Part shown: in pieces, positions 1 to 64,000 of the stretch | How the letters are laid out: each line of letters begins with the position of its first letter | How positions within the stretch are numbered: position 1 is the stretch's first letter | From: Saururus chinensis | Lineage: Eukaryota > Streptophyta > Magnoliopsida > Piperales > Saururaceae | NCBI GenBank assembly: GCA_035235625.1 | Contig: CP141146.1 | Span: 4,954,501-5,018,500 of the forward strand | Reading direction: 5' to 3' | DNA length: 64,000 nucleotides | Program-made: the position numbers and the translations under genes | The notes under the pieces: model-generated | Database searches by the model: none | Told to the model about the DNA's origin: nothing | The model's input: only the letters and a program-made list of their open reading frames with translations

Positions 1-1552
1 CTGTTGGATACTTTCTCCAACATATGACATATGAAAAGTTGAAAACTTGCCTTTCACAGGTATTGCCAACGGGAAGCATATGATGTACATCATCCCATCA
101 GGTCCTCATGCAATTCACAAACTCCTCTTTCAATTTATACTGAGCCGGAACTAAAGAATGAGATGTGTTATTAATTTTGTTGCATGGTTTGAACTGCTGC
201 CCACAGGCAATGTTGTGAGTTTTCTTAATGTTCGCAAGCAACCAACTAGTGTTGATCATCTCAAGGTTTGAGAAGTGATATCTGGATGGCCATTTGTGGG
301 CAAATTTAATTGCAGTATTGATCAATATCTGAAATCCGTCGAATAATGCTAATTTTTCCAAGTACTATGTTTTTATTTATAATCCATCCAATCCTAAGGG
401 TAAAGAACGATTAGTATCAGAAATACTCAAGCAATACGGGGCACCTAAGTCTGATAATTAACATGGACTCTACATGAAATTTGGTAGAAACCAAGCCATT
501 AATCAAGATGCCCTTACTCCAAGAAAATTTATAAAAAAAAAAAGAGGAAGATAATGAAAATGGACTTTAGATGCTGTTGACGAGATGAGATGAGGATGGC
601 TTAATATTTATTGTATTGCAAGAGAAATTACTAAGAAAAGAATCGTAACTGTGGTGTAGGGTTGTCTCCAACGTTCTATTATTTGCTTAGTTACTAATTG
701 TCATTATGTGATCTTTGCTTAAATGGTTATCTTTTGTCACAATATGCTTCTCAATGCAACTTAGGCTTCTAGTATTACCAACAGGAAAGTCAATTTCCAA
801 TCTTCGTATGGTAAAATTAAGCACCATTTGGCTTCCTGGCGTGGACTTAACGCCACAAACATCTGAGTTCGCTGTTTATCAACGGCCCCGGAATATGGCT
901 ATCAGCTTCCCAAAATCCGATTCCCCATCTTGTCTGAGACTTTATGGAAATATATAGCTACGGCTGCCTTTCCATCTTTAACAGGCAGCAAATGCCTCTT
1001 GGAACTGCCACACCCCTCATCCAATCCATAATGACAAAATTTCAATATATAGTTAATCTCCTTAACTACTACTATTTGCTTAAACTTATGTGGCTTAAGC
1101 TGCAGTGATGTTTGGTTTCTACGTCCATAATTGTACTTAGACAAGATAATTGACCTCCTAAGTTAACTTGTATTTTTTCTTAAATTTAAATATTCCTAGA
1201 GATTGCTTCCTAAGCTGCACTACAGCTAGCAGAGGCCTTGTAGCCGCAAAACTGACTCAATCATTTCTTCCTGGTTGAAGCAGTTTGATCATGATTTGGA
1301 GCCTAGCTATGGAAGAGTTTTTCCAACTTCTTTAGCCGAGCCTATAAGTTTTGTAACAGGAAAAATTCTTCCCTTAATGACAACATATATATGGTCAATA
1401 CAAAGTCACCACTTACAATGCGAAAGTTAAGTAAACTTTTGCTGGAAGATACTGCGGACATATTCTGGGTCCGAAAAGCTAGCGCGTACTGCTTATTTCC
1501 ACGCATTTTCATGCTCCTGTTCCTTATAACTTCTCCCTCTCCCTTCTTCCTC
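1..1552. other. intergenic, no gene seen
   Basis: AT-rich DNA upstream of the first gene. The short open frames here show no family resemblance, codon pattern or splice structure that I recognise. The last 200 bases are the likely promoter of the HIPP gene that follows. Confidence 0.5.
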
Positions 1553-1559
1553 TATATAA
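1553..1559 (+). promoter_or_regulatory. TATA box of the first HIPP gene
   Basis: A TATATAA-type sequence lies about 60 bases upstream of the ATG at 1617, following a pyrimidine-rich stretch. The spacing leaves room for a short leader. This is a sequence match only; no transcription start is known. Confidence 0.55.
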
Positions 1560-1616
1560 GCAAAGCAACTTCTCCATGCCCTCCTGATCACCTTATACAA
1601 TACTACAACAACAACA

Positions 1617-2245
1617 ATGTTGGGATGTTTTGGGGAGAGAACAATGCCGAACGCTATGTCTGTAAGTTCTTCAAAAATCCTCTTATCCTAATTAAAGTTC
1701 TATAAACCAGCACAATCAACTCTCAATGGTTTAAAACTGCTTATATGTCTCAAATCATGTTCATTAGATTGTAGAGCTTGGCGTTCACATGGACTGTGAA
1801 GGCTGCGAGAAGAGAGTCAGGAAAGCAATCACCAAGTTAGATGGTAAGAGCCTGCACAGATGCTATATACCTCAATCATGTGTCATCAATGAAGCCATGT
1901 TTCTAATGGTTTTGCATTGCAGGGGTTGATAGCGTGGAGATTGACACAGACAAACAGAAGGTAACAGTGACGGGATACGTAGACCGGAACAAGGTGCTCA
2001 AGGTGGTGAGACGTACGGGCAGAAAGGCCGAGTTCTGGCCGTATCCCTACGACGGGGAGTACCATCCCTTTGCACTTCAATATCTGGAGGACTCCACCTT
2101 CTCCTCTACGTACAACTACTACAGGCATGGCTACAACTCAGGCGTCCAAGGCTACTTCCCGGACCCTGCATACTCTACCATTGTGGACGATGACACCGCC
2201 GCCATGTTTAATGATGAAAATGTCCATGCATGTACCATCATGTGA
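1617..2245 (+). CDS. heavy metal-associated isoprenylated plant protein (HIPP), one HMA domain
   Basis: Three exons (1617-1661, 1768-1843, 1923-2245) with GT-AG introns give 147 residues. One HMA fold covers about residues 16-80, with the metal-binding motif MDCEGC at 23-28 followed by the usual KRVRKAI helix. The protein ends in CTIM, a CaaX box for prenylation, which defines HIPPs. The middle is rich in Tyr, Pro and Asp. Family members bind soft or transition metals and sit at membranes or in the nucleus; many respond to stress, cadmium or pathogens. The short first exon and the intron positions match the small single-HMA HIPP type. The ATG was chosen because it follows the TATA box and joins in frame to exon 2. 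The metal and partner cannot be read from the sequence. Confidence 0.9.
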
Positions 2246-3901
2246 TGTGAGAACTGATCAACATAGGCAAATATGCGATAAGAAGAACATTGGTCATGGC
2301 TGCAGTCGGTAGAGCTGGGGGTTTTTACTTTGTGGTTCATGGGTGACAGAGGGTTTGCTTGGTAGCTTCTGTTACTTGGTACAACAAGCAAGAGTAAATG
2401 AAGTGGTGGCCAAGTAATGCCTTGGGTGGTCGCTTAATGTCGATTGTCAAAGAAACATTGCTGTCTGGGAGTTGCTTTCAAGATAACGGCGCCCTAATTA
2501 TATAATTAAATAAAGTTTAAAAGAGGGTTTTACTTAAAAACTTCTCTCTTTCTGTCTGCCAGCAATCCTGGATTATGATTGGACAAGAAGTATATATTAA
2601 TACCATGTAGTACCATATTGGTTGGAATATATGCCAATACAATATGGAACCCATCAATCAAAGTTCAGTGGCTAGAAACAAAACCTGCAATGTATTTGAT
2701 TTGAGTCAGATTAGAAAAGAAAAAAAGACTAATTAGGATTAATAAACTAATACTGTAGTCCACAGATCCCATAATTCAGAAATTTTATGATGTCATAGTT
2801 TGACATAGTTCAATCTCCTCTCCAACTTTAAACTGATCCATAGTACGAACCTTATAATATTACCGTTCTTTGAACCATAACAAATACTTTTCCACAAAAA
2901 TGCCCCACAACAGATTGCTTCTATAATAAATTCAGTCTTCTGGTACTTTGAACAATTGTGCGGAAAATACTCAGATGATCATAGGCTGAGGGACAATCCT
3001 CACAAATAAATATGACTTTTATTCACAAATCAATATTCTTAATTAATCGTGCTAAACAAGCTTAATGACGATCGATTACAACGTGTTTCATGGACATGAA
3101 TTAATTAAAAGTCAATGGGCAACTTGGTGTAGCGTCTGCAGGCATATGCTCCTATGAGTGTGATTTGTTTGTTGTGATCAAATGCTTAAGTCCATAATGA
3201 TACTTCAACTTCTATTTTCTGTCTTGCTTCACTTTGTGTGGATGTTAAAGATATCACTTAGAGAAGGTAGCACTCCATTATCAGCCATAGAAGTACCAAC
3301 ATTCAAATGTTTGATTCGCTAGCTTTGCCATGGCACCGATAAGTTGATAGATAAGAGCATGTGGGCGAATGGATGTTGGATTGCTGGTCCCTCTTGTCAA
3401 TAATCTTGGAGGAATCCTATTCTTTTGTACCAAATGGAGAATTGAAGTACTTAATTTAGGGCAACATTGAAATAGTTTTGTACATATGCAATGTGCTTCA
3501 GTAGGAGTATTTTTGAAGTGTGGGCTTGCAATATGTTGGGCGGTGTAGGACCCACATGATGGAGCAAGCAGGTGCCTCAGCTAGCTAAACTACAAGAGTG
3601 TATCCAATTCCTGACATGTTGTGAGGAAAGCAAATGGAAAGCATCTGAATTTCTGAACCAGGCCGGTAAGACAAGGATTGCTGTGGTTGGCTAGCTACCA
3701 ACTGGATGGGACAATATTCTCCCATGTATCATGCTAGCTTATGCTCATGAGATCATGATGCTCTTCCAATTGGAATTTGGAGAACGAAAGATAAACAAAA
3801 GCACATAGACTAGAGAAAAGAAGTCACGGTTTTGTAACAATTTTTTTTCATTACAAAAAGATTTTGACACCAAAGTTCTAATACGCACAATCAAACAGAT
3901 A

Positions 3902-3975
3902 TTCCCTCCGTCTCATACAGCTCCGTTTTGGTTTTTAAGATGAACTAATTAACTATTAATGTGGAACGGATGGAG
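3902..3975. mobile_element. short Stowaway-like MITE
   Basis: Begins TTCCCTCCGTCTCATAC and ends GTGGAACGGATGGAG, inverted termini of the CTCCCTCCGT type, flanked by TA on both sides. TA duplication and this terminus are typical of Stowaway (Tc1/mariner-type) MITEs. At 74 bp it is very short and has no coding capacity. Confidence 0.65.
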
Positions 3976-4982
3976 TATAATTAATTAGATGCATGTGGAC
4001 CTTATTAACCCTAATTGATAGCAGGAATACATCCCTTCTAATTAACCTTGCTCACAATTTCTCTTCACTTCTCTAGTCACTAGCTAATTTTTTAAACCTT
4101 GTGGTTGCTTAAAAAGTTAGGTTTTTATAAAAACTTATTTTTGCTTAAAAGTAAAGTTTCTAAAAAAATTTATTTATTTTTTAATTATTTTGGGCCAAAT
4201 TCAGGGCTTCTTTGTAGCCTGTGAAGGTTCAATGGGTGCAAGTGGACGCAACACGAAAACCAAATATTGCATGTGACATCCTGGTTCAATATTCTGTCAT
4301 TTCCATTTCATTAAGCTATTAGTATTAGAGCCCCATTTATAATGAACATAAACTCTCACACAATGGTATGAGCTTGGGCATTGTACGCCATCAGATTTTA
4401 ATTTGATGGCGCACATAACTCAGGAGTAAATTAATTTTTACCCCCTTATACTGTAAAACCCAAGCTCATAAACGTTTTCCTTAGTATTAAGGCCTAGTGA
4501 GACTTATGAAATATAGTAATTTGATGGGACTTTTAGTCTTATTTGGACTTTGAATCCCTTGCCAAGGCTGATACTCTATTCACTATCCATTTAGCAATAA
4601 ACCCTAAGTTACTAGTAGCGCACCCAACAAACTAATCATTTTATAGAAATTAACCTATGTCTTGATTGGTTGATAAAATGAAGTAATAAAGTTTCTACTG
4701 CTAGAACGACCATCAAGCATAAGAGTATTTACACCATAAAAAAGATTTGGTCATTTAGCAAGATTCTTAGCTCATAATGACATCACATTAGCGCTTACTT
4801 TGGTCGCGCCGGCAGCATTGCTTACCCTAGACTACAGCACATTCAGAACCAGAAGCAGATATTATTCAGTGCTCCCGAAACACGTCAGCCACTCACTATG
4901 AGAAATATTTAAATATGCACACTTGCATTCAGCCCAAAAGAAGCCCTCTATTAGGTGGGCGAGTGGCTATAGGCTATAGCTC

Positions 4983-5211
4983 ACCATTGGGAAGCATTTT
5001 TTATACTCTCTCTGATATTGAGCCGAACAAAATTTAATTTCAAGATTGACCTTGCACATATTAGTGCACGTTAGCATAAGTTAATAATATTTATGCTAAT
5101 ATGTGCTAGCGTATGCGTCATCGATCTTAAAATTAGAAGTTTCCCATATATTCCTTACGCTCGGCTCATGTTAAAGAGAGAGCATGAAAAACGCTTCCCA
5201 GCCATTGAAGG
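4983..5211. mobile_element. hairpin MITE, family with GTGCTAGCATGTGC-like core
   Basis: The two halves are inverted copies: ACCATTGGGAAGC with a following CTCTCTCT stretch and GAGCCGA on the left, and the reverse complement of the same pattern on the right. The centre contains mirrored 'ttagcataa...ttatgctaa' words. Related copies sit at 26425-26604, 46419-46630 and 46661-46877. No open frame. The exact ends and the target-site duplication are not resolved. Confidence 0.55.
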
Positions 5212-5489
5212 TAATAGGTTATAACTAGTTTTTACTAGCACACGCTCATATAATAAGGGGTTTATATTAGGCATATTTAAATATATTTTTATTAGCTATT
5301 TATTTTTTAATAGAGTTTTTTATACACATGAGGAATTTGACACCACCTATTTTGTCCAGCCTACCCCATTAACACCGGTAAATATCTACTTGTCTATATA
5401 TATCAGACCTGTAGATATCTACCAACTATATAAAAATAAGATAGGCTAGATAAAGTAGGGGGTAGTTTATGCTTCCTAGTCACCATCAT

Positions 5490-5880
5490 GAAAAGTTGTA
5501 TCGACCAATACGGTGGGCGAAACACCCCCCACATAAATCCATAATACATATCGGTCGTATCGTATCGATGCTTAATTATTTTATTAATTTTTTATTTAAA
5601 AAAAATTCCTTAAAAACAAAAACACAAATTAAATTTAACCTCTTTAAAGTTGAAAGATGATAATGTTCTTATTATATTAAAAATATTTTTAAAAAATTAT
5701 ATAAGATCAATACAAGTGGGTCCATACAATTTACATAATTACTTTTTAAAATATAGTATTTTACAATTATGCATTTACTTAAACATCTAACATATAATTT
5801 TCTCCATAGTATTTATGTAACTCATATTAAATATCTTATTTGGTTTTAAAATAAATTAATTTTATAGAACTTAATATGAG
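5490..5880. repeat. diverged AT-rich dispersed repeat, copy 1
   Basis: Contains 'cggtcgtatcgtatcgat' followed by an A/T-rich tract, 'ttacataatta', and 'caattatgcatttacttaaacat'. The same ordered words occur at 8180-8450, inside the larger hAT element. Family unknown. Confidence 0.45.
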
Positions 5881-5912
5881 ACAAAAAGAATAATAATTTG
5901 TACAGGACGGAG

Positions 5913-7341
5913 CAGGGTTGCATCTTGGGTAGGGTGGGGTTGGGTATTATAGTACTTGACCCTACCCAAGATAGAACCCGAGATTGCAGTACTCGACCTT
6001 ACCTAAGATATAACCCGGAATACTAAAACCCTACCTGACCCTAGATAAAGTCTGAAATAAATTAAACTCTTGGCAATTTCAATCAAAACAAAAATACTCA
6101 TACGCTAATTTTTCGAAGTGAGAATAAACACTAAAATATGAAATAATCAAGTATAATTCTTCAAAGAAATAAATATTTACACCTAAAATCTTACTTTGAC
6201 ATCTAAATATAAAAAAAAAAAACTCTTACTACTAAACCTGGAATGGAACAATCAAATAACTACAGTTTGCATATGCCCAAACTCTTACTATTAAACTTTG
6301 AATGAAATAATATATAACATGCATACACCCAAACTCTTACTATTAAACCTGGAATGAAACAATCAAATAGCTGCATATACCCAAAATTCACACTATAATA
6401 GTAAAATTTCACCTGCTTATAAAAAAAATAAGAAGAAACTCCAACATCTTCAAATCAAACACAAAATAAACATATGAATACAAAAAGCAAAAAATGATAT
6501 TAGCTTCAATGTAGGGAAAAAAATCAAACACAAAATTAAACGAGTACAAAAAGCAAGAAAATGAAATTAGCCTCAATACAAGAAAAAAAATCAAATACAA
6601 AATTAAAAAAGTAAACTTCTTTGGAGCATACCTTATGAGTTAGATTGTACACACCTTCGCTACTCCAGCCTCCACATACCACAGAGACAGAGGTTGGTCG
6701 TCCACTTTGGGCTGGCCGATCAAGGTGAAAGAGGGGTGTGGATGGTGAGGATGAGGAGGATTTTTTTGGGTAGGCCGTAGACAGGGAGGACAAAGGGGGA
6801 GGTCGGCCGGTGACGGGGAGGAAAAAGGGGGAGGCCGGCAATGACAAGGGGGGACGAAGGGGGTGAGGATGGGGAGGATTTTTTGGGTAGGCCGTAGACA
6901 GGGATGACACAAAGGGGGAGGTCGGCCGGTGAAGGGGAGGCTGGCTGGCCGCAGACTTGGAGGAAGAAGGGGGAGGCCGGTCAACGACGAGGAGGCTGGC
7001 AGGCTGCAGATGTGGAAGAAGAAGGGGGAGACTGGCAAGCTGCAGACGAAGAGGACGAAAGGGGGATGCCGGCAAGCTGCAGACAAGGGGGATGAAGGGG
7101 CAACCAAGGAGGCCGGCAAGCCAACAATGAAGGGAGGAGGACAAATGGGAATGTCGTTGTTGCGTAGCTGTAAGGGAGAAAGGGTATTAGGGTTTGGGTT
7201 TGTTGTTTGGGTAATGAATTAAAGCAACTGGGCTAGGTTTCGGGTTTTTCTAATTAAAGTTGACCCGACCCAAAATTGATATGTTTTTTTTTTAATACCC
7301 TACCCAGTTTAGGTTGGGTTCGGGTGTTTTGTGTAGCCCTA
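5913..7341. mobile_element. non-autonomous hAT-type transposon, 1.43 kb
   Basis: The left end CAGGGTTGCAT and the right end TGTAGCCCTA are imperfect inverted repeats, each followed inward by GGGTAGGG/GGTTGGGT-type subterminal words. The flanks carry an 8-bp duplication, GGACGGAG (5905-5912) and GGACGGAA (7342-7349), with one mismatch. An 8-bp duplication with CAGGG termini is the hAT signature. No transposase is seen. The interior is AT-rich except for a GC-rich minisatellite at about 6700-7130, whose repeats create long but meaningless open frames. It belongs to a different family from the neighbouring element at 7895. Confidence 0.7.
6740..6950. repeat. tandem GC-rich repeat of about 111 bp inside the hAT element
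   Basis: The sequence 'gggtaggccgtagacaggga' with its flanks occurs twice about 111 bp apart, each copy ending in 'gaggtcggccggtga'. Shorter 'gaggccggcaagc' words continue to about 7120. On the minus strand this gives a Pro/Ser-rich repetitive frame that I do not regard as a gene. Confidence 0.6.
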
Positions 7342-8179
7342 GGACGGAAGAAGTAATAGTGTATGGTTCTAAAATAAATTAATTGTAGAGCACTCGTATC
7401 AGTTAATACGGTCTTCCATGGTCTTATTATGCTTTAAACAAAATATTTTAATAATATATTATTAGTTATAATATTTTTTATGTATATCAAAGGGTTTACG
7501 ACCATTTTAGTACAAACTAAGTATATTATCAGTGTGTACCTATATCTATAGTCATCGATACTATCATCCATATCGATAATGTCTTACATACTCACAAAAA
7601 GCTTAGAAGAAACAATGTCAAGATGCTATTAACATTTAAGATTAACAGTACACATTATCAATCTCATGTATAAATGGCCTTAGGTATTTCTTAAACTGGG
7701 CTCATAGTGCATTAAAATTTTTTCCCTATTTTTCATATTTCTGAACATATATTGCAAACATGTCTGGTGTTGTATGAGAGGTCGCAAATGGCTATTTGGT
7801 ATGAGTAACAGTGTTAAACAGCGCCATGACCGTGTGCAGGGACGAGAACCGTTAAACTTAGTGAGAAATGCGGAAGGCAAATGCTAGCCATGGATAGGGG
7901 TGGTAATCGGGCCGGGCTCAGGCGGGCCCGAGCCCGTTTATTTAGAGCCCGAGCCCGTTAAGCCCGATTACTCACAACCTATTTAAAGGCAAACGGTCAT
8001 GAACCGGTCACGGGCTCTTAACGGGCTCTAATTAAATTCAACTTAAAAAGATTTATTTTTGGCCTTATAATAAGATGTAACTTAAATATATCGTAAAATT
8101 TGATTATTTGGGTTAAATATTCATTAAAAATTATTATTTTATTATTTTTAAAATATAAAATTTTAAAACATACTTAAAA

Positions 8180-8450
8180 ACATGAAAGACCGTATCGACT
8201 GATATGTATCAATAAAATTTTTATTGTTACCAAAAGTTGATACGTATCGGTCATACAGTATCAATATGATCGATATGTATCGATACGGTATATAAAAATA
8301 AATTTATTTAAAAAATATTTTTTTAAAAAAATTCTTAAAAAAACACAATTCAAATATATTGTAAAATTTGATTATTAGGGTTAAATATAATTTACATAAT
8401 TATTTTTTTTACATATAGTGCTCCACAACTATGCATTTATTTAAACACAT
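8180..8450. repeat. diverged AT-rich dispersed repeat, copy 2
   Basis: Same ordered words as the copy at 5490-5880: 'cggtcata...gtatcgat', an A/T tract, 'ttacataatta' and 'caactatgcatttatttaaacac'. It lies within the hAT-like element, either as a nested insertion or as part of the element itself. Confidence 0.4.
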
Positions 8451-9689
8451 AATTATGACCCACGGTCTTATTATACTTTAAAAGAAGTATTATGTTATTT
8501 TATTTCTTCATACTCACTACCATTATTACGTTCTTTTATCCTTTTTTCAGTTAAGTATTTCGTCATAGCTAATAATTCCTTCAAAACTTTCGTCTTGCTG
8601 ATTTCAATGGCCTATTCAACATTAAAGGAGTTGATTATTAGAATTCTTTATTATTTGACATTGGTTATTTGGCGTTGATCTGTATATAAATTCTATGTGG
8701 ATGTCTTCAATAAATAGGTAGCATCTCTAGACCATTTTGGGTTCGTAGAAACTATATATCTCAACCTTTTTTTTTTCTTTTTTTTTCTCACAAGAGATTC
8801 ATTTGCTGCAGTTATATATTGAGCTTTACATGAGACTATTCAGTTGAGAAATGGGTATGTATAGCCCGCCTACGTTATAACATGAGACGGCCACTAATTA
8901 TTAGTTCCAAACTAGTATTCAAGCTTTAACTATATATTAAGTACAAGCTTCAACTAGACAGGAATCAGGTACAACCGTTATGAAATAGTTCAGTCTGTCA
9001 CTTTCTTCCCATCTCCCAACATAAACAACGTCTTTCCACATTGCAGGTTAGGACAAAAAATAACTATTCATATTGTATGTATTTTAAATTCAAAAAGTAA
9101 GCCCCTAAACAAGTATATGTGTCAAAAGATTTATGACAAAGATAACAACTGAATTCGAATTGCACCAATACATTGAAAAATTTATTAGAAGAGACTAGTG
9201 CTTTAGAAGCCATATTGGGCAACGACTAAATCCTCTCTTCCATTAGCAAGGCTTGCAGGCAGTAGGGAGGCTATTCTAAGACTTCATATATGCCCATAAT
9301 GTCATTCAAATAAGCTTTCTGCAGAGAGCGACAAAAACTAATACCATATAGCTTTTTGACCAGATTGTAAAGGAGGTCAAGGGGTAGATCTGCAAGAAAA
9401 AAGATCTGAATCAGAGGAATTTAGCATGAGAAGGTACTAATCCAATCACCACATCCAAAACTTCTAGTATTCAAATCCTAGGTCATTACTTGTCTAGAAA
9501 TGCTTGAAGAAAAGTGGAAGAAGAAGATATAAAAAATCTCTAACAACATTAAGTGCTATATAAACATGCATGCATTTCCCTTTATTTAAAAAAAAATCCT
9601 GCATCTCTATATGAAAAATAACCTATAATGAATAAAGATAGGTAAAATACAATATATATACAAAAGATTGACTTTTCAAAAGATTAACC

Positions 9690-11050
9690 ATTTGGAAGAT
9701 TTGGTCTTGCATTAGGGGATGTACTTGAAGTTAGGAGACCCGTGTTGGCTCTACCTTGAAGGTGGCTCAAATTCATGTCACATACTTTTTTGACCTTTTT
9801 CTCTTGAACCTGCCAAAGTTAAAAGAAAAACAGAATAACTTACAAAAAAAAAAAATTAAATATGTCATAGAAGGTTCAGTGAAATGATTAAGCTGAACCC
9901 ATTCTCTTAAAATAAAACTTGAATCAGGTGTATGATAATGGCGATGGTGGCGCCTAAATTTCCAATTTCTTAGTTTTACAGGATCTGATCGAAATGATAT
10001 AAAATGCTAATTGTATGTAGTTCTAAAAAAAACCTTATCTCCACAACCCACCCTTACAAAGGTAAAAATCTCATATCTGAAAAAAGAAAAAGTTGCACTC
10101 TATAGGGGAGGCATCTTAAAAAATGTTGATTCTTCACATTGGGACAGTTCACTTGAAGAATTGATTGAATTAAAATTTTTACAAAGATAGCATGTGATAA
10201 TGTTTAACAGTCTGTTCTCTAAAAAATATTATCAATACAGAACTAAGTTTTTACAGGTGAAGAACCAACTAACTACTTTATTACCTTCCAGAACTTAATT
10301 GTTTTATCGTTAGTCAATAGAAGGAAAAAAGCACCATTGGCTGTTTGACACCATCTAATCTTGTTTGATTAGCCATTGCATGACGATTACCATTGCTTCT
10401 CACATCTAATGATTATAGTACTCTTGACATAGCGCATACTGCAGAGCCCTTTACAAATTACTGTCTAAACAACAATCCAGTTTTTCTGCAACTGCTTTCT
10501 AGCCCAAAAGCATATCTTAAAACAATAAAAAGGTGCAAGCTAAGGTGCTCTCCATGACCCCTTGGTGCACACCGAGTAACACAGATAAAGCAATAGAGAC
10601 ACACTCATTTCCATAATATCGCCTCAGTAGATCCATCTTAAAAATCATCCATTCGTATGCCACCAGGATCATTATTCCCATTCAGTTAAGAGCTCAACCA
10701 TTTATATACAAGCCTACAACTTTCTTACCAGTCACATCGAGTCAATTCAATAAACCTCAGTGCGCTTCCTTGTCCTCCTATAATATTACCAATATATACA
10801 TATAGAAAGGAAAACCTCCCCTTCACCTCGAATGTAACTTGGAAGAACGGATCATGGATTTTAGAAAGAAAAAGGGAATAAAAATGACGCAAAAAACATC
10901 AAACAAAATGGATGAGAAAATACAAAAGGCCGCACCTTCCTGCACGTCCTCCCCAGCCGCTCGTTTGCCAAAAACCTGCGAGAATTTCCACTCGAGAGGC
11001 GGCGGCGGGCCGCCGCCCGGCGCATCGTCCCTGTCTCCCACGCCGTCCAT
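9690..11050 (-). pseudogene. captured fragment of protein phosphatase 2A B55 regulatory subunit gene
   Basis: Three pieces match plant PP2A 55-kDa B subunits in the right order on the minus strand. Exon 1 is 11050-10936: MDGVGDRDD..., then PLEWKFSQVFGKRAAGEDVQE, ending in a GT donor at the phase expected after VQE. A later exon at about 10370-10285 encodes [20 protein letters not shown] then FWK, with a GT donor. The next exon, at 9809 to about 9690, encodes VQEKKVKKVCDMN then a Ser/Pro/Asn-rich stretch, after a good AG acceptor. The expected second exon (VDIISAIEFDK...) was not found between them, and one base appears to be gained at the start of the second piece. The WD40 remainder is absent. 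The fragment sits wholly inside the hAT-like element. B55 subunits direct PP2A to its substrates; this copy cannot do so. Confidence 0.8.
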
Positions 11051-11872
11051 ATTCCCTCACTCCCGAAAAATCGGCCGGTCCAATCAGCCGCAGCACATCC
11101 AAATCCAGACAATTCCCAGGAGCTACAAAGATATCATCGCCGCGATTGTCCACAAAGAGTTCGCCAAAATGGGGGCTTTGGCCGCCCTCCCCAAACGGAC
11201 TTGGGCGAAACGATGATTGAAGCTTACGATAGAAGCTCGAGGATCTCCTCCACCAGGCTCTGCGTCGTCCGCAGTGATATGATCCAGTCGCCGCAGAGTT
11301 GAAGCCGGTGATCGAAGAGCTCCTGAATGCACTCGGGCGACGGCGAAGCACTCTTGGGCGAAAGAGTGCCTATATTCAAAAACGTAACGGGACTTATCGG
11401 GCTCCCGTGGCAGAGCCCGAGCCCGATTCATTTTACTACAGCCCGATAACAACCCGTTTGTTAATACTCAAACGGGCTCGGGCTAGGGCTGGGCTGGTCA
11501 AACGGGCTCAAGGCCCGATTATCACCCCTAGCCCTGGATAAGGTTGAGGTAATTGGTCGGACCCGGGTCGCTACAGGAGTTGAGCTGCCCCTAGTCACAA
11601 ACCGTGTCCGCTGGTTCGGACACAACTTACGACCGAGTTTGTCCGGTCCGGAGCCCAACCGAGAGAGGAAGGCATTGGCCCTGATCCGCAAAGCGGACCC
11701 TGTGAGACGGCAACGAGGCGGAGGCGGAGGCGGAGGCGACCGGCCGGGACCGACCCATCCGCTTACTCGATTCGATTCGCCGGCCCTCCATGCGCCGCCG
11801 TCGTTCCCGCTTGGGTTAGCCGGAGGAGGATCGGAATCCGATCGGAAAGCAGAGGCCAATGCGAGAGAGAAA

Positions 11873-11962
11873 ATGGGGGGCCACAACGACGCCTTCATGC
11901 GCAACCGGGACGCCGCCGTCCAGGCCCGCACTAAGACCCAGAACCGCGCCACCGTCCAGAGC
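11873..11962 (+). pseudogene. fragment of U1 snRNP 70K first exon
   Basis: The ATG at 11873 opens MGGHNDAFMRNRDAAVQART then KTQNRA, which closely follows the start of plant U1-70K (MGD..DAFLRNRNAAVQARTK.QNRANVLQ). Similarity then fades: after 'TVQ' the frame runs into unrelated sequence, and the LKLIGQSHPTGL segment, RRM and RS tail are missing. The GC-rich DNA from about 11640 to 11872 may be the matching 5' leader. The fragment lies about 340 bp outside the right end of the hAT-like element and about 190 bp upstream of the LPAT1 start codon. How it got there is not clear. Confidence 0.65.
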
Positions 11963-12156
11963 TCCAACGCTGAGTCACAGCACACTCGAGAAGCCGGTCT
12001 TATCACCATACGGGGGCAAGTCGGTCATTCCGTAATTTTCCGTCGTTAAGCAAAACCGGAGACTAATCACCAATCATCTTCTTCGCCACCTCTGACTTCC
12101 TCTGCAACTCGACCGAACTTTATTGAGAGAAGTAAGACCTTTTATATGTGAACAAA

Positions 12157-13755
12157 ATGGAAGCTTTGTCGTCAACCTTCAAGCCCCCACTCTCTCGTCC
12201 TCGGCTCGCCAAGCCCCTCAAGCCGAAGTCCCATTTGTCCGTCTTCAACTGTAAGTTAGTTTATTTTCATTTCTGTGTTTGGATATCAAAACTACTGCAA
12301 ATTGTTGACGTTTCTCTGGACTGATTAGGCTCCCTTGAGCCTTTTCGTGGGTTTCCAATACAACCCATGTCCCGAATGGATCGAAGTTTCGGATTCCCCT
12401 GCAATTTCCTTTACGAAATGCCACTGCCAAAACAGTGTAGAACACGGAAAAACGTTATTGTAAGATTGCAAGCTATCGGGGTTGGGTCTCCAGATGCTGA
12501 TGCTGCTGCTGCTGCTGCTCATCCGTTGCCAGGTTTCCAATCCCAAGCTTTATTGTTTTATAAATCACTGTTCTGGTAAATGTATATCAATCGATTACTT
12601 TCTCGAATTATCCATGTGTGATAAATTAATATGTACAGGTGTAGTCATAGACATGGCATTTGTGATATATGATTGAACAATGATATTAATATGATGAAGG
12701 ACATTGCATTTATCCTTTTTTGAAATCTCATTGATATATTAGAAAATCACTACCGATTTTGTTCAGATAAAAATTTGTTGCAGGAGCTCAGCTCACTTCA
12801 AAGCTTCGGGGAATCTGCTTCTATGCCGTGACTTCCATTCTTGCATTGTTTCTCATTGTGGTTATGTTTGTCGGACACCCATTTGTGCTTCTATTTGATC
12901 GGTACAAGAGAAATTTGCATCACCAGGTTGCTAAAATTTGGGCTGCCCTAACCGTGAAGCTGTTCTTTCCAATTGATATTGAAGGGTTGGAGAATTTGCC
13001 CCCTTCAGAGACTCCAGCAGTATATGTAGCGAATCACGAGAGTTTTTTGGATATCTACACGGTTTTGATTCTTGGGAGAAGTTTTAAGTTAATCAGCAAG
13101 ACTGGAATTTTTCTTATTCCTGTTGTTGGTTGGGCGATGTATATGTTGGGAACAATCCCTATAAGACGAATGGACAGTAGTAGTCAACTGGTATTATTTG
13201 TTTCTCTTTTTCTCATCCACCCTTGTAATCCTCCTTCTTTATTGTCATGAATGTCTAATGTGGAACTACTTTTAGGATTAAAAATTTGGATTACTGTGGA
13301 TGAAGGTATGTCTAAAGCGCTGTATGGATATAATTGGAAAAGGAGCCTCAGTGTTCTTCTTTCCCGAAGGAACTCGGAGTAGAGATGGTAAAGTGCGTCC
13401 TTTTAAGGTGAGGTCATTACACAAATTGTTGTATCTGGAATGAGCTACACGAGCTTTGATGTTAAGCATATTTTTCCCCATATAATAATGGTTTGCTAAC
13501 TGTTTTAACTTATTACATGTTGGTATGTAGAAAGGTGCATTTAGTGTAGCAGCAAAGGTGGGAGTACCAGTAGTTCCTATTACGCTCATTGGAGCTGGTG
13601 AGCTGATGCCTCCAGGAAAAGAAGGAATACTGAACATGGGGTCTGTTAGAGTAATTATCCACAAGCCTATTGAAGGAACTGATGCAGAAGTATTATGCAG
13701 TGAAGCAGAAAAGGTTATATCAAATGCTCTGAGTCCTGGTAAAGAGGCAGGGTAG
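12157..13755 (+). CDS. LPAT1: plastid 1-acyl-sn-glycerol-3-phosphate acyltransferase (LPAT)
   Basis: Five exons (12157-12250, 12329-12532, 12784-13190, 13306-13407, 13531-13755) give 343 residues; all junctions are GT-AG and in phase. The enzyme acylates lysophosphatidic acid to phosphatidic acid, the second step of plastid glycerolipid synthesis. The first 100 or so residues are Ser/Arg/Pro-rich without acidic residues near the start, fitting a chloroplast transit peptide; they include a poly-Ala run from a GCT microsatellite (about 12494-12517). A hydrophobic segment follows (about 112-135). Acyltransferase motifs are intact: NHESFLD (183-189, catalytic His/Asp), GTIPIRR (222-228), FPEGTRS (254-260) and VPVVPITLIG (281-290). 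This matches ATS2/LPAT1-type plastid enzymes in length and motifs. The upstream DNA contains the U1-70K fragment, so the promoter is unusually short or partly of foreign origin. Confidence 0.92.
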
Positions 13756-16700
13756 AGTGAGTAACAAAGATCTTTGACATAGGAAGACCTACAAACTAAT
13801 TGATCTCGGCTAACCACACATTAGTTTTAAGGTAAATTATACGGACCTGCCTCCATTTTTATTTTTCATGCTGTAACGACATTAGCTTCTTATTATATGA
13901 GCAAACAGAATCTGAACAATCAGGTCCATCAATTCCAGCTGAACCAGGATCAAACTTGTTTAATGCACTTTACATTTTCTTTTAACTGATCAATGGGTGT
14001 ATGCATTGCGCCATTATTTGATCTTATGATTATTTGTAAGCCTTGAGTCTTGGTTATCTAGATAATGCACAGATATAGGATTTAGTTTAATCTTGATAAT
14101 GAGTAGCTCATTATTATCACTCTGTTCAAGTTCATGATAATCTCATCTTATGGGGTTGGCAACAGATATTTTACATCACCATTCCTTATTCGACATACTA
14201 AAATTGATGAATGCCAGAAAAGCTTAGTGGCATAGACTCATCCATTTTCCCTTCCAGATGCAACCGTCTAAACAAAAGATAATAAACATATCTCATTTTG
14301 AGAACAGAAAACAGCATTGCTATGATAAGAAACGGGGATGAAATAAGTGTGCATCTACTTCAATTCTGTATGATGTTTCACAGTACCAAAGGCCGGACTT
14401 AATATAAAGCCGGATACATTAATCTGTACATACTTTAAGTGATGAGTAGGGAGATCTACTTTCCAAGCAGTGTAATGACCATAATTAATGAAGAACTAGT
14501 CTAGCAAACATAATATGTAGATGGAACCGAGAAAACAGTACATTTTGTTGAATGCAAACGATGAGCCAAGAATCTTAATGCTGTATAAGGCTGCTAAATG
14601 ATTATTCTGTTATTAACATCCCACAATTATCTTATAAAGCACTTTTTTTACTGTAATTTTCTGTTGAGAAAGGTGAGACAAAAAAAATTTCCCCTTGTTA
14701 TATTGACAAAAAACTGAATTGAAAGGATTCATACCAATGACATGGTTTTGATTCACTTCTTATATTATTAGGAAGTAGCTTCTTGCCTTTCTGTAATCCC
14801 TTGTATTGATAATTACATTTAAAACAACATATGCATACCATTTCTGTTTCTTCTGATCTGGGTATATGATCTGTTTTGTATTTCCGCTCTGGTATCATTT
14901 TTTTTCCCTATACAAGAAAAGCCAAAAAACGGCTCAAAAAACAGGAGTGTATCCTTCTTAACAGCCTCCCCCAAGAAACTTGGGCAAGCTTTAAACCGGA
15001 CCAAAGAGTCCTGCTGAGGTAAAAGCCTTATGGGCAAGAGCACGGGCAGGGAAATTTGCCTCCTTGAACACATGACTGAAAGAAAGATGTTCATTTTTAC
15101 TTTATTGCTATTGCATTTGTGTTTGTATTATTTTTCGATCACATTGGCATCAGAATTGTTTTCTTAAACAATCTGTTAACTTTTGTACACTTTGTCATAT
15201 TTAATTGAAGCCGCCTTACATGATGACATGTTATTCTACAGGGCCATAGCACATCCACAAAAAGTGTTCCATGCTTCAAAAAACTGGCTTCGTTAATGCT
15301 AAAGACTCAGGTGGCTTCGTTAATGCTAAAAACTGAGGTGGCATCGTTCATCCTCTCCCAGGCCACAGTTTTTGACAAATTCCTTACTCGTTGAGTGCAT
15401 AAATTTTTGTCAACCCTTATGATGAAACGGTAAAGGTTTGTATTTGTATTTTTTTTCTAGTCCTATTCTACCTCTTCCTCTTGAGCTGATATCTTCATTT
15501 GGTGCCTTCATTCACTGTATTTTGCACGCTAAAGTTGTATGTTTAAATGCTTTACGAAAGTTTCAACATTCAACATTTTCAGCCAACAGAACTACTTTCT
15601 GTTTACTGGATACAGTATGCAATTGTATGAGATCGTGGTTCTACATGGAGATTTCAAAGTATATAGGATTAAGATTTTTCTCTGAGATCGAACCTTTACT
15701 GCACTGGCCACCCTCAAGGATTACACCCGGACTTACCCAGTGCATGTGATTGTGTGAACATTGCTAGTTCTGGTCAGGCCGTAAGATCCGTGCACTCCCT
15801 GATAACCAAAAAAAAATCCTAAGACTTCTTTTGAAGCTGTTTATGTGATGTCGCGGATCTTAGCCCAGTTTTGACGGACAGATAGGAGAAAAATGCACAT
15901 TCATGACTCATTCATTCGCCAATTAGCGCAAGCAAGATGGTTGTAAACATCTCCTTCTCACCTACAAACTTTGTTGTTCCTTGAAGAAAAAAGCACCGAT
16001 AAACATGTTTACATAGGGGAAAGTTGTACATTGCTTTGACTTAGCAATAATTCAAGATATGGAACTTCTAAAACAAATCCCAAATAATTGGACGCTTGGC
16101 TTCAATATAATGAACATACCGTCATATTTAATTGATAGTTTATTTAGTGAAAAATGTGTGATCTATATGGTAGTTATGTAACAACTTAACCACCCATAAC
16201 TGTACCCTCTTGTGAATAGCATGAATTCCATATGACTGTAGATGCTAGTAACATACAAGATCGCCATGACACTAAAACATTAGTTAGGAAATAAACTCAT
16301 GCATTCACCCCGGCCCTTTATCTTCCCATTCTGATTCTATAGCTTTCTTGTTGGGAGAAAGCTTTGAATTCCATTATAACTTTTCCAACTTCATATTGAG
16401 ACTTATTGTTTTTAAGGCTCATAACTTATTTGCAAGCTCAACGATAAAGAATAGCCAATTCCGTCCTATTTGGACATGAAAACCTCGGCATTTCAATAAT
16501 GCTCTTCTAAGAACATTATACTATTGCACCTGTCCTAATCTGACATGGTTCACTTCATATGTCAGCCTGTAGCGTCCCTTGAGAATGAATTGCCGACTGT
16601 TACGTGGATAGTTCAATATAGATAGTGTGTTGCGCCTACTACAGCAAACCTGCACTTATTTTTTGAGTTCTCTCCACTGGATCTAGTTATTTCGGAGAAG

Positions 16701-17070
16701 GATTTAGGACCAACCTTCATTAAAAATATAAAGAAAATAACACTTTCATAAAAGTATCATTAAATCATATATGGAGAGAGAGCTCACGGAAGGAGATAAC
16801 CGAGGTTAAATCAGAAAGTGAGGTGAAATATAAAGGACAGACTTGTATTTTAGGCATTGAACTAGAGGTGTTAGCTTTTCATGTCATATACCACCAACTC
16901 CTGTGGCCTATTACCACACTCTTTTGATCATGCATTTTGACGCCTCACAACCGAACACTCACATCTGTAAGCATCCCACTGCTCGAGGTAATTAAAGACA
17001 TATTGCTTCTGCTAAGTCTTCAATTATTTCTTCTGACTTAGCTTTATCCTGACCAGTGGCAATCTCTTCT
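13756..17070. other. intergenic, no gene seen
   Basis: Contains the LPAT1 3' untranslated region and then AT-rich sequence. A 27-bp tandem repeat lies at 15285-15351. No open frame here resembles a known family. The last part is the probable promoter of the second HIPP gene. Confidence 0.5.
15285..15351. repeat. 27-bp tandem repeat, about 2.5 copies
   Basis: The words 'tggcttcgttaatgctaaa' followed by 'ctcagg' or 'ctgagg' recur at 15285 and 15312, and a degraded third start 'tggcatcgttcat' follows at 15339. Function unknown. Confidence 0.7.
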
Positions 17071-17076
17071 CTAGCC

Positions 17077-17083
17077 TTTATAT
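17077..17083 (+). promoter_or_regulatory. possible TATA box of the second HIPP gene
   Basis: TTTATATGAA lies about 290 bases upstream of the ATG at 17368, in a pyrimidine-rich context. The long gap could include a leader intron. Weak evidence. Confidence 0.35.
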
Positions 17084-17367
17084 GAATCTACCTAGCTAGC
17101 CACCTCTTCACCTTCCTTTTGCTTATAGAAGAAAAGAACAAGGGAAGCAAAGTTTAGTAGTGGCTGTGAATTCCTCATATAGCCGGTGCAAAGCATGTGC
17201 AGGAGAATCACTGATGCATTTTGAAGACTTACCTATAATTTAAAACTTGACACTTGCTTTACTTAAGATCGGATAGGCGTTTGTTTGGGCTTTCGTTTCT
17301 CCTTTCTCTTCCCTTCTTGAGATCAGAAACGTTTCCCATTTTTGCTTTGCTCCCACTGATTGCCCAA

Positions 17368-18670
17368 ATGGGCGAAGCTAAACCGGTATACAATGCGTTT
17401 CTATCAATACTTTGGCAATAAAAAATTACTACATGAATAACATTTATTTTCCCGTATGGTTGATTGTTTTCATTAGGTACAGGGAAAGACAGCAACCAAG
17501 ACGGAGGAGAAAACAGAAGAAAAGAAAGAAGTGAAGCCTGTTAAGGAGCAGAAGCAGCCCCCATTTTCTTCCATGGTCCTGTCGGTAAACATGCACTGCG
17601 TTGGATGTGCCAAGAAAGTAGAGAGATGCTTAATGAAGTGCAGAGGTCTCTCTCTCTCTCTGTGGATGTCACTACACTGGTTTACACACTAAATATTTGT
17701 TTATTCAAGTGTTTGTGGTTTTTATGGATTGACAGAGGTGGAAGACGTTGAAGTCGATACAAGTAAAAACCAAGTAATAGTAAAGGGTATAGTACCAGAG
17801 CCACAAGCCCTCTGCATGAGAATACACAAGAAAACTCACAGAACTGCCAAAGTCGTGTCCCTAATGCCCACAAATGGAGACCCCGCCGAGCCCCAGCTAG
17901 TACCATCACAGGTCCGCCTTAGCTACCATGATGCTTTCATTAGTTTTTTTCCCCTATTGAGGAGACATGCTTGCATTATTGTTAAGAGAAATTACACGCA
18001 GGTGCAACACACTCCGGGTGGCACTTCTGTTGTTCTCGAGACAAACATGCATTGCCATGCCTGTGCTGATCATCTCAAGAGAAAAATTCTCAAAATGAAA
18101 GGTGAGTATCAAAAACTTTGTTTAAAACTATAGAACAGGTCACAATTAGATGGAAGGGAACATATTACAGTATTTACAACAGGATAAGTTCGTATGGGGG
18201 CAGGGATGCAATCAGCAGAGACAGAACTTGGTACCGGCAAGGTGGTCGTGACAGGCACCATGGATGGAAACCGGCTAGTGGATTTCATCTACAGGCGAAC
18301 TGGAAAGCTAGCAAAAATCGTTTCACGGCATGATGAACAGAAGGCTCAAGCAGATGCTCCCAAAGAAACTGTAAAACCTCACGGAGAAGGCCCCAAGGAG
18401 GAGGAGAAGCAGAAAGAAGAGAACGTGCGGAAGAGAGAGGAAGAAGAGAGGGAAAAAGTGCCCGAAGAGAGGGGAGAGGAAAGTAAGGCAGAGAAGAGTG
18501 TGGAGCCTGTACCAGAAGAGCTGGTGAAGGAAGGTGAAGAGAACTACTACTACAACTACGACGGCATCGAGAAGGACATATTGTACTGGCCACCAATTTA
18601 CATGGTTGAGCCGGTCCCTCCAGAGCAGCTTTTAAGTGATGAGAATCCCCATTCCTGTTGTATTTCTTAA
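17368..18670 (+). CDS. heavy metal-associated isoprenylated plant protein (HIPP), two HMA domains
   Basis: Five exons (17368-17385, 17477-17645, 17736-17911, 18002-18101, 18204-18670) give 309 residues with consistent phases. After a Lys/Glu-rich leader come two HMA domains, with metal motifs MHCVGC (45-50) and MHCHAC (137-142). A long Glu/Lys-rich charged region follows, then a Tyr-rich patch and a C-terminal CCIS, a CaaX box likely to be farnesylated at Cys306. Two-HMA HIPPs with acidic linkers bind zinc, copper or cadmium in tests on relatives and are membrane-associated through the lipid. The first exon codes only six residues; it is chosen because it is the nearest ATG joining in phase. 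It converges with the NAC gene downstream. Together with the gene at 1617 it gives two HIPP genes within 17 kb, of different subtypes. Confidence 0.9.
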
Positions 18671-18674
18671 AGGA

Positions 18675-18742
18675 AGCTATGAATGAATAAAAAGGGGTAC
18701 ATAATCAAGAGGTACTACATGCAGCTATGAATGAATAAAAAG
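18675..18742 (+). repeat. repeated polyadenylation-type segment
   Basis: A 20-bp word containing AATGAATAAAAAG occurs at 18675-18694 and again at 18723-18742, right after the HIPP stop codon. Each copy holds an AATAAA-like signal, so the gene may have duplicated poly(A) signals. Confidence 0.55.
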
Positions 18743-19523
18743 ATTGATGCAGCTGATCATTCATGTATTATTTCTACCAGTTGGTATATTGCTTCAACAT
18801 CTCATTTAACCTTCTGACATACTCATATACATGAGACTTAAATTTGTGAGCATTGGGAAATGGTGTATAAAATATAGAACCCCTCAATTCATCCTTAACT
18901 TGCTCCTTTGGGTTTTGGGTACTAGACCAGTGGAGTTATATGAATTGGCATTTGTCGTACGTTTGGCAGAAAGTAGAATCCTCTCAGGATTAAGTTATCA
19001 AAGATAATCCCTACTGTTCCTTTTTTATGCTTTATTATATAGCAAGGACCCTTCCCCTGGGAAGGGAGGATCACTACAAACTAAACTTATAAATGACGAT
19101 ACATAAAGGGTCCAACGTCAAAAGCACTAAAAATATTTAAAATAGAACTAATTACAGAAATAATTTATCAGAAGGGTCTAACGTCTAGAGTAATAAAAAT
19201 ACAGTATTCCTATTAAATTATGCTAGTAAAGAGTAATAAACTACAGAAATATCTATTGATCATGCCGCTTTATATACATCGCATAGAGTACATAAAAAAC
19301 AAAACACCTGGAGTACAACAAAACTGGCTCCAAAGTCATCAAAAACAGTTGGAACCCTGTCGGTCTGACCGTTTTTAATGTATGAGCAACTATCTATGCA
19401 CATGGAACTCTGCCCCTATGGAGTTTAACATAAACAACGAGAAAGTTATGACACCTAGACATCAATTCATCTACGCTATACAATGCTTGCCAAAAAAAAA
19501 CTATCCTAAACAATGCGTACACT
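18743..19523. other. convergent intergenic region
   Basis: The 3' flanks of the HIPP and NAC genes meet here. The DNA is AT-rich and has no recognisable gene. Confidence 0.5.
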
Positions 19524-22500
19524 TCAGGATTTGATGAATCTCCAAACCCCGATAACTACAACGAGCAAGGCAAGCAGTAGACAGGCACAAACTTGAAAAC
19601 ATGCATTCGCAAAGATTGATCTGGACCTCAATGGCTTTAGTTCCACTGATGAGCATGCCAGACCGTCCCCCTTCTTTTGCTTAACTCGCAATCTTAGCTT
19701 TGCCATGGAAATCTCCTTTGCAGGATCGGTTTCCTTTTCACGAAGGAATCTGTCATCATCATTAGGTGATATTGAAGGTGACAGTGTCTTGGGCGTGACT
19801 GCTGAAAGAGTCGTTCCTGATTTATGATTAAACACCATTAGCAAAAAAAGAACTCGGATGGAGTACAACTCTAGTTTCGTAAGAATCATTAATGAACAGT
19901 ACCATGATTTGGCCAATTTTCCAGTTTGTCTGTGGACGCAGGTTTAGAGATTTCTGAAGAGCAAGTACTTTCCACACCCTCTCCTTCCTGCAACACAAAT
20001 GACACTAGATCAACAGTCTGGACCCGTAATTAGACATGCACTGCATGCTAAGATTTCCCTATTCCCTTTGGGAACATGCAATAAAATTAATTAGTCCCAC
20101 ACAAGACAATCATGCAGCAGCCCACGCCTATCAGCTCCTGCAACCTACCATTTATTCAGGCAGATCCTACATGCTAAGATTTCCCTATTCCCTTTGGGAA
20201 CATGCAATAAAATTAATTAGTCCCACACAAGACAATCATGCAGCAGCCCACGCCTATCAGCTCCTGCAACCTACCATGTATTCAGGCAGATCCTACAACA
20301 CTTCCACCAACTGAAGTGTATAGGACTCAACCTAAAACCTTTAAAATCAAGAAATCAACTGGGCTAAAAAATAAGATTCAAGTCATGAACTCAAACCTCT
20401 GATTTTACTGATACAAAATTGTAACCATCAGCCTCACTGTTTGTCCTACTGCCCTTGGAAGAAACTGAATCTGCAGCTTTCTTCTCCCACATTTCAGAGT
20501 TGGCAACAATGCCTCCATCATACTCATTAATACTACAGCCAGCACTGGTGCTGAAGTGCATTTGCAAGCGAAGTCTTCTCGGGGCAAAGCCCTGTGCCAC
20601 AAGTCCAGGTTTTGTGTATTGTTGCTGCCTGGGTCGTATCTTGATGCCAGTGCTCTCCACATTATCATCTTGGTAGCTGTTCTGACAAGTTGCTTCCGCC
20701 AGACCATTACACAAATCTTGCATCGAATCTGCACTGGAAGTAGCAGACACAACATCGGCACCAACAAAGGAGGACATGCTTATGACATTGTAGCTTGCAA
20801 ACTCAGGACGTGTAGAGTACGATGGCCCTGATTGTTGGGACACCAGAGACTGATGACAATAGAAAATAGGTAAGAGAAAGCAGTGAGCCCAACTAACCAA
20901 GAACAAAATATTCAACTTATTCTTACCTGTGCTTCTCTCACAGGCGCTTCTACATCACTGCTGCAGGAACCACTGTCCTTTGTTGACCAACATTCCATGG
21001 GAGCAGACTGCAGCCTATTGTGAGAAGCGACTGGCTCAGTCTCACCAGCAATATTTACCTGACTAGTTGTTTCATCGAGCAAGTAGTCATCTTGGTCGTT
21101 ATTCAAAACCCTATTCAAAAACTCCGTGATTGATGCATTCTCTTCATCAGGACTAGGACCATCTTTGAACATGTCCACCATTTGTGCCCCATCAAAATCA
21201 TCATAGAAGGGGGGATCCACAAAAGGATGCCCAAGCACAGAATGGTGCACATGGGAGTCCATCTGTGGAAAACCATGAAGATCCATTGGCACACATGCTT
21301 GCTGCCCATGAAATCCTAAAGCTTGCAGCAAGGAATCAACCTGGATTGACAATGAGGACCACATAACTCAGTAAAATTTTAAAAAGCCAAAAAAAGAAAG
21401 GTGAAAGTTCGTTCATTCTTTTTTCTTCACAAAAAAAGAAATCAGTCATAAAGATTAAACGAAAAATTACAACATAAATCCAGGGACCTATCTTGGAGGC
21501 TTCTTAACACAGTCATCCTAGGAAGCAGTGCACATGGATGCACCATGACAAATATCAATGATCAGAACCACATCAGTGGATGGTAAAAAGGGTGTTCCAT
21601 GGGAAAACTCAATAGATTAAATTGTGGGCCTTTGTAAGACAGCTGCACATCTTCTACCAAATGGGTCCTGGTCTCTAGTGGATAATTTTTGCTCCATGCA
21701 TGTTCTCTCAAGTGTAACCATTTGCTTTCTACTATAATTAAAAAAAGTCAGACACAAAGGACAAACCCAGCTCATAAACCTTGACGGTGTGTTAGGTTGC
21801 AGAGAACATGGATGCAAATGAAAGACAATCTAGCAGAGTCCATATCTTTTACCATTTGGAGTCCCAATGAAGAAGAGGAATGATTAGGCAGCAATTGCGC
21901 AAGCAATAGAGGACAACTATCAGTTAATAATTTCTCCCACACATAAACTTGTGAAGAGTTGACAAACGTATAGAATAGAGAAGTATTTGTATCGCCAGCA
22001 CCCTTGTTAGCAAGATAGAATACTATCATTGCAACTATTTCAGTGACAGTTTTTTAATAAGAAAATAATGCGTCGACAGATGCAGCATGCCAGTGATGCA
22101 GTTGGAATGAAAAGATCGGGTGGCTAATAATATAGGTAGCATCAAGCCCACATTAACAAATTGATGAATTGTAAGATTTGTCTACCTCTGTAGCTGCTGC
22201 ATCAGCATTGTGATCTTCAACATCTGAAACCATATTGCAATTGCCAGGGTATTCTTCAGCTCCTGAAGGATAAGATGTTCTATTGTCAGCACTATCAGCC
22301 AACCACTTATCAATATCCACATGTTGCTGATCTTCAGCGGCCACAGGTGAAGGAATCTCTGGCTTTACATTTGACTCCAAAATCGGCGTTGTTACCAAAG
22401 ATGAATTTTGAGCATCTCCAGCATCTTGTGTATCATCAGCAGAAGACCTAATTGGGGGAGGAGAGAAGCCACTCGGATCCACCTCGTCAAAAGTAGAGTT

Positions 22501-23883
22501 CCCAATTTTTTCATCCATTGCGTCACTGGTTGGACTTCCTGCTTTCTCATCGGACTTGTGGAAGAGACGGCAGAGGACAAAAGCACTCTGTATTTCAAAT
22601 TTCAGTAACAGACAATGTAAAAATTATAAATAAGCAAATAATGTTCAACATTTACTACACAGTTATTGCACGCTTAAAAAATTAGAAAACACCACTGGAA
22701 TAGAGAACACTTTCCGTATATAATGATCCAGAAATTAGAACAAGTATGCCATCTTATAAAAACACAGATGCTTAAAATTGTCAACCGTAATTCCTCTTCG
22801 GGATGAATCGTGTTAGAACATAAGTTTAACTGGTACCACGTCAGTATCAACAATTAAACAATACAAACCACAAACCTTAGCTCAAAAACAAAAATTTACC
22901 AAACTCACTGATAATTATACAAGATTACAGGATTTTTACCTGGCCTGGTTTAGTACCATCAAGATCCTTCTCAGTAGCCCTGTATTCATGCATGATCCAA
23001 GAAGTCCGCTCGCCTTGTGGAGCCCGCCCACGATAGAAGACAAGGGTCTTCTTCATGCCGATCAAATTCATCCGGGACTTGATAGTTCGGTCTTTGCCTG
23101 TTGCTTTCCAGTACCCTTTCTCTGTCGCCCTGTTTGAACGGTGCCCATTTGGGTACTTCCGCTCACATGGCGAGAAGAAGAACCACTCCGGATCATGAGT
23201 TCTGATCACTGATTTAGCTGCAGATAATTAAACAACCAATCAATAGACAACACACACAGACTGGCAAATAAAAAAGTTATCGATAAGCTATGCTAAACTT
23301 AAAAGTTACACCGTTTGAGAGTTAGAACTCCCATGATCATAAGCGCTGCTAAAAAGTAGAAGTGAATCGTCCAACAACTCCCTACCCACCCACATAATTC
23401 GATGATAAGATAAACAATAAGAAAGTATCATTCACATAATGAAGCGAAGCAATATGATTGATAAAAATTAGAAGGAAAAATTTTCCAAGATCAAGGAACA
23501 CCCACGATCAGCATTAACTGCATACAACTAACAACTAGCAATATGATTGACAAAAATTAAGAGAGAAAAAAAATTGCCCAGATCAAGGAACACACTGAAG
23601 CATGCCAACTAGCAAATAGACCTCAAATCAATCAAAAACCAGTAGTAGGAAGACGAAAAAGAAACAAAGATCAAAAGCAACAGGGAAAAAATATAAAAAG
23701 GAACTCACTTGGCAAGTCCCACGGCTCGCAGCGGCAGACATCTACTTCAGGGATGACCTCAAACTCTTCCTTCTTGCCGTTGATCTTCTTCCGTAGGTAG
23801 TGGTTTATCAGCTCCTCGTCCGTGGGCCGGAACCTGAATCCCAGCGGAAGAGTCCCTATGGGCGGCACTGCCATCACCATCAC
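19524..23883 (-). CDS. membrane-tethered NAC transcription factor (NTL type)
   Basis: Seven exons on the minus strand (23883-23709, 23217-22940, 22587-22186, 21340-20927, 20849-20397, 19987-19903, 19816-19524) join in phase to 699 residues. The NAC domain fills the first 160 or so residues: [80 protein letters not shown], then W.MHEY and FVLCRLF. The long acidic middle is the likely activation region. The last 25 or so residues ([21 protein letters not shown]) form one transmembrane helix with a short basic tail. The protein should be anchored in the ER membrane and freed by proteolysis, as known for the ANAC013/016/017/053 group, which act in mitochondrial retrograde and stress signalling. 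A further ATG at codon 2 is an alternative start. Intron 5 contains a recent 126-bp tandem duplication. Confidence 0.92.
20045..20296. repeat. 126-bp tandem duplication in a NAC intron
   Basis: Units 20045-20170 and 20171-20296 differ at only one position that I can see ('accattta' versus 'accatgta'). The duplication lies in the intron between the fifth and sixth NAC exons, so the protein is unaffected. The near identity suggests a recent event or an assembly artefact. Confidence 0.9.
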
Positions 23884-26424
23884 TCCGATCCAACCTCAAA
23901 CTCCAAAGCATCCAACCAACAAACCACCCCCCAATTTGCCACAACAGAAGAAGTCCCTCCTCAGGCTCTTCTCCTCCCAATTTTGCAGCGATTGATGTCG
24001 AGATGAAGCAGAAAGGTGGAGTCTTTTGAAGCAGGGGAGCTGGGCCTGGCTGGGGTCGCCACTCACAGCTGACAGTCGAAACCGCGTGACCGCGTACGGA
24101 AAATAGAACCCGGTTTTTTTACAATTACGGAAATAGCACCAAGGTTTCTGTATAATTACGGAAATAGCACTTGACTGGGAAGCATTAGGAGGCTGAAGCG
24201 TGGCGAAATCGTGATTATCTGATAAATAAGGGGTATTGTTCGATATTTAAGGGAGGGAAAATCCGTAGGGGAGGAAATGGCTTGGAAGGAAAGAAGAGAC
24301 CGTGTAAAAAATGCGTAGGTGCATGGGCCAATAAAAAGTTGACACGTTGGAGTTAGTCGTCACCCTCACTGACTAGGTCCACTCTATGACGTGTTTTGCA
24401 CTTGAATCTTCCAGGAAGCTGCTGAAGGCGTTAAGTGAAATATATTAAGTTTTTAATGTAAAGATAACAAATATATACATATAAATTAAATACATAAACG
24501 ATCGATATCTATTAGCCGTGTTGAAAGGGCAAGTTGGCTAAATGAAAAAAATGACATAAGATTATGAAAAGCAAAAAATTAGACTAGATTTAAGTAATTA
24601 AGACATAAATTAGGAGGCTGATGGGCAGGTTGAATTAGCAATGTTTTTATTATTTAGCCCTTCAGTTAGTGCCTCCTCCTCCAGCAGCATTTTCCTTTTA
24701 TGTGTAGCTAGAAAGCAGGACCCCTAACTGTTGTGCAAGTATGGACAATGTTTGCATATAGGCTCAAGGTAGCAGGCAGGCCAAATGTAGCCCACCTCGA
24801 GCTGGACCAAAAGAGGCTTTTTTAACAAGTGACATGCTAAACGTTGTGCCCAAGATTGCTTGACTTATGCTTACTATATTGGTATAGTGTTTTTAAAACT
24901 GGCCCGGCCATCGATCTAGATTGGTGTTTAACAAAGTTCGACTAGAAGAACATAAGGACCAAAAAGTCGACAAATTGCATGTCGGCTTTTAAAATACTGA
25001 AAAATTGTCAAAGGGGGTCCATCAAATTATGAAAAGTTAAGGTGAAGCGCATAAATTTTAAACAATTAGATTAAGAAAAGAGCATCCTTTTGTTATTAGA
25101 TTATCTATACATTGTAGATTCAGGGGCTAGGGGTCTCTGCATCATGAAGAACATCGTAGCATTACTCTGTCTCAAAAGCAAAAGTATCGTTACTCTTTAT
25201 GTTAAAGGCATGGCATAATATTCCGTGGTACATTCATGGCCCCATTTAGTCTTAGTAGCTTTTGATTTTGTATAAAATCATTGGATAGATTAGGTGAATT
25301 TCTTCACTTTCTGTTATGAGTCTACGTCGACTTTTTGGAGTAGTGAGAGAGTAGTGTTGAGCTCTTGACTGATGGGAGGCTTTTCTGAATTCTCACGAAG
25401 AAAAGTCCGCAGCTCAGGACCACCATTAGCTATTGTTGGGACCATTTCGAGCTTTGTTAATTGCTTATCTGAAGGTCATTCTGCTCTCTGGGAATTGTCT
25501 TGTAGACTGTTTTTAGTCTGATCTTCCCATTGAACGGCGATCAAATGCTCACAGGGAGAATATGCTCAATACAAAATGCTGATAAAATGCTCACATGGAG
25601 AAAGATAAAGATTCCAGCAGCCGTTGTGAATTCGCCTCAAAAGCAACAAGAAAAAGGGCATAGAGCCATGTGCCAACTTAGCGTTTTTCACTTGCACTAA
25701 CATGAACTAGTTTTTCACTTGCACTAACATGAACTAGCGCGTGCACTGTTACAGAGTACATGGTAAATTCTAAAGTACTATTAAGGGGAAGAATTTTTAA
25801 TGCTCCTTATTTACTGTGAACCCAATGTAAGAAATACATAGGAACCATTGATATTTTGTATTGATAGCACATATACTAGCGCATGTTAGCACAAGTGGTA
25901 CTGACGTTAAATTATCCCATTAATTTCAAAAATAAATAGCTTCAAGGTCTTTATTGACTTCTCATCTAAAAGTACTTAATAATTTTCCTTTGAAACACCC
26001 TAATGGCTTTAATCTTAATCCCTAATCCATGGGTTTATACTATAAATTAAAAATAAAATAAAAATATTAAAAAAAGATAGCTTGCAGTGCAAGGAATCAC
26101 TAGCGTGGGCCCCATAAACGATAGGAAAGTGAGGCAGAGGTTCCCGAGGTGAATGGGACCTTGAGAGCTCAGTTCACACACGACTTTCTTCTTTTGTGGC
26201 AACTTCTTGGTTCTTTCTTCTTTCCCGTATGATGCCCCTTGCGCTTGCTCTGTTTTCACACTTGATGATGGTGATGGAGATGACGGCTCATGGGGACATT
26301 CAAACAACTTAACGTTTGTTTCCTAGAACAAGAGAAGATTTCTCTTGGCTCCACATTTTTGGCCATATCCCATGGGAAAAGCCTCACTTGCTCTGAGTGG
26401 TTTATTGGTCGTTGGCTTTAGGGG

Positions 26425-26604
26425 GGTATTTTTTCATCTAATAATGAGCCTAATATAAAAAATACCAGGAAGCTTTTCATCATGTTAAGCATCAATATCA
26501 CTTGCGTTAACATTAACTATTGTGTAGACTATCGATCTCAAATGTTAAGAATTTTATGTGTTACTTACGTTGGGTTTATTATTAGAATGGAAAAAAATAC
26601 TTCC
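26425..26604. mobile_element. hairpin MITE related to 4983-5211
   Basis: The left arm 'ggggtattttttcatctaat' with 'aatgagcc' is mirrored by the right arm 'ttattagaatggaaaaaaat'. The centre contains 'cttgcgttaacattaac', as in the other family members. No coding sequence. Ends approximate. Confidence 0.45.
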
Positions 26605-27624
26605 ATCTGCCAGCAGAATGGAAAAAAAATGCTTGATCAATAATAAAATATCCATGCTTTTATCACTGATGTTGAACGGTACTTTGACCACTAAACTGAA
26701 AAATGGTTGAACCTAAAACCCAATCAAATACTCCATCTGTCTCACTTCATTTTGATTTTCTAAGAGACATATGGATTCACTTTTTTTAGGGGAAGAGGGA
26801 CTCCGTCGTTACCCTGTCTAGTTGATTGTTTTAACCATGAGAAGTCGATAAACACATTTCTCATACCCGCCGAGTCATTTCGGCTTTTCCCCGCATTATC
26901 TTGTCGAACAGGTCCTGCAGTAGATATGGCCGTTGGGTTAGTCAGTGGCGCCTGAGGTTGATATGAGTTTACCAACAGTAAAATGCCGATGATATACCAG
27001 CAACCTCCGTGCAATCCAACAAACTGAAACCACCATGAAATATGAATATAATACAAAGGAAACAAGGGTTATGTAACAACAGCTGCGACTTTAAAATCTT
27101 CAATCATTCGTGGGAACAAGATACTTCAAATGTTTTGTACTTTTAGGTAATTTATTGTGTTGTACCTAGAAAATAGTTATTTTTAGCCAGCGGATGAGAG
27201 ATATATTTTTCTAAGCATCCCGAGAAACAAGTAACACGAACTCCACCGCATAAGAATAAAAAGACTACAGTAACTACCAAAACCAGGACAATTTCATATT
27301 CAATAATTTGATTATTTGGTTTCATCTTCCAAATTTTCAGAATATCACAAACATTATAACATGTTCAAACAATAAGAACCAAATTTTGATTGTGGTGAAA
27401 CTTTTAGTCCTTTTGTTAAACCCGCTTAAATGGGACTATTTTTTCTATTGCTCATACTTGTGGATGGCCAATATATAAAGTAATTGTTTTAGTAATGCTT
27501 CCGAAGAACAGATGGGATCATTTTTTTCTGTTTTTCGAATTTGGCGATTATGATCGTCAGTTACATTAGTCCCTTATATGGACATTAGCTTCCATGCGCC
27601 TGGTATCACCATCTCAATCTTTAT

Positions 27625-28610
27625 CTACAGGAACTTGGGTTTCAAAATTCTATGGCCAACTCTTCTCTTTTTATTAAACATGATACCTCAGATTTACAGG
27701 TTACAGTTATGCATATATATCTTTGTTTATTGCTGAACTTAACAAACATCTTAGCATGAAAGATCTTCCCCCTCTTCATTTTTTCCCAGGTGTGGATGTT
27801 CATCATAGTAGGGATACATTGTTTCTTACTCAAAAACAAATATGCATTGGATCTTCTCAAAATGGTGCAATCTTGGAGTGAAGTAACTTTTTACTCCCGT
27901 TGCATCTGCTACCAAACTGCCCAAGCTTAATTGGAAAACCCTTGGCTCGCACAACTGAGTTTCCTCCATTGTTGGTGCTCTTCAATGTGACTCGCCCATA
28001 GGTCTGTTTTATTATGTAAATCAAGTAAGCAAGTTTGTGCATTACCCTTTTTCAGGGGGCAAACAGTTCATTCACCTACCTTAGGCACATATTGCTGCTA
28101 TAAAACGCATTCTTCATTATTTTAAAAGGACTCCTGGTCATGGTTTAACGCTTTGTACATGTTCTAAAATTTCCCCCAAAGCATATTTTGATGACAATTG
28201 GGCCAATTCTCCTGACGATCACCGTTCTAGTAATGAATTTTGTGTTTTAAATTTGGAGGCAATCTCTAAAAGCAGGCAATTGTGGCCTGCTCCAGTGCTG
28301 AATTCGAAAACAAATCTTTGACCTACACAGCAACAAATTGTCTTGGCTCCAAATGCTGCTTAAAGACTCTAATGTGCCTCTTCGTGAAGCTCCTTGTCTG
28401 GTTTCACAATGTTAGAGCCATTTACATGACTGCTAACCCCATTTTCCATGCACGTACTAACTTGTTTAGGTTGATAACCAGTTAATTCATGAGTGGGTTG
28501 TTCGAAGGGCTCTATGCATGGCCTATGTTTCTACACATGAACTTGCGGACATTTTCACATAAGGATTAAGTCCTTCTCATCATCAGTTTTTACATGCCAT
28601 AATGCCACGT
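27625..28610 (+). mobile_element. Ty1/Copia retrotransposon remnant (pol)
   Basis: Plus-strand stretches resemble the late part of Copia reverse transcriptase and RNase H, including 'HIAAIKRILHYFK', 'DDNWANSPDDHRSS' and 'VRAIYMTANPIFHART', in the usual order. The coding region is badly decayed with many breaks. No LTRs were recognised around it. It is an old fossil and a different copy from the element at 41519. Confidence 0.75.
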
Positions 28611-30224
28611 TAACAGATCAACAACGCCCAGTCAATATGAAGTAGGGTATAGGCAAATCAATTACACAATCTACTTTTGAGCAAGTCAAGCATTCACATA
28701 AGAAACAAACGTATAACTCTCAATCCTGATAACCTTTCAATTCATGTAATTTCACAATGATCCTATTCATCCTATGTAAGAAATTGATAAATCTAAAGTC
28801 AATGACATTGATCCTCATCATCCTATATAATCCCAGATTGATCCTTATCATCCTCTCTAATTCTTATCATGCAAAATCTACTTAAGGGAAGCTTCCCTCT
28901 TTAGGAGAGTACAGTTCTCAGTTCATTACATCATGTCTTTCACAAACCAGCTGCCATTTCTATGGTTTCTATAAAATAAAATCTGAATTCACCACATCAT
29001 TATTTCCAAAACATTACAATCAGGAGAACCGTGAAACCAAAAATTCACAAAAATATATAAAAGAGGGAGAGGGAGACCTAAGAGAACTTAATAAGAAAGG
29101 ATATGACTACTATGTTATCTCTTACAAAAGATTTAACACAAAACATGCTAAAATGGAGGTGTAAGATCCATGTCACCGACCTCAAATTGTAGGGAATAGG
29201 CACTACTTGATTATGATTATGATATAAAACTTGTTCAAGAGTAACAATTGAATTCAACCAATCATCTTCACATTCTTTTTTCAAATCTTTGTCGTGATCA
29301 TTCCATTTAAAAACAACCTCTATATTACATGATAATATTGCATTGAATGCCCAACCCAGTCAGAGGCCAGATATTCAAAAGATGCCCATCATCAATAAAC
29401 CCCAAAAAAACCACGGTGGAGAAGCTAACCACACCAAACTAAAGTTTCAACCACAACCACCATTATCAGCCACTAGACCTCTTTTACTTAATATCTTAAG
29501 AAATTGAGGATGGCCAACAATGACGAAAGAGCCTCATGAATTTTGCTATGTAACTCATGAATAACATCTAAAGAAAACAGCATTCAATTGTCCCTTTCTG
29601 CATCAACAGTTTGTTTTTTTTTTTAAAAAAAGAGTGCACATAGCTCTTAAACTTACATGGAAAACCAAATTAACATATTTATGGAGTGAACAAACATACT
29701 GGCCATGTTTAAAGCAAAAACATTTCCATTCATTTTGGCTCAATTCCTGGCCTCTAGAACTTTCCCTCGTCAGTCATTGCTTTCAAGAAACTAAATTTGA
29801 GGCACCGGACAGAGAGAAATAGAGAAGTTCAGCAACTTTCCAGCTAGAACACCTTAAACCAGGATGTCCCCACTTCCCAGCATAGAAGTGTTCTCCAAAG
29901 CAGTATACCTTACAGTAGTCCTCCTTACGAAAGTTCCTCATTTAGATTGACCCTGCCCCATATCCCCCCTAGTTTGAAATACTATTGAATCAACAATGAC
30001 GATGGCTCACAGCCCGACCTGAAGCGTACAAGTTTTATCCTCAGTATGAATCCGTGACTCGTATTGATCCCAACAGCACAGAAATACTACAAATTTTCTC
30101 ACATCCAGACAAACACTATCCACAACAACAAAAATTCATACCTGTAAAGCTTGATACTTTATTAATATAATTTTTTGGAAGATATTGAAAAAGAAGAAAA
30201 TACCTGAGAAGGTCCTCAATGGGG

Positions 30225-30755
30225 TCAAGCATGGAACTGGAATATCAGATCCAAGGACCGCATCCGCTCCCCCGGATCGTGCGTACCGAACTCCCGACCC
30301 CCCTCCAAGGCGGAAGCCCTCTCCGCCACCCAGTTCGGCGACGGCCGCCGCTTCCTCCGCTTATTCTGAAGCGCAAAGTCCCTCATCCCCTCCTCAACCT
30401 CATCCATAGTCTTCGAACTGACCCCCTCCGACCCATCACCTCCCTCCTCTTCGCGGTCAGCCATGAGCTCATCGGCCTCCTCCGCGGCGGCGCCAGTCGA
30501 GCGGACAGAGTTCTCGGCGGGCGGCGGGAAGCGGGAGATGAAGGCGGAGAGGTGGTGGTGGGCCGCTTGGAGGGAAGCGAAGGCGCGGTGGAGCTGGGAG
30601 GGGTCGGCGGCGGCGGCGGCGGCGGCGGAGGGGAGATAACGAGCGGCCATGGCCGCGTCCTGGAGGGAGGCTGCTAACTCCGTTAGATTGGCGTTTGGGA
30701 GGTCCGTTGGGGTAGAAACGGCAGGTTGACGGAGTTGTGGAGGCGGGTGGTCCAT
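30225..30755 (-). CDS. uncharacterised plant protein, Ala-rich N-terminus, basic C-terminus
   Basis: A single open exon of 176 residues starting MDHPPPQLRQP. It has GC-rich coding-like composition, an Ala-rich helical first half (ELAASLQDAAMAARYLPSAA with a poly-Ala run), an acidic middle (ADREEEGGDGSEG) and a basic segment NKRRKRRPSPNWVAERAS that could be a nuclear signal. It ends DPGERMRSLDLIFQFHA. I cannot place the family with confidence, though the layout reads like a small conserved nuclear protein. The frame stays open upstream to 30881, but the upstream part looks like leader, and the ATG at 30755 begins the conserved-looking part. The promoter side has GGGCC/GGGCTT words common in plant housekeeping genes. 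Confidence 0.65.
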   Translation of the reverse strand: MDHPPPQLRQPAVSTPTDLPNANLTELAASLQDAAMAARYLPSAAAAAAADPSQLHRAFASLQAAHHHLSAFISRFPPPAENSVRSTGAAAEEADELMADREEEGGDGSEGVSSKTMDEVEEGMRDFALQNKRRKRRPSPNWVAERASALEGGREFGTHDPGERMRSLDLIFQFHA

Positions 30756-30889
30756 GGACGAACTGTGGCCCGGCTCCGTGTGGCCGCCGCGAGGCGCGAA
30801 CCAACAAGCATTTGAATATGGGGTGGAATAGAACATTCTAGAGATTATTATTATGTACGCGCCGTTTTCGTTATGGGCCATCAGGGTCG

Positions 30890-33600
30890 CTTACGTTACC
30901 TATATACATCTCTGATGGGTACCGGCCCACTCACCTCAAAGCCCATTCCCCTGCCCATTTTTCCAAATTAAAAATTATTACTTATGGATTAGAAAAGTGA
31001 GCCCAAGTAAATTAGACCCGTTTATTAAGTCCAACTAAAATATATATGTAAATTTTTGTAAGTGTTTTTGTTGTGTGAATATCACTAACTTATCAATAAC
31101 AAATAACTGTTTACCCACTTATCCGTTCACCTGACCTATTTTGTGCATAAGTAGAATTTAGTCAATGCATAAGTTAGTTGGGCAATTTTACTTTTTTTAT
31201 TGTAGAGGTAATTTTACTAGTCTTTTGCAAAGTGGATGGGGTATGGCTGCCTCTCTATAATTTTACTAGTCTTTTACTATACCTTACCCGAATAGCTATA
31301 ACAAGTAATTATTCCCCCTTTCTATTAATATTTACTTAAATAATTTTACTATTTTCAATTACCTACCCTAATCCTTTTTTTACTAACCTCACTTCACCTT
31401 TTCCTTATCTAAGCGCCGACGCAATCCCCGACTTGCAAAAGGTAAATTTTACACAACTTCTTTTCAAATTGTTGTTCTATGCTTATGTGATTGCTCTTTG
31501 TTGGTTTTTTTCTTCTTTAATTATTTTTATTATTAAATTGTATCATTTTATTCCTCCTTTGTTTCTTGTTGTTATCTAAATATTAGCAAGGAAATTTACT
31601 TTAGTAATGGTGAAATGGGATTTTAGTGGTAGCTAATGAATTGATTGTTTGAATGAACTGCCTTCATTTATTTTAATATGTTATTTATTCCTCCTTTGTT
31701 TCTTTGCATTCAATCTGATTTTGGACAGAGAAATTATTTAGAATTGCAATATGTTAGAAACTTTAAAAGTTAATGGAAGTTTGAAATTTGGTTTATTAGG
31801 TGATTTAGGAATTTGGCTAGAGGGTAATGAAGTATAGGCTAAGTTAAATTTGAGGAAGCGGGTGTGCAGGAAAGTAAAGCCTTGCCCGGTGAGAGAACTG
31901 CATGGCATGCTTAGTGCGCCACCACCCGGGGAGATTCAGACCAAAAAGACAGACAATGCATGGTTGGAACCAATTCAGCCAGCTAAGCTGGTCCGGTTTT
32001 TTAAACCTTAGTCTGAACTGCACAAAAATAGAGATCAATTCAGACTTCTTAACGCACCTTATTGAGATGTTAAGGTCTCAAATTCAACATATGAAAAAGA
32101 ACATGTCAAAAGTAATCAATTTTCGGTGGTCATCTTATTCCCTACTCCGTCCCCACGAACTCCAAAGGGTCCCCACTCCACCCCACCCTTTAGAGATGCT
32201 AATATCCGAGTCAAAGTTTGATTAAGCTGGCTCTAGCTTGGATCGAACCCGAAGTTTAGTTAGGCCAAATCCGTAAGAGGGACTAGTAAGTTGAGGTGGG
32301 GATTTCAAACTCAACACCTTGCCATCCCACCAACACCGCTTGTAAATCCTCTACATAGCAAATTCTAATTCTCCTGGTTTGAGCTCATTATGCCGAACTT
32401 AAAGTCGAGTCAAGAACAGTCGAACGGAGCCATGAGTTTAGCATGGCACCCCCAGCTTTTTGGAACCAGAGGCCATTGACTATTGAGATATAACTATTGG
32501 ACAGCGCTTATGACACCACTAATGCAAGTTAGCTGCGAGCAGTCATAGCACTACTCATTGATGTCATGCAACAGCTCTTTTATAATAAAGTAGATACCCA
32601 TGTCATCTGGTATCACTGATACTCAAATCTGTATATGCTTCGATTGTCATTTACTCCGTCCCACATTTACGATAAAAACAAATCCGACAATTAATGTGGG
32701 ACGGAGAGAGTATATAGGCTTTGCACAATTGTTCTGATGGCTTGGCAATGCCATCGCTTGAGCAGCCTTCCAACGGCCTAAAGACATGTTTAGTCCATTT
32801 AATCACAAGTCAAAATGACTTGAAATACCACAAACAGGAACAACTTCCCAAGGAATAATATGAACCCAAAGATAGCATCATAGCAACGATCAAACAGACA
32901 ACGCCTACAGTTGCTAGAGCGTAATTCACTAATCTTTTTTTTTCTCATGTCTACTTCACTAATCTAAAAGGAAGTAGGTGAAAATTCAAACGGATTTCCT
33001 CACATCACCATCCATGATTGACACCCAAAAAGATTACTCCATAGCATCAAACTACAATCAACTGACTGACCCATTGCAACCTTAGTGCATCACGTTCAGA
33101 AGCAAGCTACAATTTTTACGTTTATGCTATAACTTTTGACATTTAACAATTGCCCACCCACTCGCAACAATTGCAGTGTTCTGTTTCATTATCACCTATC
33201 ATTTTATATATAAATCTCGTGTTGACAGATGAATGCAGATATCTAAGTATCGTGTTTCAAACTACAACTGATTAGCTTCCACCAAACTGCCAGACGAGGT
33301 ACTCGAAAGAGCAACGTATGAACAACAAATAGGAGTTATCATCACCTTAAGCACCACCATTCATGACCATAACCCAGATTTCAAAACTAACGGATTGATT
33401 GAATGCAGCCACCAACATTTGCTTGTTTATAGATTCGACCAACAAACAGAATACTAATTAGGCAAAATTAAAAACACTGAAATTCAGACAGAATCTTAAC
33501 ATCACATCACATCACCACATCTTAACAGCGACCAGTACCTATTTTTTCCCCAAAATTAAGCACAATTTGTAAAACTACTGCAAAAATACGTCTTTTCTCT
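30890..33600. other. intergenic, mostly featureless
   Basis: AT-rich DNA between two minus-strand genes. It contains a 57-bp Stowaway-like MITE (32654-32710). The part next to 33600 should hold the eS17 3' untranslated region. No gene recognised. Confidence 0.5.
32654..32710. mobile_element. very short Stowaway-like MITE
   Basis: The termini CTCCGTCCCACATT and AATGTGGGACGGAGAGAG are inverted repeats, flanked by TA on both sides. At 57 bp it is little more than the two termini, probably an internally deleted copy. Confidence 0.7.
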
Positions 33601-33624
33601 TTTAATCTTCAAGAATCTCTCACC

Positions 33625-34050
33625 TCAGAGCCTCCTCGCACCACCATAAGAGGGCCTGGAGAAGGAAGGGCCGCCTGCGGGCTGCTCGGGCTGCTTGGTA
33701 ACTCCGGGGAGGTCCGACATGCCGAGGGCCGCAAGCATATCGATGGTCTCCTTGTCGACCTCAATGACGTCGGTCTTGATGGCCGACTCGTCCGGGACGA
33801 AGTCCATCCGGCGCTCACGCTCCTCCTCCTGGAGCTTCAGGGAGATGCCCCTGACGGGCCCGCGCTGGATCCGCTTCATGAGGTGGGTGGAGAATCCGGC
33901 GATCTTGTTGCGGAGGCGCTTGGAGGGGATGATGGCCACCTCCTCCAGGATCTTCTTGTTAGTGTGGAAGTCGAGGGTCATGCGGGAGTAGTACCTCTCG
34001 ATCACCACTCGGGAGGACTTCTTCACGGTCTTGGTGCGGACGCGGCCCAT
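33625..34050 (-). CDS. RPS17: 40S ribosomal protein S17 (eS17)
   Basis: An intronless frame of 141 residues starting [20 protein letters not shown], the highly conserved start of eS17. It continues through [25 protein letters not shown] and [27 protein letters not shown], with the usual Pro/Gly-rich plant tail ending GGARRL. The length is normal. eS17 is a structural protein of the small ribosomal subunit, in the head region. The frame extends 50 codons further upstream, but homology and the promoter elements place the start at 34050. GC content is high compared with its surroundings. Lack of introns in plant eS17 genes is common. Confidence 0.97.
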
Positions 34051-34133
34051 CTCTCCGGCGAGGCTGGGAACCCTAGCTGCTCGGCTGTCGCTCCGGCGGA
34101 GGAGATGGAGGAGGATGAGGCAGCTGGTGGCTC

Positions 34134-34185
34134 TAGGGTTTTTGGAGGGGAAGAGAGGGAGACGGGCATCCAGGGGCTTTATAAA
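34134..34185 (-). promoter_or_regulatory. telo-box and TATA box of RPS17
   Basis: On the minus strand AAACCCTA (34141-34134) is a telo-box, typical in leaders and promoters of plant ribosomal protein genes. TTTATAAAG (34185-34177) lies about 130 bases upstream of the ATG as a likely TATA box. Further upstream, near 34240, an AAAGCCCATT word resembles a site II element. Confidence 0.6.
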
Positions 34186-34239
34186 CGTGCGATCCTTCAA
34201 TCTCAGCCGTTGGATTGAGGGTGGATGTGGTTAGCTAGT

Positions 34240-36346
34240 TAATGGGCTTTGTTTTTTCCCCACCATGGTTAATGGGATTGCGTATTTTGCGTTTTGGGCT
34301 GGTTCTGCTGGGGCATGTGCATGTAGTGTCCACTAGTGCTCTTGACCCAACGGATTTACCAAAGTAAAACTCCCACGTAGGTTTTAGGTGGCTCAACTAG
34401 CCACATGTGTTATGTTTAATTAAAACTTAATCGACAGTTTTTTATTGGGTGATTTTTTTTTTTCAAATTCATGCATGATGGTTATTAAGACCGTGCTTCA
34501 AAATTGATCCCTACTACATGAACAAATTTGTATAAGATGAGGAGTCTACTACTCCTTTTAGCCAACCCATCCTCATCGTTAGTATATATTTATATTATAA
34601 ATATTTACCAATTGTATATATGCTAAGTGTGATGGCTAAAATAAGAGTGCGAGACTCCTTATCCTTTTGCATATTAACGTAAGTTTATTATGTATGAAAT
34701 AAGGGATGGGCCCAAAGGGAGTTAGGGGGTCATGCCTCGTTCCATAAAATTTTAATGTTCCCTTTGTCTCATATTAATATTTATATTTAAAAAATAATAT
34801 TTTTTATTAAACGGTTAAACCCACATCTAAGAGAAGCAGAAATAAACTTATACAATATTATTTTTAAGTATTTAATTTTTTAAATTAAACAAAATAGAGC
34901 TATTAATATGGAACAAACCTTTTTTTTTTAAGGAAATGGAGCTATTAATTTAAGACGTAGGGAGTATTATCTATTTAATAGGGCTACATGGACCAAGTGG
35001 CCCCTAGTAATATTGCAATGTAATTGACTCCCTTAACCCTATTTTGGGTTCTGCTCGATATAAACTCAATGTCAATATGACTTTTTAAATAATAAACGGA
35101 TCGGAATTGGATTTTATCTATCAACAATTATATTGTAACAAGATCTTTAGGGTTACCTTAATTTGGCTAATTAATACGTAAGGGATCATGCATGTAAACA
35201 CTGTTGATTGTTGGAGCCTATGTTTTTCTATGCCCCACTAATCAACAGTGTATGCCTAATGAAACATGAAGTTTGACATCGCAGAAGTAGTTTTTGTCAC
35301 ATTATTGGCATAATAAAACTTGCCTCAAATAGGCTTTGTGTTGGTCCTACCTGACGAAGAACTTTGAAATGCTATTTGGTGAAGCTCCCTTCCCTACGTA
35401 GCAAAAATAAATAAATTCGATGTCTACGAGATTACTGTAAATGTATAAAAGGTTGATTAAACAAGTGTAATCGGTATCATATGAGCCAACATTATTTTAT
35501 TGACAAGCAATTCTCCAACTGGTTTTAGGCCTGGTGCCTGGTCCAATATCATCATTTTGTTTTCAGAAAGATAACGATGAACAACATAATTGAGTCTAAA
35601 CCCATTTTTGCCCTCAGAGATAAAATAACAATTTAAAATCCATTTTCACACAAAAAAATTCAACTTTAATCCTGATGAGGGCCCCACCAAAAGTTTCCTC
35701 AGAATTACAGGCTGTGGCGGCCGACCCCCGCACGCCTTCGTGCATCGCTGTAACTCGACATTCGTGGCGCGCCGCTCTTTTTCGTCTCCCCGGCGCACGC
35801 GCGCGCGGGGTACTTTCGTCATTCCGCCGTGTCCAGCTACATGTCGCCATCGTCGTCCTCTGCCTCTGCCTCCGCCCGGCTCGGGCCTCCCCCCCACCCA
35901 TTCAGACGATTGAATCTGGAGAAAAGAACACGAACGGAAAAACATGAATTCACCAATCGAAGAAGTTGGCTCGTCTTTCTTCTCTGTCGAATCTGCTGTG
36001 TTTTGAAATCATTTGTTGGCTGCAAATGGAGAAGATTGGGTTTCTCTGTTGGATATCAGAGCTGTTGAGCTCGTTTCAATAGGAGTTTTGCAGTTTCGCC
36101 TTTCTCCTTAGACGCCTGCGGCGGAAAATGGGTCGTGTCGGATTGTCTGATCTGGGTTCTCGTTGGATTTAGAGGTACTGAAAATATATGAGTGCAGCTC
36201 ATGTTCAAAATTTCCATTTTTGCCGAATTTGGTGTTTGTTGGTTTTGCATCCGTTTGTGTTTACTGTTTATGGGAAGGTTTTTATAAGGTTTTCTTTCCT
36301 GGGTAGGTTCGAACTGCACCCGCCTGAGGTAGGTTGAGCCAAAGAA
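34240..36346. other. intergenic and leader of the RINGv gene
   Basis: AT-rich DNA with a Stowaway-like repeat (about 34756-34975). From about 35680 the DNA becomes GC-rich with a CG-repeat tract near 35795, marking the promoter of the RINGv gene. A leader intron from about 36174 to 36307 is possible, but its donor is weak. Confidence 0.45.
34756..34975. mobile_element. Stowaway-like MITE, diverged
   Basis: The left end GTTCCCTTTGTCTCATATTA and the right end TTAAGACGTAGGGAGT are diverged inverted termini of the CTCCCTCCGT type. The interior is AT-rich, with 'gagctattaatatgg' and 'gagctattaatttaag' words near the right end. Borders approximate. Confidence 0.5.
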
Positions 36347-39238
36347 ATGCCGGGCGATGGGCAGGGCGGGGAGCCGGTTGATCTGGAGAGGCAGGGGAGG
36401 GGCGGCATGGTCTTGGAGGAGAGAGGGGAGTCGATCACTTCAGAAGAGAAGGGCGGGGCCGAGGCGGTGGCGATTGTGATCTCGAGCGGGGAGGCTGGAG
36501 ACGTTGTCCGGGAGTCAGAGGGAGGAGATGGTACCAAATTGTCAGAGAGGAGTGACAAGGTCGAAGCTGCCAATTCTAAGAAGTTGGGGCTGTCCAGAGG
36601 TGAAAGCTTCCAGGAAGAATGCAGGTGAGCGAGTAATTTAATATTGTTGTTTAGGCATATTACTTGGTATGTTCCTTGTTGCATTTCTTTTTCAAGATGA
36701 CTTAATTGTGTTTAAGATTATCTTTAGAGATTATACCAATGCCTTAGGCCAAATGAGGCTAGATCTGATGTGAATTAATGATATGATAGTAACATGATAA
36801 GTAGCCTTATATTGTTAAGGAAGGTAAACATTGGAATAATTAATTGCATACATTCTTCTACTCATATATTCTTTGAATGGTGAATATTACCCTCACATTG
36901 TTTATGATCCGTCATTTAGTTGAGGGAAGTGGTGTGTGACGATAGGGCATTTTTGTTTTTTTTGGTTGGCCAATTCTAGTTGCATTTGCAATATACATTC
37001 TTTGCTTTTCCAATACTCTATTGTTTGTAGAAATTTGTTCTGTTTCTGTCCTCAGGGGTGTGGTGAAACATGATAGTAATTATAAATCATAGTCTTTCAA
37101 AATGCTGCCTATTGGAGATCTGGGGAATTTGTAGCATAGTATGCGGTCTTGTAAGTAGACCTCGTATGTAAATACTGCTGCATTTTTTAAAAATAAGCAT
37201 CATAATTATATATCGATGGTTTCCAGCATGATCCTGGCAATGTCTTTGTTCCGACTGATAGATGTGGTCTTCGGCATTTCGGATTAATGTCAACTGCATT
37301 CTTTGTTGAAAGAGTGCTCAACTGCATTCTTTTCCTTCAACATTAGTCTTTCATTTCCTCCTAAGCTCTGACAGGAAGATCTGTAAAGCTTTGTTTGTCA
37401 TGAATGTATGTTCTTGGGATTTTTTAAAAACTTTTGCATGTAACATTGCCCCAGAGTTTGCCAGCAACAAACTGAAGAAGCTTTGATGGATCTTGGATGT
37501 CAGTGCCGTGGTGAACTTGCTAAAGCACACCGATCTTGCATAGAAAGGTGGTTTCGTACAAGGGGTTCAAATAAATGCGAAATATGCCAGTAAGTCATTG
37601 ACTGTACTCCATACACTCGCTCAAATTTTCTACTTTTTGTGTCTCACTTATATCATTATTTTCTTTTGTACAGGCAGGTGGCATCAAATATCCCATCTCC
37701 ACAGCCACAGCCACAGCCAAATGTAAGTATATTTGCTTCGCAAAAGAGCACAATTTTTGTATGCTGCATATATTTCTTTGGACGTGGACACACTAGTTTT
37801 ATGTGTTGTAGACTGTAGCTTGCATTTTTTTAGGGAAATTGTGATCATGCATGATGGATTGATTGTTATTTTTTGAAATAGCACAAGATTGGCTATTGAA
37901 GACCATTTTACATTTTCCATTGCCACTGGATGCTTTTATTTGTACATTGCTTGATGCTTTTTCTGGGAAAGTGGAATTTTTTCATTGACTGGTCTAATCA
38001 TTTAACTTTTATTTGTTTTCTTATCTAAATAATCTAAAAAATATGCTAGGGTCATGATCCTTCATTGTGGCTCACTGCTCATAATCTATTGGAAGGCCTT
38101 TGGTCTACACTTCATGTGGCATGGCCTCTGGCCTTAAGTCCATTTGGCAGGTTTAATTCAATGATGACCATCTGGTCAGAGTTCTGCAAATTTCTGTTGA
38201 GTCTGTGGCATAGAATCCCTTAATATGATACTTTGAAACTTTTAGCGATTGAATTTCAGTGGCTATTATGCAACTATGAGGAATAAAAGAGGCCAGAGCT
38301 TTTTTTACCCTGTTGACGAGGGTGTTTCCAAGATATAATCCCTATTGAAACGGAGGTGATTGGCGGCAGGATCCAGTTCTCTAAGAGGCTAGTTGCCCTG
38401 CCCCTTGTAGTCAGGTCCTAAATTCTCAGACACGCTCGTTAGCAAAAAAAAATCATGGCTATTTAATTTTTCTATTCAGTAGCCGAGGGCATTATATCTA
38501 AGTTTTTGGAGCCCCAACCTGGTCTTGCCTCCTTACCAACTGTCAAGTGTCTGCCTGTGACTGTCTGGTGACAGTTATTTTTTTCCTTTTCGTTGGTGAA
38601 TCTGGTTACAGCTATTCTACAGCATTCAGAAAACCAACGATTTATACATTCTGTTGCTAATAGAGTATAATATATACGTATCTTAATTATATGTCGCTCC
38701 ACTTAACCATCTTAACATTTAACCTCTTCTTTATGTGAGATTAAACAGTCAAATTACTGGGTCTGGAGGGTTGATCCCACATTTCGAGCATCTGGTTATG
38801 TGCCTAGACAAGGTGAAAGGGTATGCGGATATTTGTCTATTCATTGAAGATTTGCTAAAGTATGCAGATAATTTTCATCTTAATGTGTTCTACTTTTGTT
38901 TCTAGGGATGCTATAGTCCACTGTGGATTGCATTCTCAATACTTATTGGCGGACTGTTGTTAGATGTCCTGATATCTATTTCTCTCGGAGTTTCTGCTCT
39001 CCCTGTTAACATTATTATTGGTATGATATCTCGACCTTATTGTGGATTTCGATGCTTAGGACAGCGATGAGGGTAAACCTTTTTCTAACAGTAAAGGATG
39101 AATGCAGGTGTTCTAGTTGTTCTAGGTATCGGAACTGCTCTTCGACTTGCGCTTGAATGTTGCCACGAATGGAGTTTGAGAAGGGTAGTCCAGAGGGTGG
39201 ACACCAATGTAAATCCTGGCTACCATCCTACCGTGTAA
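36347..39238 (+). CDS. RINGv (MARCH-type) E3 ubiquitin ligase with two membrane segments
   Basis: Six exons (36347-36624, 37455-37589, 37674-37722, 38749-38820, 38906-39020, 39108-39238) join in phase to 259 residues. After an acidic Gly/Glu-rich N-terminus comes a complete C4HC3 RINGv finger: Cys92, 95, 108, 110, His118, Cys121, 134, 137, with family spacing (C-x7-H-x2-C, C-x2-C). A PQPQPQP repeat follows, then YWVWRVDP and two hydrophobic helices (about 184-203 and 206-230). RINGv proteins with paired helices are membrane E3 ligases that pass ubiquitin from an E2 to membrane proteins. This matches small plant proteins of that class. The substrate is unknown. The start is the first ATG in a GC-rich exon, with an in-phase join to the finger. 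Confidence 0.9.
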
Positions 39239-40419
39239 ATATGGGAAATTTGAATGATATATAGGTTATAATTCCTTCTTTTCCCCCTTGTTTCTGTTTT
39301 TTTGCTTTCTTCAACATGTCACGAAACTTAATAATGCTTCATTACTTTATATAATCGAGCATAGCAAGAGATTCTACTTGTAATATTGTCATTGAATATT
39401 AAGTTATGATATTAAATTCATGCGAGTTATATTCCATAGAGTCTACGCATGTCTTGGTTCTAGTGTTGAATGAGCTTCTTTTGAGATTTGGTTGGGTCAG
39501 CGTTCCTTTTGCACCTGTTTGATGGAAATTGTTACAGCAGCAAAAGAAGTCTTCCATCCTTGTACAAATCTGCTCATTTAAGTCCTTGGTTTGGCATTTT
39601 CGGATGCTCGTTAGGAATCACTAAGAAACCGTGAGCCCCATATTGATCACCAATGAAGTTGCTATGTATGTCTGCAAGTGTATATTAGATACCATCGCGA
39701 TATAACGAGATCGAATTAGATTTGTGCCAAGAAAAAAACAGATCGAACTAGCTTTCGAGATAATTATGAATATAGCATGAGAGGTTCTACAACGTCGAGT
39801 AACTTGATGGGGTATATGACTGTCCTTTGCAAGTCAATGGTCTGAATCCTAGCAAACTTAACAAAAAGCATAAGATTCAAATATCTTTAGCATGCCAACA
39901 TCACTATTTTTTTCAAGTATATTTTTGTTGGTATCTGTGAATAAATGCATTGGGCCCACACGTTTTTTCCATTGGGAGGGTTTGCTGGGTGATTATCATT
40001 TTTCTTCTCTATGAGTTGCAAAGCGAAGAAAATGAGAGAGAACTTTTAACAGTGAGGATAACCCCATGATACAGCCTAGTGAGGATGATATACATCATCA
40101 AATCACAGGCCTTATCATCATATGATTTAGCCTTGTGAGGATGATATATGACTGATTCATTCACAGACTATGTCTATATCGAGTCTCAGATAACTCATGC
40201 TATAACAGATGCGGATCGTCGGTTAAGGACGCTCTATTCTTCAGTTGCCATTTTGAAAGAGGATAGGTGGATCATACTATTCTTTTTACCAGAACATAAC
40301 GTAAGATTAAAACAACCAAAGCAAAGCTCAGAGATCAGAAGCCAAAAACCTTTTAATCACCAGATTAGACGTGGGCACCGGAATTCTGGGTATAAACATA
40401 TGGCTTGTATCAATCTTAA
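39239..40419. other. intergenic between convergent genes
   Basis: Contains the 3' ends of the RINGv gene (plus) and the GIR1-like gene (minus). No further gene or repeat recognised. Confidence 0.5.
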
Positions 40420-40797
40420 TTATTCAGGAAACAGGTTCATCAGGGCAGTGGAGTTGCATCTGGGGCACTTCGGATTCTGCTTCTGCAGCATCACATACAT
40501 GTGGCATCGTGTGCAAGCCCCCAAAACCATGGATACCACCTCAACAGTATTTTCATCGGAAGTCACAGTGGACACACAGGGTGATAAAGAACTGGAATGA
40601 CTCGAGGTCGACGGAGAACTGGCAGCTGCCATCACAGAACCACTCGTTGCTTCTTCATTTCTGTAGTTTGCTACCTCCCCCGATGAGATTGACTCTGATT
40701 CTGCCGGTAAGGAAGATGGAGATGTCGATCCGTTTCGGCTTAAGCCTTCATTACTTTTACTGCAAGAACTCTCTTCATCTTGTTGCTTTCCTTCCAT
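40420..40797 (-). CDS. GL2-interacting repressor (GIR1)-like zinc-ribbon protein
   Basis: A single exon of 125 residues. The first 85 are Ser-rich and low in structure. The C-terminus MVLGACTRCHMYVMLQKQNP then KCPRCNST contains two CxxC pairs, the conserved zinc-ribbon-like tail of the GIR1/GIR2 family of small plant proteins. In Arabidopsis GIR1 binds GLABRA2 and TOPLESS and helps repress root hair genes. The LDLxL repression motif near the start of GIR1 is not seen here, so this is a family relative rather than a clear orthologue. Length is normal for the family. Confidence 0.7.
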   Translation of the reverse strand: MEGKQQDEESSCSKSNEGLSRNGSTSPSSLPAESESISSGEVANYRNEEATSGSVMAAASSPSTSSHSSSLSPCVSTVTSDENTVEVVSMVLGACTRCHMYVMLQKQNPKCPRCNSTALMNLFPE

Positions 40798-41513
40798 GAG
40801 GAAGAGATAGGAGAGGAACTGTGGGGGGCAGAGATTAGAGATAGACCCGTGTTAGACATGAATATATCTGGAATATGTGCATATCTTGCTAGATGAAACA
40901 CAATTAATGCAAAGTATGCTTTCGATGGTCAGCTCTGGGTTCTTTGGAAGCCAGTTTTCCACGATAAGGCATTCAATACAAAAGATAATAGGTCCGCACA
41001 AGCTTAGACAAGTCCATCTTACCTAATTCTCACAGGCCGCCTGGTCTTTGGGCTGCCAAAATCGGCTATTCCTACCCCTTCACCAACTTCACACGGTTTA
41101 AATAGAAAGAGAACAACGAAAACCGACTGCAACCCATGCATTAATGACCCAGAGACTTAACCATAAGTTACATGTATTTAGAAGATGTAAATGAACTAGT
41201 GAGGAAGAAAATGTCTGGGATGGGAATTGTTGTTTGGTCTTTTTTGCTGAATGAGCTTTTGAAAGAGATCAACGTAAGGTTTGAGCTATTTTCCGAGGTG
41301 GGTGCTGCTGAGTTCGTAGCTTGTGTAAACATGGAAGATGAAGACTTTGAGAGGATGGAACTTGACTTGGTAGGTGAGTGGGTAGAGGACGCAAGCCTTT
41401 GAATGCCGTTCATGTGCGGGTTGCTTGCCAATTATTTCTCTGACGTAGTATAGTCAAAATCTTCTTGCCAATAAGACTAGAGTAGGGTGTCTCATTCGTA
41501 CCGACCTCATGCA
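40798..41513. other. intergenic, no clear gene
   Basis: Leader and promoter side of the GIR1-like gene, then about 350 bases up to the Copia element. Open frames on both strands at about 41170-41430 are not recognisable. Confidence 0.4.
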
Positions 41514-41518
41514 TTATA

Positions 41519-42228
41519 TGTTATAAATATATCTTCGTACCTTTGCCTTATTTGTGACGATAAATCTTACTGGAATTAAAATAAGTATGACCGAATCAAG
41601 TAATCCACTCTGTCCTTAAGATAGAATTTGCCCTCCCTTATAAGTGCTTAGGACCTCGCAGGTGTCTATCTCCCAAGATAAGACGGTCAACCATACACCG
41701 ACACTGTAGGAGTACTTTCAAGACGGTAACCACAGTGAGTGTGCTAACATAGACACAGAGAGAATAAAAAAGACCAAATGAATTTGTCCCAAAATTTTAT
41801 TATCATATTGACCCAACCCAACGTGACTCGACCCGACCGGCCACGTATGCGAACCGAACCGAAATGAGTTGAGTTGGCTGGCCGGACGGACGGCGGCGCG
41901 CGCATGTGGGTTAGCCTATCTAGGTTCATTAGTCCAACATTTCTCTCCCCCACAAAAGTGGGTTGGCCTAAGGGCCTAACATGAAAAGCCAAACTAATGC
42001 CTTATATACCAACACCATCAACTTCACCTAGGCGATGTGGGACTATTCACTCCTTCAACCAATTTCCATGTGTTATTCTCATTTAATATGAAGTGGGCTT
42101 GGGCTCTCTCTACCAAATGGGTTTGACCCACTTTAACAATATGGGCTTGACCCACATAACCAATATCATGTTCATCTATATATAATATGGGCTTAACCCA
42201 TTTAATAATGCCCACTTCTAACAATCCC
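41519..42228 (-). repeat. left LTR of the Copia element
   Basis: A 710-bp terminal repeat beginning TG and ending CA. It matches the right repeat over its length apart from structural differences, and abuts the polypurine tract on its inner side. Confidence 0.8.
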
Positions 42229-45052
42229 CCACATTAATGAGAATTGGCTGGATAACTATGCAAAACAATGCAGACAAACCGTGAAAGCAATATTGAAAAG
42301 ATCATTCATGGGGGTGAGGTAGCTTTTGGCTTTAAACCTGCCCTTGTGAAAACTATCAGGTCTACTAACTAATCAGTGAACGTGATGTCTTGAACTGTTC
42401 AGCCGTTTGTGTAAATCGAGACAATAGAATTCACACAATCACTTCTCAGACACACTGTAGTTCTCATGATTTTGTTTATTTCGGCCCTAAACGAACCTAG
42501 TTTCATGAGTGCTCTACAAGATTTAGCCTTAAAATCTTCATAGAATCAGCCCCTTCACACTAATATAGGTGATTCTTATTAGGAGTATCCTGCAATACCC
42601 CACTTGAATGAATTCAAGCTATAAGAACCATTAAAAGCAAAGCTTATCCTAATTCACTCTGTAGGCATCACTATTTCATCATAGGAATGAGGACGATATA
42701 TTATCTCAATAGTGATTCCCCTTAAATCCCCCACAATTCTGTTGTCCCTTTGAACCTAGATCTTAAGATCTCCAGTTAACAAGGTTGGGTTGCCATTATG
42801 GTGATTCTTAATGTATAGGCTTCAAGCCCATTCCCCTCGATGAACTGCTCACTTGTTCTTTAGTCAAACCCTTAGTATTATGCCTTCGACGTATATATCG
42901 AGACTTACCATTATACAAATTACTTCTTGCCCTTCCTATAGCCGATTAGCTATCACAATGTATGTAAATAGGTGGCATAGGTTTCCCCCATATTAGAATA
43001 TCCTCTAAAAAATTACAAAGCCACTCAGCCTTTTTGTCTGCTCTATCAAGCCCTATAAATTCAGATTCCATGGTGGATCTTGCTATACACGTTTGTTTTG
43101 AGAATTTCCTAGACACTGCTGCACCTCCAAGAGTAAAGACATATCAACTTGTGGATTTTGAGTCTTTTGTATCATATATCTAGTTTACATCACAGTAACC
43201 CTCTAGTACTGCTGGATACCTTGTATAATGCAGCCCATAGTTCAAGGTATATCTCAGATATCTAAGGACCCTGACTACAGCCTTCCAGTGGTCTGCCCCT
43301 AGGTTGCTATTAAATCTACTCAGTTTATTCACTGAGTACGCTATGTCGGGTCTCGTACAATTCATAATGTAATTGAGACTTTCAATAATTTGAAAATATT
43401 GAAGTTGTGATATGCGCTCACCCGTGTTTTTGCTTAAGTGCAATGTCACTTCCACATGTGTTCTCGCTGGACGATTATCATTCTAATTAAATTTTTTTAA
43501 GATTTTCTCAATGTTATGAGATTGTGATAATACATATCCATCAGATATTTTAATGATTTTCATCCCTAGTATGACATTTGCAACACTCATATCTTTCATG
43601 TCAAACTGTTTGTTCAACATCTTCTTTGTAGCTTTAATGATATTATCATTGCTACCAATAATGAGCATATCATCCACATAAAGACATACAATGACATAGC
43701 CTTCAGGTCTATCTTTCACATAAATACATTTGTCACATTCATTAATTTTGAATCTATTTAACATCATCATTTTGTCAAATTTTTCATGCAATTACTTAGG
43801 TACTTGTTTAAGTCCATAAAGAGATTTAACAAGTCTGCACACTTTATTTTCTTGACCCGGTACAACAAACCTTCAGGTTGTTGCATATAAATTTTCTCAT
43901 TTAAGTCACCATTCAAGAATACGGTTTTGACATTCATTTGATATATTTTAAGATTATTCAAAGCAGCAATAACGATTAACATCCTAATGGAAGTTATCCT
44001 TGTGACTGGTGAATACGTATCAAAATAATCTTAACCTTCCTTTTGCTTCTATCCTTTGATAACAAGTCTAGCTTTATATTTATCAATTTATCCATCAGCC
44101 TTCATCTTCCTGTTAAATATCTACTTGTATCCTAGAGGTTTACTCTTTAGCGGTAAATCCACCAACTCCCAAGTATGATTTTGCATAATGGATTTAATTT
44201 CACTGTTTACTGCCTCCTTCCAATATTGTGCTTCAGGAGATGACATGACTTCCTTAAAGCTTTGAGGTTCATTTTTCAACAAATAAGTTAGAAAGTCTGG
44301 ACCAAAGGATTTTAATATTCTAGCACATTTGCTACGTCTAGGTTCATCATTCTCTCCCTCTTATCCTTCACTATTGTCCTTTTCAACATCCAAAGTTCGT
44401 TTAAAAGAACTTTCCTTTTGTGTAGAAATCCACGTGAAAATATTTTCAAAAAATGAGGTATTCCTGGATTTAATCACAGTATTGACATTTACATCAAGAA
44501 TATCCGATTTATAAACAAGAAAGCGATATGCACTGCTATTATTGACATAACCAATGAATACACAATCAATGGTCTTTGGTCCAATTTTTATTCTCTTCGG
44601 ATTAGGGACCGCCACTTTTGCCAAACACCCCCACACTTTTAAAAATTTGTAGGAAAGCTTTCGACCTTTCCATAATTCATATAGTGTTTGCAAGGTTTTG
44701 TTATGAGGTATTTTGTTAAGAACATAATTTGCTGAAAGCAGAGCTTCCCCCTACATGTTCTGAGGTAACCTAGAACTTATTAACATGACATTCATCATTT
44801 CTTTTAAAGTTCTATTTTTTTGTTCAGCAACTCCATTTTGCTGAGGTGAATAGGGTGTCGTCGTTTAGTGTATAATACCGTGTCGTGAACAAAAATCACC
44901 AAAAGGTGATTCATATTCCCCACCTCTATCACTTCTTAGAACCTTGATTTTCTTGCCAAGTTGATTCTCAACTTCTGTTTTATATAAAATAAACATGTCA
45001 ATGGTTTCATCTTTACTTCTCAGCAAGTAGACATAACAAAAACGAGTGCAAT

Positions 45053-46374
45053 TGTTATAAATATATTTTCGTACCTTTGCCTTGTTTGTGATGATAAATC
45101 TTACTGAAACTGAAATAAGTATGACCGAATCAAGTAATCCACTCTGTCCTTAAGACAGAATTCGCCCTCCCTTATAAGTGCTTAGGACATCGTAGGCGTT
45201 TGTCTCTCAGGATAAGACGGTTAACTATACACCGTAAGAGCACTTCCAAGACGGTATATGCAGCGAACCACAATGAGTGTGCTAACACAGACACATAGAG
45301 AATGAAAATGACAGTAAATCCCAAATCGGATTAATGCATAAATCTGTTTCAATGATTTTATAGGAAAGTCCGTTGAAGACATTCATTCCCATCCAAACGG
45401 ATGCATCTATCTATGAAGGATACAACCTGTAGTGAAAACAAACCGGACTCAAATCAATTAAAAAGACCAAATGAATTTGTCCCAAAATTATATTATCATA
45501 TTGACCCAACCCAATTGATTACTTGATTCGGTCATACTTATTTCAGTTTCAGTAAGATTTATTGTCACAAACAAGGCAAATGTACAAAAATATATTTATA
45601 ACAATCTTAAGACAGAATTCGCCCTCCCTTATAAGTGCTTAAGACATCGCAGACATCTGTCTCTTAAGATAAGACGGTCAACCATACACCGTAGGAGCAC
45701 TTCCAAGACGGTATATGCGCGAACCACAGTGAGTGTGCTAACACAGACACAAAGAGAATGAAAATGACGGTAAATCCCAAATCGGATTAATGCAAAAATC
45801 TGTTTTAATGATTTTATATGAAAGCCCGTTGAAGACACCCATTCTCGTCCAAACGGATGCGTCCATCCGTGAAGGACACAACCTGTAATGAAAACAAACC
45901 GGACCCAAATCAATTAAAAAGACCAAATAAATTTGTCCCAAAATTATATTATCAAATTGACCCAACCCGACCTGACCGGTCGGTCGCGCGTGCGAACCGA
46001 ACTGAACCGAACCGAGCCAAGCCGGCCGGATGGACTGACGGTGGCGGCGCGCGCGTGTGGGTTAGCCCACCTAGGTGCATTGGTCTAACATCTCTCTCCC
46101 CCACAAAAGTGGGTTGGCCGAAGGGCCTAACATGAAAAGCCAAACTAATGCCTTATATACTAACACCATCAACTTCACCTAGGCGATGTGAGACTATTCA
46201 CTCCTTCAACCAATTCCCATGTGTTATTCTCATTCAATATGAAGTGGGTTTGGGCTCTCTCTACCAAATGGGCTTGACCCACTTGAACAATATGGGCTTG
46301 ACCCACATAACCAATATCATGCTCATCTATATATAATATGGGTTTAACCCATTTAATAATGCCCACTTCTAACA
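45053..46374 (-). repeat. right LTR region of the Copia element, rearranged
   Basis: This end is nearly twice as long as the left LTR. It contains two partial direct copies of the LTR with an inverted copy of the terminal segment between them (about 45515-45603 mirrors about 45053-45140). It also has an internal segment of about 160 bp that the left LTR lacks. It ends exactly at the target-site duplication. Confidence 0.75.
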
Positions 46375-46418
46375 TTATATTTTTTGGCAAGTTTCAGCAT
46401 CATACCTGTATTGTTATG

Positions 46419-46630
46419 GAAGAGTTTTTATGTTTCCCTTTGAACTAGCATAAGATACCTATGGGAGTCACTGATTTTTTAGATTGACGGAGCATATGCT
46501 AGTGCATGTTAGTGTAAGTAATATTTTTGCCAACGTGCTCTAGCATGTGCTCCATCAATCTTATGGATGAAAGCTCTTGTGTGTACCTTATACTAGGCTT
46601 ATTGTCAGAGGGGGATATGAAAACGCTTTA
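46419..46630. mobile_element. hairpin MITE, same family as 4983-5211
   Basis: The left arm 'agagtttttatgtttccc' is mirrored by 'gggggatatgaaaacgcttt' on the right. The centre holds 'gcatatgctagtgcatgtta' and its mirror 'ctagcatgtgctccatcaat'. It lies just beyond the Copia element. Confidence 0.55.
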
Positions 46631-46660
46631 GTAGGCTAGCATAAGCTACCGAGTTGAAAT

Positions 46661-46877
46661 GAAGTTTTTCATGTTCCCCACTAATAATGAGCCTATCATA
46701 AGCTACACATGAGATTCCTTCATCGACAAGATCATCTATGCATACACTAGTACACATAAGTGTCAATATTACTTACACTAACATATGCTAGTGCGTGTAT
46801 TGTTGATCTTAAATATTAAAGGTTTCCATACAGGGCTCAACCTAGGGTCATTGTCAATGAGGAATATGAAAATCTCT
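46661..46877. mobile_element. hairpin MITE, second adjacent copy
   Basis: The left arm 'gaagtttttcatgttcccca' with 'aatgagcc' mirrors the right end 'aggaatatgaaaatctctt'. The centre again shows mirrored 'acactagtacacataagtg' and 'aacatatgctagtgcgtgt' words. About 30 bp separate it from the previous copy. Confidence 0.55.
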
Positions 46878-46904
46878 TCCGAAGTAAAAAACTAAAATGT
46901 CAAT

Positions 46905-48475
46905 TTTCTCATTTCTTTCCTCTTAACTTCACCGAGTCATTGTTTCTCATTTCCACCACCGGTTACACTACCTTTACCACCAACTTCATCATTTTCTCCA
47001 CAACCTCTATTTTATCTAATTTCTCCTTCTCCGCCACCATCACCTTCTCTTCCTCCCCTCATGTGCCTCCTCCTCCTCCTCCTCTTTCTTTTCCTCCTCT
47101 CCTCCCCTTCCTCCTTCTCCTCTTCATCCCTCCCTCTCCTATTTCTCTCTCTCTCCTCCTCCCATTTTCCTCCTCGATCGCCTCCTCTTCCTCCCTGCCA
47201 AAATTTAACACCGGTTATAAACTAGCCAGTGGAGTCATTAAAATTTTGATTTTTTTAATCTACAAGCTTAAATATTTAAAAATGAACTCATAAATATGTT
47301 AAACTACTTAAAACTAAGAGTAAGCTTTATTTATACTTAATTCTGAGTTTTCTATAATGTTAACCCAAACCTCGTACTGACAATCGACAATTGACAATCA
47401 AATTTGCTAGAATAATGCAAATATGAGATAAATTTATGAGTGACAATGTTTTCCTAAGTATTTACAATGAACTTTCTTAATAATCTACATATAAAAAAGG
47501 GAAATAAAGTAAATTTTAGACATGCACATGTCAATTCTCTTGACTGTCGGCTATCGAATGTCCCAAGTGTTAACTATCACTCATTAGTAAAAGATTGTCG
47601 GCACTACAAAAGAAGATTCTCACTGTCGGCATCAGAGAAGAAGGTAGTCTCCATCCCCGAACATTATGATAGCCAACAGTTGGGACATTCAATAGCCAAC
47701 AATAGACATTTGACAACTAATAATCGATAGTTGACAACTGATAATCGATAGTCGAGACAACCAACACTCACATGTCTAAAATTTAATTTATTTTTGTCTT
47801 ATTTATATATTTTGTTAACTTATTCATTATAAATACTTCGGGAGACATTGTCACTTATAATGTTATCTTATATTCTCTTTATTGTAGCAACTCTAATTAT
47901 CGACTATCAACTACCAATTGTTGGTTGTCAGTATGAGATTTGAGTTAGCATTAGAGAAATCTTTGAATCAAGTACAAATAAAACTCACTCTTGGTTTGAA
48001 ATAGTTTAATATGACAATGGGTTCATTTTTAAAGATTTAATCTTGTAGACAAAAAAATCTAATTTTTAATCACTTCATTAGCTAGTTTATGACTAGTCTT
48101 GTTAGTATCTGGCTAGGAGGAAGATGGGGCAACTAAGGAGGAAATGGGAGGAGGAAGAAAGATGAGGAAAAGAGAGAGAGAAAGATGAGAGGAAGGAGAG
48201 AGGGAGGAAGGAAGAAGAGGAAGAAAATGATGAAGAGAGAAGGAAAAAGAAGAGGAGGAGGAGGTGGCAGAAAAGGGGAGGAAGAGAAGGTGACAATGGC
48301 AGAGAAGAAAAAGATGAGATCAGATGAAACGGAGGCGGTGGCGAAGATAACAAAATTGGTAGTGGAGGTGGTAGAGCCAATGTCAGAGGTGATGGAGCCA
48401 AAGCCGAATGTGGTAGAAATGAGAAACAATGACTTGGTCAACTTAAAAGGAAGAAAATAATAAAAAAATATTTTA
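46905..48475. mobile_element. 1.57-kb foldback element with arms of about 640 bp
   Basis: Nearly the whole segment is one large inverted repeat. The left arm (about 46905-47540) reads 'gagtcattgtttctcatttc', a CTCCTCC pyrimidine tract, 'ataaactag', 'aaaaatgaactca' and 'gacaatgtt'. The right arm (about 47760-48475) has the same series in reverse complement, with a GGAGGA purine tract. The centre also contains mirrored 'gtcccaa' and 'gttgggac' words. No transposase is seen. Long inverted arms fit a foldback or Mutator-like non-autonomous element. Exact termini and target duplication were not resolved. The arms look moderately diverged. Confidence 0.7.
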
Positions 48476-48479
48476 AATA

Positions 48480-50560
48480 ATTCATGTCACATGTACATAG
48501 GTTTACATGTACATATGATAATTTTGTGTATTACTTTTAAAAGTTAGAGATATTTTATGTAATAAGAATGATCAATTCCTTCAATAATATTAGTAAATTT
48601 TCCATGCTATCTCAAGTTCAAGAAATTCCTTTGTAGAACTTTTAAGGCTACCAAAGATGATCCTTTGGCAAATACCTAGGATCCTTTATTCCCATTGGCG
48701 CCCCAGGAAGAGGGACTTTTAAGACTTGCTAGCACCAGTAGAGTTCAAGGTGCTTCCTCGAAGTCCAAGCTACTAACACAAGCAGGCAAAAGTGTTTTAA
48801 TTAGCGTATTGTTTTCGGCCAACTGTTTACATTAATGTTAGTGGTAAAATTTCATAAGGGTACATTCGAAAATCATGATTAATTGGTGGTTGATTTCTTA
48901 AGTGGAAACATCAAACATGAGAAATAAACACAGTGTACACACAATTAAGTGGGATAGGAATCATAGGATATGCAGAAGTAAAAGAAGTGAGGCTTGGACA
49001 ATTCATGGGCTATAATCATTAGAGCAAAGCACTGCAAGAAGAAAGATTTTCTTGAAGCCCGCAGCTGTGCATCATCATCAACCTGTGTGGAAAACAATGG
49101 TAAAAATTAAGGAGAAGGCTTTACTTGATTAAGTTGGCACAATGGATGAAGTTTTAAACACATGACTTTAGAAGACAATGGTTCCCTTGCTACATTTTGT
49201 GAGTGAGATAGAAATTTGTAAGAGTTTTTTTTTCATATTACATAGCTCATATTCCCTTCTTTTTAATAGTAAATATTATATTACTTACTTTAGAATGTCC
49301 TTAGGTTTTAAATAAACTCTATCCTTATATAGATCTTTATAAAAGGATAACAAATAATGCAACACCAAAGGATTTATCGGTGACAAGTCGAAATTAAATA
49401 ATGCAACACCGTTAAGTGGAAAGGATTTATCGGTGACAAGTTAAATTTCGCTAGTAGAAGGTGACTGCATAGACTCATTGGCGAGTCATTAGAGATAGTA
49501 AAAGCCCCTATTTTTCCATGACAAATGTTGTTATGTTAAAAAAGACTTTATTTTTGTAGATATGAACCACCCTTTAATTACTATAGCAAAGAAGATTGAT
49601 ATTTACATATATTATAATAAATTGGTAAGCAATGATGATGTGTATGTAAATAAAAATGTATAGTTCATAAATATTGATCTGTTGGTAAAGTTTGACGAGT
49701 TACGATTTAAGTTAAAGAAAAACTTGTCGCAAATGATAATGTGACTTTGAAGTATTTAATTTCATCTTCGCAATCATCTATTATATATAAATTAAAATAT
49801 AATAAAGACTTGCAATTAATTTTTTTATTTATAAAAAGACAAATAAAAAAATATTATCATTATATACAACGATGAAAGAGACTCACAACAATAAAATTAA
49901 TAAATCATCATTAGTAAAAAATAACCAAACTATTAATAAAGATAAATTATTGATTGTATTAGCTCACCCCAACTTAAATGACAAGTTTTATATGGGAGTC
50001 AATGATATGCAATACACTTGTAAAATAATCAAGTAATAATGAATTTTAAATTACACATCATTATTTTTTATCGTGTACTCTTAACACATAATATTCATAT
50101 TATTGTGTTCAACAAAAATAATATCATCTTAAAAAATATGATATTTATAATAATACATAACTAATGATACAAAATACAAAAAAAATTTATTATAAATTTT
50201 ATTTAACATTGATATAATAATACAACTCGTATTTTTATATCGTCTCAGTAATAACACAATAAAATTTACATACATATAACCAAATACACAATGTTAAGTT
50301 ATATCACATATTAATTAACACATTAAGTATCCATTACAAATTAAAAGAATTAACCGATTTTAACTCAATAAATCTGTCACGCATAGTAAAACATTTCAAT
50401 GCCTACAAAACCTAAATCAACAATGTGAAAAAATATCACCCACAATAGGTGCGATAAAGACTTTACTTGATAACCATAATTTTTTATACAACCCTGAAAA
50501 TTATAACGGCTACGAATTTAAAAAAGAAATATGTACAAGACACGACCGTGTGAAAAATAT
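48480..50560. other. AT-rich intergenic DNA
   Basis: Very AT-rich with many short A/T runs. A direct repeat of 'aaggatttatcggtgacaag' occurs at about 49368 and 49420. No gene recognised. Confidence 0.5.
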
Positions 50561-53500
50561 GTGAGATCTGGAGATGGATGTGACAATCCTAGAATAACTT
50601 AGCGCAAAAATCTTAGGCTTCCAACCGGCAACAATGACACAATGTGGCAGGACCACCAGTCATTAACCAGGAAACAGAAACAAGTGTTACTGAAGTCACA
50701 CAATCACAGAAATTTTCATACGTAGCCATCGGTCAATCGAGTTTTTTAACACTTGGATAAAAACAATATTACCAACACCGCTATATGTTCGTACATCAAT
50801 TGGAGACTTGTAATTGATCTGTTTCACCATCTTAACTTACCCAACAAACCCTTTTATGATCCACTATCATTCCTGCTGGTTAATATGGATCAGCATTCCA
50901 TCACAAGTGGCAACAATCAACTATCGAAGCCTAGAAGAATGTACCCTCAGGCGGCTGAACCAATTTTCGGTTATGTGGGGCAGCCATTTCTTTCTTCAGC
51001 TGAGTCAAGATGTCCTCCATGGTGTATTCTCGCTGCCAATTTGCCAACATTCCGAACTTCTTTGGCTCTACCTGTATGTAAGATCAAAAAAGACATCAGC
51101 ACAATTGCCAATAATCACCTTTTCATACAAAAATGAAGGAACGGCGCTCATGAATATTCTACTTGCATTACCACTCCTGTTTCAGGATTAATACAGGTCA
51201 TATTTATCCGAGAATGGAACCTAACACTGGGAGGCTTCTCCGGATAATCTTTATCACAGAATAGCTTCAGCTGATAAATGCGGCCTTCATGAACAGACTG
51301 CAAATAATGGAGAAAAAGAATGAGGACAAAGTTTAAACGTACTTGTAACCAATTGCCAACATTGGAAAAATCATACATTGTGAGGACCAATAATTGTGCC
51401 TGTCCAAGAGCGCATGTATATATCATCTCCATCATCCATTCCATAGCTAACGGTACCATCCCCAATCCCCTTTTCTCCACGCTCCAGCTCTTCAAGCAAT
51501 CTAAAGTTCCGAGGAACTGCAAAACAAAACAAATGGACTAAATCAATAATAGATTAACAAGATAGTCCTATCACATTTGCAGATGATTCAAAGCCACAAT
51601 CAAGATTTTAAAATTTTCACTTTGGCAGTCATATTGCAAGCAAATGTTAACAAGCATCATATATTAGTACAAATTCTCAGATTTTAGTAAATTATTTCAT
51701 GCTCTACAAGCATCTAAAGTTCCGAGGACTGAATCAATAATACATGAACTCCAATAATAACTCTCTCTCTACCAAATATATAATTGCCTACACCTTGTTA
51801 AACATAATTCTTTAGCATGAACTTATCAAATCTCTCCAATGCCATCATCACTCGTCTTCCATTTTACTTCAACTAGGATGCATGGACACGGAAATATGGG
51901 TGCCGTATCCATATCCAATATGTGGACTAGGAAGCATGGACACAACAAAATGTGTGTTGTATTCGTAAACATAAGGATATGCCACCGATAAATCTGCCTG
52001 CATATCCAAGTCATTCAAAAAAAAAGGTAACGTATCTGCTACATCCATGATACATTAGCCTAATAAACCCTAAGTGAGGCATTCCATCTCCTCTCCCCCG
52101 AACCAGAGAGGCAAACACCCAACCTCCCAGCCCTCTTCCGGCGACAGTCGTAGAACCTTTCAGGCAGTAATCTCTCCAACTCCATCCCTCTTACCTTTGC
52201 CATCTTCTGATCTCTTCTCTCTTGCAAGTGGCAAGGTCTCAACCGTCCACTCACCTCTCTCTTCTGTGCGACTGCTCCCCACAGCCTACTCTCTTCTGCA
52301 GCTCCACAACCCAGGTAATCATTTCCTCCCTTTTCATTTCTGATTTCCCCTTCGTCATCTTCATTTCTGGGTTTGAACTTTGCACTCACTTCTAATTTCC
52401 CCTTCACCATCTTCATTTGTGGGTTTGAACAGGTAAAGGTGACGACTTGAGGGAGGAGAAGCAGTCAAGCCACTGGGAACGGCTTAGGAGTTTGCTGGGT
52501 GCCAGCTTGGTTGTTCAATTGGCCTTTAAGTAAGTTTCAGAAACAGCATATAACTACCTTCCAGTTTGACTGCCATCTGCCTGCTATATTTCCCCTCCAA
52601 GTATAACTGCCTTGTGTGACTGCCATATAGGCCTACCAGCGAAAAGGCTGACATGCTCATGACCCATGTTTGAAAAAACTATGATGCAAATCTATGAGCA
52701 AGAAAAAGCAGGTTCTGAATACCAGATTATGTGAAAGAAAATGTTACTGTGCATAAAATGTACTAAGCAGTATGAAGTGCAGGGACAAAGCAAACGTTTT
52801 CCATTTTTTTCCCTGCCTACAAATGAGGCAAGGATCTTGAATCCCCTAGAAGTGATTCAACCAAACTCAAGATCACCATTACATTATCCTTGTCTGCTAG
52901 TTGTATATTCAAACGAAATAATAAAATGCATCACAAATCCAAGGTAATCTATTAATAGAAAGGGAAGATATAAAACTACTAACAATTGACTCAGCGGCCT
53001 AAATGTGACAGAAAAAAAAACTTCAAAACCAAAAATTCCACATGAAGTAGGACAAGGACTTCCTGATATTAATGATAGCTGTCTCGGTATAAGAGAAGCT
53101 AAAAATTTAGAAAGATAAAAGAAGACATTGGGGGCAGGAAGAAGAAGAGGCGGGGGGAGAAGAAACAGCAGCCAGAAGAAAACTAGAATTCAAACATGTA
53201 AAGCTGAAATTAAAACGTAAAGTCAGCAAACAACGTACAAATGATGTAACGTTCTGCACGGGAGAGAAGGAACAGGAGAATTTGAATGTGTACCCGTCAA
53301 CACAATTTATAACCATCGTGTGCTTAAAAGAGCAATGGACCCTAAGGCTAACAAAATGAAACCCTAGATACAAACACCCAAAATCAATTTTTTCTTGTCT
53401 GTTATAAAAAACCTTAATCTTCATCTTGCATCCCTAATACTCATAAGTCTACCCTAAAATAACAACTTCATATGGCATCCATAACAGAGGAAATGAAGGA

Positions 53501-53742
53501 GAACAGAATGATGCAGCTCGCCCAAGAAAACAAAGGAGGAGATACATAATAAAAAGATACATCTCACTCTCCTAAAAACCCCACAAGGGAATTGGAAAAA
53601 ATGCTGGCAACAACATACTATATCTTCCAGAAACAAACATCTTTTTCGTGACTCCGCCCAAACAAAATCATTGTCGACACTTCAATGTGCCTAAACAAAT
53701 GGTTCGGACAATAATTACTCAGATTATTACCATGGGAATATC
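50560..53742. repeat. segmental duplication, copy A (UEV1 region)
   Basis: Matches 61250-64000 in the same orientation, covering UEV1 exons 2-4, their introns and 3' flank. Intron 1 holds unmatched segments: about 51883-52626 here and about 62577-62951 in copy B. The match continues at least to 53742, opposite the window end. Confidence 0.85.
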
Positions 53743-54333
53743 ACTTCACAACGAAAGCACTACATCACACAAAATTCACAATCACATCGTGATTTATATG
53801 TGAATCACGTGTCATCCATAGAAATAAATTTTTTTTCCAGATACAACGATTGCAGTATTCTTCACTTGTTGGTAGCCCATTTTTTTTAATTAAAGCCAAT
53901 CAACGTAACTATACGGTTAGGAAAAGAAAGCTCCACAAATATCTTAATCCATTTTCACTTGCTTATGTTACTTTACTAACATAAATTAGCATTCCAATCC
54001 AAAAAAAAAAGGAACTAGAACAAACACATGAATGGACCACCAAACAAACTAAATCGGGCAAGCCATCACCACACTCAGCAATTATAGCTCACCTGTTATA
54101 TCACCACTACTAGAGTATACACAGAAATCATCCATCATAATAAAACTAACTTAAAAGCTAAGCCTTTTAGAGACTGCTACATCACAACTGATAAATCCAC
54201 CGACAAAATCATAGAACTGCATCAAAATACAAAATTATAGCCAAATTGAGCCCAACAAAATCGAAAAAACAGAGAGGAAAATTTGGGAGAATTGATTACC
54301 GACAACACTCGATCCACCAGAACCGATCGTCAT
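50931..54333 (-). CDS. UEV1: ubiquitin-conjugating enzyme E2 variant 1 (UEV1/MMS2-like), copy A
   Basis: Four exons on the minus strand (54333-54300, 51516-51377, 51297-51171 less its first donor base, i.e. to 51172, and 51071-50931) give 146 residues: [20 protein letters not shown], then [67 protein letters not shown] and [18 protein letters not shown]. It has the UBC fold but lacks the active-site cysteine context (no HPN...CL), as UEVs do. UEV1 proteins pair with UBC13 to build Lys63-linked ubiquitin chains in DNA-damage tolerance, iron and stress responses. Length and exon plan are normal. The 2.8-kb first intron contains an unmatched 0.74-kb insertion relative to copy B. Confidence 0.95.
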
Positions 54334-54339
54334 GGGGGA

Positions 54340-55286
54340 GCTTTGCAATCGGCAGGAAGATAATTATAAAAAAAAATCCCGATCAAAGAAAAATGCTTCC
54401 TTTTCTTCTTTTCTCCTTCCGGAAGCGAGAGGGGCGCTCGAGATTGGAAGCGCAGATTTTGGCCTTTTTGTGGGCTCTAAATTGTGACAGGAGAACCGGA
54501 TGCGCCGTCATCGTAAAAATATAATTTTTGTGTATATTGACACGCCCCTTCTTCACCTGTTCCACCCATGCTCGTAGATGTTTTGACATTATTGCCCTCA
54601 AAGCGGTTATCCGAGCTGGGCCAGGTTGCGATTTTATAACATAAAAAATATGGGGCAGAGTAATGATCACCTCCGTTCTAGTTTTATTTAATTTAAAAAA
54701 ATAAAATAAGTTATTTTTAAAATTAACTCAGCCACCACCCCGCATTGGTAGTTAGGTCCAAGTTTTTTTTATGTAACTGGGTATAAATTATATTTAATTG
54801 GGTGAAACTTGGGCTTAACTAAGAAATGACTCGGCTCCACAAGTAGATCAGGTTTGGTTAAACATAGTTTACCATATATTTAACCCAAGTTGCATCTCTA
54901 TCCACTTTTATAAATTAATAGTTTTATTTAATTTTAATTTATTTTAGTAATAAGTTGGGTTTAGGTTTATAAATTTAACCAAATAGCTATTCGAATTTGG
55001 TTCAGTGATCCAAACCGACCAATTTAAAGTTATAAATATATTTTTATAAACCTTAGCTCGACTTTGAGTTTTCAAATTTAACCTAAATTGTTATTAAAAT
55101 TAAAATTAAATTATTATTTTTTAAATGACTTCCAATTTAACAAAACTTGACTCGAAGAAGAACCAATGGCACCTCTAACGGAGGGAGTAATACATGTGCA
55201 CTATAAGGTTAGAGCCGTTATATCATTGTGGGGCCTTTATGATTGATGGCTTCAATCTCAAGCATTGCTTGCACATTTAATTTAGA
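54340..55286. other. intergenic upstream of UEV1 copy A
   Basis: Contains the UEV1 leader and promoter, then AT-rich DNA bounded by Stowaway-like words ('cacctccgttctag' at about 54669 and 'aacggagggagta' at about 55178). A larger nested element is possible here but not proven. Confidence 0.4.
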
Positions 55287-55448
55287 AAAATGCTTTGATA
55301 GCGTGAAAATTCACACGTCAAAACACTACTTCAGCACCATAACACTATTGATGTATGGGGCTCACAAAAATGGACCCCACACATCAACGGTGTGATGGTG
55401 ATGAAGTAGTTTTCTGACGTGAGAACTACACCATATTTTCTCAAAGCA
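55287..55448. mobile_element. hairpin MITE of about 160 bp
   Basis: The left arm 'aaatgctttga...ttcacacgtcaaaacactacttc' and the right arm 'gaagtagttttctgacgtga...tcaaagcat' are inverted copies meeting at 'ggggctcac...ggaccccac'. No coding sequence. Confidence 0.65.
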
Positions 55449-55502
55449 TATGAGCAATAATGAAGGTTCATATTGAGATCGGCCTATGCTTGGGTTTTGG
55501 TA

Positions 55503-55684
55503 TTCCTTCCATCTTATATTAATAATTTTATTTAAAAAAATTATCTCATATTAATAACTTCATTTGCCTCAAATTAAGTGGCTAAAGAAAAAATCAATGA
55601 GAAGTTATTTTTTTATCTATTTTACTATTTAATAATTATTATTATTTTAAATAAAACTACTAATATAGAATAGAATAGAAGGAA
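55503..55684. mobile_element. Stowaway-like MITE
   Basis: Begins TTCCTTCCATCTTATATTAA and ends TAATATAGAA...GAAGGAA, flanked by TA at 55501-55502 and 55685-55686. The interior is AT-rich without coding sequence. Confidence 0.55.
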
Positions 55685-55731
55685 TATAAAGAAAGGCACA
55701 AAGCCTTTCAAGTAGTTAGCTGAGATGTTGT

Positions 55732-55874
55732 TAAAAAAATACTTTGTAAGCTGGGCAAATGCTCAGTATTAGTTATCACCCCAAATAATAGGTAAGGTCA
55801 ACTTAAAAAAATACTTTGTAAGCCGGGCAAATGCTTAGTTATCAGTTATCACCCCAATTAATAGGTAGGGTCAA
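55732..55874. repeat. 71-bp tandem repeat, two copies
   Basis: The words 'actttgtaag', 'gggcaaatgct', 'ttatcacccca' and 'ggtcaac' recur in the same order about 71 bp apart, with a few differences. Confidence 0.8.
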
Positions 55875-57493
55875 CTAGAAGAGCCCTATTAAATAAAGTC
55901 ATGCAATATCAAAATACGTATTCATGAAATAAACAGTGAGATAAGACTTAACGAGGATTCATTGTATATTGGCAATTTGGCACAAGAGAATTTTTTAAAT
56001 TCTATATAACTAGTTAGGTGGATATAAATGAGTTTGACATTTGAGTCTTATTGGTATAATAACTTTCTATATACATGAAGTTTAGAAATAAAATTTAATT
56101 ATTAAATAGTAGACATAAAGAGCTTTTTAAATTTTATAAGAGTCCATAAATCGAAACTCAAATGACGAAGTTATGATAGATAAAACACTAAGAAATATTT
56201 AAAATATATGTAGAAAATAGTGAATTTGACTTTTGGTCATTCTAATTACAATAACTTATTATGTGGGTTGAATTTAAATGTGAAACTTTAAAGATATAAA
56301 TTATATATAGCTTCGAAACACATTAAGAATACATAAATAGGAGTTTGAATGAAGTAGTTATAATTATATGAAGTTTGACCAGAGGTGCAATCATGACTCA
56401 CAAATGCATGCAAATCTAACCTTTAGTTATTCTTAAGATTATAACTTTTTCTAGATGATGAGTTTTGATCTAAAATTTTAAGGTTAGAAAGTAGATAGAA
56501 ATATCTTTGTAACTCCACTAAGAGTGCATTAATTGGAATTCATATGAGAAAGTTTTGACTATTCGAAGTTGGGACTTGGTGCAATTAGTAGTTACTATTA
56601 GAGGGTTCATAAACGTGTTGATGACGTATTGATGGTTCGAGCAGTTTTGTGGTTTAGCTCAAAAACCACCCAGATTGACGGTTTTAGATCGGAATTTTGT
56701 ATTTTTCCTTTATAAGTGACTTTTAAGACATTTAAACTCCATTTCTTTTAGAAAAACCTTTCGAAATGAAGAATAAGAAGATCAATAGCTCTCCAAATCA
56801 AAATAAATCAATGGAAGAAGTATATTTATATGGAGATTAGTCAGCATCGCATATGAGAAATAATTTTATGTCGTGAAATAGGTTAGATTGCTAACCTTGT
56901 TACTGTGATTTAACATAGATTATGCATGTATGATTTGAATTATTAAATCATAAAAATAGATTCCTTGTGAATTCATGTCATGGTGATGCTAAGAAAACAT
57001 GATTTTATGTTGGATTACAAACCTTAATTTCATGATTTAGTTTTGAAGTGATTGTATGAGATATGTTTTGATTAGTTATATGATATAAAAACATGTAAAA
57101 GATATTGTCATGATTATATTATGATATCATATTTTTCTGAGAAATACTTTTTCTCACGCTTATTTCTCACGGAGAAACTCACGCGTTGCTGATAAAATGG
57201 GGCAGTGACGTGACTGATAAAATGGACACGTGAGTTTCTCCATGAGAATCACGTCTGCTATATAGCACTGCTCTATTTTTCTCATGTGTTAATGATCAAT
57301 TGATAGTAAGAATTATCATTTGTCATTATGGGAAAATTATATGTGAGAAGGATTATGATTTGTCATGATATAGAGTGATTTTGGGAAGTCGGGACAACTT
57401 TTGTTATTTCTTCCCAACCATTGGCATGTTCATCAACATGTTGGTGACGTTGCCAATGTAATAGAGGAAATGACAATATTGATATTAATAAGC

Positions 57494-58111
57494 ATCGACA
57501 CGTCAATGTGTAATCATGGGCAAGGGCGGAGCCAGGAGTTCCGATGAGGAGGGGCAAGTTTGAACATAGTGGGCATATAACACATTACAAAAGAGCAAAG
57601 TTGAACGGGGAGGGGCAAATTTTTTTTTAGAGGGTGCATAACTATAAGAAAAAATTAGAGGGGTAATATAAAAAAATTATAAATGTTTGGGGGGGGCAAC
57701 TGCCCCCCAACCTTGTACATGGCTCCGCCCCTGATCATGGGTCACCGACAGTGAAATCGACGTGTGTGATGAGGCATCGATGAGGATAGTTTTCCATGTC
57801 ATCCCACTATTGGAAAGGGTTCGACGCGTCAATGAGTTATTGATGGTCATCAGTGATTTCATCGTTACGTCGATAAGTCCACCGAAAGAAAGTCAGTTTT
57901 TGGCATTTTTATATCGACACGTCGGTGTGTTACTGGCGGGTCACTGGTAGTGAGGTTGACACATCAGTGAGGAATCGATGATGATAATTGTCCTTGTCAT
58001 CTTATTGTTGGCAAAGGTTCATCACATCGATAAGTTACCAATGGTCATTAATGACTTGGTCAATATATCGATGAGTCCACTGACAGTAAGTCAATTTTGG
58101 GTATTTTTAGC
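57494..58111. repeat. tandem repeat of about 198 bp, two units, one holding a MITE
   Basis: Unit 2 (57913-58111) repeats unit 1 (57494-57912 minus the inserted MITE): both run 'atcgacacgtc', 'gggtcac', 'gaggcatcgatga' or 'gaggaatcgatga', 'ttggcattttt' or 'ttgggtattttt'. Without the MITE and one duplication copy, unit 1 is about 198 bp, equal to unit 2. Confidence 0.75.
57521..57733. mobile_element. 213-bp hAT-type MITE with perfect 8-bp target duplication
   Basis: The termini CAAGGGCGGAGCCAGG and CATGGCTCCGCCCCTG are inverted repeats. ATCATGGG flanks both sides (57513-57520 and 57734-57741), a perfect 8-bp target-site duplication. No coding capacity. The insertion interrupts one unit of a tandem repeat and so came later than that duplication. 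Confidence 0.85.
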
Positions 58112-59169
58112 ATAAATCGCTATGAATATTAAGTTATTATTATAAGAAGTAATAATATGTTATTTAATATATAGATTGCAAATATATGTGATGATATGAT
58201 GAATTATAATTGGATGTATATACCTTTGTGAGTTAATATCTTTATAATGGGTCGCACCCCAAGATTGATGTCTTTCAATAATTGAGGTTTGAGGAACCCT
58301 CAATGCCTTTGGCTCCTCGAGTGAGTCTTTAGCCACGTAAACTAAAGGGGCTTGATATGAAAAAAAGTTTAGGTCTTCTAGCTTTTTAAGAAGGGGAGTT
58401 ATGTAGAACTACTTCCCTGGCTCGAGAATCATGTGTGAATGGATTATAACATCAAAAGATGATTAGTCACACACAATGTAATATAAGAGGTTTCAATAAT
58501 CATAGAAGTCGAAACTTCAACCACTCGGGTACATAAGCCCCTGTGGGCTTTAACTTTATAGCGTGGATGGGGCGGGCAGACTTCAGAATACAGGAAGTCC
58601 GAATCAAAATAGTTCATAGACTAGTGAGGCAAGGTTATTTTCCTACACGTGGCTATCGTGTCATAGAGAACATTTGACTTGCACTTATGAAGTTAGAGAC
58701 TTTTGAGTGGGATTCACAATATGATATTTGAAATTATGAGAAATACATTTGTAAATGTTATGTATATTCTACTTATGTGTGGTGGTGCTTTTTATTAAAT
58801 ATGATAGTTGATGATTGTGTGATGATGTAATGTAATTATGTACATAGTTATTACATAATAGTTGTTTAACCATTTCAGTGGGTATATTCGTATACTCATC
58901 ATCTGTGTGATGCAGGTGCCTTGTGGGGCTAAAAACTATTTTAGGACTTTACATATATGGTAAGGATGATGTTGTTAGGCCGCTTGATATGTTTATGTTT
59001 TCTTACTTTAAGGTAGATGACTTTAAGCATGTAAATGTCAATCTATTTGTATTTGTACATATCGATATATTTGTATATGTACTTGGGCAAGACCATGTGT
59101 AATTTAAAATATGATTTGATTTGGATTATTAATGTACTCTAATTTAGAACACGTATATTTGAAAATTAT

Positions 59170-61250
59170 TGACTTATACCCCAAGATAACTTGTCGAATA
59201 ATTGACAATTTTTTTAAAAAAACTTAATTTTTTTATTTTTTTTATAAAAATGAGTTTAACTATCATAGGGCAAGACAAGAAGAGTTCAGCTAGAAGGAAG
59301 ATTAATAGTTTTAGCTGGCATATTAAGCTTTGGATTGTGGCTCATTCTTGTCCTATCGTAGATTTGCATTCAAAACCAAGGCTCAACCCAATATAGATGG
59401 AATTAATTCAATATTGACCCGGGTTGGGTCTAAAAAAATACCTATGTAAATCTCGGACCAGGTAAAGCCCAAAAACTGACCCAACTCAAGTTCCTAATTA
59501 ACTTAGAAAATTATATTCAACCAGACTTGTATGAAATTGTATATTTTTTCATAGAAAGAACTAACCCAATATAGTATTTATTTGGTTAGAATTATAAAAG
59601 TTGGAACTGAACAGACGATATATTTATAAAATTTGCCATTTTTTTTAGAATAGAAAAATAACCCTTCTCCTTCTCCTTTACCCTAACAATCTTCATCTTC
59701 TTCCTCTTGCCGCAATCACTTCATATGCCATTGACACCACTTCACCATCATTACTTTCGATGGAATCCCTGTCATCATCACCTTGTCGCTGCTTCTTTAG
59801 ATGTCACCAATATCAACCCCCCATTTCCCCTCCCCACTTTATCTTCTCTCTTTCGCGAGGTGGTTGGACTGCAGTCTGGCACACCAGATCTGGCCATGGC
59901 TAGCTAGCTCACTATTAATCAAGCTGTAGTTGCGGTCAGCTAGGCTGATGGCTCTCCGTGACCAGCCCAATTAGTTTGCCAATCTAGCCATTGCTTTTCC
60001 TCTTCACTCATTGCCTTGAATCTCCAATAATATCATAAAGTCTACTCTATTTTCCTAATGAAAGGTCATCTTGACAACTCCATTGAACAAAAATGTAGCC
60101 CTTTGTCTTCAATCAACATAGACCATCGATTCCAGCAAACAGAGCTCCTTCAACGAATCTGGCCAAGACATCTGACAACTAGTTCTTTTCCTTTGGATCA
60201 CTTTCCAATGACCAGTTAGGAATTTGGAGCATAAAGATGAATAATTTCATTAATAAATAAAACTCATATAAAGAATGTGTGTTAACGAGCCCAGTATAAA
60301 TGAGCTTTAGACTATTCAGGCTTGAGATTAAAACTTTAATTTTGAGTTTGAGGAGTTGTTTTACCTTGTGCTCATTGCTTGGTTTTGTAACTTGTGACCC
60401 AAATGTATTTATAGAAAAATTATTAATACAAACATGGTCAAAAGCAATCCACTGTGTTAGGATTAAAAAATCAAATGAAGTAATTTAGTTGATTTTGAGT
60501 TTTTAATTTAGACTATTAATACAGGATAGAGAGAACTTCTATAAAAATAGTTCTAATTCTCATAAGATATATTAGTAGTTTCCTCTAACAAAAAGCACAA
60601 GGTAAAAAGTAAAATCTAATAGTTGTACATGAAAAAAATAAAAATAATATATTTGACAAAAAGAGTTAAAACTTGGGTGACATAAAATCTATATATAGTA
60701 TGTAAACATGCATGTATATATTTAAAAAAATAATATACAAAATAAAAGTTTAAGCTTTTTTTGAGTTTCGAATCGAGTGAAGCCTAACACATGTATATAT
60801 AAGCTTAGCTTGACCAACTTCAAGTTCAAATACGAGTTGAGCTGAGTCAACTTTTAAGTTTGGCTTAGGACCCCTAATCTTTGGGGGTGAATTCCTTGTT
60901 TTTTGAAAATGTGAATATTAACCAAGGTGTCTAATATATTAATATTCATCGTTATAAAGGAAACAGGTTTTGCCCAACTACATGTCTAGAAAACATTTGC
61001 ACACCCAAAGCCTTCACAGGCACATGGGCGACAGAAGTTACAAAGAAAAGCAACTAATCGCATTTCCGTGAACATTTCCTCCACAGGTTGAAATTTCGGG
61101 AAGCTGACAAGAGATAGAAACTCTCGAAACCTATAACAAACCATGGGTCTCACCGAAAAGATCAGCACATTTCTTCAGTCTTCCAGGAGAAAAAACACGG
61201 CCCTAATAGCACACGAAACAAAACTTGTGAAATACCATATGTGATCCGTA
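59170..61250. other. intergenic, AT-rich
   Basis: No gene recognised. It contains scattered 'gggttgggt/acccaac' and 'gagttgagctgagtc' words (about 59340-59500 and 60760-60890) that look like decayed hAT-type subterminal repeats. Boundaries could not be set. Confidence 0.4.
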
Positions 61251-64000
61251 CAAGGATGTGACTAGCCTAGTATAAGTTGCACAAAATCTTAGGCTTGCAA
61301 GAGACAACAATAACACAATGTGATCCCAGAATCACTAGAGCCACTAACCATTGAACAGAAACGAGAGTTACTGCAAGTCACACAATCACAGAAATTTTCA
61401 TATGTAGTCATCAGTCAAACGATTTTTTTTAACACTTGGATAAATACAATATTACCAACACTGGTATATGTTCATATATCAATTGGAGACTTGCGATTGA
61501 TCTGTTTCACCATCTTAACTTCCCAAACAAACCCTTTTACGATCCACCATCATTCCTGCTGGTTAATATGGATCAGCATTCCATCACAAGTGGCAACAAT
61601 CAACTATCCAAGCCTAGAAGAATGTACCCTCAGGCGGCTGAACCAATTTTCGGTTATGTGGGGCAGCCATTTCTTTCTTCAGCTGAGTCAAGATGTCCTC
61701 CATGGTGTATTCTCGCTGCCAATTTACCAACATTCCGAACTTCTTTGGTTCTACCTGTATGTAAGATAAAAAAAGACATCAGCACAATTGCCTATAATCA
61801 CCTTTTCATACAAAAAATGAAGGAACAGCATTCATGAATATTCTACTTGCATTACCACTCCTGTTTCAGGATTAACACAGGTCATATTTATCCGAGAATG
61901 GAACCTAACACTGGGAGGTTTCTCCGGATAATCTTTATCACAGAATAGCTTCAGCTGATAAATGCGGCCTTCATGAACAGACTGCAAATAATGGAGAAAA
62001 AGAATGATGAGAAAGTTTAAACGTACTTGTAACCAATTGCCAATATTGGAAAAATCATACATTGTGAGGACCAATAATTGTGCCTGTCCAAGAGCGCATG
62101 TATATATCATCTCCATCATCCATTCCATAGCTAACGGTACCATCCCCAATCCCCTTTTCTCCACGCTCCAGCTCTTCAAGCAATCTAAAGTTCCGAGGAA
62201 CTGCAAAACAAAACAAATGGACTAAATCAATAATAGATTAACAAGATAGTCCTATCACATTTGCAGATCATTCAAAAGCCACAATCAAGATTTTAAAATT
62301 TTCACTTTGGCAGTCATATTGTAAAGCAAATGCTAACAAGCATCATATGTTAGTAGAAATTTATAGATTTTAGCAAATTAGTTCATGCCCTACAAGCATC
62401 TAAAATTCCTGAGGACTGAATCCATACTACATGAACTCTCTCTCTCTCTACCAAAAATATAATTGCCTACACCTTGTTAAACATAATTCTTTAGATGAAC
62501 ATATCAAATCTCTCCAGTGCCTTCATCACCTGTCTTCCATTTGGTACTTGAACCCATTTAGCAGGATGTTCTACACTCATAAACACACAGAATATCACTT
62601 CTTGGCCAGTTGGCCCTCATCATCAAAATTAAAAGTTGCAACAGGCCAAAAGCACTGCACACTCATCCAGCATGTTAGGAAGACTGGCACCATACAACAT
62701 TCACTACTCTAAGGCTTGACTGCTTGAACCATATGGTTCACATCACTTAGATCTCCAATAGTTTATTCACTATAGTCAAGATGGCAGTGGACAATTCGCT
62801 TTCCTACTACGTCAACCTTGGACTATACTTTTCATCTGTGACTTCCAAGGCCTATTACATCCTGTTCTACTTCTTGGTGACTACTCTCCTAACGTGCCAA
62901 ATGTTTTTAGAACCGAATGAGTTTTAGCAGTCCAAGAATATCTTGAAAACAAAGGCCTACCAGCAAAAAGGCTCACATGCTCATGACCTACGTTTGAAAA
63001 AACTATGATGCAAATCTGTGTGCAAGAAAGAGCAGGTTCTGAATACCAGATTATGTGAAAAAAATGCTACTATGCATAAAATGCACTAAGCAATATGATG
63101 TGCACGGACAAAGCAAACATTTTCCATTTTTTTCCCTGAATACAAACGAGGCAAGAGTCTTGAATCTCCCGGAAGTGATTCAATTAAACTTAAGATCATC
63201 ATCACACTATCCTCAACTGCTAGTTGTACATTCAAACTAAACAATAAACCAAAGTAATATAATAAGTGAAAGGGAAGAGATAAAACTACTGGCGATGGCC
63301 TCAGTGACCTAAATGTGATAGAAGAAAAGACTTCAAAACCAAAAATTCTACATGAAAAAAGAGAAAGGCCTTCCACATGAAAAGAGAACAATGTATACGT
63401 AATGTAATGTTCTGCACAGGAGAGAAGGAACAAGAGGATTTGAATGTGTCCCCAAAAGTTTAATGTAAAATAAAAAATTGTGTTATTGTTAAAACTGAAT
63501 ACTTGCGACACGTCCACACAATTCAAACCATCATGTGCTTAAAGGAGAAAGAGACCCCTAATGCTAACAAAATGAAAAACTATATACAAACAACCAAAAT
63601 CATTTTTTTCTTGTTTTTAAATAAACCCCTTAATCTACTTCTTACATCCCTAATACTCAGTAAGTGGATCTTACAATAACAATCTCATATGGCGTCCATA
63701 ACAGAGGAGAAAGAGAACAGAATGATGCAGCTCGCCCAAGTAAACACAGAATGATATACATAATTAAACGGATAAGTCTCACCCAACTAAGAACCCCATA
63801 AGGGAATTGGAAAAACTGCTCGCAACAACATACTATATCTTCCGGGAACAAAAATCTTTTTCGTCAAAAATGCATATTACTTGTCCTAACTTAGGAACAA
63901 CAAAGCTAATGGACGTCAAATAGTTATCAACACTTCAATGTGTATACAAAGAAAGGTTCTGCACAATAATTGCTCAGATTATTGCCATGGGAATACCACT
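61250..64000. repeat. segmental duplication, copy B (UEV1 region)
   Basis: Same orientation and order as 50560-53742, offset about 10.7 kb. Exons are almost identical, while introns show scattered substitutions and small indels. The copy continues past the window end. Confidence 0.85.
61614..62200 (-). CDS. UEV1: ubiquitin-conjugating enzyme E2 variant 1 (UEV1/MMS2-like), copy B, partial in window
   Basis: Three exons on the minus strand (62200-62061, 61981-61856, 61754-61614) match exons 2-4 of copy A, with intact frames and splice sites. The encoded changes I see are conservative: CVNPETG for CINPETG and MLVNWQ for MLANWQ. The first exon ([11 protein letters not shown] in copy A) would lie near 64985, beyond the window, so the gene is cut by the window rather than shown to be broken. 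The retained coding sequence implies both copies are or were recently under selection. The role is as for copy A, UBC13 partner in Lys63 chain formation. Confidence 0.9.

Follow-up and report, generated by a model that had tools for sequence, protein, structure and literature searches.

The window analysed here (a stretch of 64,000 nucleotides from Saururus chinensis, contig CP141146.1) contains a non-autonomous hAT element of 3636 bp at positions 7895–11530, which is devoid of transposase coding sequence and carries DNA of a PP2A B55 subunit gene between its ends. Near-perfect termini bracketing 3.6 kb and an imperfect 8-bp target duplication had been proposed in a preliminary description, and both were confirmed. 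The terminal inverted repeats of the window element and its family are short and of the T/CAGGG type that is typical of the hAT superfamily. The flanking octamers (GCCATGGA and GCCCTGGA) are equal at seven of eight positions, with one mismatch. Termini arising by chance were ruled out by the family of related elements and their duplications. All features are collated in Table 1, in which positions within the element are marked "el".

Table 1. Features of the window element, its flanks and the captured B55 segment (window coordinates).
Feature	Position	Strand	Remarks
Left target-site duplication	7887–7894	no strand	sequence GCCATGGA
Left terminal inverted repeat	7895–7913	+	TAGGGGTGGTAATCGGGCC; same type of end in family members
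Left arm, native hAT DNA	7895–9533 (el 1–1639)	+	87% identity to C5 element 1–1709
Captured B55 segment	9531–11272 (el 1637–3378)	-	1.74 kb; from C4:8930072–8932474
Internal join	9663–9668	-	88 bp of parent replaced by 4 untemplated bases
B55 exon 5, 5' part	9668–9809	-	own acceptor precedes; in-frame stop present
B55 exon 4, 3' part	10285–10365	-	with donor site
Internal join	10365–10366	-	601 bp of parent missing; no shared bases
B55 exon 1 coding part, complete	10936–11050	-	start codon and donor site
Right arm, native hAT DNA	11269–11530 (el 3375–3636)	+	matches C5 element 6766–7044
Right terminal inverted repeat	11512–11530	-	GGCCCGATTATCACCCCTA ending at 11530; near-perfect inverse of left end
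Right target-site duplication	11531–11538	no strand	sequence GCCCTGGA

The surroundings of the element hold further features. A repeat of ~250 bp with many genome copies lies at window positions 7340–7600. On the other side, a short stretch (11783–11957) displays 73–90% identity to three places, of which one is on C2 and two are on C3, each similarity ending at 11957; it resembles, as we assume, the start of a U1-70K-like protein. Coding pieces (open reading frames) follow at 12828–13755, ~1.3 kb from the element, and presumably correspond to a 1-acylglycerol-3-phosphate acyltransferase.

Other copies with the same termini were found when the organism's own genome (516 Mb, 11 contigs) was searched with the whole element as the query: at least 68 matching pieces were obtained (40 of 1678 candidates scored). 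Twenty regions were fetched, 17 of which match the arms of the element, while one is the B55 parent gene and two are B55 paralogues. Elements with both ends in hand were scored for target duplication (14 in total: the window element, L017, L020–L025, L027–L030, L035, and the C5 element described below); L019, L026, L033, L034, L043, and L044 were left out of the scoring for want of one or both ends. A perfect 8-bp duplication was present in eight of the 14 (L017, L021, L022, L024, L027, L030, L035, and the C5 element). The duplications of the window element (7/8) and of L023 (6/8) are imperfect, that of L020 counts as perfect only when a change in an end base is tolerated, and a clean 8-bp duplication was not seen in L025, L028, and L029 (three of the 14 scored). 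In L044, right-arm sequence lies inverted near a family left arm (positions 3399–3843).

The longest relative fetched (C5:22233811–22240854, L018 together with L036 and L037) comprises 7044 bp and is flanked by a perfect 8-bp duplication (GCCTTGTT). Three open reading frames were located on its minus strand; according to Pfam, one encodes a zf-BED domain (PF02892) and another both hAT-like_RNase-H (PF14372) and Dimer_Tnp_hAT (PF05699). These domains, together with the 8-bp duplications, bear out the earlier designation of the carrier as hAT-like. The transposase coding frame is interrupted, and this copy is therefore probably inactive. In L019, 967 bp are missing from the transposase region, so that both transposase-bearing relatives fetched are interrupted or partly deleted, and L020 lacks the transposase-containing stretch. 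Identity between the right arm of the window element (el 3377–3636) and positions 6766–7044 of the C5 element amounts to 83%. Because both arms match the ends of the C5 element and the interior with the transposase is missing, the window element is best regarded as a deletion derivative of this hAT family that was refilled with other DNA. It can be assigned to the Pack-TYPE elements of the hAT superfamily (Pack-hAT), i.e., non-autonomous elements whose ends enclose DNA of a host gene, here a B55 segment with introns and an identified parent.

With the B55 segment as the query, all six candidates were scored; they comprise the window, a copy on C1, the parent on C4, and B55-like loci on C10. 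The segment aligns with the C4 parent in three pieces at 91–95% identity, introns included (intron 1 in part, and intron 4). The translated exons 1–7 of the parent, joined by eye, gave PP2A B55 alpha chains as the best PDB match (E 1.2e-66). Of the earlier claim of at least three B55 exons with splice sites, the B55 content, the introns, and the location on the minus strand stand; exon 1 alone is complete, however, and exons 4 and 5 are partial. Similarly, the donors of exons 1 and 4 and the acceptor of exon 5 are present, whereas the acceptor of exon 4 is lost; the 601-bp deletion took out exons 2 and 3 together with the 5' end of exon 4. Exon 1 is retained with its start and 222 bp of upstream DNA. 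The phase is 1 at its end and 0 at the start of exon 5 (as read from the alignment), so a direct splice between them would shift the frame. Coding capacity for a complete WD40 propeller is absent. The B55 piece is thus regarded as passive cargo, and no B55 protein is expected from it, because the frame is broken by the partial exons 4 and 5 and by the stop in exon 5. The 10 kb retrieved around the C4 parent, with flanks of ~4 kb and 3.5 kb, contain no match to the 7044-bp element. A plain gene duplication as the source of the B55 DNA in the window was ruled out, since the parent runs on at both sides without hAT arms.

A second B55 carrier (L017, C1:15031061–15034145) has the same outer joins as the window element and a perfect target duplication (TTTGGCAC). 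It runs through the internal join with the four extra bases in the same way as the window copy and additionally lacks el 2163–2614 and el 3066–3138 of the captured part, the latter loss amounting to 73 bp within exon 1. The 601-bp deletion may have come before or after the two copies split, the loss of el 2163–2614 covering the 601-bp join. That the outer joins of the two copies are identical while their duplications differ indicates that the B55-carrying unit was mobilised as a whole. An empty site, to which the preliminary description had also looked, was found in the same genome for the C1 sibling: a duplicated region on C5 has a single TTTGGCAC and no element. The outer flanks of the sibling are 85% and 81% identical to this region, which contains ~0.8 kb of extra DNA starting ~30 bp left of the site and is thus no clean duplicate at greater distance. 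For the window copy no empty site was found through its flanks in its own genome, the left flank being repetitive and the right flank having only short partial matches (98–175 bp) elsewhere.

Differences between the copies and the parent were counted over the captured part. The window and C1 copies are separated by 13 differences in 1186 sites (1.1%), against 98 in 1716 between the window copy and the parent and 52 in 1170 between the C1 copy and the parent (4.4–5.7%). In a three-way comparison over 1169 sites, 45 set the parent apart, seven the window copy, and four the C1 copy, and at two sites all three differ. As these 45 sites distinguish the present parent from both copies, either the capture predates the split between the copies, or the DNA was taken from a donor other than today's C4 allele, perhaps a different allele or a duplicate since lost. 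The arms of the two copies differ at 37 of 1631 sites on the left and at one of 251 on the right. That the left arms diverge more than the captured part hints at a later exchange or uneven mutation. Among 200-bp bins, el 800–1000 (window 8694–8894) has the most differences between the two B55 copies (12/200).

Further cargo was identified in other family members. L021–L024 carry a multi-exon aldehyde dehydrogenase (ALDH) segment, the parent of which lies at C4:23011346–23013870; the Pfam family Aldedh was found for open reading frames of L021 and L024, and at two further places on C2 part of the segment adjoins a right arm. A segment matching C2:6442832–6446615 is common to L027, L029, L030, L034, and L035. 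We tentatively take it to be ABC1-like from a motif of the KxGQ type; searches of Pfam and PDB with this gene returned no match. Four of these five elements also hold most of a segment matching C1:3523016–3524203, L030 has a short end of it, and L026 holds it as well. The C1 locus may be a gene or another mobile copy.

The interior of L028 (C8:5001506–5005210) is a patchwork that matches six other loci and includes a piece of the family's own interior. The tiles between its arms match, in order, C1, C10, the family interior or a C8 copy, C6, C10 again, C5, and C7. From position 955 to 3490, neighbouring tiles are at most 8 bp apart; beside the left arm, 41 bp have no assigned source. Tile 1923–2394 is repeated in several places of the genome. 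Parts of tile 2768–3490 recur with 96–99% identity at C5:6.75, C4:8.33, and C3:26.03 Mb, ~4 kb or less from family arms; this tile may therefore have come from another family member, and not every tile need represent a separate capture.

Gene-carrying elements (the window element, L017, L021–L024, L027, L029, L030, L034, and L035) and transposase-bearing elements (C5 and L019) stand at 11:2 in this sample, a ratio that is biased, the sample having been picked by likeness to the window element. These observations lead to a broader proposition, for and against which we see the chances as evenly balanced: the family would be a habitually gene-capturing lineage, in which repeated template switching draws on unlinked loci (six or more donors for a single element), the resulting chimeras are remobilised and amplified, and gene carriers come to outnumber transposase bearers.

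The joins were inspected for bases common to both partners. At the left outer join, AAA (3 bp) is common to the arm and B55; at the right outer join, CCGC (4 bp) is common to B55 and the arm of L024, or GC (2 bp) if the arm of the C5 element is used. In a simulation of random joins (200,000 pairs, arms from L020), a shared total of ≥7 occurred in 0.66% and of ≥5 in 4.1% of cases. One ABC-type join shares 3 bp, whereas the 601-bp join has no shared bases and the 88-bp join has four extra ones. No exact overlap was found at two ALDH joins, which is attributed to drift or lost variants. The microhomology supports template switching in a suggestive rather than a strong manner, because only three of the seven joins measured exactly (the B55 right join in two ways) share bases.

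We consider it likely that the window element is a non-autonomous Pack-type hAT that gained its B55 DNA by template switching and was subsequently moved in trans. The process would start with the repair of an excision gap, or with a stalled fork, within a hAT element. Synthesis would leave the left arm at 2–4 bp of shared sequence, enter the B55 gene on C4, copy B55 DNA, and return to the right arm, the transposase being skipped; the chimera would then be transposed by transposase made elsewhere. Template switching is favoured because the 10 kb retrieved at the parent lack a match to the 7044-bp element, the outer joins share bases, and L028 is tiled from several loci. Gap-filling and fork-switching models have been described for Pack-TIRs in the accessible part of PMC8277862.

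The B55 segment could also have been enclosed by two neighbouring hAT insertions on either side of it, which, after losing their inner ends, transposed together as a unit. The orientation of the arms fits two elements of the same direction, and fusion of neighbouring insertions, a model published for Pack-CACTA and further Pack-TYPE elements, is proposed in the available text of PMC8903248 for Pack-TYPE elements of all DNA superfamilies. We nevertheless regard such a fusion as unlikely: the 10 kb at the C4 parent are without match to the 7044-bp element, both outer joins share bases, and a patchwork of several loci such as that of L028 is hard to build in this manner. Still far less probable, to the point of being nearly dismissed, is the entry of the B55 piece into an existing hAT element as a retrocopy or another transposon. 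The two internal deletions do show the piece to be an imperfect copy, but its introns are retained, no poly-A or duplication was found at its borders, and the interior of the 7044-bp relative is gone on both sides rather than just interrupted.

A different question is whether the captured piece acts on the host, be it through a chimeric transcript, small RNAs directed at the parental B55 gene, or an influence on the acyltransferase-like gene downstream. Exon 1 is kept with its start and upstream DNA, the identity of 91–95% to the parent would permit matching by small RNAs, and the acyltransferase-like coding pieces start near 12828. The loss of the exon 4 acceptor, the in-frame stop in exon 5, and the absence of 73 bp of exon 1 from the C1 sibling argue against such a role, which we judge improbable.

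The value of the locus lies in a clear case with donor, carrier, joins, a second copy, and the empty site of that copy within one genome, by which capture models for cut-and-paste transposons become comparable; the patchwork of L028 speaks for repeated template switching rather than for a fusion of adjacent insertions. That a hAT carrier holds a multi-exon genomic segment was confirmed, but the earlier view of this as less usual was overstated: judging from the accessible portions of the reports, capture with introns has been published for hAT elements of maize and grapevine, as has hAT capture in animals. Multi-exon capture by hAT elements (maize Ds, grapevine Hatvine-6, and Pack-hATs) is, by these accounts, already in the literature, and the window element adds another case. 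Donor, carrier, sibling, and empty site seem less commonly found together, and so do several captures within one family.

Among the known systems, maize Ds2-22 contains two exons of an IAA hydrolase gene with the intervening intron, while Ds-l4-354 contains a ZmMybst1 fragment with intron sequence; the available text of the source (PMC3260210) calls gene capture by hAT elements rare and cites faulty break repair as its suggested origin. As described there, these elements resemble the window element in being hAT elements with 8-bp duplications and intron-containing gene fragments from another chromosome; they belong to another hAT family and genome, whereas the window family shows a sibling copy and further captures. 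Grapevine Hatvine-6 is a hAT family with variable interiors that often match gene introns and exons (PMC2528002, as far as the accessible text extends), much like the family described here; its elements are described in that text as having a common transposase coding sequence, whereas the window element has none. Pack-hATs, which as non-autonomous hAT carriers of gene DNA are alike to the window element, were included in a survey of maize and rice. This survey, in the part available, favours the fusion of neighbouring insertions (PMC8903248), whereas the window element is better fitted by template switching. For animal Pack-TIRs (208 of 370 of which are hAT), the excerpted account gives a median join microhomology of 2 bp, mostly single copies with multi-copy cases being rare, and more often a parent on the same chromosome (PMC8277862). 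The window element shares with them the hAT carrier and the short microhomology at the joins and, unlike most of those covered in that account, has its parent on another chromosome and exists in two copies.
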